A DNA stretch of 64,000 nucleotides, taken from the NCBI RefSeq assembly GCF_000420325.1, contig NZ_ATUS01000001.1, positions 624,463-688,462 on the forward strand. The letters are read 5' to 3'. This DNA is from Spongiibacter tropicus DSM 19543 (lineage in GTDB: Bacteria; Pseudomonadota; Gammaproteobacteria; Pseudomonadales; Spongiibacteraceae). Position 1 is the stretch's first letter. The number at the start of each line of letters is the position of its first letter. Below are positions 1 through 64,000 of this stretch, one piece after another. The notes beneath the pieces are model-generated. The model was given only the letters and a program-made list of their open reading frames with translations, did no database searches and had not been told where the DNA came from. Made by a program: the position numbers and the translations under genes.

Positions 1-381
1 GTCCTCACTGCCGGGAATATTGGACTTATCGATACCGGCATTGGCCTGCACGACACCGTGGCGGGTTTCCACAATCACCACGCCAGGCCGAGCTCTAAGA
101 ATCTCGCGAGACTCACGCAGCAACAGTTCCATCTGACGAGGATCTTTGTCGCAGCGCTCGGCCAGCTCTCTCGCCTGCTCTCCGGGTTCAACCTCGGCCA
201 GCCGTGCATAGCGACCTTCGGCTTTGGAGACAATTTTCTGTGCCAGCACCAGTACATCGCCGTCCTGCAATGACAAGCCATTGTCATCCAGGCAGCGAAG
301 AATCTGTGCACCGAGCTCATCCCCTGGTTCTACCAGCGGGTAGCCCTGCAAAGCCCAAAGTTGAAGTTGCGAACTGGCCAT
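1..381 (-). CDS. cofE: Coenzyme F420-0:L-glutamate ligase, N-terminal part (cut by window edge)
   Basis: Only the first 127 residues are in the window; the rest lies beyond the left edge. The translation carries the hallmarks of CofE/FbiB: AQKIVSKAEGR near residue 47, then KDPRQ, and further on ETRHGVVQANAGIDKSN, the conserved GTP/metal and F420-0 binding region. CofE adds glutamate residues to F420-0 with GTP to make the polyglutamate tail of the deazaflavin cofactor F420. The ATG at 381 follows the stop of npdG by only 8 bases, so the two are almost certainly co-transcribed. F420 genes are classically archaeal and actinobacterial but also occur in some Proteobacteria. Whether a C-terminal domain as in FbiB is present cannot be seen here. 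Confidence 0.93.
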   Translation of the reverse strand, partial: MASSQLQLWALQGYPLVEPGDELGAQILRCLDDNGLSLQDGDVLVLAQKIVSKAEGRYARLAEVEPGEQARELAERCDKDPRQMELLLRESREILRARPGVVIVETRHGVVQANAGIDKSNIPGSED

Positions 382-389
382 CGGAGACC

Positions 390-1064
390 TTACTGATCAG
401 TACCGGTCAGCTTGATACCAGCGTGGCACTTGTACTGTTTGTTAATAAAGATAAGCAAGGACGTCATCGCCTCTACCGCCGCTGCATTGGCAATACTGCC
501 TGCATGAAAACCGCGCAGCCCGGCGGCTTCCACCAACTCAATGACCGCAGCACGGGCGTCTTTACTGTCGCCGCACACCAGCACGTCACAATCCAGTTCT
601 GACCCTTCCTGAAGGTGCACTGCCGCCACATTCTGGAAGGCGGAAACCACCTGCACGCCCTCACCGAGAATCTGCTGGGCAATCTGGCCAGCAGAACCTT
701 CCTCAGGCAATTGCACGCGCGCAACCTTCGGCGGCACCAACGGCACGGTCACATCAATCAGAATTTTACCCTGCAATGCATTTTTCAGCAATTCCAAGGT
801 ATCGCGCTGGTGAGCAAAAGGAACCGTCAGTGCAGCGATGTCCGCTGCCTCGGCGGCAGCCAGATTATCCATGGCCTCCACATTGACCGCATCAACGCCG
901 CGCTCGGCCATCAGCGCCTTCAATTCGGCAACCGCCTGCTCGGCCTTTTCCTGAGTCCGAGAACCGATGATGACCCGGTAGCCCGCCTGCGCCCAGCGCC
1001 GCGCCAAACCCGTACCCAGATTGCCTGTACCGCCAAGAATCGCTATCACCGAATGCGTAGACAT
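390..1064 (-). CDS. npdG: NADPH-dependent F420 reductase (F420H2:NADP oxidoreductase)
   Basis: A 224-residue protein that moves hydride between NADP(H) and F420 in the cytoplasm. The N-terminus IAILGGTGNLGTGLARRWAQ is the Rossmann dinucleotide motif of this family, followed by GSRTQEKAE, where the S-R pair matches NADP 2'-phosphate recognition. The rest resembles the Fno/NpdG family (LIDVTVPLVPP, ending with VEAMTSLLIFINKQYK). I chose the ATG at 1064 because an AAGGTGG ribosome site lies just upstream; the open frame runs 29 codons further without support. It is the first gene of an npdG-cofE operon, so the cell probably both makes F420 and reduces it. The F420-using enzymes are not identified in the window. 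Confidence 0.92.
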   Translation of the reverse strand: MSTHSVIAILGGTGNLGTGLARRWAQAGYRVIIGSRTQEKAEQAVAELKALMAERGVDAVNVEAMDNLAAAEAADIAALTVPFAHQRDTLELLKNALQGKILIDVTVPLVPPKVARVQLPEEGSAGQIAQQILGEGVQVVSAFQNVAAVHLQEGSELDCDVLVCGDSKDARAAVIELVEAAGLRGFHAGSIANAAAVEAMTSLLIFINKQYKCHAGIKLTGTDQ

Positions 1065-1332
1065 AAATACCACCTTGTTATGATTGCTATAGCGCGGCGC
1101 CAAGTCATCTTGAAGCCACCACGCGCGATAAAGTCGAGCTAGTGTAACCACAGCCCCTGTGGGCGAACACTGACAAAACGAGTCAAATGCTTAGATAAAT
1201 ACGACCATATTAAAGCATGGGCTAACACGCTAAACTGTCGCCCGCGAAAAAACGCAGAAAATCGCCCGATTTAAAGAGGCGACATTAGAACATAATTCTC
1301 ATCACGACAGCGAACGAGGTAGGTAAGCGGCA

Positions 1333-2112
1333 ATGCAAAGCGCACTGGATTTTTCGGGTAAGGTAGTCATTGTTACAGGGGGCGGAAAAGGCGTTGGAAA
1401 AGGGATAAGCGAACGCTTTCTTGAGGCCGGTGCCGATGTCGCCATCTGCGGCCGTTCCGAACCGGAAAGCCTGCCCACAGCCAACGGTCGCACTGCATTT
1501 TACAGAGCTCTGGACGTCCGGGACCCCGATGCCGTTCAGGCTTTTGTCAGTGAAGTCGCCGAACATTTTGGGCGCATCGATGTTCTGGTGAATAACGCTG
1601 GCGGCGCGCCCTTTGCCGACGCCGCCACCGCGTCACCGCGCTTCTCGGAGTCCATTGTTCGCCTGAATCTACTCGCGCCACTGTTTTTTGCCCAGGCCTG
1701 CAATGCGGTTATGCAACAGCAGCAAAGCGGCGGCAGCATTGTGAACATCGCCTCAGTCAGTGCCCAACGCCCCTCTCCGGGCACCGCTGCCTATGGCGCC
1801 GCGAAGGCGGGACTGATGAGTCTCGGCACGTCGCTCGCCGTGGAGTGGGCACCCAAGGTTCGTTGTAACACGATTATTGCCGGACTGATTCGTACCGAGC
1901 AGTCGCACCTTCACTACGGCGATGAAGAAGGCATCGCGGCTGTCGGACGGACCATACCGCTGGGACGCATGGCCGTGCCGCAGGATATTGCCGATGCCTG
2001 CCTGTTCCTCGCCAGCGATATGGCCAGCTACATTAGCGGAGCCTCGCTGACCGTCCATGGCGGCGGTGAAAAACCCGCCTTTCTGGACGCCGCGAACGTC
2101 GACCAGAAATAA
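1333..2112 (+). CDS. SDR family oxidoreductase
   Basis: A classical short-chain dehydrogenase/reductase of 259 residues. It has the nucleotide-binding TGGGKGVGKG motif near residue 15, NNAGG near residue 86, a catalytic Ser in SVSAQ and the YGAAK catalytic pair near residue 153. It probably oxidises or reduces an alcohol/ketone with NAD(P). A GAGGTAGG sequence precedes the ATG. It is transcribed divergently from npdG across about 270 bases and convergently with pyruvate kinase. Its substrate cannot be read from sequence; the nearby steroid genes make a hydroxysteroid or acyl-CoA substrate conceivable, but that is only proximity. Confidence 0.85.
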   Translation: MQSALDFSGKVVIVTGGGKGVGKGISERFLEAGADVAICGRSEPESLPTANGRTAFYRALDVRDPDAVQAFVSEVAEHFGRIDVLVNNAGGAPFADAATASPRFSESIVRLNLLAPLFFAQACNAVMQQQQSGGSIVNIASVSAQRPSPGTAAYGAAKAGLMSLGTSLAVEWAPKVRCNTIIAGLIRTEQSHLHYGDEEGIAAVGRTIPLGRMAVPQDIADACLFLASDMASYISGASLTVHGGGEKPAFLDAANVDQK

Positions 2113-2116
2113 GCCA

Positions 2117-2147
2117 AAGCGCGGTGCCGCTCCCTGCGGCGCCGCTT
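2117..2147. terminator. Convergent hairpin between the SDR gene and pykA
   Basis: A 10-bp GC-rich inverted repeat (arms 2121-2130 and 2136-2145, one G-T wobble, 5-base loop) sits in the 33-bp gap between two convergent genes. No strong T-run follows on either side, so it is a likely but weak bidirectional terminator. Confidence 0.45.
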
Positions 2148-3567
2148 ATAAAACCCGTACGATCTTGAGCGTATTGGTGTGATTGTCGACACCAATCTGA
2201 TCACCCATGGTCATCAGAATCAGATCGCCCGCCGCCACATGGCCTCTTGCCTTCAGCTCTTCCACACAATCCTCTGTCGTCACCCCTGCTTCCGGACTGG
2301 CAACGGCAAAGACACCGCGATACAGACTGACGCGATTGCAGGTGCTTTCATTGCGACTGAAGGCAAAAATAGGTATCCCTGAGGTCAGCCGCGACATCAA
2401 CAACACCGTTCGGCCGGTTTCCGTCAGCGACACAATGGCCTTAACCCCCTGCTGGTGGTTGGCGGCATAAACGGCGCTCATGGCCAGCGTCTCCTCAACC
2501 GAATCGAAGCTGCGCTCCAGCCGATAACTGGATTTTCGAGCTGAGGGATAGCGCTCTGCGCCCTCACAGTTTCTGGCCATCGCCTTGACCGTTTCCACCG
2601 GGTATTTGCCGGCTGCGGTCTCGGCAGACAACATCACCGCATCGGTGCCGTCGAGCACCGCGTTAGCCACATCAAAGACCTCTGCACGGGTCGGGATGGG
2701 ATTACTGATCATCGACTCCATCATCTGCGTGGCCGTGATAACCGGCCGATTCAAGCGTCGCGCACGTTTGATAATATGCTTCTGCAAACCAATAAGACTG
2801 GCATCACCAATTTCAACACCCAGATCGCCGCGCGCCACCATGACCCCGTCGCAGGCGCGAATCAGCTCATCCAGATGCTCTTCTTCCGCAACGGCCTCAG
2901 CGCGTTCAATCTTCCCGATGATTTGGGCAAAGCACCCCGCCTTCTGCAATTTGTCACGCGCATCGGCGATATCAGCAGCACTGCTTGGAAAGGAAATGGC
3001 TATAAAATCCAGATCCATACCGGCGGCATGTTCAATATCCTGAAGATCTTTTTCGGTCAACGCGGGTGCTGACAGGCCACCCCCCAGACGATTGATGCCC
3101 TTGCGCGAACGCAGCGTACCACTGCTTTCCGAACGACAGAGAACGGCCTCCCCCTTCACTTCGAGCACCGACAACTGAAAGCGACCATCATCAATCAACA
3201 GGGTATCGCCCGGTGCAACAGATCTCGCCAGCGGCTCGTAGTCGACTCCCAGATGCTGTTTGTCACCCTCGCCATCAGCCAGCTGCGTATCCAGCCACAG
3301 CTCATCGCCCTCGGCGATCTCCACCGCGTCACCCGCCAGCTTGCGCAGGCGAATCTTGGGCCCCTGCAGGTCGCCGAGAATGGCCACATAACAGCCCTGC
3401 TCATGGGCCAGCGTACGCAGCATTTCACAGCGGGCTTTATGTTCCTCAGCGGAACCGTGGGAAAAATTTAAGCGAAAGACATTGACCCCGGCACGGATCA
3501 TGGCGCGAAGGATATCGGCAGAATCGGAAGCCGGGCCAACAGTAGCAACAATTTTTGTGCGACGCAT
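2146..3567 (-). CDS. pykA: Pyruvate kinase
   Basis: A 473-residue pyruvate kinase, converting phosphoenolpyruvate and ADP to pyruvate and ATP. The start MRRTKIVATVGPAS is typical of the PykA (type II) branch. The active-site region IGKIERAEA (catalytic Lys) and the signature TATQMMESMISNPIPTRAE, followed by DGTDAVMLS, are intact. The C-terminal allosteric domain is present, with TGRTVLLMSR. The full length matches the family. It lies downstream of pomB, 110 bases away and on the same strand. In an Entner-Doudoroff organism this enzyme supplies the second pyruvate from glyceraldehyde-3-phosphate. Confidence 0.97.
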   Translation of the reverse strand: MRRTKIVATVGPASDSADILRAMIRAGVNVFRLNFSHGSAEEHKARCEMLRTLAHEQGCYVAILGDLQGPKIRLRKLAGDAVEIAEGDELWLDTQLADGEGDKQHLGVDYEPLARSVAPGDTLLIDDGRFQLSVLEVKGEAVLCRSESSGTLRSRKGINRLGGGLSAPALTEKDLQDIEHAAGMDLDFIAISFPSSAADIADARDKLQKAGCFAQIIGKIERAEAVAEEEHLDELIRACDGVMVARGDLGVEIGDASLIGLQKHIIKRARRLNRPVITATQMMESMISNPIPTRAEVFDVANAVLDGTDAVMLSAETAAGKYPVETVKAMARNCEGAERYPSARKSSYRLERSFDSVEETLAMSAVYAANHQQGVKAIVSLTETGRTVLLMSRLTSGIPIFAFSRNESTCNRVSLYRGVFAVASPEAGVTTEDCVEELKARGHVAAGDLILMTMGDQIGVDNHTNTLKIVRVL

Positions 3568-3677
3568 AGTAGACTCGTAGTGACCAGTGAGGAAGGCGGG
3601 CTCTTCGTCCCGTTTTCGCTATGGTACACCGCAACACGTCAGGCTTCGACGCCCGAGCGCGGAGATTGGCGTATTGC

Positions 3678-4535
3678 TCAGTCCATGACTGAGGCTTCGC
3701 GTCCCCTGATGGCAGGCCCCGTTGCGGCATCATCGATACTGCCGCGCAGCAGAATGACCTCGACGCGACGGTTGCGTGCGCGGCCTTCGGCCGTATCGTT
3801 AGTATCAATCGGTCGCGTATCAGCATGTCCGGCCAGACGGAAATAGCTGGCGGAACGCCCGCTGACTTCTACGATGCGTTCCAGCACCGTCGCCGCACGC
3901 GCCGCCGACAGCTCCCAGTTGGAATGGAAGCGCTGGTTGTAGATGGGCAATTTATCCGTGTGCCCTGCAATGACGACGTGGCCGCCAATATCCTCGACCA
4001 AAACCGCGATCTTATTGATAACGGGCAAAAAGTCGCGATCCATGTCTGCGCTGCCAGAGGGGAAAGACCCTGTCTCCCGAATTCGAATCGTAATGACCCG
4101 CTCACCGTCATCGTCGACTTCCACCAGCCCTTCCTGAATTTCCACCGCCAGATGCTCTTTGACCTTTTCCAGGTCTTCGGCCAGGTCTTCCTCCGTAATC
4201 GCCATTTCCTCATTCAACGGCACTTCCGCAAAGGAACGCATATCGATGGCCGCTTCCTGACGCACCTGATTTTCTATCGTTGGCTTGGGCTGCCCGGGAC
4301 TGAAATCCCGGGCAATAATGCTGGTGCCGATCGGCGGACTGAAGGCAGGCACTTCCCGCTGCACCCCAAAAGCGTCGCGCATGGAACCCGACAACTCCTT
4401 GAATTTCTGCTTGTCCATTTCCGAGAATGAAAACAGCAGTACGAAGAAGGCCAGCAACAACGACATCAGGTCGGCGAAGGTCAATACCCACGCCGGGGCG
4501 CCAGCGGAAGCCTTTTTCGTAGGCGCGTCGCTCAC
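3678..4535 (-). CDS. pomB: Flagellar motor stator protein PomB/MotB
   Basis: A 285-residue MotB-family protein. A single transmembrane helix near residues 16-37 contains the ion-binding Asp (D22 in TFADLMSLL), in the PomB-like context LLLAFFVLLFSFSEMD. The C-terminal OmpA-like peptidoglycan-binding domain (about 165-270) has AGHTD and NWELSAARA. Together with PomA it forms the ion-driven stator; PomB-like sequence suggests sodium coupling, which is inference. The start codon is GTG at 4535, overlapping the TAG stop of pomA by one base, so translation is coupled. Confidence 0.93.
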   Translation of the reverse strand: MSDAPTKKASAGAPAWVLTFADLMSLLLAFFVLLFSFSEMDKQKFKELSGSMRDAFGVQREVPAFSPPIGTSIIARDFSPGQPKPTIENQVRQEAAIDMRSFAEVPLNEEMAITEEDLAEDLEKVKEHLAVEIQEGLVEVDDDGERVITIRIRETGSFPSGSADMDRDFLPVINKIAVLVEDIGGHVVIAGHTDKLPIYNQRFHSNWELSAARAATVLERIVEVSGRSASYFRLAGHADTRPIDTNDTAEGRARNRRVEVILLRGSIDDAATGPAIRGREASVMD

Positions 4536-5302
4536 TACGCCTCCTCGGCCTTCTCGAGTTCGCGCTTGTTATCAGGCAGGTAGGTGACCAGCAGCGATTC
4601 CAGTACTCGCGGATTCAAGCCTTCCTGAATGCCGTCCACGGCCTCGAGAATCAGGTGGCGATTGCGACGCTCCTCCTGCGTGCGGAAGGCGAGCTTATCC
4701 GCCATCGGCAGGGCGACCGCATTGGCCAGCACCGCGCCATACAAGGTGGTCAACAGCGCCACCGCCATCGCGGGGCCGATGGCCTTGGGGTCTGACATAT
4801 TGGACATCATCTGCACCAGACCGACCAGCGTACCGATCATGCCCATGGCCGGCGCGGAGTCGCCAAAGCCCCGGAAGATCGCTTCGCCCATTTCCTGGCG
4901 CTCAATGGTCAGGTTGATTTCCTTGTTGAGCAGGCGCTTGACGAACTCGGGGTCGTGGCCATCAATCGCCATCTGTACGCCCTTGTTCAGAAACTCGTTG
5001 CTGATTTCACGAGACTCCAAGCCCAGCAACCCTTCTTTGCGGGCAATACCCGCCAGCTCCACACACTCGGCAATCAGCGTTTGTGAACTGGTAGGTTTGT
5101 GGAAAAAGGCCCGCGAGGCGACCTTGAATGCCCCCAAGGTTTGCTCCAGCGGAAATTTAACCAGGTTGGCAAAGGTTGCCCCGCCGATAACAATCAGGAT
5201 ACTGGGCACATCGACAAAGCCACCGGCACTGCCACCCACAAAGATGGCCGCAATGATGACGCCGAGTGCGCCAAACATTCCCAGTAAGGTTGCTATATCC
5301 AA
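4535..5302 (-). CDS. pomA: Flagellar motor stator protein PomA/MotA
   Basis: A 255-residue MotA/TolQ/ExbB-family inner-membrane protein with four predicted helices (about 3-22, 33-52, 150-172, 182-205). Family motifs include GGSAGGFVDVPS near the N-terminus and PAMGMIGTLVGLVQMM around the third helix. The start reading as family-typical (M)DIATLLGMFG is a TTG codon at 5302 with a GGAG ribosome site upstream; the next ATG would remove eight conserved residues. With pomB it forms a two-gene operon with no other flagellar gene nearby, as is usual for stator genes in many gammaproteobacteria. Confidence 0.92.
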   Translation of the reverse strand: MDIATLLGMFGALGVIIAAIFVGGSAGGFVDVPSILIVIGGATFANLVKFPLEQTLGAFKVASRAFFHKPTSSQTLIAECVELAGIARKEGLLGLESREISNEFLNKGVQMAIDGHDPEFVKRLLNKEINLTIERQEMGEAIFRGFGDSAPAMGMIGTLVGLVQMMSNMSDPKAIGPAMAVALLTTLYGAVLANAVALPMADKLAFRTQEERRNRHLILEAVDGIQEGLNPRVLESLLVTYLPDNKRELEKAEEA

Positions 5303-5487
5303 GGTCGTTCTCCGCTGCGCTATTACTGTCCCGACTGCGGGCCTCGTGATTGTTGAATCACTTGCAACTGTTATCGGCAGAAGGCCCCGGCAGCTTTAGG
5401 ATTTTGTGACAGCTTGCTCGGCGAAGCGGTGATTTTCTATACGGGTTTGCCCTTGCTGAGTCCGTGTTCCACCCGCATAAAAACGAA

Positions 5488-5512
5488 AAAACCCGGCACT
5501 AGGCCGGGTTTC
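5488..5512 (-). terminator. Rho-independent terminator after hsaA
   Basis: On the minus strand a GC-rich stem (ACCCGGC with GCCGGGT, 5-base loop, arms 5491-5497 and 5503-5509) is followed directly by a run of T residues. It ends the kshA-hsaC-hsaA transcript about 30 bases after the hsaA stop. Confidence 0.85.
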
Positions 5513-5539
5513 AGCAACGCAGAATTTACCGACTCAGAT

Positions 5540-6724
5540 TCAGATAAAGAAGTCAGTATTTTCCATACCCAGCGACACGCCACCAAAGTTGCGCGCGAAA
5601 CTGGTGGGGTTATTCGCCACGTGAGCGCGTGCGGTATGCACATCGCGGAAACGTTGCTGGATCTCGCTATCGTTAAATACCGAGTGACCACCCGCGACTT
5701 CAAACAGCGAGTCGATGATCTGGATGCTCTTGGTAATGACCAGCGACGCCTGGTAGCGATAACGTACGCGATCTTCCAGAGGAATCGTCTCGCCACGCTC
5801 AACCTGATCCATCATCACATCGAAATTGCGCAGCAGGATCGCTTCCATTTCGTCGATGCCGTTCTGGGCCGCAGCGATGCGCTCAACGACCTGTGTGTCG
5901 CCTGCCAGCTTGGTCGGATCACCACTGGCCTTATTCAGTACCGCGTGCTTGTAGAGATCAACCGTTGCCTTACAGGCGCCAATGGCTGGGGTAGACACCA
6001 CGCGAATAAAGCTCTGTGCCCAGGGCAGGCGGTACAGCGGCGCATCGTTAACCGCCAGACCGGGGTTGGTGCCCGCAAAGCCATCGCTCTGCTTGTGAGT
6101 CATGTAATCGGGTACGAACACGTCGTCGACCACAATGTCATTACTGCCGGTGCCTTCCAGCCCCATGGAATGCCAGGTATCGACAATTTCGTAATCGCTT
6201 TTGGGGATCAGGAAGGTACGGTAGCCTTCACCCGGAATAATACCGCCAAGCAGTACCCAGGTGCAGTGATCGCTGCCGCTTGACCAGCCCCAGCGACCGC
6301 TGAAGCGGAAGCCGCCTTCAACCGGCGTCACTTTACCCATCGGCGCATAGGACGAAGACACGCGCGTGTGAATGGATTCGTTCCACACCGCCTGCTGAGC
6401 GCGGTCATCCATCATCGCCAGCTGCAGGGCGTGAACCGCGATAATACCGCTGGCCCAGGCAGTAGACATGCAGGCCTCGGCAATGGCGATCTGCATCTTG
6501 AAGAATTCCTGGGGGCGCATTTCCAGGCCGCCGTAGCGCTTGGGCTGCAGCGCGAGGAAAAAGCCGATGTCCTGCAGCGCATCAATAGACGCCTGCGGGA
6601 CTTTACGCTCTTTGCGCGTCTGTGGCGCACGCTCACGGAATACGGGCTGCAGCTCTTTAATGGCCGCCATCATGGTGTCGAAATTATTGGTCGCGTTGCT
6701 TTCGCTCGCAGCTACTGCGCTCAT
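5540..6724 (-). CDS. hsaA: Flavin-dependent 3-hydroxy-9,10-seconandrostanetrienedione monooxygenase, oxygenase subunit
   Basis: A 394-residue acyl-CoA-dehydrogenase-fold monooxygenase. The family-typical path is FFLALQPKRYGGLE, SSSYAPMGKV, FSGRWGWSSGSDHCTW, GLEGTGSNDIVVDDVFVP and FEVAGGHSVF, closely matching mycobacterial HsaA, which is also 394 residues. HsaA hydroxylates the phenolic A ring of 3-HSA to the catechol 3,4-DHSA using reduced flavin supplied by HsaB. It is the last gene of kshA-hsaC-hsaA and has an AGGAGAG ribosome site. The reductase partner HsaB is not in the window. Confidence 0.92.
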   Translation of the reverse strand: MSAVAASESNATNNFDTMMAAIKELQPVFRERAPQTRKERKVPQASIDALQDIGFFLALQPKRYGGLEMRPQEFFKMQIAIAEACMSTAWASGIIAVHALQLAMMDDRAQQAVWNESIHTRVSSSYAPMGKVTPVEGGFRFSGRWGWSSGSDHCTWVLLGGIIPGEGYRTFLIPKSDYEIVDTWHSMGLEGTGSNDIVVDDVFVPDYMTHKQSDGFAGTNPGLAVNDAPLYRLPWAQSFIRVVSTPAIGACKATVDLYKHAVLNKASGDPTKLAGDTQVVERIAAAQNGIDEMEAILLRNFDVMMDQVERGETIPLEDRVRYRYQASLVITKSIQIIDSLFEVAGGHSVFNDSEIQQRFRDVHTARAHVANNPTSFARNFGGVSLGMENTDFFI

Positions 6725-6818
6725 CGCCGCTCTCCTGTTCTTTTACGTCTATGTTCGTTAGTGCTTCATCTACCCATTATTACGGTTAGCGATGAGCAAA
6801 GGATTCATGGCCCGGCAA

Positions 6819-7730
6819 TCACTCGCCGGGCATATTGAATTTGTGGCCCCACAGGCTTGGCAGCGTGGTCACGGTGGGCGTGAAATCATCCCAATCCACC
6901 TGCAGGCCGCCAGTGCCGAATTCCATGGCGAAACCGGTTGGGGTGGCCATATAGAATGACAACATGCGGTCGTTGGTGTGACGCCCCAGCGTTGACACAA
7001 TGGGAATCCCCGCCGCTTCTACGCGATCAAGGCAATAGCCTACTTCGTCGGTTTCCAGCACCTCCAACATCAGGTGCACACAACCCACAGGGTTATTGGC
7101 ATCTTCGTACAGCGCAAGACTGTGGTGACGCGGGTTGTTCACGTGCATGAAGTGCAGCCCCTGACCGGGGTCGTTGGGCTCCGGCGAAAAATGGAAGTGC
7201 ATGTAATCGCTGTCACCAAAGCCGAGTACATTCTTGTAGAACTGATGCGTCTCGGCGAGCTTGGCAGCGGGCAATACCGCATGACCCAGGCCCATATCGC
7301 CGTTAAACCCAGTTTCAAAGCCGCTGATCCCCAGCGGCGACATGAACTTGGCAAAGTCCAGCTCACCGCCCCAGTAAAGCTCCAGCTCATTCCCCGAAGG
7401 ATCTTTCAGCACGATCAGTTCACGGACTTTGCGAGCCTGTGCCAGCGCGCGGTCACCTTCTTCAAAAGCAATTCCGGCAGCGCTGAGCGTCTGCTTGGCG
7501 TCGGCAAAATCCTCGCGGTCTCGCAATTCCCAGCCACAGCGCTGAAGGCGCTCTTGCTCACCTTTCACAATGGCAAAGCGGAAAGGCCGCTCATCCAGCT
7601 TGAGATAAACATTGCCATCATCCGGCATGTTCGGGGCAGGCATCAGACCGAGAATATCCCGGCCGTACTCCAGCCACTTTGTCGGGTCAGCCGATTCAAT
7701 TACTACGTAGCCCAGGCTGCGTACATCCAT
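6819..7730 (-). CDS. hsaC: Extradiol ring-cleavage dioxygenase (3,4-DHSA dioxygenase)
   Basis: A 303-residue type I extradiol dioxygenase with two vicinal-oxygen-chelate repeats. Predicted Fe(II) ligands are H150 (GLGHAVL), H219 (CVHLMLEV) and E270 (FAMEFGTGG), with the catalytic His in PRHHSLAL at 202-203. In steroid degradation this enzyme opens the catechol A ring by meta-cleavage, giving the substrate of HsaD. It lies between kshA and hsaA. A BphC-type biaryl dioxygenase would look similar; the flanking kshA and hsaA make the steroid role by far the most likely. Confidence 0.91.
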   Translation of the reverse strand: MDVRSLGYVVIESADPTKWLEYGRDILGLMPAPNMPDDGNVYLKLDERPFRFAIVKGEQERLQRCGWELRDREDFADAKQTLSAAGIAFEEGDRALAQARKVRELIVLKDPSGNELELYWGGELDFAKFMSPLGISGFETGFNGDMGLGHAVLPAAKLAETHQFYKNVLGFGDSDYMHFHFSPEPNDPGQGLHFMHVNNPRHHSLALYEDANNPVGCVHLMLEVLETDEVGYCLDRVEAAGIPIVSTLGRHTNDRMLSFYMATPTGFAMEFGTGGLQVDWDDFTPTVTTLPSLWGHKFNMPGE

Positions 7731-7797
7731 GGAAAATTCCTGCTTATCGTATTTATTGACTAAGGTTATTCAGTAACGGCGCTGGGGCTGACCGAAG

Positions 7798-8862
7798 TCA
7801 GCCGTTGCGAATCGCGTAATCCACAGTGTATTCCCGCAGCTCGTTGAACTGCTCGGGAACGTCGGCGCGGTCAACGTAGAACTGGTTGTACCACTGACGC
7901 AGACGGTTGATCGGGCCATCGCCGTCGCACAGTACCGGGTTATCGACACGGGTTTTGGTGTGCCAGATGTGCACATCCTGGAAGAAGGCCGTGCGGTTTT
8001 GCTCGGTATACTGGCGCGCCATTTCATTGTTTTGCTCGTCAGTCATGCCCGGCATCTTCTTCACTGCGACACCAAAGCGCAGATCAAAGCTGTTGTGATT
8101 AATGGGCACATGCGACACCAGCAGGCGAGACTCGACATTCATGCCTTCAACCTGACCGGTCATATAGGTGGTCATGTAGGCGGGGCCGAAATACTTGGCC
8201 GTCGATGTCAGTTCACCGTCTTCCGCCAGCAGCTCACTGCCACCCGTCAGCACCTGCTCGTAGGTATGCTTGTGAACAATGTTCTTGAACTGGGTGATCG
8301 GCGCACCGTGAATGGGGCCGAAGTGAGCCACGTCGGCCATATTGTCCACCAGCTCGCGGGAGTTGGTGTTGATGGTCATCAGGTCCATCTGCCAGATGGT
8401 CCAATCCGGGCTGAACAGATCGTCGATGCGCGGCGGGCGCTGCTCTTCGATGGGCGGCAAACCTTCGGGGTCGTACCACACGAACAGCAGGTGGTTTTCT
8501 TCCATGGTCGGGTAGGAACGAATCACTGCTTTGGGCGGAATGCGTTTGGCATAGGGGATTTCGTCGCAGACGCCATCCGGCCCCCAGCGCCAGGAGTGGA
8601 ACGGGCAACGCACAGAGTTACCTTCTACACAGCCCTCACTCAAATCTGCGCCCATGTGCGGACAGTAGCCATCGAGAATATGAACTTCGCCATCTTCACC
8701 GCGATACGCAACCAGGCGAGTGCCAAAGTAGTTCAATTTTTTCGGGGTGTTATCGAATTCACTGGCCAACCCAAGACAAAACCAACCGCGTGCGTAGCGA
8801 TCGGGCAACTCTTTTGCCTCAATAATATGGGGCTGACGCTTCATCTGCGCAAGCTCACTCAT
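7798..8862 (-). CDS. kshA: 3-ketosteroid 9-alpha-hydroxylase, Rieske oxygenase subunit
   Basis: A 354-residue Rieske non-heme iron oxygenase. The [2Fe-2S] ligands are C67/H69 (CPHMGADLS) and C86/H89 (CPFHSWRWG); the mononuclear iron site is D177, H180 and H185 in NMADVAHFGPIHG. This CPHMGADLS...CPFHSWRWG pattern is KshA-like. KshA adds a 9-alpha hydroxyl to androstadienedione, which triggers opening of ring B. It is the first gene of the kshA-hsaC-hsaA operon, with GGAGAGAG before the ATG. The ferredoxin reductase partner KshB is not encoded in the window. Confidence 0.9.
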   Translation of the reverse strand: MSELAQMKRQPHIIEAKELPDRYARGWFCLGLASEFDNTPKKLNYFGTRLVAYRGEDGEVHILDGYCPHMGADLSEGCVEGNSVRCPFHSWRWGPDGVCDEIPYAKRIPPKAVIRSYPTMEENHLLFVWYDPEGLPPIEEQRPPRIDDLFSPDWTIWQMDLMTINTNSRELVDNMADVAHFGPIHGAPITQFKNIVHKHTYEQVLTGGSELLAEDGELTSTAKYFGPAYMTTYMTGQVEGMNVESRLLVSHVPINHNSFDLRFGVAVKKMPGMTDEQNNEMARQYTEQNRTAFFQDVHIWHTKTRVDNPVLCDGDGPINRLRQWYNQFYVDRADVPEQFNELREYTVDYAIRNG

Positions 8863-9163
8863 GACTCTCTCCTCACTGTTATTGGCGCAAGCCCGTTATT
8901 TCGGAGCCTGTTATCACGGAAAAAATTCTCACACAGCAACCCATGGTGAGCCATAATCCGTTTAGACGACCGAAAAAATGCTGCAACTTTCTGTTTTTAT
9001 TGAACTTTTATACTCAACGAAGGAATGAAAAAATTGAATACGCCAAAGCGATGACGGCGCAGCGAACTCCCGCTGCCCTTTTCCTTCCCGCAGCGCAAGA
9101 TTCGGCTCGACAGCCTCCTGCGACACGTTATGCTGGCAGCTCGACATCATCAGGATCGCGACC
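8863..9163. other. Divergent intergenic region between kshA and the Ada-like gene
   Basis: This 301-base region has no convincing gene. It must hold the kshA promoter (minus) and the promoter of the Ada-like gene (plus). An AT-rich part lies at about 8980-9030. The elements at 8922-8929 and 8945-8959 resemble sequence upstream of hsaD and are listed separately. I could not assign a clear -35/-10 pair on either strand. Confidence 0.6.
8922..8959 (-). promoter_or_regulatory. Candidate shared element upstream of kshA
   Basis: Read on the minus strand, GGATTATGGCTCACC (8945-8959) is followed 15 bases later by AGAATTTT (8922-8929). A similar pair, GGATTAGTGCGCGCC then AGAATTTT, lies upstream of hsaD with a spacing 3 bases shorter. 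This could be a common operator for the LuxR-type regulator at 10000-11124, but the match is short and may be chance. Confidence 0.25.
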
Positions 9164-10015
9164 GTGCCACGGGACTACCAACGTATTGCCACCGCCATTC
9201 AGACACTGTCACAGCAACAGGGCCGTGTTTCGCTCCAGCAGCTTGCCGAAGACAGCGGCCTCAGCCCATGGCATTTTCAGCGGGTATTCTGCCGCTGGGC
9301 GGGCATCAGCCCCACCCGCTTTCAACAGTTCATGACGGTACATCGCGCGCAGCAATTGCTGACCGAAGGCCGGCCATTGCTGGATATCAGCGAACAACTC
9401 GGCCTGAGCAGCAGCTCTCGCCTGCACAGCCATTTTGTTCGTGTAGAAGGCATGACGCCGGGAGAATTCCGCGCCGGGGGTCGCTCCCTGACCATCGATT
9501 GGGGCTGTGGCGATACGCCTTTTGGCCCCGCCTTTATCGCCAGCACCGAGCGCGGCATTTGCAGCCTGTCGTTCGATGCGGCCGATCAGTCATTACGAGC
9601 TCTACAACAGCGTTTTCCTGCCGCCCACTTTAGAGAAAACCAATCCGCCGCCGGGAAACGCTTATCCCGCTTTCTGAGACCCGACATACAGCGACCGGTC
9701 ACAGCACCGCTCACGCTGCATGTGTTGGCCAGTGATTTTCAGTTACAGGTATGGCGAGCCTTGCTGGAGATTCCACCCGGAGAGCTGCGCAGTTACGGCG
9801 CCCTGGCGTCGGCGATCAAGCGGCCCGGCAGCGCCCGTGCTGTAGGGCGCGCCGTGGGCAGCAACCCGGTCGCCGTGCTGATTCCCTGTCACCGGGTGAT
9901 CCGCGAGAGCGGCGAGTTGGGAGGCTACCGCTGGGGGCTTGAGCGCAAGCGAGCAGTGCTATTGCAGGAGTGTTGCGACGCGCTGACCGACGACGCCGGT
10001 CAGTCCGCCAGCTGA
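9164..10015 (+). CDS. Ada-like O6-methylguanine-DNA methyltransferase with AraC-type DNA-binding domain
   Basis: A 283-residue two-domain protein. Residues 5-105 form an AraC-type helix-turn-helix region (QLAEDSGLSPWHFQRVFCRW). Residues 110-275 form the methylated-DNA-cysteine methyltransferase domain, with the alkyl acceptor C242 in IPCHRVI and the preceding SRAVG-like ARAVGRAVGSNP. It lacks the N-terminal zinc domain of E. coli Ada that repairs methylphosphotriesters. It repairs O6-alkylguanine in one suicidal transfer and may also regulate transcription. The start is GTG at 9164 with AGGA upstream. Its 3' end overlaps the convergent LuxR gene by 16 bases. Confidence 0.92.
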   Translation: MPRDYQRIATAIQTLSQQQGRVSLQQLAEDSGLSPWHFQRVFCRWAGISPTRFQQFMTVHRAQQLLTEGRPLLDISEQLGLSSSSRLHSHFVRVEGMTPGEFRAGGRSLTIDWGCGDTPFGPAFIASTERGICSLSFDAADQSLRALQQRFPAAHFRENQSAAGKRLSRFLRPDIQRPVTAPLTLHVLASDFQLQVWRALLEIPPGELRSYGALASAIKRPGSARAVGRAVGSNPVAVLIPCHRVIRESGELGGYRWGLERKRAVLLQECCDALTDDAGQSAS

Positions 10016-11124
10016 GCCACGCTTTTCAGAATGAGCCGCACCAGCAAGGTCTGACGACTGACGCCGGTTTTGGAGAATATCGAGCGCAGATGGGTACGGG
10101 CCGTATTGCGGCTCATTCCCAGCGCTTCCGAGGCTTCATCGAGACTGAGTCCATCGGCCAACAACAGCGACAACTGCGCCTCGGTCGGCGTGAAGCCAAA
10201 GAGTTGGATGATGATGTTGACCGGTGCCTCAGCGCCGTATTCAGGGTCGCTGATAAAAATCGCCACCGTCGGCACCGACAGGCCCTCTGACCATTCCCCT
10301 GAGGGCACGGGCCGGACGATTACCCCCAAATCGGCAAAGTCGCCTTCACGGGGCACGCGCATCGCCTCAACCACCGCAGGCTCATCGCTGTCGCGTCGCT
10401 CGAGAATATGATTGATCAGGCCCTGCAACTTCTTGGTGGTCGCCTGATCACCGAGAATGAGGTAGCCATCTTCGATTTTGACTTCCGGCTCTCTGGCAAC
10501 CAGATTCTTCGCCATATTATTACAGCTCAGCAGGCGGCCATTTTCATCGAGGATAATGGTTGCCAGTGACAGGCTCTCTACCGCACCGGCATACAGGTCT
10601 CGCTCCGACTCCACGATATTCATGCGTACATGCAGACGCAGCGCACGCTCCAGATGGGGCACCAGCGCATAAATCAGGTCGCGATCCTGCTGGTCAAACA
10701 TCGGGGCATTCTGACTGCGCGCCACGCGCAGGCCCGCCTTGATTTCACCGGGCACATGCAGATCGACACCGAGTGCGTCATACAGGCCGGTCGGTTTCAG
10801 GCAGAGGACATACAACTCACTTTCGAACCAGTCATCGTGGGACACCAGTTCCATCAGGCTTTTAACTTCGCCCGGTTTCAGCGACAGAAACGGGTCCATG
10901 GCGAACAGGCGTTCCTGATAGCGATCCAGGCCTTCAACCGTGCTGCCACCGACCACTCGCAGCAAGCCGCGCCCCTGCTCAGAGGGCGGATTGAGTACCA
11001 GCGTGACCGACACCGCGCCCATAATCTGCTGCAACTCAGAGAGAAAGCCCTGCCAGGGCTCTTCTTCCATCGGGCCCTGATAGACACTGGCCAGCAGGCG
11101 GTCAAACTTCGGATCAATTAGCAT
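10000..11124 (-). CDS. LuxR-family transcriptional regulator, TeiR/TesR-like
   Basis: A 374-residue regulator with a C-terminal LuxR helix-turn-helix at about 310-370 (FTPTEAQLSLLLADGLS, then ALGMSRNTARTHLRSIFSKTG). The N-terminal 300 residues form a sensor region without receiver-type phosphorylation residues that I can see. In Comamonas testosteroni the steroid genes are controlled by a LuxR-type activator of similar size and layout (TeiR/TesR). Its place between the two steroid blocks points to the same job here; that is inference from context. I chose ATG at 11124 because the longer frame starts inside the terminator hairpin of hsaF. Confidence 0.78.
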   Translation of the reverse strand: MLIDPKFDRLLASVYQGPMEEEPWQGFLSELQQIMGAVSVTLVLNPPSEQGRGLLRVVGGSTVEGLDRYQERLFAMDPFLSLKPGEVKSLMELVSHDDWFESELYVLCLKPTGLYDALGVDLHVPGEIKAGLRVARSQNAPMFDQQDRDLIYALVPHLERALRLHVRMNIVESERDLYAGAVESLSLATIILDENGRLLSCNNMAKNLVAREPEVKIEDGYLILGDQATTKKLQGLINHILERRDSDEPAVVEAMRVPREGDFADLGVIVRPVPSGEWSEGLSVPTVAIFISDPEYGAEAPVNIIIQLFGFTPTEAQLSLLLADGLSLDEASEALGMSRNTARTHLRSIFSKTGVSRQTLLVRLILKSVAQLAD

Positions 11125-11182
11125 GGTCAGATCGACGAACCTTATTATGTTTTCAGGACGCCAGTATACCCGAGATACCCAA

Positions 11183-11210
11183 AGGAAAAAGGCCTCGCAA
11201 GCGAGGCCCA
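11183..11210 (-). terminator. Rho-independent terminator after hsaF
   Basis: On the minus strand, an 8-bp perfect stem (GGCCTCGC with GCGAGGCC, arms 11191-11198 and 11201-11208) is followed by TTTTTCCTTT. It lies 20 bases after the hsaF stop and closes the hsaD-E-G-F operon before the regulator gene. Confidence 0.88.
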
Positions 11211-11230
11211 TAAGGAGAGGAGTTAGAGGC

Positions 11231-12259
11231 TTAAATCAGGCCGCGCTCTTTGGCCATATCCAGCGCCAGATCTTCGATCATGTCTTCCTGACCGCCCACT
11301 GTGCGGCGCTGTCCCAGTTCGACCAGAATATCCCGCGCCGACACGCCGTACTTGGCTTCCGCGCGCTTGGCGAACAGCAGGAACGATGAATAAACACCGG
11401 CATAACCCAGGGTCAGCGAGTCGCGGTCGATACGGATCGGGTGATCCATAATCGGCGTCACGCGGTCTTCGGCCACATCCATGATCTTGTAAAGATCGAT
11501 ACCGTGATCCGCTCCCATGCGGTCCAGCACCGCCACCAGGACTTCCAGCGGCGTATTCCCGGCGCCCGCGCCCAAGCCGGCAACAGAGCCGTCGATGCGG
11601 TTAGCACCGGCTTCCACTGCCACCAGCGAGTTCATCACGCCCAGGCTGAGGTTGTGGTGGGCGTGGAAACCCAGTTCGGTTTCCGGCTTCAGCTCGCGGC
11701 GCAGCAGCGCAATACGCTCCTGAACCTGATCCGGCAGCATGTAACCGGCGGAATCGGTGCAGTAAATACAGTTGGCGCCATAGGACTCCATCAACTTGGC
11801 CTGCACCACGATTTCTTCGGCGCTGATCATGTGGGTCATCATCAGGAAGCCAACGGTATCCAGGCCCATTTCACTGGCCATACCAATGTGCTGTTCAGAC
11901 ACATCGGCCTCTGTGCAGTGAGTGGCTACACGAATCGTGCTAACGCCCAGGTCCGCCGCCATTTTCAGGTGGTCAACCGTACCGATACCGGGCAGCAACA
12001 ATGCAGAAATCTTGGCGTTTTTCACCGCACCAACAACCGCTTTCAGGTACTCCTCGTCGCTGTGCGCGGGAAACCCGTAGTTCACCGAAGCGCCACCCAG
12101 ACCATCGCCGTGGGTCACTTCAATCAGCGGCATACCGGCCTGATCCAAGCCCGAGGCGATGCTGACCATTTCGTCTAGCGAGATCTGGTGGCGCTTGGCG
12201 TGCATCCCATCGCGCAGACACATATCGTGCAGAACGACTTTTTTACCTTCTAAATTCAT
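11231..12259 (-). CDS. hsaF: 4-hydroxy-2-oxo-acid aldolase (HsaF/BphI family)
   Basis: A 342-residue class II pyruvate aldolase of the DmpG/BphI/HsaF family. Features seen: the [14 protein letters not shown] active-site segment near residue 11, the metal-binding region [11 protein letters not shown] near 200, and the C-terminal communication domain. In steroid degradation it splits 4-hydroxy-2-oxohexanoate into pyruvate and propionaldehyde, which is channelled to HsaG. The ATG at 12259 has AGGGGA upstream and lies 10 bases after the hsaG stop. A role in another aromatic pathway would be encoded by very similar sequence; the context favours steroids. Confidence 0.93.
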
Positions 12260-12269
12260 CGTTGTCCCC

Positions 12270-13178
12270 TCAGGCAGCCGACGGTGAGAAACGGCCTGCC
12301 AGAATTTCTTCGGCAAACATCTCTGCGGTGCGCAGTGCCGCCGCAGTCATAATATCCAGGTTACCAGCGTACTTCGGCAGGAAGTCACCCAGGCCCTCAA
12401 CCTCCATGAACATCGACACACGATTGCCATCGAAGATCGGCCCATTTTTCAGTCGGTAACCGGGCACGTATTTCTGCACCTCTGCGACCATATCGTCCAC
12501 GGACTTGCGAATGGCCTCCTGATCGGGCTCGCCCTCGGTAAGACAGTGGATAGTGTCGCGCATGATCAGCGGCGGTTCCGCCGGATTGATGACGATAATC
12601 GCCTTGCCTTTGCTGGCACCACCGATTTTTTCCACAGCGCCTGCCGTGGTACGGGTGAACTCATCGATATTTTTGCGAGTGCCGGGGCCGACAGATTTGG
12701 AGCTGACGGTTGCCACGATTTCACCGTAGTTGACCGGCTGCACGCGGGACACGGCAGCAACCATCGGAATCGTTGCCTGACCGCCGCAGGTCACCATGTT
12801 TACGTTCATCACCTTTTCGGCCACGGCGTCTTTCAGATTGACCGGTGGTACGCAGTAAGGACCAATTGCGGCAGGCGTTAAATCCACCATCAGCGCGCCC
12901 TGCTCGTTCACCTTGCGCGAATTCTCCGCGTGAACATAGGCTGAGGTCGCATCGAAGCAAATCTGTACGCCGTCTTCACGCATGGTGGCCAACATGCCGT
13001 CCACGCCCTCAGAGGTCACTTTTAAGCCCATTTCCTTGGCACGTGCCAAGCCCGGAGAGTCAGGATCAACCCCAACCATCCACACAGGTTCGATCAGCTC
13101 GGAGCGCATTGCTTTCATCAACAGGTCTGTGCCGATATTGCCCGGCCCGATGATGGCCGCGCGGATTTTTTCAGCCAT
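12270..13178 (-). CDS. hsaG: Acylating acetaldehyde/propionaldehyde dehydrogenase
   Basis: A 302-residue CoA-acylating aldehyde dehydrogenase of the DmpF/BphJ/HsaG family. The N-terminal Rossmann motif is [13 protein letters not shown] and the catalytic Cys is in [13 protein letters not shown] near residue 130. It converts the aldehyde released by HsaF to acyl-CoA with NAD and CoA, in a physical complex with the aldolase. I used the ATG at 13178; an upstream in-frame GTG at 13190 is possible. It is the third gene of the hsaD-E-G-F operon, 84 bases after hsaE. Confidence 0.94.
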
Positions 13179-13262
13179 AGGATTTCTCACTGTCAGTCAG
13201 GCGCGTCGCGCCCGGAAATAAATTACGTTGTGCCCCCACAGAGGCGGTCTATCTGAGCACGA

Positions 13263-14048
13263 TCAGACGAAGCTGATCTCAGCACTGCCAATGCCTTCCA
13301 GTTCCATGCGCAGGCTGTCGCCCGCTTGCACCGGCTCAAGCGGCACCAGTGAACCGGACAAAATGACCTCGCCCGCCTTGAACGGAATACCGAAGCGGCC
13401 CAGCGTATTCGCCAACCAGGCAACGGCTGTCAGCGGATTGCCCTGCACCGCCTCGCCCAGTCCCTCGCTGAGAAACTCGCCGTTCTTCCACACCTTGATT
13501 TTCAGCGCTGGCAAATCAAACGCCTTGGGGTCGGCTTCGGTCTCACCCAGCACGTACACACCGCAGGAGGCGTTGTCGGCTACGGTGTCTTGAATGGCAA
13601 TCTTCCAGTTGTCGATACGCGAATCGACAATTTCGAAACAGGGCATGATGCAGTCAGTGGCATCCAGTACATCGGCTTCCGTCACACCCGGCCCCTGCAA
13701 ATCCTTCTTCAAGCGAAAACCGATTTCCGCCTCCGCGCGCGGCTGAATCAGATGGCCAGCCACGGGCACCGCAGCACCGTTATCAAAGGTCATGGCGTCC
13801 GTCAGAAAGCCGAAATCCGGCTGGTGTACGCCGAGCATTTCCTGCACAACCTTGCTGGTTACACCAATTTTTTTACCGACCACTTTCTCCCCGTCCGCTT
13901 CGCGGCGTCGCAGCATACGCAGGGAAATATAGTAGGCGTCGTCGATGGTGATATCGGGCTCGCGGGCGGTCAGCGGTGCAATACTCTGCTGTGTACGCAG
14001 CGCGTCATACAATTCGTCGCCCAGGGCGTCGATACGTGAACTGTCCAT
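13263..14048 (-). CDS. hsaE: 2-hydroxy-dienoate hydratase (HsaE/BphH family)
   Basis: A 261-residue member of the fumarylacetoacetate-hydrolase-fold hydratases. Features seen: GKKIGVTSKVVQEMLGV, the acidic metal-site segment PRAEAEIGF and the central ALDATDCIMPCFEIVDSRI-like stretch, where the family carries further metal ligands. It hydrates 2-hydroxyhexa-2,4-dienoate to 4-hydroxy-2-oxohexanoate, the substrate of HsaF. It starts 3 bases after the hsaD stop, so the two genes are tightly coupled. Confidence 0.92.
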   Translation of the reverse strand: MDSSRIDALGDELYDALRTQQSIAPLTAREPDITIDDAYYISLRMLRRREADGEKVVGKKIGVTSKVVQEMLGVHQPDFGFLTDAMTFDNGAAVPVAGHLIQPRAEAEIGFRLKKDLQGPGVTEADVLDATDCIMPCFEIVDSRIDNWKIAIQDTVADNASCGVYVLGETEADPKAFDLPALKIKVWKNGEFLSEGLGEAVQGNPLTAVAWLANTLGRFGIPFKAGEVILSGSLVPLEPVQAGDSLRMELEGIGSAEISFV

Positions 14049-14051
14049 AAA

Positions 14052-14885
14052 TTATCCGTTCTGCAAAAAGTCGAGGGTCTGGCGATTGAACAGCTCACGG
14101 TGCTCCACCATGACCCAGTGCCCGCACTGAGAAACCAGGGTCAGGCGGATATCGGGAATCCCTTTCGCCAGCTTCATAATGCCGGTCTCCGGCATCATTT
14201 TTTCATTCACCCCCCAGAAGGCCAGCGTCGGGCAGGCTATTTCACCCAAGCGATCGGTCAATTCCGGCACAGTCATTGTCGTAATAACCTGGCTGTTCTG
14301 CTGCTGGAAAATACCCCAGCGCTCACTGACAAGCTGCGCGTCTACCACGCTGTCGTCATAAACCAGCCCCCGCCGGATAAAGTCCTCGAGACGCTCTGGC
14401 GCCATTGGCCCCGAGGTAAAGACCTCTTTCATCACCTGCATGCCGGGCATGGTGAAGTAGTCGGCCTGCTGCTCCAGACCACCCGGCGCCATCAGAATCA
14501 GTTTCTCAACCAGACTGGGATAATCCAGCGTGTACTTGATGGCGATCGCGCCACCCAAGGAATTCCCCACCAGACTGTAGCGTTCCACACCAATTGTCTG
14601 CAGCGTCTGGTGAACACACTCCACAAAAAAATCGAGCGGATATTCGACGTCATCGGGTTTGTCGGAATAACCGTAACCAATAAGGTCGGGTACGATCACC
14701 CGGTAGCCCTGCTCCACAAACCAGGGATAGTTGTACTTGAAATTGCTGTGGCCGCTGGCACCGCTGCCACTGCCATGCAAAAAGACGATAACCGGTCCTT
14801 GCCCCTGATCCAGATAGTGGATTCGATGGCCGTTATCCAGATCGGCGTATTGGCCCTCGGGGAGGCCCGCGACTCGTTCGCTCAT
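14052..14885 (-). CDS. hsaD: Meta-cleavage product hydrolase (4,9-DSHA hydrolase)
   Basis: A 277-residue alpha/beta hydrolase of the meta-cleavage-product family. The oxyanion region is FLHGSGSGASGHSNF, the nucleophile is S109 in GNSLGG, and the catalytic His is H256 in QCGHWVMVE. The position usually held by the catalytic Asp (in WGREDR of mycobacterial HsaD) reads WGVNEKMMP, so Glu (E228) stands in for Asp. The enzyme cleaves the C-C bond of the opened A ring, releasing the ring C/D fragment and the dienoate used by HsaE. It is the first gene of the hsaD-E-G-F operon. Confidence 0.9.
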   Translation of the reverse strand: MSERVAGLPEGQYADLDNGHRIHYLDQGQGPVIVFLHGSGSGASGHSNFKYNYPWFVEQGYRVIVPDLIGYGYSDKPDDVEYPLDFFVECVHQTLQTIGVERYSLVGNSLGGAIAIKYTLDYPSLVEKLILMAPGGLEQQADYFTMPGMQVMKEVFTSGPMAPERLEDFIRRGLVYDDSVVDAQLVSERWGIFQQQNSQVITTMTVPELTDRLGEIACPTLAFWGVNEKMMPETGIMKLAKGIPDIRLTLVSQCGHWVMVEHRELFNRQTLDFLQNG

Positions 14886-14966
14886 GCTTGCTCGCCTTTC
14901 ATTCAGTCAATATTGTTATGCTTACCAGCCCGCTGAAAACGGCGCTAAACCCTTTTCTTTAAAAGC

Positions 14967-15001
14967 AAAATTCTATAGAACTGCCCGGCGCGCACTAATC
15001 C
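14967..15001 (-). promoter_or_regulatory. Candidate shared element upstream of hsaD
   Basis: On the minus strand GGATTAGTGCGCGCC (14987-15001) and AGAATTTT (14967-14974) match the pair found upstream of kshA. A palindromic TTCTATAGAA at 14971-14980 overlaps this and could include a -10 element. Possible regulator site; weak evidence. Confidence 0.25.
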
Positions 15002-15034
15002 CCCAAACGGATGACAGCTCTGCGCCGCTTCCAC

Positions 15035-15895
15035 TCACTCCACGACCGCGTCGCTGTAGCTCAGTGGGCCACCCAGCATCGCACGCGGCGACGGAGGACG
15101 ATTACCGTCGACATCAACCACGCCATACTCTTCTGCCAACTCAGCGGCATAGAACACCCCGCCACTGCGCGCCATTAATGCCTCATCACGATACAGAGCA
15201 TTGATTACCCTGCCGGGGAATTCAGGAGACTCGGCCATGGCAACCGCATCGGCATACAGCTCGGGCTGCGCCTCAAATACCGCCATGCTGCGTTCGGTTT
15301 TCAGCAACCCCATCCACAGCGAGACCACCGCAACGTTGAAAGGGCGGAAATCCACCGCCATATCGTGAGCCATTTTATCCACACCGGCCTTGCCCGCGCC
15401 GTAGGCGGGGCCGTGCATATAGCAACCACCACCCGCTGACGAGGTATTGACCACCAGCCCGCGCTCACTGCGGAGCAGCAACGGTGCCGCGTAGTAGCTG
15501 CTGACATAGCTGGAACGGAAGCCGACATTGAGGATGTCTTGCAGGCCGAGGGGCTTTTCCCAAAATGGCCCTGGCAGGGTCAGACCATCAGGTACCATCA
15601 GGGCGTTATTGACGAGAATATCCAGCCTGCCCTGCTCAGTATCAATCTGCTCGAACAGCGCCTTTACCTGCGTGTCATCGCTGTGATCGCAAACGACCGG
15701 CACCGCCGTCGCGCCGCGCGCTTCAATCTCTTCAGCCGTGGCAAATACCGTACCCGGCAGCGGTGCGTCGCCTTCTGACTGACTGCGTCCGGTCACGTAG
15801 ATCACCCGGCCCGGCTCGGCCAATGCCAAAGCAATACCCTTGCCTGCACCACGCGAGGCGCCGGTAACGAGAATAATCTTATTGTCTGTGCTCAT
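15035..15895 (-). CDS. SDR family oxidoreductase (DHRS1-like)
   Basis: A 286-residue short-chain dehydrogenase. It has the cofactor motif TGASRGAGKG, an NNAL segment and the catalytic YGAGK pair near residue 162. The tail NRPPSPRAMLGG is typical of the DHRS1-like subgroup. Start at ATG 15895 has AGGTGG upstream, so the longer frame was trimmed by 21 residues. It precedes hsaD on the same strand by 149 bases and may or may not share its transcript. A hydroxysteroid or ring-fragment substrate is plausible from position only. Confidence 0.8.
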   Translation of the reverse strand: MSTDNKIILVTGASRGAGKGIALALAEPGRVIYVTGRSQSEGDAPLPGTVFATAEEIEARGATAVPVVCDHSDDTQVKALFEQIDTEQGRLDILVNNALMVPDGLTLPGPFWEKPLGLQDILNVGFRSSYVSSYYAAPLLLRSERGLVVNTSSAGGGCYMHGPAYGAGKAGVDKMAHDMAVDFRPFNVAVVSLWMGLLKTERSMAVFEAQPELYADAVAMAESPEFPGRVINALYRDEALMARSGGVFYAAELAEEYGVVDVDGNRPPSPRAMLGGPLSYSDAVVE

Positions 15896-16028
15896 CGTTC
15901 CACCTGCGATTAGTTTCCAGGCGGCAAGACTGACAGGATTTTTCTCTACTGCCATCACCCAAACTGGCTAGCGACGACGGCAATGCAATGGGGAATATAG
16001 GGGCGCTGAGCATCGCCCAGCGCCGTGC

Positions 16029-16961
16029 TTAGGAGGACTGTTGTTGCTGCGCAGTATTGCCCGGCGCCGGCGAGCCGCCGTCCAGATCAATACGCTCTAC
16101 ATCGACGGCAACGGACATCTGCTGCTGAACACCGCCGCCAAAGACAACGCCGCGCAGGGGGGTTACATCGCTGTAGTCACGCCCCCAGGCCGTTGTGATG
16201 TGTTTGCCCGCCACTGCGATGCCGTTAGTGGGATCGAAATCAAACCAGCCCACACCCGGCACATACACCGCAAACCAGGCGTGGGAGGCATCGGCGCCCT
16301 TCAATTTTTCCTGTCCCGGCGGCGGCAGGGTTTCCAGATAACCGCTCACGTAGCGCGCCGCAAAACCCATGCTACGCAGCGCGCCAATGGCAAGCTGAGC
16401 AAAGTCCTGACAGACACCGCGCTTCTGGGCCATGACTTCATCGAGAGGCGTGGCGATCGTGGAAAAACCGGGGTCGTAGATGAAATCCTTGAAAATACGC
16501 TCATTCAGGGTTTGCACCGCACGGATAAACGGCGCGCCATCGGCGAACAGGTCGGCAGCGAATTTTGCCAGTTCTGCACTGGCAATAATCATCGGCGAAT
16601 CATAGCGGTATTCCACCGCCTCAATATCGTCGGCAAACGCACACTGATCCAGCGCCGCGCGCACCTCGGCGCAGCTGGTCGAACTGCTGAACAGGTTGCG
16701 TTCAGCGGGGTCGACCTCCACATCGCTATCCACACGCACTTCCAGACGCTTGTGCGGCTCTTCCACATTGAAGCTGAGCAGTGTATTGCCGAAATAGTCC
16801 TGGCGATGCTGTTTGATGCTCGGATGAGGGGAAATGGTGACTTCGCTGCGCAACACGCGTTGGACCAGAGTATTTCGCGGAATCAGATAGGCCAGACTGT
16901 AGCCCCGGCTGACCTGATCAGCATAGTCGTATGCGGTGGTGTGACTGACACGGTATTTCAT
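16029..16961 (-). CDS. Transglutaminase-like cysteine protease/ligase domain protein
   Basis: A 310-residue cytoplasmic-looking protein with an N-terminal beta-rich domain (about 1-90, YRVSHTTAYDYA) followed by a transglutaminase core. The catalytic triad is visible: C184 in RGVCQDFAQ, H227 in ASHAWF and D243 in FDFDPTN. There is no signal peptide. It is the last gene of a set with ATP-grasp and alpha-E genes; its ATG overlaps the stop of the fused gene by four bases (ATGA). Comparative genomics has linked these three families as a probable peptide-modification or peptide-ligation system, where the transglutaminase-like enzyme might cleave or transfer the peptide. The true substrate is unknown. 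Confidence 0.85.
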   Translation of the reverse strand: MKYRVSHTTAYDYADQVSRGYSLAYLIPRNTLVQRVLRSEVTISPHPSIKQHRQDYFGNTLLSFNVEEPHKRLEVRVDSDVEVDPAERNLFSSSTSCAEVRAALDQCAFADDIEAVEYRYDSPMIIASAELAKFAADLFADGAPFIRAVQTLNERIFKDFIYDPGFSTIATPLDEVMAQKRGVCQDFAQLAIGALRSMGFAARYVSGYLETLPPPGQEKLKGADASHAWFAVYVPGVGWFDFDPTNGIAVAGKHITTAWGRDYSDVTPLRGVVFGGGVQQQMSVAVDVERIDLDGGSPAPGNTAQQQQSS

Positions 16962-19471
16962 GATGACAGGCGCCCCCCTTGATCCAGCAACTGCGGCCCC
17001 GCGGTATGGTCAAAGTAGCGGTCGGCAATCGCCTGTGCCGTCGCCTTCAAATCTTCTTCCATCGCCAGCAGCAGGGCTTCCAGTTGTACATGGCGACCGT
17101 TTTCGACATCGCATTGCGCCAGCTCACTTGGCTGAGACAGCAGCAGCGTATTGGCCGCTTTGAGCAGACAGCGCCGATCCTGCCCCATCTGCAGGCGAGA
17201 ATCCGATGCCGACAGGGCTTCCAGATGATGTTGCAGGGAATCCAGTTGGAAGGCCACCGAACGCGGGTTTTCGTGATCGAACAACAACAGCTCCAGCCCT
17301 TTCTCCAGCCGGTAGCCGCTGCGGTAATAGCGCTTGTAGACGATCCGCGATTCCAGACTGGCCAATACCGGCTTCAGCAGGGAAATCGGGCCATCTGCCT
17401 CCACCCCCGGCACCAGGGTATGGCGAAGCAGCTCCAGACTTTGCAGGGCGCGCTCAATGCGTCGCCCCATCTCCATAAATCGCCAGGCGCGCGACCGCAC
17501 CATGCTTTCCTGGCTCAAGCCCGACAGGGCCAGCAAGGTGGTGACCAGAGGATCAAACAGCTCTTCCGGCGCCGACTGCAATTGCCGCGCAAGATGCCGG
17601 TTGAGGTAATCCATGCCGTCGCGAATATCATTGATCAGTCGCAGCATGTCGGTCGAAAACAACTCTTTCACACCATCAGCGGCGTGCAGGATCGACTCAA
17701 GATTACTGGCGATGCTGCCTATTCGCGCACGATTCGCGACGACATCCAGCAACTCCTGCTCGGGCGCCTGCAGGTTTTCTTCGGTCGTAAAACCCGGATA
17801 GGTATCGGTGATGTGTGTGACGGCTTGCAACAGCGTTGTCAGCATCTCCGTTGGGAGCGGCTCAATGCTGTGCAATTCTTCAAAGATGGTTCGCGTCAGG
17901 CGCAGCCCCGATTCAGCGCGCTCGGCATAGCGGCCGAACCAGAACAGGTTCTCCACCACCCGGCTGGGCAGACTCAGGCTGCCCTCTGGCCCGCGACTCT
18001 GCTCCCCGTCGATATTGCTGATCTGCGCCTCGGGTTCGGAGGCCAGAATCCAGGTGTCCTTGCTGCCACCCCCGTGGCTGACAATATGTCGGGTGTCAGC
18101 CGAGGCACCGACATGCGTCAGCCCGCCCGGCATCACACTGTAAGAACTGCCAGCCGCAACGGTGTAGCCGCGCAGCAGCATGGGGCGACTGCCGAGTTTG
18201 TCGCCGTCCAATACAGCGGTGTGCGATGGCGCGACCGCATACTGCGCAACATAAGCCTGCGGACGCGCCATGACCGAGGCCAACAAGGCGTCGCGCTGCC
18301 CCGGCGCCAGATCTCCGACAAACACACTGTGGTTGTTGTCGCTGCGGTAACAGGGGCGAATCAACAGCTTTTCAAAGTGCTCGCGCACATACTTCAGATC
18401 AGCCGGATCGCCACACCACCAGCTCGGCACTGACGTCAGCCGCAATTCGCGTCCGAGAAAATGACGGGCAATCGCCGGCATATATTTGGCCAGCGCAGGA
18501 TTTTCCAAAATCCCGCTGCCCAGCGGATTTGCCATCGCAACCGCACCGCTGCGCACCACTTCCAGCAATCCCGGCACGCCCAGCCCACCACTGGAATGGC
18601 TGACGAGCGGGTCCGTGTGGCAGTCATCGGTGCGCCGCAACACCACATCCACCCGGCGCAAGCCATCCAACGACTCCAGCCAAAGTGCGCCTTTGCGCAC
18701 CGTGAGGTCCCGGGCCTGAACAAGGGGGTAGCCGAGATAGTTCGCGAGAAACGCATCCTCGAATGAGCTTTCCTGATAGGCACCGCGCGTCAGATACACA
18801 ATCAGCGGCGAGTCCTTGTGTCCCGCCAGTTCCGACAGTTTTCGCCGCCATTGCAGGAAGAAGTTGGCCAGTCGGTGAACGTGGGCATCGCGGAACAGGC
18901 TGGGCATAACCCGGCGGAGCACGGTGCGGTTTTCCAGCGCGTAGCCGGTCCCCGGCGGCGCCTGACTGCGGTCACCGATCACCATCCACTCACCGCTGCG
19001 GTCCCTGACCAGATCGGCCGCATGGAAAATCAGCTGATGCTCACCGGGCAAGCGAATACCATCACAGGCCCGCAGAAAGCCGGGGTGGCCGAAGACCAGT
19101 CCCGGCGGAATCACTTTATTACTAATCAGGGTCCGCGGACCGTAGAGGTCGGCCAGAATCAGATTCAGCAGCTCGGCACGCTCGCGCAGCGCGTTTTCGA
19201 TGTTTTCCCATTCGCCACTGGAGAGAATCATTGGCAGCAGGTCGAGCTGCCAGGTGTGGCTGATATTGAGCTGGTCGCCGGGGCTGTAGCTGGCGCCATC
19301 ATCGCGAAGAATCCGCTTGGCGGTCTGCTGGCGTTTCTGCAGCGCTGACACGCCCATCGACTGCAGCACCTCCATGGGATAGCGCCAATGCTCGCGCAGC
19401 TCACCTTCGGGGCGCAACAGCTCATCAAACTGGCTGTGTTGCGGGCGGTACAAAACAGACTCGGAAGACAT
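16958..19471 (-). CDS. Fused circularly permuted ATP-grasp / alpha-E protein
   Basis: An 837-residue fusion. Residues 1-480 correspond to the circularly permuted type 2 ATP-grasp domain and residues 495-815 to the helical alpha-E domain (starting LPSRVVENLFWFGRYAERAE). The ATP-grasp part lacks key residues present in its neighbour at 20494-21972: LEDNLRVPSG is replaced by IGDRSQAPPG (164-173), VKP by IRP (371-373), and the glycine-rich SGGYG loop by SDNNH. It keeps the ALENR and GGGSKDTWI segments. It may therefore have lost or altered ATP use, possibly throughout this long-form subfamily. It follows the alpha-E gene after 96 bases and overlaps the transglutaminase gene. Confidence 0.85.
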   Translation of the reverse strand: MSSESVLYRPQHSQFDELLRPEGELREHWRYPMEVLQSMGVSALQKRQQTAKRILRDDGASYSPGDQLNISHTWQLDLLPMILSSGEWENIENALRERAELLNLILADLYGPRTLISNKVIPPGLVFGHPGFLRACDGIRLPGEHQLIFHAADLVRDRSGEWMVIGDRSQAPPGTGYALENRTVLRRVMPSLFRDAHVHRLANFFLQWRRKLSELAGHKDSPLIVYLTRGAYQESSFEDAFLANYLGYPLVQARDLTVRKGALWLESLDGLRRVDVVLRRTDDCHTDPLVSHSSGGLGVPGLLEVVRSGAVAMANPLGSGILENPALAKYMPAIARHFLGRELRLTSVPSWWCGDPADLKYVREHFEKLLIRPCYRSDNNHSVFVGDLAPGQRDALLASVMARPQAYVAQYAVAPSHTAVLDGDKLGSRPMLLRGYTVAAGSSYSVMPGGLTHVGASADTRHIVSHGGGSKDTWILASEPEAQISNIDGEQSRGPEGSLSLPSRVVENLFWFGRYAERAESGLRLTRTIFEELHSIEPLPTEMLTTLLQAVTHITDTYPGFTTEENLQAPEQELLDVVANRARIGSIASNLESILHAADGVKELFSTDMLRLINDIRDGMDYLNRHLARQLQSAPEELFDPLVTTLLALSGLSQESMVRSRAWRFMEMGRRIERALQSLELLRHTLVPGVEADGPISLLKPVLASLESRIVYKRYYRSGYRLEKGLELLLFDHENPRSVAFQLDSLQHHLEALSASDSRLQMGQDRRCLLKAANTLLLSQPSELAQCDVENGRHVQLEALLLAMEEDLKATAQAIADRYFDHTAGPQLLDQGGRLSS

Positions 19472-19567
19472 GATGATTGTTTAAGCTCGTAAATACCGGC
19501 GAGGATCACCGGGCGGCGAGCAGACTACCCCAGCCGCCCCCGGGCGTAAAGCGTGGCTCACCGATAT

Positions 19568-20494
19568 TCAGCCAGGCTGAAACCAGTTGTCCTGAATTTT
19601 CAGATGGATACCCGATACCTGTTTCTCCAGCCCATCCAGTGCTGGCAACAGCCGCTGCGGATCATCCATTTCAATATTCTTACCCAGTTTTGCCGCCAAC
19701 TTTTCCACGGCACTGGCCACATCGTCGCCACCGGGCAGGCTGCTCAGCGATGCCTGCATCTGCTCCAGGCAACAGGCCACCGAGCGCGGAAACAGACGAT
19801 CTTCGATCAGGAAGCGGGTAGCATCACCGGCATTCAACGCGACCCGCATTGTGCGCCGGAAAGGAGTAATTGCATCCAGTGAGCTGAGCACGCTGCTCCA
19901 CACCACCTCTATCGATGGCAGCTGCTCTTGTTCGCTGAACTCTGCCGACATACTGGCGCCGGCCTCAATCGTCCGCAGCCCCATGTCGGCGCGTTCAATA
20001 TTGCGACCCAGACGATAGAAATGCCAGGCGCTGTCGCGGCGCATGGTATCCACAATCAGGCCGTTAATCCCCTGGCAGGTACGAATGATTTCCTCAAGGA
20101 ATTCATGGCGATTCCGACGATTAATGCCCTGCTGAATATTCTCACTGACGTAAATCTGGAATTCGTTGATCAGCTCCCAGCTTTCGGGTGGGAGCGTGTC
20201 GCGGCTGGTACGGATATTCTCCCGCACCATTTTCAGCGAGTAATTCAGGGAACCGGAATTGCTCATGTCTTCCAGCAGGAAGCGAATCACGCGTCGCTCA
20301 TCCCGATTGGAAAAACGGCGTTCAAATTCGCGGTGACTGCCACTGGCAATAACCAGGTTGTGCCAGCTGATTCCGGTATCCCGAGGTAAATCCGAAAGCA
20401 GTGATGTGTAAACCTGTATCAGGCGAGCAATACTTTCCACCCGCTCCATGTAACGGGCAAACCAGTAGACCCGTTCAGCAACGCGCGACAGCAT
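19568..20494 (-). CDS. Alpha-E domain protein
   Basis: A 308-residue all-helical protein beginning LSRVAERVYWFARYMERVE, the conserved start of the alpha-E (DUF403) family, which also appears in the C-terminal half of the fused gene downstream. The segment RNIERADMGLRTI in the middle is another family hallmark. The family always occurs with circularly permuted ATP-grasp proteins and probably helps bind the substrate or product; its chemistry is not known. Its ATG overlaps the TGA of the upstream ATP-grasp gene by one base (TGATG), indicating translational coupling. Confidence 0.87.
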   Translation of the reverse strand: MLSRVAERVYWFARYMERVESIARLIQVYTSLLSDLPRDTGISWHNLVIASGSHREFERRFSNRDERRVIRFLLEDMSNSGSLNYSLKMVRENIRTSRDTLPPESWELINEFQIYVSENIQQGINRRNRHEFLEEIIRTCQGINGLIVDTMRRDSAWHFYRLGRNIERADMGLRTIEAGASMSAEFSEQEQLPSIEVVWSSVLSSLDAITPFRRTMRVALNAGDATRFLIEDRLFPRSVACCLEQMQASLSSLPGGDDVASAVEKLAAKLGKNIEMDDPQRLLPALDGLEKQVSGIHLKIQDNWFQPG

Positions 20495-21972
20495 CAGCGC
20501 TCCTCCCTTCTCACAATCCAGGTATCCTTACTTCCTCCACCCTGAGAGGAATTCACCACCAGCGAGCCCTTGCGCAACGCAACACGCGTGAGACCACCGG
20601 TGGTCACCTGCAGTTTTTTGCCTTGCAACACAAAGGGCCTGAGGTCCAGATGCCGGGGCTCTGCCTCCCCCGGGCCGGTAATAACCGGCGTGGTGGACAG
20701 GCTGAGTGTCGGCTGGGCGATGTAGTTGCGCGGATTCTCCTGAACCAGCTTGCGAAACTGCTCGTGATCCTTCTTGCTGGCGTGAGGGCCGACCAACATA
20801 CCGTAGCCGCCAGACTCGTTGGCGGGTTTCACCACCAGCTCCTCGATATGCTCCAGCACATACTCCCGATGTTTAGGGTCGTCGCAGAGCCAGGTTTTCA
20901 CATTCGGCAAAATGGCTTTCTCGCCAAGATAGAATTCGATCATTTTTGGCACGTAGGCGTAGACCACCTTGTCATCTGCCACCCCGGCACCCGGCGCGTT
21001 GACAATGGCCACCTTGCCCGCCTTCCAGGCGCGCATCAGACCGGGCACCCCGAGTACGGATTCCTTGTTGAAGACTTCCGGGTCAAGGAACATATCGTCG
21101 ATACGGCGATAAATCACATCCACCCGTTCGAGGCCGTCAATGGTTTTCATGTAGCAGTAATCGTCGTCATCCACCACCAGATCACCGCCCTCAACCAGCT
21201 CCACCCCCATCTGCTGCGCCAGAAACGCGTGCTCGAAGTACGCCGAGTTGAAGATGCCCGGTGTGAGGATAACAATGACCGGCTTGGATGAGCGCGGAGA
21301 CACCGACGACAGGGTCTCCAGCAGCATGGACGGGTAGTTGTCCACGGGGAGAATCGTGTTGTTCTCGAAGAATTCCGGCAACACCCGCTTGCTGACTTCG
21401 CGATTTTCCAGCATGTAGGCAACACCCGACGGCACTCTCAGGTTGTCCTCCAACACGAAAAATTTCCCGCTGTCATCGCGCACCAGGTCGCAGCCACAGA
21501 TATGCGCCCAAACCCCCTGGGGAGGCGAGAAGCCTTCGCACTCGGGCCGATAATTTTTGGAGTCGTCCAGCAGGTGTCTGGGCAGCACCCCCTCTTTGAA
21601 GATGCGCTGCCCGTTGTAGACATCATCAATGAACAAATTCAGTGCGCGAAGCCGCTGGGTAAGCCCCTCTGCGGTGCGCTGCCACTCAGTGGCATCAATA
21701 ACCCTGGGAATCAAGTCGAAAGGCCAGGTTCTATCGATATTCTCCCCGTCGGAGTAGACCGTAAAACTCACCCCCATATCGCGCACGGTACGCTCCGCAG
21801 CGGTGCGTCGCGCCTCCAGCTCGGCTCTATCAAGCTCTGAAAAATGCTTGACGATAGGCTGAGCAGCTCGCCGCGGCCGACCTTTTGGAGTAATCATCTC
21901 GTCGTAGAACCGACCGCCATCATACTGCGACCAATCGATGCCGGTCGCGCTGTCCCTGCTGCTTTGCGTCAT
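20494..21972 (-). CDS. Circularly permuted type 2 ATP-grasp protein
   Basis: A 492-residue stand-alone ATP-grasp protein (DUF404/DUF407 type). Catalytic residues look intact: E175 and N177 in LEDNLRVPSG (metal site), K382 in VVKPANESGGYGMLVG with its glycine-rich loop, and the closing GGGSKDTWIV near the C-terminus. ATP-grasp enzymes activate a carboxylate as acyl phosphate and join it to an amine or thiol, so a peptide-bond-forming role is likely. It is the first gene of the four-gene operon. No ribosomal precursor-peptide gene is evident beside it. Confidence 0.88.
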   Translation of the reverse strand: MTQSSRDSATGIDWSQYDGGRFYDEMITPKGRPRRAAQPIVKHFSELDRAELEARRTAAERTVRDMGVSFTVYSDGENIDRTWPFDLIPRVIDATEWQRTAEGLTQRLRALNLFIDDVYNGQRIFKEGVLPRHLLDDSKNYRPECEGFSPPQGVWAHICGCDLVRDDSGKFFVLEDNLRVPSGVAYMLENREVSKRVLPEFFENNTILPVDNYPSMLLETLSSVSPRSSKPVIVILTPGIFNSAYFEHAFLAQQMGVELVEGGDLVVDDDDYCYMKTIDGLERVDVIYRRIDDMFLDPEVFNKESVLGVPGLMRAWKAGKVAIVNAPGAGVADDKVVYAYVPKMIEFYLGEKAILPNVKTWLCDDPKHREYVLEHIEELVVKPANESGGYGMLVGPHASKKDHEQFRKLVQENPRNYIAQPTLSLSTTPVITGPGEAEPRHLDLRPFVLQGKKLQVTTGGLTRVALRKGSLVVNSSQGGGSKDTWIVRREER

Positions 21973-22135
21973 AAGCCGCTCACACCTGTTCTTGTCATCC
22001 GGCCGCCCCGGTTTGTTCGGGGCTCCGCTGTCTCTTCACTGAAGATAACTGTCTTCCGCGCTTATTTTCCAGAAAGCAAGGCGCGGGCCAAAACCACCGT
22101 AACCCCTTATAAAACCCCATAAAAACACGCACCCA

Positions 22136-22160
22136 CAAAAAAGCCACCCTGAGGTGGCTT
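22136..22160 (-). terminator. Rho-independent terminator after aceF
   Basis: On the minus strand the stem GCCACC with GGTGGC (22143-22158, small CTCAGG-type loop) is followed by TTTTTTG. It lies about 30 bases after the aceF stop. Confidence 0.87.
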
Positions 22161-22191
22161 ATTGTCGTAACGTCAATCGCATTCCTGTTCC

Positions 22192-23820
22192 CTACAGCAA
22201 AATGCGACGAATATCGGCCAGCAACTGCCCCAGTTCGGTAAAGAACTTACCGGCATCGGCACCATTAATCGCCCGGTGATCGTAAGACAGTGACAGCGGC
22301 AGCATCTTGCGTGGCTGGAAGGCCGTACCATCCCACACCGGCTTGATATCAAGTTTGGACACACCGAGAATCGCGACTTCCGGCGCATTGATAATCGGAG
22401 TAAATCCGGTGCCCCCGATATTGCCCAAACTGGAAATGGTGAAGCAGCCCCCCTGCATATCGGCAGGTTTGAGCTTGCGCTCCTTAGCCTTCTGCGCCAG
22501 CTCCGACGCTTCCGCAGCCAGCTCCCACAACGACTTTTTGTCGACATCGCGGATAACGGGCACCATCAGACCGACCGGCGTATCCACCGCTACGCCAATA
22601 TGAACGTACTTTTTGTACACCATATTTTCGCCGTCAGCGCTCAGCGAGGCATTGAACTTGGGGTTCATGCGCAGCGCTACCGCCGCCGCTTTCAGCAGGA
22701 AAGGTAAGGGCGTAAGCTTCACGCCCTTCGCCTGAGCTTCGGCTTTCATGCTGTTGCGAAAGGCCTCCAGCTCGGTGATGTCGGCGTCATCAAACTGCGT
22801 GACATGGGGCAGGTTCAGCCAGCTACGGTGCATATTGGCCGCCGTGAGCTTATGCAGCTTGGTCAGCGACTCTACCTCGATCTCGCCAAACTGACTGAAA
22901 TCCACCTCGGGAATCGCCGGAATGCCAGCGCCTCCCGCCGCAGCCGCCGGCTTAGCCGAGGTCAGCGTTTTCACATAGGCGTGCAGGTCTTCTTTAACCA
23001 CCCGTCCACGCGGACCGCTGCCGGTTACCTGATCGAGGCTGATACCAAACTCACGAGCCAACTTGCGCACCGCCGGTCCAGCGTAAACCGTCTTGCCATT
23101 GCCCTCATTCGCGGAAGACTCCGACGCTGCTGGAGCGGGAGCTGGCGTGGCCGCTTTTGGCTCTGGCGGCTCCGGTGTTTTGACCCGCTCACTTTCAGCA
23201 GCTGCCGTGGACTCGACCGCGGTATCCGGCGCCGACGAACCGCTGCGCTGCATTTCAGCAATGGCAGTGCCCTCAGCCGCGGCATCGCCGACCTTGATCA
23301 GCATGCTCAATACCTTGCCACTGAAGGGCGCAGGAACTTCCATCGACGCTTTATCGGATTCGAGCACGATCAGCGAGTCGCCCTCTTCTACCTCGTCACC
23401 CGCCGCCACACACAGCTCGATAACCTCAACACCATCGCCACCGCCAATATCCGGCACCTTGACCGTTTCCGGTCCCGCGCTGGCGGTTGGCGCCGCCTCA
23501 GCTTCGTCAGCAGCGGGCGGCGCAGGCTCCTCATCGGCGGCCTCTGGCTCGGCAGCTACCGGTTCGTCAGCGGGCGCATCGCCTTCAACGTCCAGCTCCA
23601 GAATGACATCGCCTTCGCCAACGCTGTCACCCACTTTCAGGCTGATTGACACCACTTTGCCCGCCTTGGGCGCAGGGACTTCCATCGATGCCTTGTCTGA
23701 CTCCAGTACCAGCAGTGAGTCTTCTACCTCGACCTGATCGCCGACGGCGACGCACACTTCAATGACTTCAACACCATCACCGCCGCCGAGGTCAGGAATT
23801 TTGATCGTTTCTGTTGCCAC
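22192..23820 (-). CDS. aceF: Pyruvate dehydrogenase E2, dihydrolipoyllysine acetyltransferase
   Basis: A 542-residue E2 with two lipoyl domains (about 2-75 and 118-190, each with the lipoylated Lys in ESDKASMEVPAP), separated by Ala/Pro/Glu-rich linkers. A peripheral-subunit-binding domain follows near 245-282 (AGPAVRKLAREFG), then the catalytic domain ending in SYDHRAINGADAGKF, which carries the active-site His and Asp region. It transfers the acetyl group to CoA in the pyruvate dehydrogenase core. The start is GTG at 23820 with AAGGAG six bases upstream. It follows aceE by 15 bases. The E3 gene lpd is not in the window. Confidence 0.96.
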   Translation of the reverse strand: MATETIKIPDLGGGDGVEVIEVCVAVGDQVEVEDSLLVLESDKASMEVPAPKAGKVVSISLKVGDSVGEGDVILELDVEGDAPADEPVAAEPEAADEEPAPPAADEAEAAPTASAGPETVKVPDIGGGDGVEVIELCVAAGDEVEEGDSLIVLESDKASMEVPAPFSGKVLSMLIKVGDAAAEGTAIAEMQRSGSSAPDTAVESTAAAESERVKTPEPPEPKAATPAPAPAASESSANEGNGKTVYAGPAVRKLAREFGISLDQVTGSGPRGRVVKEDLHAYVKTLTSAKPAAAAGGAGIPAIPEVDFSQFGEIEVESLTKLHKLTAANMHRSWLNLPHVTQFDDADITELEAFRNSMKAEAQAKGVKLTPLPFLLKAAAVALRMNPKFNASLSADGENMVYKKYVHIGVAVDTPVGLMVPVIRDVDKKSLWELAAEASELAQKAKERKLKPADMQGGCFTISSLGNIGGTGFTPIINAPEVAILGVSKLDIKPVWDGTAFQPRKMLPLSLSYDHRAINGADAGKFFTELGQLLADIRRILL

Positions 23821-23835
23821 AAAAAACTCCTTCTC

Positions 23836-26499
23836 TTAGCGGTAAATCGGGTTAATTTTATCGGCATCAATGCCGTATTTGGCAATGGCCTTGCTCACGT
23901 CACTCGCGGCGACTTTACCTTCGTCAGCCAGGGCTTTCAGGGCGGCCACCACAATGTAGTGACGATCCACCTCGAAATGCGCACGCAGCTTGGCGCGGGT
24001 GTCTGAGCGTCCATACCCATCAGTACCCAATACCACATAACGATTGCGAATATAGGGTCTGAGCTGCTCACCGTAAGCTTTGATATAGTCCGTCGCGCAG
24101 ATCACCGGCGCATCCTGTGCGTTCAGCAGCTCGCTGACATAGGGCACCTTCGGCTCAGCTTCCGGATGAAGCATATTCCAGCGCTCACAGTCATTCCCTT
24201 CACGACAAAGCTGATTGATGCTGGTGGCGCTCCAGATATCCGCCTCGACTTTGAAGTCAGCTTTCAACAGCTCGGCCGCCGCTTCTGCTTCGCGCAGAAT
24301 CGTGCCACTGCCCATTAACTGCACTTTGAGCTTGGGCTTTTTCACACTGCTGGAACGGAGCTTATACAGTCCCTTGATAATGCCTTCCTCTGCGCCTTCG
24401 GGCATATCCGGGTGCAGATAGTTTTCGTTCATCGTGGTGATGTAATAGAAAACATTTTCCTTCTCGTGATACATGCGCCGCATGCCGTCCTGAATGATTA
24501 CCGCCAATTCATAGGAATAGGTCGGGTCATAGGAATGGCAGTTGGGAATCATATTCGCCATCAGGTGGCTGTGGCCGTCCTGGTGCTGCAAGCCTTCGCC
24601 GTTGAGCGTGGTACGCCCGGAAGTCGCGCCGATCAGAAAGCCCCGTGCCTGTGAGTCGCCGGCCGCCCAGGTCAAATCCATTACCCGCTGGAAACCAAAC
24701 ATGGAGTAGAAGATATAGAACGGCACCATCGGATAACGATGGTTGGCATAGGACGTCGCCGCCGCCAGCCAAGCCGAGAACGCACCGGACTCAGTAATCC
24801 CCTCTTCCAGAATCTGACCGTCTTTGGATTCCTTGTAGTACATGATCTGGTCGGCATCATGGGGGGTGTAGCGCTGTCCCTGTGAGGAGTAGATCCCCAG
24901 CTGCCGGAACATGCCTTCCATGCCGAACGTACGCGCTTCATCGGGCACGATCGGCACCACGCGCCCACCCATGTTCTTGTCTTTCACCAGCGTCGAAAGC
25001 AAGCGAACAAAGGCCATCGTCGAGGAGATTTCCCGCTTGCCACTGGACTTGAGCTGGGCATCAAACTTCTCCAGCGCCGGGACATCCAGCGGTTCGAAGT
25101 CCGCCTGGCGCGCAGGCAGGTAGCCCCCCAGTGACTCGCGCCGTTTGCGCATGTACACCATCTCCGGACTGTCTTCCGGCGGGCGGTAGTACGGCACATT
25201 CTTGAGTTCATCGTCGCTAATCGGCACGGAGAAGCGATCTCGGAATTTCTTCAGTTCTTCCAGATCGAGCTTTTTCACCGAGTGCGCTTCGTTCTGCGCT
25301 TCACCGCCGCTGCCCAGACCATAGCCTTTCACGGTCATCGCCAGTACAACCGTCGGCTTGCCCTTGGTCTCCATGGCATTGGCGTAAGCCGCATAGACTT
25401 TATACGGGTCGTGACCACCGCGATTCAGGTACATGATGTCGTCGTCGGACAGGTCTTTGACCAGCTCCAGCAATTCCGGGTACTTGCCGAAGAAGTGCTC
25501 GCGAGTGTAGGCGCCACCATTGGCCTTGTAGTTCTGCAATTCGCCATCGACCACTTCATTCATCCGGCGACGCAGCAGACCGGTGTCGTCCTTCTCCAGC
25601 AGCTGGTCCCACAGACGACCCCAGATGACTTTCACGACGTTCCAACCTGCACCGCGGAACACGCCTTCCAGCTCTTGAATGATTTTGCCGTTACCGCGAA
25701 CCGGCCCATCCAGACGTTGCAGGTTGCAGTTGATGACAAAGCAGAGGTTATCGAGCTGCTCACGACCTGCCAGCGCGATGGCGCCGAGAGATTCCGGCTC
25801 ATCGCACTCGCCGTCACCCATGAAGCACCAGACCTTGCGGTCGCCGTGCTCAACCAGCCCGCGGCTCTGCTGGTATTTCATGACATGAGCTTGATAAATG
25901 GCCTGAATAGGGCCCAGTCCCATGCTGACGGTCGGGAACTGCCAGTAGTCGGGCATCAGCCAGGGGTGGGGATACGACGACAGGCCGTCGCCATCCACTT
26001 CGCGGCGGAAGCGGTCCAACTGATCTTCACTGAGACGCCCTTCCAGATATGAACGGGCGTACATGCCCGGCGAGCTGTGACCCTGGTAGTAAATCAGGTC
26101 CGCTTTGTCGCCACCGCGGAAAAAGTAATTAAAGCCCACATCGTAGAGAGTAGCCGACGACGAGAAACTGGAAATATGGCCACCCAGGGCATCATTATTG
26201 TCGTTGGCACGCATCACCATCGCCAGCGCGTTCCAACGAATCAGTGAGCGGATTTTGCGCTCCATGAACAGGTCGCCCGGCATACGCTTTTCATCGCGGG
26301 GCTCAATGGTGTTGCGGAATGAGGTGGTAATGGCTGCGGGCAGTTGTGCGCCATTGCGCGCGGCATGCTTGGCCAGACGCTTCATGATGAAGGTGGCACG
26401 GGCGCGACCGGCATGGGTCAACACGCCATCCATCGCTTCCATCCACTCTTGGGTTTCCTGGGGATCAAGATCTTCGCGCAGATCGGGGTCTTGCTTCAT
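23836..26499 (-). CDS. aceE: Pyruvate dehydrogenase E1 component (homodimeric type)
   Basis: An 887-residue homodimeric E1, decarboxylating pyruvate with thiamine diphosphate and acetylating the lipoyl groups of AceF. The thiamine diphosphate motif is GDGECDEPESLGAIALAGRE running to NLCFVINCN. The N-terminal DPQETQEWMEAMDGVL segment and the C-terminal KAYGEQLRPYI...VLGTDGYGRSD regions are typical. I chose the ATG at 26499, preceded by AAGGA, over an open frame 14 codons longer. It is the first gene of aceE-aceF; no pdhR-type regulator is adjacent. Confidence 0.97.
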   Translation of the reverse strand: MKQDPDLREDLDPQETQEWMEAMDGVLTHAGRARATFIMKRLAKHAARNGAQLPAAITTSFRNTIEPRDEKRMPGDLFMERKIRSLIRWNALAMVMRANDNNDALGGHISSFSSSATLYDVGFNYFFRGGDKADLIYYQGHSSPGMYARSYLEGRLSEDQLDRFRREVDGDGLSSYPHPWLMPDYWQFPTVSMGLGPIQAIYQAHVMKYQQSRGLVEHGDRKVWCFMGDGECDEPESLGAIALAGREQLDNLCFVINCNLQRLDGPVRGNGKIIQELEGVFRGAGWNVVKVIWGRLWDQLLEKDDTGLLRRRMNEVVDGELQNYKANGGAYTREHFFGKYPELLELVKDLSDDDIMYLNRGGHDPYKVYAAYANAMETKGKPTVVLAMTVKGYGLGSGGEAQNEAHSVKKLDLEELKKFRDRFSVPISDDELKNVPYYRPPEDSPEMVYMRKRRESLGGYLPARQADFEPLDVPALEKFDAQLKSSGKREISSTMAFVRLLSTLVKDKNMGGRVVPIVPDEARTFGMEGMFRQLGIYSSQGQRYTPHDADQIMYYKESKDGQILEEGITESGAFSAWLAAATSYANHRYPMVPFYIFYSMFGFQRVMDLTWAAGDSQARGFLIGATSGRTTLNGEGLQHQDGHSHLMANMIPNCHSYDPTYSYELAVIIQDGMRRMYHEKENVFYYITTMNENYLHPDMPEGAEEGIIKGLYKLRSSSVKKPKLKVQLMGSGTILREAEAAAELLKADFKVEADIWSATSINQLCREGNDCERWNMLHPEAEPKVPYVSELLNAQDAPVICATDYIKAYGEQLRPYIRNRYVVLGTDGYGRSDTRAKLRAHFEVDRHYIVVAALKALADEGKVAASDVSKAIAKYGIDADKINPIYR

Positions 26500-26739
26500 A
26501 TCACAGTCCTTTCGAATAACGTGGGCTGCCTCGACCAGCAAGCGACTGCTTGATTGTGTTCCGCGTCAACGGGCGCACCGACAGGGTCAACGGTCGGCGG
26601 TTATGTGCCTGTTGGTGACGGTGATCACCTGGCCTGTATGGCGCTGCCCGGCCTTGTGAGCTGGGCAGATAACCGATTTAAATTGGATTCCCGGCGGCGG
26701 TATGGCCCTCGGGAGCGACACGATTCTCGCAGCCCCTCA

Positions 26740-26745
26740 ATTATA
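26740..26745 (-). promoter_or_regulatory. Possible -10 element of aceE
   Basis: A perfect TATAAT on the minus strand in an AT-rich stretch about 240 bases before the aceE start. No good -35 is seen at the right distance, so this is tentative. Confidence 0.3.
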
Positions 26746-26776
26746 AATCAAGAAAATCCAGACATTTTTATTATGA

Positions 26777-26796
26777 ATAAAACTTTACAGTTTTAT
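26777..26796. repeat. AT-rich perfect inverted repeat upstream of aceE
   Basis: Two 8-bp arms (ATAAAACT and AGTTTTAT) flank 4 bases. It could be an operator for a pyruvate/carbon regulator or part of the transcription end of the M16 gene. There is no matching second copy in the window that I noticed. Confidence 0.35.
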
Positions 26797-26830
26797 AAAA
26801 AACAATCACTTATACCCTTTCAACTCCGCA

Positions 26831-29677
26831 TCAACGGAATAAATAGTACTGAGATTCCGCTTTGTAGGCGGCCGCATCCTTCACTGGTTCGCCGACCAGG
26901 CTGACATCGGGCCACTGCCCCAGTGAATACACCGTCAGCGCCCTGCGCTGCTCGGGCTCGAGTGTTGCCTGAATCATCTGCCACCATTGATCAAAGCTCA
27001 AATCCCGCAAAGCGGCCAGCAGCTGTTCTCGGCTGTTAAAGGCCGTATAACCCTCCAGCAGGTCCTGCCAGTGCCGACCAGCCGCCTCCCACAGGTTCTC
27101 GGGCTGCTGCTGCAGTTTGGCAATCAAGGTATCGCGGTGCGATTCAAAGTCGGCCTCAGTGACGCCGCCAGCCAGCCAGCGCTCAAGATAACTGTTCACC
27201 TCGGCCTGCAGTGCGGCCGCATCGGCGACTGGTGACTGCACCATAAAGAACAGGCCGCCCACCGCGCGCATGGGGTAAACACCCGCATTCACCACATAGC
27301 CCAGCTGCTTCTGGGTACGCAACTGATAGTAGAAATCCGCACTCATCATTTGCCCGGCCAGGCCGAGCGCCACACGATAGTCTTTTCCATCACGAGGCGC
27401 CTGCACATAGGCAAGCAAGGCCGAATCACTGTGCTCTGCAGCTACCGGAATCAGTCGCTGCCCCGACGAAAGCTTCGCTACTCCCTGTTCCGGAGGCTGA
27501 GACTGCCCGGCTTCCGGCAGCACCTCAGCGGTGAGCGCCGCCATCGCCAGTGCCTCATCGCGATCGAAATTACCTTCAAGCATCAGCCGATAACGAAAGT
27601 CTTTCAGCACCTTCTCGGCATGCAGTGCCACCTCAGCCATACTGAGCGACGCAGTTGCCGCTGCCATATCGTCCAACAGCGGGCGCTCGCTTTGCAGCAT
27701 TCTCGGCAAGTCGGCTAACAGCTGCTGATACGGTGACTGCCGACGGCTGTTTTCAAAGCCTCGCATGCGCTTGCGCTTCAGCCGATCGAAACGCGCCTCG
27801 TCCCATTCCGGCGCCTTCAATACCGTCAACACGGCGGCAAGCAATTCAGCCTGCTTTTGCGAAAAACCACCCAGACTGATTTCGATACCGCGCCAATTGG
27901 CGCTCAAGCCATAGTCGAGCCCAGCCAACTGCGCCGGATACGCCACCTCATTGAGCTGGTCACGTACCATGCTGAGCCACATTTTGGTTTTAGCCAGACT
28001 CGCGGCATCCTCGCCAGCCAGCGCGGACTCCATCAGCACCATGCTGCGACCTTTTGGCAGCACGAATTGGCGGTTGGTGTTGAGCCATAGTTCACTGACG
28101 CTGTCTGCGGGCAGCGCCTGCGGAATAGTGGCCTCCCCCGGCGCAACTTTCAGCGAAAAATTGTCGGCGATAAACGGGTTGGCCGCAGGCAGTGAAAGAT
28201 CTGCCTCGGGCGCCTGCTGCCACGCAGCCAGTACGGTCTTGTCTACGGTACGCAGGCCCCACGGCACATCGTAGAGGGGTTCCCGTTGAGCCGTTTCCAC
28301 TCCTGGCGCGGTCAAGGTAATAATGGCCTGTTCCGGGCGCATGGCATCCAGGTAATCGCCGAGAGTGTCCGGCTGGTAATCGTTCATCAGATAATCGCCG
28401 CGGACGACTTCTGCAGCGGGATATTTTTGCAGTGAGGATGAAAGCTGAATCAACTCCTGCGTCAGGCTCGGGCGGTTGCGAAAACGAAACTGCTGGGCAG
28501 CCAGTTGCGCCTGCTCGGCATAACGCCAGGGCTCAATCCCTTCCTTTCGAATCAACTCGATGTAGCGAAATACCAGCGCCACCACGGCATCACGATTCGC
28601 CAGACCATCCTCGGTCAAACGTATGTTTACACCAAACATCGCCTGTCCTTTCAGCGACAGGCTCTGCCCGGCACTCAAGCCTTCAGCCCAGCCCTGCTCC
28701 TTGAGAGCCGACAGCAGGCTGCCCTCGCCCTCGTGACCGAGGAGATTGCCAATGTAAGACAAGGGCTTGCCGCGCCAATGCGGCTGCGCATCAGGCACCG
28801 GAAACTGAAGAGACAGGCTGCGCTGATTCTGGACGGGCTCGATATTGACCCAGCGCGGCAGCGCGCCGGGGGCAAATAAGGGCTGGGTCACACGATCATC
28901 GGGCACCGCGTGGCTGGCTACTGGCGAGAATCGCGGACGCACCATGGCTTCCAGCTCATCCAGCGAGGCATTACCGACCACCGTCAGCGCCATAATGTCG
29001 GCAGAATAATAGCGCTCATAGAAGGCGAGTAGCTGCTCGCGCAAGGCCTCTTCACGATTGGCGTGCAGGGTATCCAGATTGCCGACTGAGAACTTGCTGA
29101 AAGGGTGTCCGGGATTGAGTTGCGCTTTGAATACCGCCAGTTCTCGGCGTTGATCGTTGCGCAGACGAGCCCGGTATTCCGAGTTGACCGCATTCACCTC
29201 GCGCTGAACATAGGCCGCGTTAAACAACGGAGAAACAAAAAACTGCGCAAAACGGTCCAGCGCCCCCTCAAGAGCATCGGCGCGGATATCAAAAAAATAA
29301 TTGGTATTTTCGACACTGGTAAATGCATTGTGCGCGCCGCCGTTGGCGCTGATAAAGGCCTGATATTCACCCGCCTCCGGATAGCCTTCCGTGCCGAGGA
29401 ACAGCATGTGCTCAAGAAAATGTGCCAGCCCCTGATAGTCCTCCGGATCGTGGCGACTGCCAACGTTCACATCCAGTGACGCCCCCGCCTTGTCGGCGCC
29501 GGGGTCGGACACCAACAGCACTTTCAGGCCATTGTCGAGCACCAAGTAGCGATAGGCGCGCTGCTCGGTGTCGGGCAATTCAATACCGGTAGTCTCGTTG
29601 CGAAGCGCCGCACAGGCGGCCAGAAAAAAACACAGTCCAAACGTCAGGAAAAAACGCGGAGAAAAACGCACAGGCAT
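26831..29677 (-). CDS. M16 family zinc metalloprotease, lipoprotein (insulinase/pitrilysin type)
   Basis: A 948-residue insulinase-type protease. The inverted zinc motif HFLEH (H86, E89, H90) is followed about 80 residues later by NAVNSEYR, which carries the distal Glu ligand. The N-terminus is a lipoprotein signal with lipobox LAAC (C22), so the enzyme is probably anchored in the periplasm, unlike soluble E. coli protease III, which it resembles in length and domain order. The C-terminal half has the catalytically inactive repeats, with FDRLKRKRMRG and the pitrilysin-like QLRTQKQLGYVV segment. It sits 15 bases after the permease gene. Confidence 0.9.
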   Translation of the reverse strand: MPVRFSPRFFLTFGLCFFLAACAALRNETTGIELPDTEQRAYRYLVLDNGLKVLLVSDPGADKAGASLDVNVGSRHDPEDYQGLAHFLEHMLFLGTEGYPEAGEYQAFISANGGAHNAFTSVENTNYFFDIRADALEGALDRFAQFFVSPLFNAAYVQREVNAVNSEYRARLRNDQRRELAVFKAQLNPGHPFSKFSVGNLDTLHANREEALREQLLAFYERYYSADIMALTVVGNASLDELEAMVRPRFSPVASHAVPDDRVTQPLFAPGALPRWVNIEPVQNQRSLSLQFPVPDAQPHWRGKPLSYIGNLLGHEGEGSLLSALKEQGWAEGLSAGQSLSLKGQAMFGVNIRLTEDGLANRDAVVALVFRYIELIRKEGIEPWRYAEQAQLAAQQFRFRNRPSLTQELIQLSSSLQKYPAAEVVRGDYLMNDYQPDTLGDYLDAMRPEQAIITLTAPGVETAQREPLYDVPWGLRTVDKTVLAAWQQAPEADLSLPAANPFIADNFSLKVAPGEATIPQALPADSVSELWLNTNRQFVLPKGRSMVLMESALAGEDAASLAKTKMWLSMVRDQLNEVAYPAQLAGLDYGLSANWRGIEISLGGFSQKQAELLAAVLTVLKAPEWDEARFDRLKRKRMRGFENSRRQSPYQQLLADLPRMLQSERPLLDDMAAATASLSMAEVALHAEKVLKDFRYRLMLEGNFDRDEALAMAALTAEVLPEAGQSQPPEQGVAKLSSGQRLIPVAAEHSDSALLAYVQAPRDGKDYRVALGLAGQMMSADFYYQLRTQKQLGYVVNAGVYPMRAVGGLFFMVQSPVADAAALQAEVNSYLERWLAGGVTEADFESHRDTLIAKLQQQPENLWEAAGRHWQDLLEGYTAFNSREQLLAALRDLSFDQWWQMIQATLEPEQRRALTVYSLGQWPDVSLVGEPVKDAAAYKAESQYYLFR

Positions 29678-29692
29678 TCCTTATAAAACCGT

Positions 29693-30772
29693 TTATTCAA
29701 CCTCGGCGGGCACGGTGGCCTCGACTTCATCAACCCGGGGCCAGGCATAGAGTATGGCCTTCACCAGCGTTGCCAGAGGAATTGCAAAAAACACGCCCCA
29801 CATTCCCCAAATGCCGCCAAAGACCAACACCGCAGCAATAATCGCGACCGGGTGCATATTGACCGCCTCGGAAAACAGGAGTGGCACCAGCACGTTGCCG
29901 TCCAGCGCCTGAATCACCCCATAGACAATACAGAGCGTAAAGAATTCACCCCCCCAGCCCCATTGCAGATACCCCACCAGCAGCACGGGAATGGTCACTA
30001 CAGCAGCACCGATATAGGGGATCACCACCGACAGCCCCACCGTCAGCGCCAGCAGCGCAGCATAGTTCAGCGACATCAGCGAAAAGGCAATGTAGGAGGT
30101 CACCCCTACAATCACAATTTCGATGGCCTTGCCGCGCACATAGTTGGCCACCTGATCATTCATTTCCAACCAGACGGCGGTCAGCAGCGGACGTCGATTG
30201 GGGAGGAAGCTGGCAAACCAGCCGAGAATCATCTGTTTATCTTTGAGGAAGAAGAACACCAGAATCGGGATCAGGACAATATTAATCAGCACACCGACTA
30301 GGTTGGGCAACTGCGCCAGCGAGAATGACACCACGTATTGACCCATGGAGCCAAATTCGGCGGTCGCCAACGCCATCCATTCGCGTATCTGCGCCTCGTT
30401 AAACAACTCTGAGCGCTCCGGCAGCAACATCAGCACCTGCTGCAGCTTACGAAGCATCGTCGGCAACTCCTGTACCAAGGTCACCAACTGCTGCCAAACC
30501 AACGGCAACAACAGAATAATCACGCCGAAGAACAGCGTAATAAACAGGCCGTAGGCAATCGTCATTGCCAGCCAAGGCCGGGCGCCGACAGCCGCCAATC
30601 GGGCGATCACCCCCTGCATCAGAAATGCCAGTACCGTGCTGGCAATAATCGGAATCAGTACATGCCCGAGGCTGAGAATCAGCAGCAGAATCACTGAGAT
30701 GATAATCAGCAGCACAACGGTCTCTTCTTCCGCGAAGATCCTGTCGAACCAATTGCGCACCATTCCCAGCAT
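29693..30772 (-). CDS. AI-2E family transporter / PerM-like permease
   Basis: A 359-residue inner-membrane protein with about eight hydrophobic helices, including two near residues 20-60, then 70-95, 155-180, and a cluster from 210-340. Segments such as GLSVVIPYIGAAVVTIP and VFGGIWGMWGVFFAIPLATL are typical of the AI-2 exporter family. In Pseudomonas the homologue sits beside tusA and bepA exactly as here. Transported substrate is uncertain; members include putative exporters and Na+/H+ antiporters. It lies 32 bases after tusA. Confidence 0.9.
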   Translation of the reverse strand: MLGMVRNWFDRIFAEEETVVLLIIISVILLLILSLGHVLIPIIASTVLAFLMQGVIARLAAVGARPWLAMTIAYGLFITLFFGVIILLLPLVWQQLVTLVQELPTMLRKLQQVLMLLPERSELFNEAQIREWMALATAEFGSMGQYVVSFSLAQLPNLVGVLINIVLIPILVFFFLKDKQMILGWFASFLPNRRPLLTAVWLEMNDQVANYVRGKAIEIVIVGVTSYIAFSLMSLNYAALLALTVGLSVVIPYIGAAVVTIPVLLVGYLQWGWGGEFFTLCIVYGVIQALDGNVLVPLLFSEAVNMHPVAIIAAVLVFGGIWGMWGVFFAIPLATLVKAILYAWPRVDEVEATVPAEVE

Positions 30773-30804
30773 AGGTCAGCCTCTAAGCCCCATTAATTAC
30801 TGCA

Positions 30805-31035
30805 TTACTTTTTCTGAAGAACGTATCGAAACTCGCCGTCCCGCTCACTTTGCTCCAGCAGGGTATTGCCGCTCTGTCTGGCAAAAACCGCAAAATCACG
30901 CTGCGACCCAGCATCAGTGGCCAGCACTTCCAAGACCTCGCCACTGCCCATTCGGTTCAACGCCTGCTTGGCCTTGAGCAACGGTAATGGACAATCCAGC
31001 TGTCTCGCATCCAGTCTCTCGGCAATTTCGCTCAT
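30805..31035 (-). CDS. tusA: TusA-family sulfurtransferase
   Basis: A 76-residue TusA/SirA-like protein with the sulfur-carrying Cys C15 in LDCPLPLLKAK. Such proteins shuttle persulfide sulfur for tRNA thiolation, molybdenum cofactor maturation or other uses. I started at ATG 31035, which has GAGG upstream; the open frame continues 63 codons further without support. The bepA-tusA-perM order is conserved in Pseudomonas, where the tusA homologue affects molybdenum homeostasis. Confidence 0.92.
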   Translation of the reverse strand: MSEIAERLDARQLDCPLPLLKAKQALNRMGSGEVLEVLATDAGSQRDFAVFARQSGNTLLEQSERDGEFRYVLQKK

Positions 31036-31223
31036 AGCATACCTCGTTGGCGGAAGAGCCGCAGTATAGCCTGCGGGAACGCCGAAGCAGAACCTAGTAG
31101 CACTGCACTTTTTGCGCTTTATTAGGTCTGATCCGATACCCTCTTGTATGATCAGAGGCGAGCTGTCGGCAAGGCATTGCCATCGGCCACCCAAATGGGA
31201 CAGCATTTTTAAACAAGGACCCA

Positions 31224-32684
31224 ATGGTGTTACGACCCTTACTGCTTTTGTTTGTCAGCGCCGTACTGCTCTGCAACATCGCCACCGCTGCAGAGAGCCG
31301 CCCGATCAGCCAACAGTTGCCCGAGCTGGGAGAAGTCAACGCCTCGCCCTATTCGCTGCAACAGGAGTACGATCTTGGGCGGCTTTGGCTGAAAATGTTT
31401 CGCACTCAGGTGACAACCGTCGATGACCCGCAACTGCAAAGTTATCTGGAATCGCTGCTCTACAACCTGGCAGCCAACAGTGAACTGAAACAACGCCAGC
31501 TCGACACCGTCATTGTCGACAACAGCACGATCAATGCCTTCGCGGTACCTGGCGGCGTTATTGGCGTCCACAGCGGCCTGTTCCTGTTCAGCGACAACGA
31601 GGCACAGTTCGCCGGGGTACTCGCCCACGAACTTGCTCACCTCAGCCAGCGGCATTTTTCCCGCTCCATTGATAAAGCTCGCGAAGCCAATATCCCCAGT
31701 CTGGCAGGTATGCTGGCGGGCATTATCCTCGCCGCCACGGTCGGCGCGGATGCAGGTATTGCCACGATTACGGCCAGCCAGGCGGCCGCACTCGACAGCC
31801 AACTGCGCTTCAGTCGCGAGCACGAACAAGAGGCAGACCGCGTCGGCATGGAAACCCTGTCTCGTTCGGGCATGGACCCCAACGGGATTCCGTCCATGTT
31901 CGAAAATATGAATGCCAATCTCCGCTATGCGCGTTCCAAACCGCCGGAGTTTCTGCTCACCCACCCGCTGACAGAGAACCGGATCAGCGACAGTAAAAAC
32001 CGTGCGCGCAATTATCCTCGCAAGGTCTACACCGACAACTTGAACTTCCAACTGATGAAGAAGCGCGTCGAACTGCTGCACAGCAAGAAACCAGAGAATC
32101 TGCTCGCAGAGTGGCAGCGAGAAACCGACGTCAACGGCGAAGCCAAACACTATGGCCGCGTGCTCGCACTGATTGAACTCGAACGCTGGGACGAAGCCGA
32201 TGCCCAACTGGCAACCCTGCTCGCCGACAATCCGCAGCGCATCGCTTACATTATCGCCCGCGCCGAGATACAGCAGGGGCAGGAAAAGGGCGAAGCGGCC
32301 ATCGCCACTCTCAAGCAAGCCCTCTCACTGAGCCCGCGCAACCACTCACTGACGATGACGCTGGCCGCAATTCTTCAGGAAAATAAACTGTTCAGACAGG
32401 CCGATCAGTTACTCACGGTCCACAGCGAGCAACGCAGCGAAGACCCTCATCTTTGGTATGAATTGGCTGAAGTCCGTGGCCTGGCCGGAAATATTCTCGG
32501 CGTACATATGGCTCGTGCAGAGTATTTTATATTGGTTGCCCAGTTTGAACGCGCGTCAAAACAACTGCGCTATGCCCACCAGTTGATCGGCAGTGACAAC
32601 CGCGTATTGGAAAGCAAAATTCGCCAGCGCCTGCGCGACATCGACGCGATGAAAGATGAAATGAAAGAACTACAGGGGGGCTGA
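31224..32684 (+). CDS. bepA: Periplasmic M48 metalloprotease/chaperone BepA
   Basis: A 486-residue protein with a cleavable signal peptide (about 1-22, ending ATAA-ES), an M48 protease domain with zinc motif HELAH (H135, E136, H139) and the distal Glu in SREHEQEADRVG, and a C-terminal TPR-like helical region from about 290 that includes the repeated pattern of aromatic and Ala residues. BepA promotes assembly of LptD and degrades misassembled outer-membrane proteins. AAGGACC precedes the ATG. It is divergent from tusA and convergent with nadA. Confidence 0.93.
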   Translation: MVLRPLLLLFVSAVLLCNIATAAESRPISQQLPELGEVNASPYSLQQEYDLGRLWLKMFRTQVTTVDDPQLQSYLESLLYNLAANSELKQRQLDTVIVDNSTINAFAVPGGVIGVHSGLFLFSDNEAQFAGVLAHELAHLSQRHFSRSIDKAREANIPSLAGMLAGIILAATVGADAGIATITASQAAALDSQLRFSREHEQEADRVGMETLSRSGMDPNGIPSMFENMNANLRYARSKPPEFLLTHPLTENRISDSKNRARNYPRKVYTDNLNFQLMKKRVELLHSKKPENLLAEWQRETDVNGEAKHYGRVLALIELERWDEADAQLATLLADNPQRIAYIIARAEIQQGQEKGEAAIATLKQALSLSPRNHSLTMTLAAILQENKLFRQADQLLTVHSEQRSEDPHLWYELAEVRGLAGNILGVHMARAEYFILVAQFERASKQLRYAHQLIGSDNRVLESKIRQRLRDIDAMKDEMKELQGG

Positions 32685-32696
32685 CACGCCCCCACG
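32676..32696. terminator. Small hairpin between bepA and nadA
   Basis: A 5-6 bp G/C stem (GGGGG with CCCCC) overlaps the bepA stop in the 23-bp gap between convergent genes. No T-run; weak bidirectional terminator candidate. Confidence 0.3.
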
Positions 32697-32707
32697 GAAA
32701 GAACGCC

Positions 32708-33757
32708 TCAGCGTTTCGCTGCCGCAAAGTCCAGCATGCGAGTCAGAGGTTTCATTGCCTGCTCGCCCAGCGCTGGGTCAACGTGAATTTCATTGCCGCC
32801 ATTTTCCAGCACATCCAGCAGGTTTTCCAGGGCGTTCATCGCCATCCACGGGCAATTCGCACAGCTTCGACAGGTGGCACCACTACCCGCCGTGGGCGCA
32901 ATAATGAACTCTTTGTCGGGCACCAGTTGTTGCAGCTTATAAAAAATGCCTTGGTCCGTCGCCACAATCATCTGTTTGTTGGGCAGGTCGCGAGCCGCAT
33001 TGATGATCTGAGTGGTCGACCCCACGACATCGGCCAACTCGACCACACTGGCCGGTGACTCCGGATGCACCAGCACCGCGGCCTCGGGGTACACGGTTTT
33101 CAGGTCGATAATCCCCTGAGCCTTGAACTCTTCATGCACGATGCAGGAGCCGTCCCACAACAGCACGTCGGCGCCGGTTTCACGACGCACATAATCGCCA
33201 AGATGCTTATCCGGCGCCCACAGAATTTTCTCCCCTTCGGCATCCAGATGATCGACAACATCCAGCGCAATACTCGAGGTTACTACCCAGTCCGCTCGCG
33301 CTTTAACAGCAGCAGAGGTGTTGGCGTAAACGACTACGGTACGCTCGGGATGCTGGTCACAGAAGGCGGCAAATTCATCCGCGGGACAGCCAATATCCAG
33401 AGAGCAGGTGGCCTCCAGCGTGGGCATCAGCACGGTTTTTTCCGGAGACAGAATCTTGGCGGTCTCCCCCATGAACTTAACGCCGGCCACAATCAGCATT
33501 GAGGCAGGATGATCACGCCCGAATCGCGCCATCTCCAGGGAGTCCGAGACACAACCGCCCGTCTCTTCGGCGAGTGACTGGATTTCCGGGTCGGTATAGT
33601 AATGCGCTACCAGCACCGCATCGCGGGCCTTTAGCAAGGTTTTTATCCGTTCGCGCAATGCCGCACGCTCCCCCTCAGGGAGTTCGTTGGGCTGATTGAG
33701 CCGGGCGAGGTGATCGCGCACCAACTCTTTTGCAATTGCCTGTTCTGCCAAAACCAT
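32708..33757 (-). CDS. nadA: Quinolinate synthase
   Basis: A 349-residue quinolinate synthase A that condenses iminoaspartate and dihydroxyacetone phosphate to quinolinate for NAD synthesis. Cluster cysteines are visible at C118 ([11 protein letters not shown]), C204 ([11 protein letters not shown]) and C295/C298/C301 ([12 protein letters not shown]); one from each group binds the [4Fe-4S] cluster. [13 protein letters not shown] and HPES are typical substrate-site segments. The start at ATG 33757 has GGGGAA just upstream. The neighbour bepA on the other strand matches the Pseudomonas gene order. Confidence 0.96.
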
Positions 33758-33847
33758 TTCCCCACGGTGAGGACGAAAAGCCCTCGATTTTAACAAACAT
33801 TACGCAATCAGGGCCACATATGACCCGTTTCTGCTGTCACCCGGCGG

Positions 33848-34565
33848 TCACGGTGCCCAATATACCGTTTTGCGGCAATCCCCCGCCCCGAACAGCCGGG
33901 CAACTGGCGGGGGTTTGACGGCAAACAACGCGTCAGACAACACCGAGCGCTTGTCTTCTCCGCAAATATGCAAAATAAGCTGCTCACAGTTCAACAGCCT
34001 TGGCAGGGTCAGGGTCAGGCGCTCGTAGGGACTGGAGGGCGTTTGCACGGCGATACAACTGTGACGCCCATTCAACGCCAAGCCGTCGCTGAGTTGCGCA
34101 CTGTCTGGGAACAGCGAGGCCGTATGGCCGTCCGTCCCCATACCCAGCACGACACAGTCAAAGCGGGGAATGGCCGACAGTTCGGCATCGGCAACTTCCG
34201 CACCGGCTTCAACCGACGACACGTCGGATCGCAGAGGCAAAAAGCGCGCTTCTGCTGCACCGGCAGTCAGCAGCAGTTCGCGCAACTGACGCTCGTTGCT
34301 GTCGACGTGGTCGGCAGGTAACCAGCGCTCGTCGCTGAGGAGGACCGTAATCCTCGACCAGTCGAGTTCACTGATCGCCAACAGCGACAGCAGTCCTCGC
34401 GGTGTGCTGCCACCCGGCAGTACGAGGCTCGCCTCGCCCCGCGCCGCAACTGCGGCGCTGAGGACCGTACAGATATCATCGCACAGTGTCTGATCCAGCG
34501 AGCCACGACTACTGAAGCTGAATAATTGCGCCCCGCGCGAATCCAGGCGCCGCTCCAACATATGC

Positions 34566-34573
<8 letters not shown>
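33848..34573 (-). CDS. pgl: 6-phosphogluconolactonase
   Basis: A DevB-type 6-phosphogluconolactonase of about 241 residues. Motifs: LVLPGGSTPRGLL near residue 55, VLLSDERWLP (phosphate/active site) and GMGTDGHTASLFP with the catalytic His. It hydrolyses the lactone made by Zwf. Its start overlaps the 3' end of zwf. Three ATGs compete (34588, 34573, 34561); I chose 34573, which overlaps the zwf stop by 8 bases, but no ribosome site clearly decides. It is the last gene of the edd-eda-zwf-pgl operon. Confidence 0.93.
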
Positions 34574-36005
<1,432 letters not shown>

Positions 36006-36008
36006 AGA

Positions 36009-36650
36009 CTAGCCCCCTGCCGTCGCGCGCAACTGGCTGGCGATGGCCGCACGCTGCCGAATACCTTCCCAATCCCCCGCTCGCTGCAGTTCCAGCGGCG
36101 CAATCCAGGAGCCCCCCACGGTAATCACCGAGGGCAAGGCAAGGTACTGCAGAGCGTTTTCCGGCGTAACTCCCCCGGTCGGGCAAAATTGTAAATCGGC
36201 AAGTGGAGCAGACAGCGCTTTCAGCGTTGCCAAGCCACCCATCGCTTCAGCGGGAAAAAACTTTACCGCCCTCAAGCCGCGGTCCATGCATGCCAGCGCC
36301 TCGCTGGCTGTGGCGATGCCGGGAAGAAAAGGCAGCCCGGTCTCAATACCGGCGTCCAGCAGCGCACTATTGCTGCCTGGCGTCACCAGAAACTCGCTGC
36401 GCGCAGCGAGAGCCAATTTTACGTCGTGCGCATTCAATACCGTGCCGGCGCCGACGCAAACTCCATCAACCTCTTCGCGGATGCGATCAATGGCATTTAG
36501 CGCCGCCCGGGTGCGCAGCGTAATTTCCAATACCGGCAGGCCACCGTCCCGCAGCGCCGTGGCCAGCGGCACAGCATGTTCCGCATCTTCGATCACCAGC
36601 ACCGGCATCACCGGTGCCCGCTTCAGAATTGCCATTAATTGCTGGTGCAT
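36009..36650 (-). CDS. eda: KDPG aldolase
   Basis: A 213-residue 2-keto-3-deoxy-6-phosphogluconate aldolase. The Schiff-base Lys is K130 in [12 protein letters not shown], the catalytic Glu is E42 in VLEITLRT, and the phosphate-binding CPTGGVT follows. It splits KDPG into pyruvate and glyceraldehyde-3-phosphate. I selected ATG 36650, which has GGAGAG four bases upstream, over the ATG four codons earlier. It lies 20 bases after edd and 3 bases before zwf. Confidence 0.96.
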
Positions 36651-36670
36651 AATGCTCTCCATGAATACGC

Positions 36671-38518
36671 TCAGCCTTGCTCGCCAAGACCTTCCGGCAG
36701 GGCCGGAAATAACACCGACGCGCCCTGCTCTGCACTGCCGACCTGGCTTCTGAATACCGCAAACAGTTCCCGCCCTACGCCGAAGCGACTGTCTTCCTCT
36801 TTCGGCAAAGGCGCTCTGGCGAACAAGTCTGCATCGTCAATATCGCAGCGCAGTTCACCATTCACCGCATCGAGGATAATGCGGTCACCGTCCCGCAATC
36901 GCGCAATCGCGCCGCCCACAGCAGCTTCCGGGCTCAAGTGTATGGCGGCCGGCACCTTGCCCGATGCGCCGGACATTCGCCCATCCGTTAACAGGGCAAC
37001 CCGGTGGCCGCGGTCCTGCAAAACACTTAATACCGGCGTCAGCTTGTGCAGCTCAGGCATACCGTTGGCCTGCGGCCCCTGATACGGCAATACAATCACG
37101 CAGTCGCGATCCAGTTCCCCGGCATCAAACTTGACCTGGAGCTCTCCCTGACTGCCAATGACGACCGCCGGAGCATCAATCTGGTGGTAGGCAGGGTCGA
37201 CGGCCGACACTTTGATCAGCGCGCGCCCCAGATTACCCTCCAGCAGCCGTAAGCCTCCCTCGGCATCAAACGGCGCGTCTACCGACGCAATGACAGCGGG
37301 ATCGCCACTCTTCTCAACCCCCGGCTGCCACCGCAATCTCTCACCGTCCAGGACCGGCTCCTGAAGGTAGTCGGCCATACTCTGCCCCCACATGCTCGGT
37401 GCATCGGCATGCATCAGGCCCGCCTCCATCAGCTGGCGAAACAGCAAGGTGCTCCCCCCGGCCGCGTGAAAATGATTGATATCGGCCTGACCATTCGGAT
37501 AAACACGCGCCAGCAACGGCACGACCCGAGACAGCGCATCGAGATCACTCCAATTGATGATAAAACCCGCCGCACGGGCAATCGCGATGAGATGGATACC
37601 ATGATTGGTCGATCCACCCGAGGCCAATAACACCACCATGGCGTTGACGATAGCGCGCACATCCACGATGTCGCCCAAGGGTTTCGGCGAAGCAGAAACA
37701 CTGCTCACCCGACACAGCTGATGCACCGCTTCACGATTCAGCGCCTCCCGCAAAGGGGTACCGGGATTCACGAAGGAGCCGCCGGGCAGTTGCAGCCCCA
37801 TGGCCTCCATCAGCAATTGATTACTGTTGGCCGTACCGTAAAAGGTGCAGGTGCCCGCACTGTGATAAGACGCCGCTTCGGCTTCCAGCAGCTCCTTGCG
37901 ACCCACCTTGCCTTCGGCGAACAGCTGTCGAACGCGTTGCTTTTCCTTGTTGGGCAGGCCACTGGGCATGGGGCCTGCCGGTAAAAACATCATCGGCAGA
38001 TGGCCGAAATGCAGCGCCCCGATCAGCAGGCCCGGCACGATTTTGTCGCAAATACCCAGGCAGATCACAGCGTCAAACATCTGGTGAGATAGCGCCACAG
38101 CCGTGGCCTGAGCGATCACATCGCGACTGAACAGGCTCAACTCCATCCCCGGCATCCCCTGAGTCACGCCGTCGCACATGGCGGGCACACCTCCAGCCAC
38201 CTGTGCCGTACACGCCAGCTCGCGGGCTGCTGCTTTGATCTTGTCGGGATAGTCGCTATAGGGCTGGTGAGCCGACAACATGTCGTTGTAGGCCGTGACA
38301 ATGCCGAGATTGGCGGACTCCATCAGCCGGATGCGGTTTTTATCATCACCCTCACAGGCGGCAAAACCGTGAGCGAGGTTGCCGCAGCTGAGCCGCTGCC
38401 GATTAGGTGCCTGCTGGCCTGCCTCGTGCTGGCGGCGCAGATAGTCGTCGCGACTGCCCGCACTGCGGCGGGCAATGGCGTCTGTCACGCGGCTAACGTC
38501 GGGATGAACAGTGCGCAT
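36671..38518 (-). CDS. edd: Phosphogluconate dehydratase
   Basis: A 615-residue Edd of the IlvD/Edd dehydratase family. Typical segments: [42 protein letters not shown] (iron-sulfur cysteines) and the C-terminal [13 protein letters not shown]. It dehydrates 6-phosphogluconate to KDPG. AGGGAG precedes the ATG. It is the first gene of the edd-eda-zwf-pgl unit, giving a complete Entner-Doudoroff path from glucose-6-phosphate to pyruvate. Confidence 0.97.
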
Positions 38519-38675
38519 TGCGGGCTCCCTGAGTTGCGGCCGCCGGACCGGGCAGGCGTGTCGCCAACAACGGCCGCACGCGGCGGGCTGTTTTCTGACT
38601 ATAAAGGGGATGCGATATCCATACCAGCCGTCAGCCGCCGCCGCGTATCTCGGAAAACCCGTACGGGAGAGTTGC

Positions 38676-39815
38676 TTAGGTCAGCACCCCGTCAGCGCGC
38701 AGCGCAGCGAGGCTGTCGGCGTCGTAACCCAAGCCGGCAAGGACCGCATCCGTGTCTACACCCTGCAAGGGCGCCGGCTTTGGGGTTGCCGGTTCACTGC
38801 GACTGAACTTGGGTGCCGGACAAGGCTGAACGTGTCCCCCCACGTCCACAAAGCTGTTGCGGGCGACATTGTGGGGATGCTTTGGCGCCTCGCTCATGGA
38901 CAGTACCGGTGCAACGCAGGCATCTGTGCCCTCCAACAGGTCACACCAGGCATCGCGGGTTCGGGTCTTAAACAGCGCCTGTAATTGCTCTTTGAGTTCA
39001 GGCCAACGCTCTACATCGTATTGATTGCCAAAGACCGTTTCATCCAGCCCCATCAATTCTTTCAGCAGTTGATAAAACTGTGGTTCGATGGGCCCCACCG
39101 ACAGGTATTTGCCGTCCTGGGTTTCATATACTTCGTAAAAATGCGCGCCGGTATCGAGCACGTTGACACCGCGCTCGTCGCGCCATCCAAAGGCACCGAG
39201 ATTGTAGTAGCTGTACATCATATGCATCAGCGCAGCCGAGCCCTCGACCATGGATACATCCACAACTTGCCCCTTCCCGCTGCGGCCCGCTTCCAGCATG
39301 GCGGAGACGACACCGAACGCCAGGAACATACCTCCGCCGCCGAAATCGCCAACGAGATTGAGTGGCGGCACCGGTTTGTCACCAGCGCGACCAATACCGT
39401 GCAGCGCACCAGAGAGCGAGATGTAGTTGATATCGTGCCCAGCGGCCTGAGACATCGGTCCTGTCTGCCCCCAACCGGTCATTCGTCCATAAACCAACTT
39501 GGGGTTGCGGGCCATGCAGTCGTCAGGACCGATACCCAAACGCTCGGCAACACCGGGGCGAAAGCCTTCAATCAGCGCGTCGGCGGTTTCACATAGTTTA
39601 AGCAGGGCTTCCACCGCGCGAGGGTCTTTCAAATTCAGAGCAATGGATTTTTTGCCGCGTTCGCTGATGCTGTTTATCGGTGCACTGCCCTCGGCAGCAG
39701 ACTTGCGTGTGACGGAAATCACTTCCGCTCCCATATCGGCAAACATCATTCCGGCAAACGGCGCGGGCCCCAGGCCCTCTATTTCGATAATACGCAGCCC
39801 CTGAAGTGGTCCCAT
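38676..39815 (-). CDS. CaiB/BaiF CoA-transferase family protein, alpha-methylacyl-CoA racemase type
   Basis: A 379-residue class III CoA-transferase-fold protein that matches alpha-methylacyl-CoA racemases. Expected catalytic residues align: H127 in AAGHDINY, D157 in LVGDFGGGG and E244 in GPIEPQF. Such racemases invert the 2-methyl centre of branched acyl-CoAs, for example cholesterol side-chain intermediates. The ATG at 39815 has CAGGAG upstream; the longer frame was trimmed by 28 residues. The steroid-degrading context fits side-chain metabolism, but no enzyme of that pathway is directly linked. Confidence 0.87.
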
Positions 39816-39900
39816 TACATACTCCTGTCGTTGAGTTCGGGCCGTCACCGCCAACATGCTGACAGCCTTTTTTGTTATGTCTTTTAAGGTACCGGGCATA

Positions 39901-39921
39901 AAAAAGGCGGCCCGAGCCGCC
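39901..39921 (-). terminator. Terminator after the TetR gene
   Basis: On the minus strand GGCGGC pairs with GCCGCC (39906-39921, 4-base loop), followed by TTTTTT. It lies about 70 bases after the TetR stop and before the racemase promoter. Confidence 0.82.
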
Positions 39922-39990
39922 CATTATTACGATCGACAGAGTGCGAATCCAGCGCACCGCGCGCCAACTATGGTTCGCACACAATTAAAA

Positions 39991-40605
39991 TCAGGGTCTG
40001 ATGAGCGTATAGAGGCTGCCAGCAATATCCTCCGCGGACGATGACGGCGCAAGCGGCGCAACCGCTTCCTCTCCGTTTCCTTCGGTTTCGGTGGCCTCGT
40101 CTCTCGAGACACGCTGCAATGCACTGTGCAAGGCCGCGCCCAGCAGGAGATTGCTGGCAACAGCAATGTCGGCAGCCTGCGCAACACGGCCTTCGCACTG
40201 AAAGATTTTCAGCCGATGCTGTAATTTGCAGTACAGGGGAAACAGGCTCATCTCATGCATCTGCCCCGAGGCATCGCGCATGCCGCCGGTCCAAAGCGCC
40301 GCCATCAGCGGCACAACCTCTGCGTAAAAGGCCTCGGCACTGAGGTAAACCTGACAGAGCCACAACTCCATTTCAGCGCCGTTATCCTGCTCTATGCACT
40401 GCTCGACGACCAGTCGTTCAGGCAGGCGCTCACCAACCAATGCCCGCAGCAGACCCGCCTTGTCGCCAAAATTGTTAAAGACACTGGCCTCCGTTGTGCC
40501 GGCTCTGGAGGCAACACCCCGCGTCGTGAGGGCCGCAACCCCCTCATCGCAGAGCAGCCCGTGGGCAGCATCCAGCAATCGTTCTCGCACTCTCGGTCTC
40601 GCCAC
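39991..40605 (-). CDS. TetR family transcriptional regulator
   Basis: A 204-residue TetR-type repressor. The N-terminal helix-turn-helix (about 8-55) reads RERLLDAAHGLL then GVASRAGTTEASVFNNFGDKAGLL. The C-terminal ligand domain is poorly conserved, as usual. It is divergent from the crotonase gene across 122 bases containing a 25-bp inverted repeat, so it likely controls that gene and itself. An acyl-CoA ligand would fit the neighbours, by inference. Confidence 0.86.
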   Translation of the reverse strand: MARPRVRERLLDAAHGLLCDEGVAALTTRGVASRAGTTEASVFNNFGDKAGLLRALVGERLPERLVVEQCIEQDNGAEMELWLCQVYLSAEAFYAEVVPLMAALWTGGMRDASGQMHEMSLFPLYCKLQHRLKIFQCEGRVAQAADIAVASNLLLGAALHSALQRVSRDEATETEGNGEEAVAPLAPSSSAEDIAGSLYTLIRP

Positions 40606-40661
40606 TATTACTCACTCCATTGATATCGGCTAATGCTTATTACACCCGAGCAACGGCTTTG

Positions 40662-40686
40662 AGCGCAAGACAGCACACATTGCGCT
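40662..40686. promoter_or_regulatory. Inverted repeat, candidate TetR operator
   Basis: Seven-base arms AGCGCAA and TTGCGCT are separated by 11 bases, in the middle of the TetR/crotonase divergent promoter region. Size and place fit a TetR-type operator. Confidence 0.45.
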
Positions 40687-40727
40687 AAGATCGCGGCTTA
40701 ACAAAACAATAAGTCGGAGCCGCAGCC

Positions 40728-41525
40728 ATGACAGTCTCAGGATCTGTATCGGTAAAAATGGAAGGCGACATCTGCCATATTTCCATCCAACGCCCGGAGC
40801 AACGCAATGCCGTTGATGGCCCTACCGCACGCGCTCTGGCCCAAGCGTTCCGGATGTTTGACAAGAACACCGAGGCAAAAGTTGCCATCCTCAGTGGCAC
40901 GGGAGGACATTTTTGCGCCGGTGCCGATTTACATGCCTTTGCCAGTGGCGACCCCGACAAACATAACCCCTTGAGTGAACGCGGAGACGGGCCCATGGGG
41001 CCGACGCGCATGCAGTTAAGCAAACCCGTCATCGCCGCCGTGGATGGCTACTGCGTGGCAGGCGGACTGGAGCTTGCGCTATGGTGTGATCTTCGCGTTG
41101 CCAGCGAACATGCCGTCTTCGGGGTTTTCTGCCGGCGGTTCGGGGTACCGCTTATCGACGGTGGCAGCATTCGCCTGCCGCGGCTAATCGGACAGAGCCG
41201 CGCAATGGATATGATTCTCACCGGCCGCCCCGTCGATGCGCAGGAAGCCTTGAGTTTTGGGCTTGCCAATCGGGTCGTCCCCCATGAACAACTGGAAGAG
41301 CAGGCTCTGTCACTGGCCCGGCAAATAGCCAGCTTTCCCCAGCAATGCCTGCGCAACGACCGCGAGAGTGCGCTGACGCAATGGTCGATGAGCGAGGCAG
41401 ACGCCATTCACGCTGAATTTGCCTTGGGACTGGAAACGCTGAGAAGCGGCGAATCACGCAATGGCGCCACCGCGTTCGCACAGGGGCGCGGCCGTCATGG
41501 CGATTTTCAGAACAGCGAACCCTGA
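40728..41525 (+). CDS. Crotonase (enoyl-CoA hydratase/isomerase) family protein
   Basis: A 265-residue crotonase-fold enzyme. The first oxyanion-hole segment is HFCAGADLHAF and the second is YCVAGGLELALWCDLRVA. At the positions of the two catalytic Glu of rat enoyl-CoA hydratase I read Cys in FGVFCRRFGVP and Asp in AMDMILTG, so this may not be a classical hydratase; the LIDGG segment carries an acidic residue common to this subgroup. CGGAG precedes the ATG. It is controlled from the promoter shared with the TetR gene. Its 3' end overlaps the convergent MOSC gene by 19 bases. Confidence 0.85.
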   Translation: MTVSGSVSVKMEGDICHISIQRPEQRNAVDGPTARALAQAFRMFDKNTEAKVAILSGTGGHFCAGADLHAFASGDPDKHNPLSERGDGPMGPTRMQLSKPVIAAVDGYCVAGGLELALWCDLRVASEHAVFGVFCRRFGVPLIDGGSIRLPRLIGQSRAMDMILTGRPVDAQEALSFGLANRVVPHEQLEEQALSLARQIASFPQQCLRNDRESALTQWSMSEADAIHAEFALGLETLRSGESRNGATAFAQGRGRHGDFQNSEP

Positions 41526-42040
41526 GGTGCTGCCGGCAAGGACGATTCGGGCAAAGGCCGCAGACGATCTCCCACCGCAATGCGGCCAGTACGCACAACT
41601 TTTGCACAAAGACCGCCGTAGCCCAGCATGGCCACTACGCCGCCCCGCCCTAGCACCTCATCCATGCGAGAACAGGGATGGCAGAGTGCAGTCGCCTGAA
41701 AGATTGCCTCACCAATCTGAAAATACTGATAGCGCAGCGCGTTCAAGTTAATCCCCGAAACCAGCAGATTACGACGCAATAATGCCGGGTTAATCTCTGC
41801 TCGCCCCAGATGGCGGGCAATACTGGCAATAAACTCTGTACTGATCAGTGAAATCTGGCGACCAGATCCGGCCCGGCCGCCCATCCGGCGATCGCCCTCC
41901 AAGCCATACCCTTCCACCGCTACGGTAGATGGCAAGGACAACATCGGCTCGCGACGCTGAGGGCGAACGCCAATCCACGTCAGCTCACCCTCAGGTAAAT
42001 CGCGGAGATAGCGAGCGAGAAGCCTCCCCTGCGCGTTCAT
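41507..42040 (-). CDS. MOSC domain protein
   Basis: A 177-residue MOSC protein. The core signature is GLEGDRRMGGRAGSGRQISLIS, followed by LLRRNLLVSGINLNAL and the conserved Cys in ALCHPCSRMDEVL. MOSC domains bind sulfur and molybdenum-linked ligands and are found in molybdenum cofactor sulfurases, mARC and YiiM; stand-alone members are usually of unknown role. It is the last gene of the six-gene operon, with its ATG overlapping the stop of the sterol-desaturase-type gene by four bases. Confidence 0.85.
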   Translation of the reverse strand: MNAQGRLLARYLRDLPEGELTWIGVRPQRREPMLSLPSTVAVEGYGLEGDRRMGGRAGSGRQISLISTEFIASIARHLGRAEINPALLRRNLLVSGINLNALRYQYFQIGEAIFQATALCHPCSRMDEVLGRGGVVAMLGYGGLCAKVVRTGRIAVGDRLRPLPESSLPAAPQGSLF

Positions 42041-42828
42041 TCCTCTTTCTCCTTGCGCCGCTCAAACGGCGACCACAACAGAAACCACAGGCCCTGAGGA
42101 AGCTGTCGCGGCTCCGGCAAACCAAGCTGCACCGCGTTGCCTGCCTGCGCACGCGACTGAAAACTGCCGAAAAAACGATCCCAGCAACTCAGGCTGAAAC
42201 CGAAGTTATGCTGACTTTCCTGCCAACGCCGGGAGTGGTGAATCCGGTGCAGTTGCGGGGTGATCAGCCAGGATCGAAGTCGGCGCTCCAGCGCCTCTGG
42301 CAACGCGATATTGCTGTGATTGAACAGCGCACAGGCGTTCAACCAAACCTCGAACAGCAATACGGCCAACGCCGGTAATCCCAACAGAGCAACCGCAATG
42401 GCCTTAATCAGCATCGATAAGAGGAACTCCACCGGGTGAAATCGCAAGCCGGTACTCACATCAACGGCCAGATCGGCGTGGTGTACCCGGTGCAGACGCC
42501 ACAACCAGGGTATGCGATGAAACAGGCGGTGTTGCCAGTAAATCAGCATATCCAGCAGCAGGATACCCAGCGGCACCGACACCAATAATGGCAACGCCAG
42601 TTGATTTGCGACCCCTACACCCTGCTCAGACGCCCACAGGGCAACCCCGGTTGCCGCAACGGGAAATACCAGTCGCAACAGTAATGTCCCCAGCAGTGAT
42701 AAGCCCAGATTACTGGCCCAACGGCGGCGCTCGGCAGGGCGAAACGGACGCCACCATTCCAGTAGCGCAAACACCGTAAAGACCAGCAAAAAGCTGCTCA
42801 GGCGCAGTGCAGCCTCCCAGTCAGTCAT
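42037..42828 (-). CDS. Sterol desaturase / fatty acid hydroxylase family membrane protein
   Basis: A 263-residue integral membrane protein with an N-terminal helix near residues 7-24 and more hydrophobic segments. Histidine clusters of the di-iron hydroxylase superfamily are present: HRLFHRIPWLWRLHRVHHAD, then HSNIALP and PQLHRIHHSR. The family hydroxylates or desaturates lipid chains and sterols. Start at ATG 42828 overlaps the preceding glycosyltransferase stop by four bases. Substrate is not evident; the operon context suggests a modified membrane lipid. Confidence 0.87.
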   Translation of the reverse strand: MTDWEAALRLSSFLLVFTVFALLEWWRPFRPAERRRWASNLGLSLLGTLLLRLVFPVAATGVALWASEQGVGVANQLALPLLVSVPLGILLLDMLIYWQHRLFHRIPWLWRLHRVHHADLAVDVSTGLRFHPVEFLLSMLIKAIAVALLGLPALAVLLFEVWLNACALFNHSNIALPEALERRLRSWLITPQLHRIHHSRRWQESQHNFGFSLSCWDRFFGSFQSRAQAGNAVQLGLPEPRQLPQGLWFLLWSPFERRKEKEE

Positions 42829-43466
42829 GTGACGACTCCCCCATAATCGGGCAGATGACAACAGCGCAGAAATGCCGCCGGCTGCCGGGATAAATCGTCA
42901 ATCACATCCACATCCGACAACGCCGGTCGCTCATGCCAAACCAGGCCCGCTGCGTGTAATCGGCGTCGCGTCTGTTCGGCAACGCGGGAGGTACTCCAAT
43001 CCACATTGTCAAAGACGCCGGGCGTTGCCTCTGGCAACCCCAGCAGGACATAACCGCCATCCTGTGCCGGGATCATCGCAGCGTCGCCTTGACGCAGACA
43101 GCTCATAGCCCAGTCGATATCGTCTCTCGCCAAGGAGGGACAATCGCTACCAATCAGGATGATAGGACCGCCATTTGCCGCTCGCTGCATACGCCCCCCC
43201 AAGTCGCCCTCACCTTGTGACACCGCAGTAAAGCGATCCAGATCAATCAGCGTCTGCCAGCGCGAATCCGAGGGCGGCGGCGTCAACCACAGCTCAAGTT
43301 CGGCACTGCCTTTCACCTCTTCACACAATGCCAAACACTGCTGCAACAGGGCCTCTGCGACCCTCGCGGCCCCCTGCTCACCCAGGGCGGGAATCAAGCG
43401 GGTCTTCGCCGTGCCGGGAGCAGGCAATTTGGCAAACACGCACAGGCGCACCGAGAGCGCGTTCAT
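42825..43466 (-). CDS. TIGR04282-type glycosyltransferase
   Basis: A 213-residue nucleotide-sugar-transferase-fold protein with CVFAKLPAPGTAKTRL near the start, IGSDCPSL near residue 100 and DGGYVLLGLP, the family hallmarks. TIGR04282 is named for arsenosugar biosynthesis because it often travels with TIGR04283, but no arsenic methyltransferase or radical SAM partner is seen here, so the sugar acceptor is open. ATGA-type overlaps join it to the genes on both sides. Confidence 0.87.
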   Translation of the reverse strand: MNALSVRLCVFAKLPAPGTAKTRLIPALGEQGAARVAEALLQQCLALCEEVKGSAELELWLTPPPSDSRWQTLIDLDRFTAVSQGEGDLGGRMQRAANGGPIILIGSDCPSLARDDIDWAMSCLRQGDAAMIPAQDGGYVLLGLPEATPGVFDNVDWSTSRVAEQTRRRLHAAGLVWHERPALSDVDVIDDLSRQPAAFLRCCHLPDYGGVVT

Positions 43467-44173
43467 CGTGGCTCCCGCTGCTCGGGGTAATAACTGCGCA
43501 ATAAGCGCTCAGCGGGCACACCCAAAAAATACTGCAGCCGCAGCCACCACATCAGCAGTACTGTGCGCAGGCAACCCTGCTGCTCCCAGCGACGACCTGA
43601 GCTGACTATCTTCTGGGACAAACACAGCGGCGGCGACTGTGCCCGCAGGCGCCGGCTAAGTTCAATATCCTCCATCAAGGGTTGTGGCGCGTAGCCCCCC
43701 TGCTCCAGAAATACCCCGCGCTGTACAAAAATCCCCATATCGCCCGTCGCTATCCCCGTCAGTCGAGAGCGCAGATTCATCAGTGTGGAAATCACCGGCA
43801 GCAGCCGAGGGCGGCCCGACAACTGGATATCAAAGCGGCCCCACTGGGCCCGACCATGGCGACACACGTCGAGCAGCGCCTCGATGGCCGGTCGATTGAG
43901 CTCGGTATCGATATGCAAAAACAATAGATAACGCCCGCTCACCACCGCCGCCCCGGCATTCATTTGCCGGGCACGCCCAGGTTCACTGCAAATCACTCGC
44001 ATACCCTGCTCACGCAGGTACTCCTGTGAGCCATCACAACTGCCGCCATCAACAAACAGCCACTCGACATGAGGATAGGCAGCCTGCCAGCGGCGTAGAC
44101 GAGGCAACATCTTCGACAGTAATGACCGTTCGTTCAGCAGCGGCAGAACAACACTCAACAACGGCTCAGCCAT
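43463..44173 (-). CDS. TIGR04283-type family 2 glycosyltransferase
   Basis: A 236-residue GT-A glycosyltransferase starting LLSVVLPLLNERSLL, with the metal-binding LHIDTEL segment and LMEDIELSRRLRA near residue 165. Such enzymes use a nucleotide sugar. Its TIGR04282 partner follows in a four-base overlap. The ATG at 44173 overlaps the end of the DUF547 gene by 8 bases; an upstream GTG (44182) is an alternative. The arsenosugar label of the family is a name, not evidence of function here. Confidence 0.87.
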   Translation of the reverse strand: MAEPLLSVVLPLLNERSLLSKMLPRLRRWQAAYPHVEWLFVDGGSCDGSQEYLREQGMRVICSEPGRARQMNAGAAVVSGRYLLFLHIDTELNRPAIEALLDVCRHGRAQWGRFDIQLSGRPRLLPVISTLMNLRSRLTGIATGDMGIFVQRGVFLEQGGYAPQPLMEDIELSRRLRAQSPPLCLSQKIVSSGRRWEQQGCLRTVLLMWWLRLQYFLGVPAERLLRSYYPEQREPR

Positions 44174-44981
44174 CACTCGCACTCTCTGCCACAGTGGCCG
44201 TATCGTTCAAGCGCCAGTCATAATCTGAAAACGCGATGGGCAGGCGCCGGGCACGCAGGGCAGACAAGGCCTCCGCCGTCAGCCTCAGCTCATCGGCGTA
44301 GCCTGCCAGAAACGCCTCCAGCGACGACTGCCCGCGCCAGCCCTGCTCGAAGTCCTTGCCATACCAGTCAAAAATTTTCGACAGATATAGCTGACCATCA
44401 CGCAGGCCATTGCGCTCGCGATCAGCCAAAAAGCGACGAGTGGCCTGATCGAGCTGGCTTTCAAGGACCTCTCCTCGATACGCCTCATCACGCAATGCCG
44501 GGCAGCCAATACTGGCGCAATTCACCGCAAAATGGATACGTGGCTCACTGAACTGCCGTCGGATCATCCCGTGCTCAATGTCATCTAGGCTGCGCTTTTT
44601 ACCCAAGAGCGGAATAAAACGCTGCCGCCAGGGAGAGCGAAACCAACCACCGATCTCCTTGATCGAATCAATCTCACCATAATGTCGGAGCACCAGCTCA
44701 ACCGTCCAGGCGTTGTAAGCATTGATAAGAAACGCCAGCTGTCGCGCCGCCGACCACGTCCCGTAAACCTCTGGCTCAATAGCAGACAGTGCCGCCAGAT
44801 AACGGGAAAGCTGATCGCGATCTGCGTTGAAGCCCTGGTAATCTACCGCGCTGGCATGACCGTTACGCAGTGTTTTCACATGCCGTGACAGCAGGCTTTG
44901 CCAGTCTTCATGCAAGGTATCAGCGCGCAGCGGCTTGGCCAGACCCAGCACACAGCAGAGCGCAATCAGCCAGTGCCGCAT
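44166..44981 (-). CDS. DUF547 domain protein, exported
   Basis: A 271-residue protein with a predicted signal peptide (about 1-20, ending PLRA) and a DUF547 region. Segments include AFLINAYNAWTVELVL and the Cys-containing HFAVNCASIGCPALRDEAY, the family core. The function of DUF547 is unknown; its fold resembles thiol-type hydrolases. The start at 44981 has a strong GGAGGTGA site inside the end of the fusion gene and follows its stop by one base, so translation is coupled. Confidence 0.83.
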   Translation of the reverse strand: MRHWLIALCCVLGLAKPLRADTLHEDWQSLLSRHVKTLRNGHASAVDYQGFNADRDQLSRYLAALSAIEPEVYGTWSAARQLAFLINAYNAWTVELVLRHYGEIDSIKEIGGWFRSPWRQRFIPLLGKKRSLDDIEHGMIRRQFSEPRIHFAVNCASIGCPALRDEAYRGEVLESQLDQATRRFLADRERNGLRDGQLYLSKIFDWYGKDFEQGWRGQSSLEAFLAGYADELRLTAEALSALRARRLPIAFSDYDWRLNDTATVAESASDG

Positions 44982-44982
44982 A

Positions 44983-47151
44983 TCACTCACCTCCCCGCTG
45001 CCAGCGGAAGAGACGGGCCAACATCCCCAGCAACCACTCCGGCTGGCGCGCCTTGCGCCACTCTCCGGCGGCATACTTATTAGCCTCCGCCAAGGTGGGA
45101 TACGCATGCGTCGTCGCCAATATTTTGCCCAGCCCCAGACCGTGTTTCATGGCCAGCACATATTCCGCCAACAATTCGCCAGCCTGAGTGCCGACGATTG
45201 TGACCCCCAGAATTCGGTCTTTGCCGGGTGCCGTCAGGACTTTAACAAAACCCTGCGCTTCGCTTTCACAGATCGCGCGATCAAGATCTGCCAGATCATA
45301 GCGAGTCACATCCACCGCTATCCCCTGTTCTCTCGCGTCCTGCTCACTCAAGCCCACTGCCGCCACCTCCGGCGAGGTATAGGTCACTCGCGGCAAGACC
45401 TTGTAGTCCACCGCAAAGCGTTTCAGCCACCCAAAGAGCGCATTCACGCTGGCATACCAGGCCTGATGGGCGGCAACATGCGTTAGCGGAAGTGGACCAT
45501 CCACCACATCTCCCGCCGCATAAATATGTGGGAACGCCGTTTGCAGAAAGCGATTGGTCTCCAGCGGTGCCTCTGTACTGACCCCCAGCGTTTCCAGCCC
45601 AAACCCGCTGAGACGCGGACGGCGACCGACCGCGCAGATCAGCATGTCGTACGGTAGCGCCCGCACATCGCCGCTGGCCAGATCCTCGATCACCAGACAT
45701 TTTTCTCCGTCGCGCATTTCACAGCGCAGAGCGCGATGGCGACAGAACACATCGACACCGTCATCGGCAAACTGATGTGCCAACGCCACCGATACCTCGT
45801 CGTCCTCCCTGGGCAGCAAGCGAGGTGCCATTTCAACCAGACTCACGGCAGACCCCAGCTGGGCAAAACACTGACTCAGCTCACAACCAATGGCGCCACC
45901 GCCCAATACCAGTACCCGGCCCGGCGCAGTACTGAGACCGTCGAGACGGTTCCACAGTGTCTCGCTGGTTTCGAAGCCGTACTCAGTCAGCCCCGGAATC
46001 GGTGGCACAACCGGCTCCGCCCCCGTCGCCAGAACAATGTTGCGCGCCGTCAAACGCTGAGAGGGCCCGGAAGGCGGTTCGATTTCCAGCGTCCAGGGAT
46101 CGACAAATCGCGCGTAGCCCCGAATCACCTCCACACCCAGCTGCGTGTAACGCTCGACACTATCGTGAGGCGCAATATTGGCGATCACCCGCCTCACCCT
46201 AGACATTACTCTGGGGAAGTTAACCGTTGCAGGGCCCAGCTCTACACCGAAATCCTCAGCGCGGCGCGCCTGGGCAGCAAGGCGAGCGGATCGGATCAAA
46301 GCCTTACTCGGCACGCAACCGGTATTGAGGCAGTCGCCCCCCATCTCCCCCGCCTCGATCAAGGTCACTTTGGCACGCAGCGCAGCGGCGATATAAGCAC
46401 TGACCAGACCACCTGCTCCGGCGCCAATCACCAGCAAGTTGCGATCATACTGTTTAGGACGTGACCAGCCCCGGTAGATACGGCGGCGACGCAAGCCTTC
46501 CAGCACACGCTTGGCCAGCAGAGGAAAAATACCCAGCAGGGAGAACGCCAAGACCAGCGATGGCGAGAGAATACCCGCCAAACTATCGAGCTGGCCGAGC
46601 TGAACCCCGGCATTCACATAGACCGCGGTGCCCGGCAACATACCGAGCTGACTCACCCAGTAAAAGCGCCGGGCAGGCAGTGCCGTCAGCCCCATCAACA
46701 GGTTAATCAGGAAAAACGGAAACAGTGGCACCAAGCGCAGGGTAAACAGGTAAAAGCCACCCTCGCGCTCGATACCGGCATCAATACTTTTCAGGCGTTC
46801 GGGAAAGCGTTCTCGCAGGCTGTCGCGAAGCAGATAGCGGGCAACCAAAAATGCCAGGGTAGCGCCAATCGTCGACGCAAAGGACACTAACAACAGCCCC
46901 TGCCAAAAACCCAGCACAGCACCACCTGCAAGGGTCATTACCGCCGCGCCGGGTAACGACAGTGCAGTAACCAGCACGTAAGCAAGGAAGAACAGTAATG
47001 CAAATAACCAGGGCTGGGCCGCCTGCTTGTCAAGAATATCGCTGTGGAGCGCCTGCAGGCCGGACAGGCTGAGATAGTCGCCAAGACCGCTGAAAACAAA
47101 GCCGGCTACCAGCAGTAGCAGCAAGATCAGCAAGGCCCCTTTTTTTCGCAT
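44983..47151 (-). CDS. TVP38/TMEM64 membrane domain fused to a pyridine nucleotide-disulfide oxidoreductase
   Basis: A 722-residue fusion. Residues 1-225 form a multi-pass TVP38/TMEM64 (DedA-like) domain with the conserved PLFPFFLINLLMGLTALP and GMLPGTAVYVNAG segments. Residues 235-700 form a flavoprotein disulfide reductase: FAD motif VIGAGAGGLV (241-250), redox-active Cys pair C274/C279 in GDCLNTGCVPSK, NAD motif VLGGGAIGCE, and a C-terminal HAYPTLAE active-site His/Glu. No metal-binding N-terminal HMA or C-terminal Cys pair of mercuric reductase is seen. Start at ATG 47151 has GGGGA at 7 bases. It is the first gene of the six-gene operon, suggesting electron transfer at the membrane coupled to the lipid/sugar enzymes behind it. 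Confidence 0.88.
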   Translation of the reverse strand: MRKKGALLILLLLLVAGFVFSGLGDYLSLSGLQALHSDILDKQAAQPWLFALLFFLAYVLVTALSLPGAAVMTLAGGAVLGFWQGLLLVSFASTIGATLAFLVARYLLRDSLRERFPERLKSIDAGIEREGGFYLFTLRLVPLFPFFLINLLMGLTALPARRFYWVSQLGMLPGTAVYVNAGVQLGQLDSLAGILSPSLVLAFSLLGIFPLLAKRVLEGLRRRRIYRGWSRPKQYDRNLLVIGAGAGGLVSAYIAAALRAKVTLIEAGEMGGDCLNTGCVPSKALIRSARLAAQARRAEDFGVELGPATVNFPRVMSRVRRVIANIAPHDSVERYTQLGVEVIRGYARFVDPWTLEIEPPSGPSQRLTARNIVLATGAEPVVPPIPGLTEYGFETSETLWNRLDGLSTAPGRVLVLGGGAIGCELSQCFAQLGSAVSLVEMAPRLLPREDDEVSVALAHQFADDGVDVFCRHRALRCEMRDGEKCLVIEDLASGDVRALPYDMLICAVGRRPRLSGFGLETLGVSTEAPLETNRFLQTAFPHIYAAGDVVDGPLPLTHVAAHQAWYASVNALFGWLKRFAVDYKVLPRVTYTSPEVAAVGLSEQDAREQGIAVDVTRYDLADLDRAICESEAQGFVKVLTAPGKDRILGVTIVGTQAGELLAEYVLAMKHGLGLGKILATTHAYPTLAEANKYAAGEWRKARQPEWLLGMLARLFRWQRGGE

Positions 47152-47254
47152 CCTGTTGTCCCCGGTTGTATCCGTCACGTTGCCCGCTGTGTTCTACGCA
47201 AGCCATGGCAGCAACGATTCCACAAATACCGGGCGGCGCCAAGCGCAGACAAAA

Positions 47255-47279
47255 AAATACCCGGACGTGCCGGGTATTC
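47255..47279 (-). terminator. Rho-independent terminator after dps
   Basis: On the minus strand AATACCCGG pairs with CCGGGTATT (arms 47256-47264 and 47270-47278, 5-base loop), followed by TTTTTT. It ends the dps transcript. Confidence 0.88.
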
Positions 47280-47300
47280 GGGTCAGCGCCGGTTGCTATC

Positions 47301-47771
47301 TCAGCGATTCAAGGCGCGCAGCATCCAAGCGGTTTTCTCATGAATGCGCATACGGTCGCCCACCAGCGCCACGGTGGACTCATCGTCAGCGTCACCCGCC
47401 AACTTGAGTACTTCGCGGCACGTTCTCACCACTTGCTCGTGCCCACGAGTGAGAATATCCACCATATCTTCAGCCGTCGGTACACCATCAACCTCTTCGA
47501 TCTTACTCAACTGGGCAAATGCCTTGTATGTACCCGGCGCGGCAACACCCAGCGTACGGATACGCTCGGCAATGTCGTCGACAGCGGTCGCCAGCTCAGT
47601 GTAGTGCTCCTCAAACATCAGATGGAGGTCGCGGAATCTGGGGCCCGTGACATTCCAATGAAAATTGTGCGTCTGGAGATAGAGGGTATAGGAGTCCGCC
47701 AGCAGCTGGCTCAAGCCTTCGGCAACCTGCTCGCGGTGATTTTCACTGATACCAATATCGATCTTCTGCAT
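47301..47771 (-). CDS. dps: Dps ferritin-like DNA-protecting protein
   Basis: A 156-residue Dps protein. The di-iron ferroxidase residues lie in the conserved [23 protein letters not shown] segment (about 38-60), followed by [11 protein letters not shown] and the C-terminal [12 protein letters not shown]. Dps forms a dodecamer that stores iron and shields DNA from oxidative damage. It is a single-gene unit with its own terminator. No perfect OxyR box was recognised upstream. Confidence 0.95.
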
Positions 47772-47933
47772 AATCGTACTCCTGTTATCGTGACTCCTGT
47801 CGGATATGCGTCATTTGCCATCCGCCATAGTGGTAAGCAGCAGCTATGCTCTACCTACGTCTCGGCATCGCTTGTCGATGACCGCTGCTTATCCTGACAG
47901 CCTTCACAGTAACTCGTTGTCACTAATAGGTAA

Positions 47934-47949
47934 ATTCGCTTTTGCGAAT
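47934..47949. promoter_or_regulatory. Small palindrome between dps and the Kazal-like lipoprotein gene
   Basis: Perfect 6-bp arms ATTCGC and GCGAAT around TTTT, in the divergent region between dps (starts 47771) and the lipoprotein gene (starts 48054). It may be an operator; no partner regulator is adjacent. Confidence 0.35.
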
Positions 47950-48053
47950 CAATACCATAGACTTTGGCAATGAGACTGTTTAACTATTCAGATGCCGTCA
48001 CCCACCACAATATCGCCACACCGTGCCGACGTGGTGTAACAGGGAGAACTACC

Positions 48054-48374
48054 ATGCAACGCCTTTCTGGCCTGCTTCGCATTGCCGTCACGACACTGCT
48101 GCTGGCAAGCTGCGCCACCGCCCCGGAAGAATCCATGGAGAACAGTGGCTTCGTCAGCTGTCCGGAACAGCGACCACAAATCTGTACGCGGGAGTACCAA
48201 CCGGTCTGCGGCCACGTCGACACCCGCGTTCGCTGCGTCACCCAGCCCTGCCCCTCAGTGAAGCATCAAACATACAGCAATGGCTGCACGGCCTGCGCCG
48301 ATCCTTCAGTTATGGCCTACGAGCTGGGCAGCTGCGAATCCTTTGGTAAGGGCAAAAGCGCGAGCATTGAATAG
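48054..48374 (+). CDS. Small Cys-rich lipoprotein with Kazal-like domain
   Basis: A 106-residue secreted lipoprotein. The signal peptide ends in a lipobox LASC (C20). The mature part holds eight further cysteines in a pattern like a Kazal inhibitor: CTREYQPVCG, then YSNGCTACAD and a final GSC, interrupted by an extra RCVTQPCPS insert. It starts at ATG 48054 with AGGGAGA upstream. It has its own terminator. A protease-inhibitor or envelope role is a guess from the fold; bacterial Kazal-type lipoproteins are little studied. Confidence 0.7.
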   Translation: MQRLSGLLRIAVTTLLLASCATAPEESMENSGFVSCPEQRPQICTREYQPVCGHVDTRVRCVTQPCPSVKHQTYSNGCTACADPSVMAYELGSCESFGKGKSASIE

Positions 48375-48383
48375 ACACAAACA

Positions 48384-48409
48384 AAAAACGGGGCCGCAGC
48401 CCCGTTTTT
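48384..48409. terminator. Bidirectional terminator between the lipoprotein and thiolase genes
   Basis: The stem ACGGGGC with GCCCCGT (48388-48394 and 48399-48405, 4-base loop) has AAAAAA on one side and TTTTT on the other, so it can end both convergent transcripts. Confidence 0.88.
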
Positions 48410-48430
48410 ATCAGCCCATCGACGCGTCGA

Positions 48431-49726
48431 TCAGCGCTCCAGAATGGCTGTCACACCTTGACCACCCGCCGCACAGATTGAGATCAGACCACGACCGCTG
48501 CCCTTCTCTTCCAGCATTTTGGCCAGTGTGGCAACAATTCGACCACCCGTTGCGGCAAAGGGGTGGCCGGCCGCCAGCGAACTGCCGTTGACGTTCAGTT
48601 TGCTGCGATCAATGCTGCCCAGCGGGCGATCCAGACCCAGGCGGTCGCGACAAAAATCCTCGTCTTCCCAGACTTTTAAGGTTGCCAGCACCTGCGCGGC
48701 AAACGCCTCGTGAATCTCATAAAAATCAAAATCCTGCAGCGTCAGACCCGCGCGAGCCAGCATACGCGGCACCGCATAGGCCGGAGCCAACAAAAGACCT
48801 TCTTTTTCCGCTCCACCTTTGCCTACAAAATCCACCGCCGCGGTTTCTACAAAGCTCAGGTAGGCACGGATCGGCAAACCGCGTTCCTTGGCCCACTCCT
48901 CACTGGCCAGCAGTACCGCAGAGGCACCGTCAGTCAACGTAGAGGAATTGCCAGCAGTCAGCGTGCCCTGTCCGCTGTTTTTGTCGAAGGCAGGTTTGAG
49001 CGTCGACAGTTTCTCAATAGTGGTATCCGGACGCAGGATATTGTCGCGCTCTACCCCCTTGTAAGCACTGACCAGATCACTGAAGAAGTCGCGCTCGTAA
49101 GCCGCCGCCAGATTTTTGTGGCTGAGATACGCCAGCTCGTCCTGCTGGTCACGGGGAATCTGCCACGTCTTGGCCGTGACTTCAGTATGATCACCCATCG
49201 ACATGCCGGTACGTGGCTCGGAGTTCACCGGAATTTGAATACCGATGTCCTTGGGCCGCAGTTGCATAAAAGGCTTAACGCGCTCGCCGAAGCTACGCGC
49301 CTTGTTCACCTGCAGAAATATTTTACGCAGGCCTTCGCTGACCCCAATCGGCGCATCAGACGTTGTATCCACACCACCGGCAATGGCGGCGTCGATTTGC
49401 CCCAAAGCGATCTTATTGGCGACCAGATTAATCGCCTGCAAACCCGTGCCACAGGCCTGCTGAATATCGAAGCAGGGCGTGCTGGGATCCAATGACGTAC
49501 CCAAAACCGTCTCACGGGTAAGATTAAAATCGCGGCTATGTTTCATTACCGCGCCCGCGGCCACTTCACCCAGGCGCTCGCCGGAAAGCTGATAGCGCTG
49601 CACCAAACCCTCGATCGCCGCGGTGAGCATGTCCTGATTGCTGGCACCAAAGTAGGCGGTATTGGAACGGCAGAACGGAATGCGGTTACCGCCGATAACA
49701 GCGACGCGCTTAACTGACTGGGACAT
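48431..49726 (-). CDS. Acetyl-CoA C-acyltransferase (thiolase), FadI-like
   Basis: A 431-residue thiolase. Active-site residues: nucleophile C92 in QQACGTG, His in IHEAFAAQ, the NVNGSSLAAGHPFAATGGR loop and the second Cys in ISICAAGGQG. Length and the SIDRSKLNVNG context match FadI-type thiolases that cleave 3-ketoacyl-CoA. It starts at ATG 49726 with an AGGAAT-type site. It is divergent from the FabG4-like gene, suggesting a shared acyl-CoA pathway, though the usual partner fadJ is absent here. Confidence 0.92.
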   Translation of the reverse strand: MSQSVKRVAVIGGNRIPFCRSNTAYFGASNQDMLTAAIEGLVQRYQLSGERLGEVAAGAVMKHSRDFNLTRETVLGTSLDPSTPCFDIQQACGTGLQAINLVANKIALGQIDAAIAGGVDTTSDAPIGVSEGLRKIFLQVNKARSFGERVKPFMQLRPKDIGIQIPVNSEPRTGMSMGDHTEVTAKTWQIPRDQQDELAYLSHKNLAAAYERDFFSDLVSAYKGVERDNILRPDTTIEKLSTLKPAFDKNSGQGTLTAGNSSTLTDGASAVLLASEEWAKERGLPIRAYLSFVETAAVDFVGKGGAEKEGLLLAPAYAVPRMLARAGLTLQDFDFYEIHEAFAAQVLATLKVWEDEDFCRDRLGLDRPLGSIDRSKLNVNGSSLAAGHPFAATGGRIVATLAKMLEEKGSGRGLISICAAGGQGVTAILER

Positions 49727-49929
49727 GAGAATTCCTCGGCTGATGTCTGATGGGAGCGCAGTGTAGCAAGGCGTAAGTCTCCGGCATTGGCTGAGCCGAC
49801 AGAGCTAACAGGGCAAGTCTGTCAATTCAACGACGGCGGGCTGTGCGTAGAATTGCCCCTGACCTAATTCAGGCGTCCACCGTTTGCGCCTCTGCCGGCC
49901 TGTTTGCCGGCCTACTACGGAGAGTTGTC

Positions 49930-51312
49930 ATGACAGACCGCATCGAATCATTCATTCAGTCCCGCGCTGGTAAAAAAATTCTCGGCGCACTGGGTGTAAG
50001 TACCCCCGTTGAACTGCAGCGATACTCCCCGCAGCAAAGCAGCTTCTTTTCCGGACGCCTGCTGCTGGGCGCCGCCAGCGATGCTCAACTGCTGAATGCC
50101 GCTGCCGATATCATTCAGGCCAGCGATGCCGACGTGCTGGCCGACGCCAGTGCACTGGAGCAATGCACGGCACTGGACAAGACTGCCGATGAAGGCCGCT
50201 ACAATGCACTGGTGTTTGACGGCAGCGGCCTGAAAAACGGCCTGGAACTGGTTCAGGCCTATCGCTTCTTTCACGACAATATCCGCCAACTGGCCAGCGG
50301 TGGCCGGGTAATACTGCTGGGCCGCCCGCATCTGCAAAGCGCCAATGCCGAGCAGGCCGCCGCGCAGCGTGCACTGGAAGGCCTGGCCCGCTCACTGGCA
50401 AAAGAACTGGGCAGTCGCGGCAGCACCGCACAGCTGATCACTGTCGCAGACGGTGCAGAAAACAACCTCGGCGCGGCACTGCGCTTTTTCCTGTCACCCA
50501 AATCGGCCTACATCAGCGGTCAGGTAGTGAAAATCAGTGCAGCCGACCAGTCTGGCGAAGTGGATTGGCACAAACCACTGGCCGGGAAAACCGCCATCGT
50601 CACCGGCGCATCTCGGGGCATCGGTGAAGCCATTGCCGAAACCCTCGCCCGCGATGGCGCCAAGGTTATTGGCATTGATGTCGGCGCCATGGAAGTGGAC
50701 CTGGCACGCGTCATGACTCGCATCAACGGCATCCCGCTGGTGGCAGACATCACCGCAGCCGATGCCGGTGATAAAATCGCTGCCACGGCCAAGGACGCCG
50801 GCGGCGTCGACCTGATTGTGCACAATGCCGGTGTCACCCGAGACAAAATGCTGGTGAACATGAGCGAACAACAATGGCAGATGACACTGGATATCAACCT
50901 CGCATCCGCACAGCGCATTACAGCCAAACTGCTCGAAGACGGGCTGATCCGCAACGGCGGCAGCATCGTCGGCGTGTCGTCAATGAATGGCATCGCCGGT
51001 CAGCGTGGCCAGACCAACTACGCCGCCTCCAAGGCCGGTGTTATCGGCTATGTGGATTTCATGCAGCACGATGAAAAACTGCGCGCCCACAATATCACCG
51101 TAAATGCCGTGGCCCCGGGCTTTATCGAAACCGCCATGACGGCAGCCATTCCGCTGTTTACCCGCATGTTCGGCCGCCGTCTGAACTCGCTGTCACAGGG
51201 CGGCCTGCCGGTAGATGTCGCAGAGGCCATTGCCTTCTTCGGCAACCCGCTGTCTCGCGGCGTGAATGGCAATACGCTGCGTATTTGTGGCCAGAGCTGG
51301 TTCGGCGCCTGA
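49930..51312 (+). CDS. High-molecular-weight 3-oxoacyl reductase (FabG4-like SDR)
   Basis: A 460-residue two-part SDR. An N-terminal degenerate Rossmann-like domain (about 1-205) precedes an intact SDR domain (about 215-450) with TGASRGIGEAIA, HNAGVTRDKML and the catalytic Ser/Tyr/Lys in SSMNGIAG and NYAASKAG. This layout matches HMW FabG (FabG4) enzymes, which reduce 3-oxoacyl-CoA or -ACP with NADH. GGAGAG precedes the ATG. Its divergent thiolase neighbour and the MaoC gene downstream make a beta-oxidation or chain-modification module likely. Confidence 0.9.
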   Translation: MTDRIESFIQSRAGKKILGALGVSTPVELQRYSPQQSSFFSGRLLLGAASDAQLLNAAADIIQASDADVLADASALEQCTALDKTADEGRYNALVFDGSGLKNGLELVQAYRFFHDNIRQLASGGRVILLGRPHLQSANAEQAAAQRALEGLARSLAKELGSRGSTAQLITVADGAENNLGAALRFFLSPKSAYISGQVVKISAADQSGEVDWHKPLAGKTAIVTGASRGIGEAIAETLARDGAKVIGIDVGAMEVDLARVMTRINGIPLVADITAADAGDKIAATAKDAGGVDLIVHNAGVTRDKMLVNMSEQQWQMTLDINLASAQRITAKLLEDGLIRNGGSIVGVSSMNGIAGQRGQTNYAASKAGVIGYVDFMQHDEKLRAHNITVNAVAPGFIETAMTAAIPLFTRMFGRRLNSLSQGGLPVDVAEAIAFFGNPLSRGVNGNTLRICGQSWFGA

Positions 51313-51344
51313 TCTACTGCCGACGGCATTGAAGATGAGATGGA

Positions 51345-51366
51345 CGGCGTCGCGAACGCGACGCCG
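51345..51366. terminator. Perfect hairpin between the FabG4-like and AraC genes
   Basis: A 9-bp perfect GC-rich stem (GGCGTCGCG with CGCGACGCC, 51346-51354 and 51357-51365, 2-base loop) lies between convergent genes. No T-run on either side; it may act as an attenuating or stabilising hairpin. Confidence 0.5.
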
Positions 51367-51384
51367 CTAAAGCGCCAGTCGGGC

Positions 51385-52443
51385 TCAGTCGCTGCTGGCG
51401 CCCGATTCAACGCGCTGTTGCTTCTGCTGGCGGTACTCGATCGGCGTCAGCCCGGTCCAGCGCTTGAAGGCACGGTAAAACGTGCTCGGCTCCGAGAAGC
51501 CAGTCAGATACACCACATCGGCAATACTTTCGTCGGTGCGCGCTAATAGACGTTTAGCCAGTACACAGCGGTAGTCCGCCAATACCTGATTGAAGCTGGT
51601 ACCCGCCTCGGTCAGTCGCGAGCGCAGTACCCGTTCATTCATACCGAGTCGCTCGGCGACACTTTCCAGACTGGGCTGGCCCAGCTCCAGCACTTCGGCA
51701 ATCACCTGTTTGACTTCACCGACCACATCCTGACGGGACAGACGTTCCAGTTGTTTGCTGGCCACTTTTTCATGCAGTTTCAGCAGATCCGGCTCGGCAT
51801 GACTGGACGGGGTGGACAGTATCTGGCTGTCGAATACCAGGCTCTGCTCCGCCGCGCCAAAATGCACCGGGCAGTTAAAGTGGCGCTGGTATTCGTCGAT
51901 ATCCCCCTGCGGCTCGTGACTCAGGTTGATCTCGCGCGCCTCAAATGCACCATCGGTTACCGCATCGAAATAGCGTTGCAGAAAGCGCATGAAGCACTCA
52001 TCGCGGTGGCGAAGTTCTGCCTCACCATCACCGCAGAAATTGAGCACCACCCGCGCCTCGCCACCATCTACCTTCAGTTCAAACTGCATGGCATCCGTCA
52101 CCAGACGCTGGTAATTCTGTGCACGGCGCAGACCATCGCCAAAATTAGGGCTGCTCAAAAACAGGTATTCCAGCACCTGGCCGCGATAAACAGGCACGAC
52201 ATTCGCTAAGTGCAAACCGATATTTTTATCGCCACTGACTTCTTCAAGTACCCGCCAGAACTGAACCTGCGCGGCGTGGGGGAAACGCGCGGTGCGATCG
52301 CGCAACAGCTGCGTGGAAATTTTGCACTCACTAACTATTCGTTCCACATCCAGCCCCAGTTCCTGCAGGGCCGGGTAGGCCAACTGAATCAGAAAGCTGG
52401 AATCGCTGAGGTCTGAAAACCGTTTTTCCTTGGAATCGCTCAT
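51385..52443 (-). CDS. AraC family transcriptional regulator
   Basis: A 352-residue AraC regulator. The N-terminal 230 residues correspond to the arabinose-binding-like domain of the OruR/ArgR-type group, with YPALQELGLDVERI near residue 22. The C-terminal two-helix-turn-helix domain (about 245-340) has VAERLGMNERVLRSRLTEAGTSF and VVYLTGFSEPSTFYRAFKRWTG. It is convergent with the FabG4-like gene and divergent from the MaoC gene, so it probably controls the neighbouring acyl-CoA genes. Confidence 0.9.
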   Translation of the reverse strand: MSDSKEKRFSDLSDSSFLIQLAYPALQELGLDVERIVSECKISTQLLRDRTARFPHAAQVQFWRVLEEVSGDKNIGLHLANVVPVYRGQVLEYLFLSSPNFGDGLRRAQNYQRLVTDAMQFELKVDGGEARVVLNFCGDGEAELRHRDECFMRFLQRYFDAVTDGAFEAREINLSHEPQGDIDEYQRHFNCPVHFGAAEQSLVFDSQILSTPSSHAEPDLLKLHEKVASKQLERLSRQDVVGEVKQVIAEVLELGQPSLESVAERLGMNERVLRSRLTEAGTSFNQVLADYRCVLAKRLLARTDESIADVVYLTGFSEPSTFYRAFKRWTGLTPIEYRQQKQQRVESGASSD

Positions 52444-52587
52444 TACACTCGCTGTCTATGGCTTGCGCGGCTATTGGGGCCTGGCAATTGACCGCAGCGC
52501 ATCACTCACACTGACGCCGCAGCAAATCCCCTGTGCCAAGGCATTGATTATACTGTGCTGCCGGACAAAAGATGGAGATAGAGTAGC

Positions 52588-53445
52588 ATGAGCGCCGCTC
52601 AGGAAGTACAAATCAAACGCCTTCCCGCCATGGCACCACTGCTGTTACGCGCAGCCCTGCCCCGCCGCCGCAAGGCTAAGGACTTCCCCGACGTCCGAAT
52701 CAGTCTGCCTTCACTTCGCTGTAACGCCCGCCAGGTGCGCCGTTACGCCCGTGCCTGTGGCTTTACCGAAGCGCGCGACACCCTGCCACCAAGCTATCTG
52801 CACACGCTGGCGTTTCGTCTGCAAATGCAATTAATGCTGCGCAAGGACTTCCCTGTGGCACCAATGGGTTCGGTACACCTGAGCAATACCATCATCCAGC
52901 ATCGCGGTATTCGTCTCGACGAAACTCTGAGGCTTGATTGCGAACTGGCTGGCCATGAAGACACCGATCGCGGGATTGAATTTGCCTTTCGCTGCCGTGC
53001 TTATGCCAACAATGAATGTGTATGGGAAGACTACAGCCTCTACCTGTCACGCCGAGCCAGTAAAGGCGGAAAGAAAACGCCGAAGAAGCATGCTCAGCCA
53101 CGCAGCTATACACAGCAGCAGCCCTTAGCGATAGCAGCAATGACGGCCCGCCGCTACGCGCTCGCCTCGGGAGACTTTAACCCCATTCACCTGCACAACC
53201 TCAGCGCCAAACTGCTGGGTTTCCGCAAAATGGTCGTTCACGGCATGTGGAGTAAGGCCGCCTGTATTGCCAAGCTGGCTGACCATGAAAGCCGTGAACA
53301 ACTGCACTGTGAAGTGGAATTCAAAACCCCGGTTTTTCTGCCCGCCGACACCCTGCTGTGTTACGACAATGACGGCGATACCACGGTGTTTGAACTACGC
53401 GACGCGCGCAGCGGCCGCCCTCACCTGCTCGGCCGCCTGAGCTGA
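52588..53445 (+). CDS. MaoC-like dehydratase/hydratase
   Basis: A 285-residue MaoC-type hot-dog protein. The hydratase motif is ALASGDFNPIHLHNLSAKLLGF near residue 190, with the catalytic Asp and His, followed by VVHGMWSKA. The N-terminal half resembles a degenerate second hot-dog fold. It hydrates enoyl-CoA or dehydrates 3-hydroxyacyl-CoA/ACP. It is near the thiolase and FabG4-like genes. The gene downstream is convergent, 3 bases away. Confidence 0.88.
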   Translation: MSAAQEVQIKRLPAMAPLLLRAALPRRRKAKDFPDVRISLPSLRCNARQVRRYARACGFTEARDTLPPSYLHTLAFRLQMQLMLRKDFPVAPMGSVHLSNTIIQHRGIRLDETLRLDCELAGHEDTDRGIEFAFRCRAYANNECVWEDYSLYLSRRASKGGKKTPKKHAQPRSYTQQQPLAIAAMTARRYALASGDFNPIHLHNLSAKLLGFRKMVVHGMWSKAACIAKLADHESREQLHCEVEFKTPVFLPADTLLCYDNDGDTTVFELRDARSGRPHLLGRLS

Positions 53446-53448
53446 CGA

Positions 53449-54375
53449 TCAGGCCTTGAGCAGCTCCGGCGCGAGCTGCTCAACCATCTCCCGAATCCCG
53501 TCTCGCCAGTCCTTCTGCGTCGGACCGATCAGGCTGTGCATTTTCTCGGTGTCGATCTGCAGACTGCCGAAGGCGCTGGCATTCTCTTTGAAGCGAGGCT
53601 GAAAACCACTTAGCTCGGTCAGATAAGCGCACCACTCTTCAATACTGACGGCCTGAGAACCGCCAAAATTTACGGTGCAGACGTCGGTATCGGCCGCGGC
53701 CAGCAGGTAGGGCAATTTGTCTATGTAATCGCTGCTGTGCAACAGATTGTAGACATTCGGCCCCTCGGGATGAATGTCGATTTCCATGCCTTCTTTCATC
53801 ATCAACAGATGGAAGAAGGGCCAGCCGCCATTATTCCCATAGGGCACGCTGAGGCGCGCAATGGTCGTGGGAATCCCATGTTGACGGGCAACAAATCGAC
53901 ACACGGACTCTGCGGCGATTTTCGACAGACTGTAGGTGGGGAACATGGAACGGTGATTGTCACCCAGCGGCGCATCTTCCCGGCGCGGCTCATGGCCGGC
54001 ATATTCATAGACGGCCGTGGACGAAAAATGCAGCACAGCCTTTGCCGACCGGCAGTGACTCATGAGGTTGCCGATACCTTCGGCATTGGCACGCAGGTCG
54101 TAGTCGAAGTTGCCGCTTTTCACCACTGCCAGATTGATCACGTAATCCACGTCGGCGGGGCAGTCACGCAGACTCTGATGATCGGCGAGATCGCCACGTA
54201 CGGTGTGCACCCCTTGCTTTTCCAGTTGCTGGCGCTGGCTTTCATCGGAGAAACGCGCCACCGCGGTCAATTCACAAATCGGCGCCAGGGCCTGAACAAT
54301 GGGTTGCGCCACCTGGCCGCCGGGGCCGGCAATCAGCACACGGCTACCGGAGAGATCTACAGGAGTTAATGACAT
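53449..54375 (-). CDS. NAD-dependent epimerase/dehydratase family protein
   Basis: A 308-residue extended SDR. The nucleotide-binding loop VLIAGPGGQVAQPIV departs slightly from the usual GxxGxxG. The catalytic Tyr/Lys are in YSLSKIAAE, with Ser/Thr in FSSTAVYEYAGHEP. Such enzymes act on nucleotide sugars or other alcohols; the substrate cannot be told here. The ATG at 54375 has GAGG four bases upstream, and an upstream GTG is the alternative. It is convergent with the MaoC gene. Confidence 0.85.
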   Translation of the reverse strand: MSLTPVDLSGSRVLIAGPGGQVAQPIVQALAPICELTAVARFSDESQRQQLEKQGVHTVRGDLADHQSLRDCPADVDYVINLAVVKSGNFDYDLRANAEGIGNLMSHCRSAKAVLHFSSTAVYEYAGHEPRREDAPLGDNHRSMFPTYSLSKIAAESVCRFVARQHGIPTTIARLSVPYGNNGGWPFFHLLMMKEGMEIDIHPEGPNVYNLLHSSDYIDKLPYLLAAADTDVCTVNFGGSQAVSIEEWCAYLTELSGFQPRFKENASAFGSLQIDTEKMHSLIGPTQKDWRDGIREMVEQLAPELLKA

Positions 54376-54425
54376 CACAGCCTCGTTATCAGTATTTAGA
54401 GGCGAGTGTAGCGCGAGGGGATGAG

Positions 54426-54452
54426 ACCGCCACCCTCCAAACGGGTGGCGGT
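54426..54452 (-). terminator. Hairpin downstream of the DUF3014 gene
   Basis: A 10-bp perfect stem (ACCGCCACCC with GGGTGGCGGT, 54426-54435 and 54443-54452, 7-base loop) sits 20 bases after the DUF3014 stop. The T-run is weak. Confidence 0.65.
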
Positions 54453-54472
54453 TGCTCGGTTAGCAGATGACG

Positions 54473-55258
54473 TTAGAGGTAGCTTTCGAGACGCTTCAGC
54501 CAGTCCTGAAGCTTTTTCATGTTCTCGGGGCCCAACCGCCACATCCACTTGCTGAGCGGATCGGCATTCTCCAGTACCGGGTCTGCGTATTCATAAAAGA
54601 CTTTGGGTCTGCGCAGCTCGGTATCCACCGGAATCGGTTCCACAATCAGCAGGTGCTCAATGGTCGCTCTCAGCTGGTTGTCGAAGGACTGTGGGTTGCC
54701 CAGTTCGTTGTAGCTCGATTCCAGAAACGGCGACCACTTTTTGTAGTAAATCGCTACTTTTTTCGGATTCAGTGCGGTTACCGCACTCACCAGAGGATCC
54801 CAGCGACGATAGTTGCCCGGATCATTGGCAATACCCTTTTCGGTTTTGATCACCAGAAACGGCTCTTTGGGATACTGCACCGGCAGGTTTTTATTGGGCA
54901 GGCGAAACCCCGCCATCTGATCGATCATCGCTACCCACTTGCGCACCTGATGCTGGGGTACGAGCCAGTCCGCCACCGTCGGGGACAATTCCCCTGCAGC
55001 TTCGCGAACCTGCTGATCACTGCCGTCAATCTGTTTGGGAGGCGCAGGTGCCTTGTCCGCTTCTTCCTGGTAGTCCTCTTCGGACTCAACCGCCAGGGTT
55101 TCTTTCACTTGCCCGACCTTGGGCGACATCGAAGGCTCGAGGTCCTGCTCACTGACCGGCTCGTTGTAATCGCTGTTGGCCGAGCGATCAACGACAAACC
55201 AGACGAAGCCGGCGACAACCAGCAGCACAACAATCGCGGAAATAACTTTCCAGTTCAT
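54473..55258 (-). CDS. DUF3014 family membrane-anchored protein
   Basis: A 261-residue protein with an N-terminal hydrophobic helix (about 5-24), an acidic Ser/Glu-rich linker and a C-terminal region containing DUF3014 features such as LVPQHQVRKWVAMIDQMAG and VIKTEKG, ending in RRPKVFYEYADPVLE. Its role is not known; the layout suggests a periplasmic domain tethered to the inner membrane. It is a single-gene unit followed by a hairpin. Confidence 0.8.
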   Translation of the reverse strand: MNWKVISAIVVLLVVAGFVWFVVDRSANSDYNEPVSEQDLEPSMSPKVGQVKETLAVESEEDYQEEADKAPAPPKQIDGSDQQVREAAGELSPTVADWLVPQHQVRKWVAMIDQMAGFRLPNKNLPVQYPKEPFLVIKTEKGIANDPGNYRRWDPLVSAVTALNPKKVAIYYKKWSPFLESSYNELGNPQSFDNQLRATIEHLLIVEPIPVDTELRRPKVFYEYADPVLENADPLSKWMWRLGPENMKKLQDWLKRLESYL

Positions 55259-55429
55259 TGGGTATCCCTGTTTTGTATTTTACTCATCGTAGCGCCGCGC
55301 GGAGGTATAACACAGCAACTGCGGGGCATGACGTTGCCCGACATGGTAGCCCCGCTGGCGAGCCCCGGCAACAGGCCGACACGGCTACGCAGCAATTTAC
55401 AATTTCAGGAGGATAATTAGGAGGCTAAA

Positions 55430-55458
55430 AAGCGGCGCCCGATAGAACACCGGGCGCT
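55430..55458 (-). terminator. Terminator after the small acidic gene
   Basis: On the minus strand the stem CGCCCG with CGGGCG (with flanking AGC/GCT) is followed by CTTTTTAG. It lies about 25 bases after the stop of the 64-residue gene. Confidence 0.75.
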
Positions 55459-55481
55459 GAGAGACACCGTCAACGAGACGT

Positions 55482-55676
55482 TCAGATGTCGAAATCGTCG
55501 AGCATATCCAGCTCTTCCATCAGGCGTTTGCGCTCCAGCCGCTCTTCGATACGACGGCGAATACTGTTATCGCGGCCACCCATATTCGGGTTGTCGTCAT
55601 AACTCGCACTGCTGTCGTCAAAGAAGTCGTCGTCCAGATCTTCGACGCTTTCCGATACTGCCATATCTCTTGCCAT
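55482..55676 (-). CDS. Small acidic protein, PA3496-like
   Basis: A 64-residue protein with a strongly acidic N-terminal half (DLDDDFFDD) and a helical C-terminal segment SIRRRIEERLERKRLMEELDML. Size and the RRRIEE...ERKRLMEEL pattern resemble the Pseudomonas PA3496 family, proposed to affect envelope integrity. It has no signal peptide or membrane helix. A second ATG six codons in is an alternative start. It stands alone with its own terminator. Confidence 0.7.
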   Translation of the reverse strand: MARDMAVSESVEDLDDDFFDDSSASYDDNPNMGGRDNSIRRRIEERLERKRLMEELDMLDDFDI

Positions 55677-55834
55677 ATCCTGCTCACTCCAGCACGGTCA
55701 AATACGGAAGCAACCAGCGGCGTTAGCGCGGTTGTTCAGGGCACTATTTATGCCCAGAACAACCCGCTGTCAATGAAAATTTATACCTATTTTTGCGATC
55801 TGTGCGTTCGCCTCCAGCCCTCATGAACTGGGGC

Positions 55835-57226
55835 TTACAGACGATTCAAGCCATTCAGGGCTGCCGTGCGGTACGCCTCGGCCATCGTCGGGTAGTTGAA
55901 GGTGGTATTCAGGAAGTAGCGCAGGCTGTTTCCGCCGTCCTTTTGCTTCATGATCGCCTGGCCGATATGGATGATTTCGGCGGCCTCGGCGCCAAAGCAG
56001 TGAATACCCAAAATCTCCAGCGTGTCGGCGTGAAACAGCAGCTTGAGCATTCCCACCGTCTCGCCGCTGATCTGTCCGCGGGCGGTATCCTTGAAGAAGG
56101 CGCGCCCCACCTCGTAGGGCACTTTCTGTTCAGTCAGCTCGCGCTCGTTCAGCCCCACGGAACTGATCTCCGGCAAGGTGTAGATGCCTGTCGGCACGTC
56201 GTCAACGAAACGGCAGTGCTCTTTACCCCTTGCCGATGCCGATGCGGCACGCCCCTGGTCGTAGGCGGCGCTGGCCAGTGCCGGCCAGCCAATGACGTCA
56301 CCAGCGGCATAAATAGATGCCACGCTGGTCTGGTAGTGTTCGTCCACCTGAAGCTGGCCCCGGTGATCCGGCTCTACGCCAATGGAGCCCAGACCCAGTT
56401 GGTCGGTATTGCCACTGCGGCCGTTACACCACAGCAGCGCATCGGCATGCAGCCGCTTGCCACTTTCCAGTTTGACCACCACCTCGCGGTCGTTGGCCTC
56501 CACCTCGCTGTACACCTCACGGTGACGAATCATCACCCCTAGGTAGCGCAGGTGATAACTGAGGGCATCGGAAATTTCATCGTCGAGGAATTCCAACAGT
56601 CGGTCGCGGGTATTGACCAGCTCTACCTTGGCACCAATGCCCGAAAAAATTGACGCGTACTCGCAGCCAATCACCCCCGCACCATAAATAATGATCTTAC
56701 GTGGGGTATTGGTCATTTTGAGAATGCTGTCGCTGTCGTAAACCCGCGGATGGGAAAAGTCGATATTGGCCGGACGGTAAGGGCGCGAACCGGTGGCGAT
56801 AATAATTCGCCCGGCCGTAAAACGTTCCTCGCGCCCATCGCTGCAGGTCACCGTCAATGTGTGCGCGTCGGCGAAACGGGCATGGCCGCGAATAATGCGG
56901 ATATTGTTGCGATTGTAAAAGCGGCTGCGCATCGCCACCTGACGGGCAATAACCTCGTTCGCATGGCTGAGCAGGCGGGGATACGTCAGTGTTCGAGGGT
57001 CGCCAATATCGCGAAAAATCGGCGTGCGATTAAAACGGATGGCCTGACGCACCATATGCCTCAAGGCCTTGGAAGGAATCGTTCCTTGATGGGTACAGGC
57101 CCCGCCGACCTGGTCTTGCTCTTCGACGACGGCGACACTCTGGCCGTGCTTCACGGCATTGAGCGCCGCGCTCTCCCCCGCCGGACCACTGCCAATTACC
57201 AGCACGTCAAAATCGAAATCGGCCAC
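55835..57226 (-). CDS. sthA: Soluble pyridine nucleotide transhydrogenase
   Basis: A 463-residue flavoprotein that equilibrates NADPH and NADH. The FAD motif is [15 protein letters not shown], followed by [17 protein letters not shown], where the disulfide Cys of other family members is absent, as is normal for SthA. The NAD motif is [13 protein letters not shown]. The start is GTG at 57226, preceded by AAGGAGGA five bases upstream; the open frame runs 50 codons further but without support. It is divergent from the methyltransferase. In a Zwf-dependent metabolism it would remove excess NADPH. Confidence 0.95.
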
Positions 57227-57374
57227 GCCAATCCTCCTTATAGAGCCCAAGGACACAGGAGCGAGGGGAAACACTCCGTCAAAGCAGTATACTACCCGCC
57301 CATCGCCAACAGGGGCATTCGACCTTGGTCGGCACAGAGTTTTTTGCCCATCACCGGCTTTCAGGAAAGGCACC

Positions 57375-58013
57375 ATGTCCGTATCGTCAGGCCTTGATAA
57401 ACACCCCCACCCAAAACAGCGGCAGCATTACGGCATTGACTACCTGCTTGCCAGCCACCCCATTATGCGTCGTCTGCGCGCAGCGGGCAGCACCCAGTTA
57501 CACGGCAATAAAAATTGGGGCGCCGCGTTTCTGCTGATGGATTATCTCCAGCAGCACCCACTGACGCACCGCAGCCGGGTACTGGATGTCGGCTGCGGCT
57601 GGGGCCTGGGCGGCATTTACTGTGCGAAACATCTTGACGCGAGCGTCATCGCCAGCGACGCCGACTCTGCCGTTTTCCCCTTCTTGCAGGCACAAGCAGC
57701 GGTCAATAACGTCACCGTCGACTGCCAACCCTGGGCATTTGAGGACATCCCTGACGCGGAGCTGGCTCGGAGCGATTGCCTGATCGGCAGCGATATCTGT
57801 TTCTGGGACGACATGGCCGAGGCGGTCTATCAGATGATTGCCCGCGCCGTCGACGCAGGTTGCGGACAAATCCTGCTCAGCGATCCCGGACGGCCGCCCT
57901 TCCTGGCCGTCGCCGAAGCCTGTGTCGACGACTTTTACGCCGAGCTGCTGCCTGTCGAGGCCTGCAGCCAGCGCGATCACCGGGGGTTTGTTCTGCGACT
58001 GGAGAATCGCTGA
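57375..58013 (+). CDS. METTL20/ETFB-lysine-type class I methyltransferase
   Basis: A 212-residue SAM-dependent methyltransferase with motif [18 protein letters not shown] near residue 75 and an acidic residue at the end of strand 2 (ASDADSAV). The segment [12 protein letters not shown] follows the D/N-x-x-F-W pattern region of methyltransferase-16 proteins, which modify lysines of ETFB or other proteins. The target is not known. AAAGG precedes the ATG. It is divergent from sthA across 148 bases. Confidence 0.8.
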
Positions 58014-58100
58014 CCCCGCCACACTGTCGCATTTCTGCAATGACAGTGTCACGAATTTGCAAACGCCGAGGCGTAGGGTGACATTCGAGAGGATGAAACT

Positions 58101-58628
58101 ATGCGCCTGATTCAATCAATTAATCAGTTCGATGTGCGGATGTTTCTGGCTTGCGTCAACACCCGCCATCAGCAACAGCTTTGCCGCGTCGCCTTCGGCG
58201 TTTCCAAAAGCGGTGACGGCTACACCCAGTTGTTTTTGCCACTGGGCCTGCTGGCACTGAATGTTCCCGGCAGCGGCTACTTTACCGCCGCCGTGGCAAT
58301 CTCCTTTGCCGTGTGGCTGCCGCTGTACTGGGTGCTGAAAAACACCTGCCGTCGCCGCCGCCCACCTGCCGCCATCCCGCAGTTCAGTGCGTCGATAATT
58401 GCCTCCGACGAATTCAGCTTCCCATCGGGGCACACCGCCGCCGCCTTTCTGCTGGCCACCCTTGCGGTGCTGAGCTTCGGCGCTGTCGCCGCCGGCCTGT
58501 TTGTCTGGGCCGCCGCCGTCGGTGCCTCCCGCGTCTTACTCGGCGTCCATTTCCCCACCGATACCGTCGCGGGTGCCGGACTTGGCGTCGCCATCGCACA
58601 TCTGGGTTATTACCTGGTGACACTGTAA
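58101..58628 (+). CDS. PAP2-family membrane phosphatase
   Basis: A 175-residue integral membrane protein with several hydrophobic segments. All three phosphatase motifs are present: KNTCRRRRPP, FPSGHTAA and SRVLLGVHFPTD. It probably dephosphorylates a lipid phosphate such as phosphatidate or undecaprenyl pyrophosphate at the membrane. GAGAGG lies upstream of the ATG. The glycosyltransferase gene follows after 47 bases and may share the transcript. Confidence 0.9.
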   Translation: MRLIQSINQFDVRMFLACVNTRHQQQLCRVAFGVSKSGDGYTQLFLPLGLLALNVPGSGYFTAAVAISFAVWLPLYWVLKNTCRRRRPPAAIPQFSASIIASDEFSFPSGHTAAAFLLATLAVLSFGAVAAGLFVWAAAVGASRVLLGVHFPTDTVAGAGLGVAIAHLGYYLVTL

Positions 58629-58675
58629 TCACCGGGATACCCATTCCACTCATTGAACGAGTCAAACACAGACAG

Positions 58676-59725
58676 ATGAAAATTTTATACGGCGTGCAAG
58701 GCACCGGAAACGGCCATATTTCGCGCGCCCGCATGATGGCCAAACATTTCGCCGACAGGAATGTGGAGGTGGACTATCTATTCAGCGGTCGACCAGCCGA
58801 ACAATACTTCGACATGGATTGTTTTGGCCGCTACGAAATCCGTCATGGCCTGAGTTTCACCACGGTCGACGGCCGCATCAATACCCTTCAGACCCTGCGC
58901 GATGCGCGCCCTCTGCAATTTATCAAAGACGTTAAGCAACTCGACCTGACGCCTTACGACCTGGTGCTGACAGACTTCGAACCGGTCACCGCCTGGGCGG
59001 GGCGACTGAAGGCCAAACCCGTTGTCGGGGTCGGCCACCAATATGCCTTCGGTCACCCCGGAGTGCCCGAGGACGGTGTTGATCTACGCAATCGTCTGGT
59101 GATGAAACTGTTTGCCCCCGTACGCTATGGCCTGGGCCTGCATTGGCATCATTTTGACGGCCCGATCGTGCCGCCGATCATCAACCCGGAGGAAAGCCGC
59201 CTGCCTTCTGCGGGCCACACGGTGGTGTATCTGCCCTTTGAAGACCAGAGCCGCGTCACCGGGCTGCTGCGACAGTTCCCCGGGCAACGCTTTATTCAGT
59301 ATGCTCCGACGCTCAATGATCAGCAGCAGGGTAACGTCATGCTGCGCAAAACCAGTCTGCACGGCTTCAAGCAGGATCTGCGCAGCGCCGATGGCGTGAT
59401 CTGCAATGCGGGATTTGAATTGATCAGCGAATGCCTGCATATCGGCCTGCCGGTACTGGCCAAGCCCGTCGCGGGCCAGTCGGAACAACTGGGTAACGCG
59501 GCCACTCTTCGTCAACTCGAACTCGCCAGCATCATGACCCACCTCGATAGCGAAGCGGTTGGCAATTGGCTGGAACAACGCCGCGCACCGGCGCCCCAGA
59601 ACTACCCCGATGTCGCGGCAGCGATTTGCGACTGGTTGCTGAAAGGTGATTGGCAAAACCGGGACGCGCTGGTCGCCTCGCTCTGGCAGCAGCGCGATGC
59701 CTCCGCTCGACTGAACTGCGCCTGA
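58676..59725 (+). CDS. MJ1255/VC2487-family glycosyltransferase
   Basis: A 349-residue GT-B-like protein starting MKILYGVQGTGNGHISRA, the hallmark of the MJ1255/VC2487 (TIGR00661) family. The later segment GVICNAGFELISECLHIGLPVLAKPVAGQSEQ is the nucleotide-sugar binding region. Such enzymes are assigned as glycosyltransferases, but their acceptor is unknown. It follows the PAP2 gene and precedes the M14-like gene by three bases, so the group is probably one operon. Confidence 0.88.
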   Translation: MKILYGVQGTGNGHISRARMMAKHFADRNVEVDYLFSGRPAEQYFDMDCFGRYEIRHGLSFTTVDGRINTLQTLRDARPLQFIKDVKQLDLTPYDLVLTDFEPVTAWAGRLKAKPVVGVGHQYAFGHPGVPEDGVDLRNRLVMKLFAPVRYGLGLHWHHFDGPIVPPIINPEESRLPSAGHTVVYLPFEDQSRVTGLLRQFPGQRFIQYAPTLNDQQQGNVMLRKTSLHGFKQDLRSADGVICNAGFELISECLHIGLPVLAKPVAGQSEQLGNAATLRQLELASIMTHLDSEAVGNWLEQRRAPAPQNYPDVAAAICDWLLKGDWQNRDALVASLWQQRDASARLNCA

Positions 59726-59728
59726 GCC

Positions 59729-60844
59729 TTGACGAATCACGTACCCCCCAGCGACGAAGACGCTGTTTTCGGACCGCCACCGCTGGACGTGCACAGCGCT
59801 CTCGACCCCTATCGCGGCCGCCTGCACCGGCGCCTGCCGGAGCTTCTCAATGTTGAACAGCTCTGTCGGCACGGCGGCGACTTACTGAGCAGCCGCTGCG
59901 AAGCCCTGATCGACGTCGACGATTTCAAGCTCCCCCTCATCTCCCTGACGCTGGGCAAACCTGAAACCGCCAAACACTGCCTGCTGCTCACCGGCGGTGT
60001 GCACGGCGTCGAGCGCATTGGTACCCAGGTATTAATCGCCTGGCTGGAAACCGTATTGGAGCGCTGCCGCTGGGACCGTCACTGGCGATCACAATTTGAA
60101 GACGAAGTGGCGATCATCGCCCTGCCCCTGGTCAACCCCGCGGGCATGCTCCGCAACTCGCGCTGCAATGCCAACAGCGTCGATCTCAACCGGCACGCGC
60201 CGATTGACGCCGAAGACCGGGTCCCGTTTCTGGTCGGCGGGCAGCGCCTCTGGCGCCGCCTGCCATGGTATCGGGGACGCTATGACCGACAGGTTGAACC
60301 GGAGTTTCAGGTGCTGGAATCACTGATTCGCCGACACAGCCAAGCAGGCAGAACGATGATTGCGATCGACTTCCACTCCGGTTTCGGCTTTCGCGATCAT
60401 CTGTGGATTCCCCATGCCTACCGCAAGGAAGCCATCGACGACATCGGCAGCTATGTGGCGCTCAAGCTGCTCTGGGAGCGCAACTTCCCCCACCACAATT
60501 ACGCCTTCGGACCCCAGGCAATGCACTATCTCAGTCACGGCGATATGTGGGACTACTTTTATCTGCGCTGTCGCGAACAAGGTGTGAAGCTGCTGCCACT
60601 GACACTGGAAATGGGAAGCTGGTTGTGGGTGAAGAAACACCCCCGACAATTGTTCAGTTTTGCCGGGCTGTTCAATCCTACGGTGCCCCACCGCCATGCG
60701 CGGGTGTTGCGCGGCCACCTGTTGCTACTGGATTTTATGCTGGCGGCCTGCCGCAATACCGAACAATGGCAGCCACGGGGCGAACAGGAAATGCAGCTTC
60801 GCCAGATCGCCCAAAGCCTTTGGTATCGACAACTCGATGACTGA
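59729..60844 (+). CDS. M14-like zinc carboxypeptidase / deacylase family protein
   Basis: A 371-residue protein with M14-type zinc site: H92 and E95 in GGVHGVE, a third His at 216 in DFHSGFG, the DLNR substrate segment at 152-155 and a candidate catalytic Glu at 293 in TLEMGSW. It belongs to the DUF2817-like branch, where substrates may be peptides or amidated lipids or sugars. The start is TTG at 59729, three bases after the glycosyltransferase stop, and no better start is visible. Its end overlaps the hydrolase by 8 bases. No signal peptide, so a cytoplasmic substrate is likely. Confidence 0.83.
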   Translation: MTNHVPPSDEDAVFGPPPLDVHSALDPYRGRLHRRLPELLNVEQLCRHGGDLLSSRCEALIDVDDFKLPLISLTLGKPETAKHCLLLTGGVHGVERIGTQVLIAWLETVLERCRWDRHWRSQFEDEVAIIALPLVNPAGMLRNSRCNANSVDLNRHAPIDAEDRVPFLVGGQRLWRRLPWYRGRYDRQVEPEFQVLESLIRRHSQAGRTMIAIDFHSGFGFRDHLWIPHAYRKEAIDDIGSYVALKLLWERNFPHHNYAFGPQAMHYLSHGDMWDYFYLRCREQGVKLLPLTLEMGSWLWVKKHPRQLFSFAGLFNPTVPHRHARVLRGHLLLLDFMLAACRNTEQWQPRGEQEMQLRQIAQSLWYRQLDD

Positions 60845-61595
60845 GCTATCGCTGCCCCGGCATTGGCTGTTCCTGCGCGGCCTGTCCCGCGAGAGCGGCC
60901 ACTGGCAGCCCTTTGTGGATGACTGCGCTGCGCGCTTGGGCTGGCAGTGTCACACGCTGGACTTGCCCGGCTTTGGCAGTGAGCATCAACGCAGGTCCCC
61001 GCTGACCATTGCCGAGATCCGCTGCGATCTTCAGCAACGCTTCGCCTTGCCCGACGATGAGCCCTTCGGGATTGTCGCGCTGTCACTGGGGGGCATGGTC
61101 GCCTTGGACTGGCTGTACACGGAACCCCAGCGCATCCGCCATCTTATTTTGATTAACAGCAGCAGTGGTGACTGCCCGGTATGGCAGCGACTTCAGCCCC
61201 GCGCACTGCCCCAGGTCTTTCGCGGTCTAGTCTCGAGACACATCAGCACTCAGGAGCAGGCCATTATGAAAATGGTCAGCAACCGGCACGGCAACAACGC
61301 CGCGCTGCTCAGTCGCTACGTCGAGCTGCGCAACCAGCACCCCATCCAGCGCCGCAATGTGCTGCGCCAACTCTGGGCTGCCAGTCGCTTTCGCGCGCCA
61401 CACGCATTGCCCGCCGATCGCTTGCTGTTTCTCGCCAGCCGCGCTGATCACATGGTGAGCTGGCAGTGCAGCCAGCAACTCGCCGACCGCTACCAGGCGC
61501 CTGTTGCGCTGCACCAGAGCGCCGGACACGACCTGCCGCTGGATGACCCGGATTGGCTAATCCAGCGCTTTGACGATATTGCAGGGAAGGAATAA
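60837..61595 (+). CDS. Alpha/beta hydrolase
   Basis: A 252-residue alpha/beta hydrolase. The nucleophile is the Ser in VALSLGGMVALDWL, and the late His in AGHDLP is the likely catalytic base. Asp candidates lie near ASRADHMVSW. I used ATG 60837, which overlaps the M14-like stop by 8 bases; the open frame upstream lies inside that gene. It is the last gene of the PAP2-glycosyltransferase-M14 run. Substrate unknown. Confidence 0.85.
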   Translation: MTELSLPRHWLFLRGLSRESGHWQPFVDDCAARLGWQCHTLDLPGFGSEHQRRSPLTIAEIRCDLQQRFALPDDEPFGIVALSLGGMVALDWLYTEPQRIRHLILINSSSGDCPVWQRLQPRALPQVFRGLVSRHISTQEQAIMKMVSNRHGNNAALLSRYVELRNQHPIQRRNVLRQLWAASRFRAPHALPADRLLFLASRADHMVSWQCSQQLADRYQAPVALHQSAGHDLPLDDPDWLIQRFDDIAGKE

Positions 61596-61622
61596 GCAGG
61601 CGGCCAGACAGGCCGCCTTGGG
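61595..61622. terminator. Hairpin between the hydrolase and OlsF-like genes
   Basis: An 8-bp stem AGGCGGCC with GGCCGCCT (61598-61605 and 61611-61618, 5-base loop) in the gap between convergent genes. T-runs are short, so efficiency is uncertain. Confidence 0.6.
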
Positions 61623-61631
61623 GCACAGGTT

Positions 61632-63353
61632 CTACTGGCCGAGATAGCGCTTGCGACGCGCTGGCTTCATTTTCTCGATATCCACCAGCACCAGACCATC
61701 AATACAGTCGGCAAAATCCGGATCGATATTGAAATCGGCAAAGCTGACACCACCGGGCTCACAAAGCTCAGTGTACTGCTTGTACAGCGTCGGCACCGAG
61801 CAGCCCAGTTCGGCCAGCATGGCCTTTAACTCGGCAAATTCCCGCCGGTAGTCGTCGCCCTTGAAACGCGTAACCGCCGACTCGCTGCGGTAAGGCATTT
61901 TTGCGCTGGCCCAGTGAGGATCGACCACGCCGGACTCGCTGGAAAAATAGCAGCTATAGAATTCCAACAGGGCATCTTTGGCGGCGCGAGGCAGCTCATC
62001 ACTCAGGCTGACGGGGCCAAACATATAACGCAGCTCGGGGTAGCGAGCCAGGTATTTGCCCACGCCCTGCCAGAGGTAATCCAGGGCATTGCGCCCCCAG
62101 TAGCGAGGCTGGATAAAACTGCGCCCCAGTTCCACACCCTGCGCAAACACGGCGTTCGCCGCATCGGGCTGGTAGTCAAACAGGCTGGCACTGTAGAGCG
62201 CCTGCCCCGGCTCCAATGCCGCGACACGCTTCAGGCGATAGGCGCCCACCAGCTCAAGCTGGTTGTCGTCCCACAGCACGATATGGTCGTAATAGGCGTC
62301 GTAGGCGTCTACGTCGCGACGCAGACCCGTGCCCTCGCCCACCGCGCGGAAGCTGATTTCGCGCAGGCGACCGATCTCACGCATGATGCAGCAGTCGCCG
62401 CTGTACTCGTAGCGATAAATATCCATGCCATCGCGGTTGCTGCCCAGGTGTTCGCAGTCACGAATGGCGCTGCGCAGTTCCCGTCGGTCCTCCGGGTGCG
62501 CAACCGGCTGCGCCTCGGGCATAAAGCAGGGCTCGCCACGACGGCGGCGCTTGCCGATCTTGTAAAGGTGGCGCTTGAACAGGCGCACTTTGGCCTGCGT
62601 GGTCAGCGGCAGATCGCGGTAGAGAGAAGGATCAATAGCCGGGCCGATGCTGACGCGCACAGTGCGGTTGTTCTGTTTGAACATTTCGCGGATCAGCCAC
62701 AATGTCGACAGCGGCTTGGCCAGCAGCGACAGTGCATAGAAAAACACCGAATTCCTGGCGTTCATGTGCACCGGCAGAATCGGCGCATTGGCCCGCTCGG
62801 CAAACTTGATAAAGCCCGCCCGCCAGCGACCATCGCGAATGCCCGACGGGCTGAAACGCGAGACTTCACCGGCCGGGAAAATAATCACCGCGCCATCGCC
62901 TTCCAGGTGCTCGTGGATGGCCTGAAGGTTTTCCCGGCGATTGCGTTTACCACTCATATTGTCCACCGGCAGCAACATACTGCGCAGCGGCTTGAGGGCA
63001 TACAGCACTTCGTTAGCCACGACTTTCACGTCGCTGCGCACTTCAGATACCAGCTTCAGCAGGGCCAGTCCGTCGAGGCTGCCAATAGGATGGTTGGCAA
63101 TGATTACCACGCGCCCCGTGACCGGAATACGCTCTTTGTCGAGGGCACTGACCGCGTAGCCAAAATCAAAATAGTTCAGCACCTGCTCGACAAAGTCCCT
63201 GCCACGCAGATGCGGGTAATCCCGCTCGAACTGTTTGAACTCGGCCTCGTGAAACAGGTAACGCAGCAGCGCAGTGAGCGTGCGTTTAATATGGGGATTG
63301 CCCTTGGCAATACGGGGAAAACGTTCGTCGATAACCGAATCTACGGAAATCAT
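61632..63353 (-). CDS. OlsF-like bifunctional acyltransferase (LPLAT + GNAT domains)
   Basis: A 573-residue two-domain protein. Residues 75-270 form a PlsC-type acyltransferase domain with the catalytic NHPIGSLDG (NHx4D) motif and FPAGEVSRFS. Residues 300-480 form a GNAT-like N-acyltransferase domain with the segment GRSFIQPRYWGRNALDYLWQG. This order matches OlsF enzymes that make ornithine lipid in two steps: N-acylation by the C-terminal domain, then O-acylation by the N-terminal one. Members without that activity exist, so the lipid product is inferred. The upstream phosphoesterase gene precedes it by 15 bases and is probably co-transcribed. Confidence 0.87.
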   Translation of the reverse strand: MISVDSVIDERFPRIAKGNPHIKRTLTALLRYLFHEAEFKQFERDYPHLRGRDFVEQVLNYFDFGYAVSALDKERIPVTGRVVIIANHPIGSLDGLALLKLVSEVRSDVKVVANEVLYALKPLRSMLLPVDNMSGKRNRRENLQAIHEHLEGDGAVIIFPAGEVSRFSPSGIRDGRWRAGFIKFAERANAPILPVHMNARNSVFFYALSLLAKPLSTLWLIREMFKQNNRTVRVSIGPAIDPSLYRDLPLTTQAKVRLFKRHLYKIGKRRRRGEPCFMPEAQPVAHPEDRRELRSAIRDCEHLGSNRDGMDIYRYEYSGDCCIMREIGRLREISFRAVGEGTGLRRDVDAYDAYYDHIVLWDDNQLELVGAYRLKRVAALEPGQALYSASLFDYQPDAANAVFAQGVELGRSFIQPRYWGRNALDYLWQGVGKYLARYPELRYMFGPVSLSDELPRAAKDALLEFYSCYFSSESGVVDPHWASAKMPYRSESAVTRFKGDDYRREFAELKAMLAELGCSVPTLYKQYTELCEPGGVSFADFNIDPDFADCIDGLVLVDIEKMKPARRKRYLGQ

Positions 63354-63368
63354 ATTGTCACCTCGTTG

Positions 63369-64000
63369 TTATCCGACCCGTCGCAGCGGCAGCACGTCTG
63401 CCACGGGTTTTGCAGCGGGTTCACCAACCCTTGCCAACATCTGGCGGGTCTCGGTCCACTGCAGTAATTCAAGCTCACCGTGCTCGCCCTCAGCCAAGAG
63501 CGTGCAGTTCTCAATCCAGTCGCCATCGTTGCAGTACAACAGTCCGTCGATATCCTTGAGTGCAGGCTGGTGGATATGTCCGCAGATCACGCCATCCAGA
63601 CCGCGCTTTTTGGCTTCCTGCACGGCCGCGGATTCAAACACGTCGATCACCTGACGGGCATTGGGAATACGCTGCTTGATATAGGTCGCCAGCGACCAGT
63701 AGTGATGGCCGAAGCGGCGGCGGAAGAAATTGGCCCAGCGATTGAGAAACAGCAGCAGATCGTAAGCGGCATCGCCGACCAGATTCTCCCAGCGGCTGAG
63801 CTGCATGTGTTCATCCAGGCAGTCGCCGTGAAACATCAACAGACGCTTGCCTTTGAGGGTGGTGTAAACCGCTTCTTTGCGGATTTCGATAGGCCCGAAA
63901 ATATGCCCGACATAGTCGCGGAACGGTTCGTCGTGGTTACCGGGAATGTAAACCACCCGAGTGCCGCTATTGGCCTTGCGAAACAGGGTGCGCAACACCT
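63369..64000 (-). CDS. LpxH-like metallophosphoesterase (cut by window edge)
   Basis: The 3' 210 codons of a calcineurin-type phosphoesterase; the start lies beyond the right edge. Metal-site motifs seen are IPGNHDEPF, FHGDCLDEH and CGHIHQPA, as in the UDP-2,3-diacylglucosamine diphosphatase family. The missing N-terminus should carry the first DxHxG motif. This branch (often called UDP-2,3-diacylglucosamine diphosphatase-like) may act on other nucleotide lipids. It is co-directional with the OlsF-like gene, 15 bases upstream of it. Confidence 0.85.
   Translation of the reverse strand, partial: VLRTLFRKANSGTRVVYIPGNHDEPFRDYVGHIFGPIEIRKEAVYTTLKGKRLLMFHGDCLDEHMQLSRWENLVGDAAYDLLLFLNRWANFFRRRFGHHYWSLATYIKQRIPNARQVIDVFESAAVQEAKKRGLDGVICGHIHQPALKDIDGLLYCNDGDWIENCTLLAEGEHGELELLQWTETRQMLARVGEPAAKPVADVLPLRRVG

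Follow-up and report, generated by a model that had tools for sequence, protein, structure and literature searches.

A fused ATP-grasp/Alpha-E protein of Spongiibacter tropicus has lost Mg-ATP site residues kept by its short paralogue and is a candidate pseudoenzyme partner

The window analyzed here is a stretch of 64,000 nucleotides from Spongiibacter tropicus DSM 19543 (contig NZ_ATUS01000001.1, positions 624,463 to 688,462), numbered from its first letter. It encodes, all on the minus strand, a transglutaminase-like protein, a long ATP-grasp protein fused to Alpha-E, a stand-alone Alpha-E protein and a short ATP-grasp paralogue, with the following features.

16029..16961, minus strand: transglutaminase-like protein P0004; 4-base overlap with the long gene; Cys184, His227 and Asp243 present
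16958..19471, minus strand: long form P0001, 837 amino acids, uninterrupted open reading frame; putative pseudo-ATP-grasp domain (CP_ATPgrasp_2) fused to Alpha-E
17012..17971, minus strand: Alpha-E domain of P0001, residues 501-820 (PF04168, 221.4 bits, profile 1-294 of 294)
18110..19234, minus strand: CP_ATPgrasp_2 domain of P0001, residues 80-454 (PF14403, 434.5 bits, profile 1-373 of 374)
18329..18361, minus strand: lid-loop segment IRPCYRSDNNH of P0001, aligned with VKPANESGGYG; neither Glu386 nor the glycines remain
18497..18520, minus strand: GSGILENP in P0001, aligned in place of GAGVADDK; presumed ATP-phosphate lysine K335 lost
18950..18979, minus strand: IGDRSQAPPG in P0001, in place of the metal motif LEDNLRVPSG in the alignment to short forms
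19568..20494, minus strand: stand-alone Alpha-E protein P0003 (PF04168, 254.7 bits); 1-base overlap with the short gene
20494..21972, minus strand: short form P0002, 492 amino acids, circularly permuted ATP-grasp paralogue that retains every site residue; presumed active partner

P0001 is a member of CP_ATPgrasp_2 by both profile (434.5 bits for PF14403) and fold. Its AlphaFold2 model (mean pLDDT 91.1) matches the solved structure 3n6x with a Z score of 43.2 and an rmsd of 3.0 over 443 aligned residues, so that the predicted fold is intact, and the glutathionylspermidine synthetase GspS, YgiC and YjfC of Escherichia coli and the trypanothione synthetase of Leishmania major were matched with Z scores of 20.8 to 24.7. 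P0002 scores 522.8 bits against 3n6x. The C-terminal half of P0001 is assigned to Alpha-E by PF04168, and R518 of its 'ER' (517-518) is invariant in an alignment of 73 rows; this part of the model found no strong match among solved structures, the best helical ones reaching a Z score of about 10. In the transglutaminase-like proteins (P0004 and 76 from named loci) the catalytic triad is preserved, with Cys and His in 77 of 77 and the residue corresponding to Asp243 in 75.

The two ATP-grasp proteins share 156 of 470 residues (33%) by BLASTP. The original prediction, that the fused protein carries three motif replacements, was borne out in this alignment, all of them falling at aligned places: LEDNLRVPSG (P0002 174-183) to IGDRSQAPPG (P0001 165-174), VKP (381-383) to IRP (371-373) and SGGYG (387-391) to SDNNH (377-381). 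The Glu-x-Asn pair of the metal motif thus becomes Gly166 and Arg168. Two losses not included in that prediction were also found, K335 being replaced by Pro and E386 by Arg. Neither of the two ATP-phosphate lysines of a catalytic ATP-grasp ligase occurs in P0001 (K335 to Pro, K382 to Arg), nor do the metal ligands or the glycine-rich lid.

The roles given to these residues are, as we understand them, those of the E. coli GspS site, whose letters were confirmed in the sequence: E330-x-N332 and S337 are spaced identically, and K498 and K533 are also present. K335 was aligned with K498 by eye and in a profile alignment that was not significant. In these profile comparisons with a five-row GspS/YgiC alignment, neither of them significant (E of 0.21 and 0.43 for the short and long alignments), the short profile set its E-x-N in register with that of GspS and the long one placed Pro325 on K498 and Arg372 on K533. 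Given these scores, the residue mapping rests on fold matches, motif order and spacing. Residue roles for the L. major trypanothione synthetase come from the accessible part of a modelling paper, and for yeast glutathione synthetase the text available of another report names four acidic residues, Asn not among them (PMC2845819).

The site was then compared between 95 long fusions (CP_ATPgrasp_2 plus Alpha-E) and 42 short forms; the loci were the best 80 of 585 candidates, a choice by which fusions less similar to the query could be missed. All 95 long sequences are distinct and form 87 clusters at 80% domain identity. E175, N177, K335, K382, G388, G389 and G391 are all present in the 42 short forms, P0002 included, while no long form retains more than three of the seven. 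An unbroken Glu-x-Asn metal pair occurs in every short form (42/42) and in no long form (0/95), and K335, the presumed ATP-phosphate lysine, shows the same distribution. In the long forms the Asn177 position is Arg in 87, position 175 is Asp in five and Glu in one, Glu386 of the lid is absent from all 95, and the lid glycines are rare at two positions and less so at the third (G388 in 2, G391 in 5 and G389 in 37 of the 95). Position 382 is Lys in 73 and Arg in 17. The claim that the fused domain lost its ATP and metal residues therefore stands for the metal pair and the lid, which are lost throughout the sampled subfamily; the change of VKP to IRP is confined to some lineages, Lys being kept in 73/95, and is not universal among long forms. 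P0001 itself goes a little further than most of its subfamily, with R for K at 372, P for S at 173 and H for R at 453. Residues that persist include Asp162 (87/95), Lys or Arg382 (90/95), Arg445 (94/95) and Lys482 (92/95), and some nucleotide or phosphate binding may therefore survive.

With paralogues sharing only 33% identity, an error of alignment or sequencing might be suspected. It is hardly credible here, and is refuted by the relatives: 95 distinct long sequences agree, the E-x-N segment is aligned free of gaps and a Zhongshania relative (69% identity in the best segment) carries the same changes as P0001. The cut of 600 bits used for clear long forms left out divergent ones (G299, G326, G487, G227 and G459), and G511, with 580 bits and an open frame of 814, is probably another. 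The Glu-x-Asn pair is also broken in the four of these five divergent long forms whose motif was read (L117, L118, L119 and L140); all five lie outside the 95 and outside the clear long forms counted by genome below. L118 has Glu at position 175, as does one of the 95. No fusion with a complete site turned up among the best 80 of 585 loci and the matches listed, a sample that leaves room for one elsewhere.

In a quick tree of a subset, comprising 55 long forms (49 of the 95 plus six later loci) and 46 short ones, all long forms lay on one side of a single branch (SH-aLRT 100), and among the best 80 of 585 loci they occur in 12 named phyla. Within long forms the mean pairwise identity is 47% in the ATP-grasp half and 32% in the Alpha-E half, and the former was the more conserved in 4460 of 4465 pairs. 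This conservation, the spread over many phyla on one branch and the intact predicted fold make it very improbable that the ATP-grasp half is a degenerating relic that persists through its fusion to Alpha-E, even though variation is seen in the lid and at several catalytic positions and P0001 has moved slightly past the norm of its subfamily. Variability is in fact unevenly distributed. Lid-loop positions 388, 390 and 391 fall in the 95th to 100th percentile in long forms; the new residues Arg177, Gln179, Glu243 and Glu333 (numbered as in the short form) fall in the 12th to 18th, and 14 positions are conserved within both groups with different residues in each. Judged from these alignments, the ATP-grasp half of the long form is a case of partial decay combined with retooling: the lid varies widely, and pocket positions near it changed residue and then became fixed.

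The 14 group-specific positions are what a new specificity would produce and, together with the retained fold and many retained pocket residues, could point to a ligase that is still active, its catalytic center rearranged. This is nevertheless quite improbable: none of the 95 has the metal pair, the first phosphate lysine (K335) or the lid Glu, and hardly any keeps the lid glycines; the lost positions exceed the domain median in variability except at the Asn to Arg site, no residue was seen to take over metal binding, and a further CP-ATP-grasp match accompanied the clear long form in each genome that had one. With the residues that position Mg-ATP lost, the long form should not act as a normal ATP-grasp ligase. 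A conserved fold with lost catalytic motifs, the mark of a pseudoenzyme, was found in the long form from the model, the conservation and the residue counts.

Clear long forms occur in 124 of 397 genomes of the phylum, among the matches listed, and each of the 124 has a further, lower-scoring CP-ATP-grasp match. The same holds at class level for 15/15 long-bearing genomes (of 185), and each of 36 named genomes (36/36) carries a single long form and a single short one. A transglutaminase gene directly follows the long gene in 73 of 76 loci and a DUF2126 gene directly precedes it in 48 of 73. The DUF2126 protein, a predicted amidoligase whose N-terminus is transglutaminase-like, is a member of the long form's module and occurs in 113 of the 124 genomes; we take its predicted ligase fold, from the Pfam description, to differ from ATP-grasp. 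Of 50 loci with long flanks, only 19 have the short form no more than 6 kb from the long gene. We infer the partnership of the long and short forms from their co-occurrence, which can also mirror membership in a shared pathway and not physical partnership, DUF2126 being tightly linked too (113/124).

Because relatives share the loss and genomes retain the shorter sister, the long form is probably a working non-enzyme partner and not a decaying gene. Among the three readings originally offered (pseudoenzyme partner, regulator, subfamily with a different active site), the first is favored by the metal pair or K335 being kept in 0/95 and by the co-occurrence in 15/15, 124/124 and 36/36. From sequence comparison and the model, we consider it reasonably probable that the long form serves as a pseudo-ATP-grasp subunit in a module of transglutaminase and amidoligase and acts together with its short paralogue. 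Its domain retains a predicted fold like that of glutathione synthetase, with part of the cleft, but lacks both Glu-x-Asn residues, the glutamate and glycines of the lid and one ATP-phosphate lysine of the two; it would most likely act as a non-catalytic subunit. The retained pocket may bind a substrate, a product or a regulatory ligand, and the Alpha-E domain may dock the long form, which would bring the short ATP-grasp protein and the neighboring transglutaminase, joined by the DUF2126 protein in genomes that have it, onto the same peptide or protein. The third reading survives in the form of a different, probably non-ligase, binding site, because some pocket positions have taken on new residues that are well conserved.

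The substitutions could also describe a ligand sensor or regulator that binds a nucleotide or phosphorylated ligand independently of metal, Arg standing in for Mg. The net charge of six mapped ATP and metal positions is -1 in 38/42 short forms and +1 or more in 85/95 long forms, Asn is replaced by Arg in 87/95, a basic residue occupies 382 in 90/95, and Glu follows the 'AQ' of a possible adenine-hinge strand, a role that we presume for it, in 73/95. Three of four lid positions are, on the other hand, among the most variable of the domain, and the Arg could simply form a salt bridge that props up an empty site, so that this explanation is unlikely, if a serious one. Its fullest version is rather doubtful: with Arg for the Mg-binding Asn and the lid dropped, a nucleotide or acyl-phosphate product held in the retooled cleft might gate the transglutaminase and the active ATP-grasp across many phyla. 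The module could then be, with the same small likelihood, a regulated peptide-tagging system of many bacterial phyla.

The short form of the Anbu operon (YbATP-grasp of Yersinia bercovieri; solved relative 3n6x) is the same kind of protein and, in the portions available of two reports, is accompanied by Alpha-E and transglutaminase genes (PMC6376114; PMC5666114). The first of these portions describes release of phosphate from ATP by the Yersinia protein and pull-downs with Anbu as bait that gave no specific interactions of the operon proteins, apparently with no long form involved (PMC6376114). The 42 short forms compared here, a set to which the Yersinia sequence is external, retain the metal, lysine and lid residues, unlike the long form fused to Alpha-E. 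GspS, YgiC, YjfC and trypanothione synthetase share the overall fold of the long form; GspS and YgiC have the Glu-x-Asn motif, as do the short forms, and together with trypanothione synthetase they carry the Mg-ATP residues that the long form lacks. In the Rlo operon of Pseudomonas aeruginosa an ATP-grasp (RloC) and a transglutaminase (RloB) are paired and, in the part of the report available, one partner is described as inactive (PMC12239564). There, according to the same part (PMC12239564), it is the transglutaminase, the ATP-grasp being likened to RimK, whereas in the present module the apparently inactive protein is the ATP-grasp fused to Alpha-E, and the transglutaminase triad is kept.

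The ATP-grasp/Alpha-E/transglutaminase module is widespread, with no established reaction in the portions available of PMC6376114 and PMC5666114. Should one member of its ATP-grasp pair be a dedicated pseudoenzyme, testing the proteins one at a time could miss the functional unit, and the long forms constitute a large family on one branch in which the conversion of an ATP-grasp into a non-catalytic part can be studied. The founding paper of the system is that of Iyer et al. (2009), which may already describe the fused form as inactive; the open-licence PMC literature consulted yielded neither such an account nor a biochemical assay of the long form.

A search of the source genome with PF00227, the peptidase family that includes Anbu, gave one match, at a cut-off below which a distant Anbu could score. 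The match is assigned to HslV because the adjoining open reading frame, by eye, is what we take to be HslU. Twelve further stretches were also read: three with short genes and seven with long genes showing over-long frames, and two (G227, G459) with DUF2126 and no clear long form. No fusion of the long form with the short form or the transglutaminase was seen in these twelve, and the extra length of the over-long frames is an open frame extending across neighboring genes.

The long form, a CP_ATPgrasp_2 domain fused to an Alpha-E domain, is encoded in a compact cluster of four genes, all on the minus strand of the window, together with the short form, its ATP-grasp paralogue with an intact site:

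20494-21972, minus strand, short circularly permuted ATP-grasp protein
19568-20494, minus strand, stand-alone Alpha-E protein
16958-19471, minus strand, long fusion (open 837-aa frame; CP_ATPgrasp_2 434.5 bits, Alpha-E 221.4 bits)
16029-16961, minus strand, transglutaminase-like protein

By these coordinates 1 base is shared between the short gene and the Alpha-E gene, and 4 bases between the long gene and that for the transglutaminase. A profile search of the genome gave two CP_ATPgrasp_1 matches, namely the short and long forms of this cluster. Sequence comparison and structure prediction indicate that the long protein is most likely a pseudo-ATP-grasp, its domain folded and conserved but metal-less and lid-less, and that its gene is not dying.

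The three replacements quoted in the original prediction, in the LEDNLRVPSG, VKP and SGGYG segments, were all found where it had placed them when the long form was aligned with its short neighbour. Site residues were then compared in 95 long forms, comprising 15 from class genomes (the window's own included) and 80 from named loci, which were the best-ranking of 585 candidates and represent 12 named phyla (Pseudomonadota in 43 cases), and in 42 short forms, 16 from window-genome or class-genome loci and 26 beside long forms in named loci. All compared sequences are distinct, and the 95 long forms make up 87 clusters at 80% domain identity.

Residues at the ATP-grasp site, in short-form numbering (position; short forms, n=42; long forms, n=95)
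E175; 42; A25 G24 S21 N13 D5 K3 T2 E1 R1
N177; 42; R87 H6 N1 L1
R179; 41; Q89
K335; 42; Lys in 0
K382; 42; K73 R17
E386; 38; Glu in 0 (R47, P26)
Lid G388, G389, Y390, G391; 42 each; G388 2, G389 37, G391 5
Kept in long forms: D162 87, S182 79, R289 92, R290 92, R445 94, K482 92

The set of E175, N177, K335, K382, G388, G389 and G391 is complete in every short form, and long forms retain none (13), one (48), two (31) or three (3) of these seven residues. These counts establish that the loss is real and general, so that the earlier observation is confirmed and extended, but the Lys-to-Arg change in VKP is confined to certain lineages.

The roles of the lost residues were assigned through L. major trypanothione synthetase, as described in a modelling paper, and through E. 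coli GspS, in which E330-x-N332...S337, spaced as in LEDNLRVPS, and K498 and K533 are the corresponding site residues. Predicted models of both forms match GspS, YgiC, YjfC and trypanothione synthetase with Z of 20 to 25, and the solved relative 3n6x with Z of 44.8 (short) and 43.2 (long). Direct profile comparison of either form with GspS gave no significant score, and the residue mapping was therefore based on the fold match together with motif order and spacing. On this basis the long form would be without both Glu-x-Asn metal residues, one of the two phosphate lysines, a Glu of the lid and its glycines.

A quick tree was built from 55 long-form sequences, of which 49 belong to the 95 and six come from later loci, and from 46 short-form sequences, the 42 plus four later ones. 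A single branch with an SH-aLRT of 100 separates the long forms from the short ones in this tree, in which a few long branches were flagged. Since Glu-x-Asn is common to GspS and the short forms, its loss is most simply read as derived in the long forms. Of 4465 pairs of long forms, 4460 show higher identity in the ATP-grasp half than in Alpha-E (means 47% vs 32%). The predicted long structure has a mean pLDDT of 91.1, the block of the replaced lid region reaching 88-94 vs 69-72 in the short model, a difference to be read with caution given the unequal alignment depths (73 vs 26 rows). Ranked by variability over 469 positions within the long forms, lid positions 388, 390 and 391 lie at the 95th-100th percentile and 389 at the 76th, the lost E175, E386 and K335 at the 72nd, 61st and 58th, and the re-specified Arg177, Gln179, Glu243 and Glu333 at the 12th-18th; fourteen positions carry one conserved residue in the long forms and another in the short forms. 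Such mixed conservation suggests that the Mg-ATP clamp decayed, and that a part of the pocket took on new residues which have since been maintained.

The long form is accompanied by a recurrent set of genes. Score and length identify a long form in 15 of 185 class genomes, and each of these 15 also has a short form. A survey of 397 phylum genomes, with 600 bits as the lower limit for a clear long form, found one in 124. All of these have at least one further match whose score is too low for a second clear long form, and another 108 genomes have matches none of which is a clear long form. The genomes of 36 of the 80 named loci, from nine named phyla, were searched as well; each has exactly two matches, one in an open frame of 829-1053 aa and the other in one of 479-621 aa, and the two frequently lie on different contigs. 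Throughout these surveys the sister gene was identified by profile match, site residues having been read in the 42 short forms only. Of the 36 named genomes, 32 have the DUF2126 protein, a predicted amidoligase. In the phylum set of 397 it occurs in 129 genomes, of which 113 also have a clear long form; it is missing from 11 of the 124 with a clear long form, and at least four more DUF2126 genomes (G326, G487, G227, G459) have divergent long forms below the 600-bit cut. In the named loci (best 80 of 585), the gene immediately downstream of the long gene encodes a transglutaminase in 73 of the 76 loci with enough sequence, and the one immediately upstream encodes DUF2126 in 48 of 73. Of the 50 loci that have 6 kb of flank on either side, 19 include a short form within that distance. 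Among 77 aligned transglutaminase-like proteins (the window's and 76 from named loci), Cys and His are invariant and Asp243 is present in 75.

Two further loci of the window genome bear on the composition of the module:

contig 1, 1046922-1049462, DUF2126 match
contig 1, 2287602-2288114, single proteasome-family match

The only DUF2126 protein of this genome stands apart from the module: about 400 kb of one contig separate it from the long gene, which it often immediately precedes elsewhere, and the seven ORFs of at least 200 aa in the surrounding 14 kb include none recognised as a further module gene. A Zhongshania relative (L033) has the order short, Alpha-E, long, transglutaminase, also without DUF2126 between. 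The proteasome-family match adjoins an ORF that we take, by eye, to be HslU-like, so that the ATP-grasp/Alpha-E module of this genome seems, at the profile cut-off used, to exist without the proteasome-family peptidase Anbu.

The nearest known systems are the Anbu operon and the Rlo operon of P. aeruginosa, whose inactive transglutaminase pairs with an ATP-grasp protein. For the Yersinia Anbu operon, phosphate release from ATP is reported for the short form, and Anbu used as bait yielded no specific interactions, but a single ATP-grasp protein is described for that operon (PMC6376114). The literature searched, which did not include the founding Iyer 2009, gave no description of the long form as inactive. 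Most likely the long form serves the neighbouring transglutaminase as a scaffold or binding component, and the short form would be the ATP-using ligase of the module; the physical partnership, ligand and reaction of the long form are what we infer here, and the original suggestion of a pseudoenzyme partner, a regulator or a different active site is partly supported. A widespread module without established chemistry thereby gains a testable division of labour.

A few long forms depart from the common pattern. One (L071, 5418-8036) has the sole Glu at the metal position among the 95, yet carries His for Asn, Pro for Lys335 and one lid glycine. In three very divergent ones, LEDN is replaced by LRDH (L117, 3841-6273), LEDH (L118, 1393-3918; Glu kept, Asn to His) and LKDH (L119, 996-3608). 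The window's long form is itself off the subfamily norm at residues 173 (Ser to Pro) and 453 (Arg to His); the Zhongshania relative has the same His and keeps the Ser.
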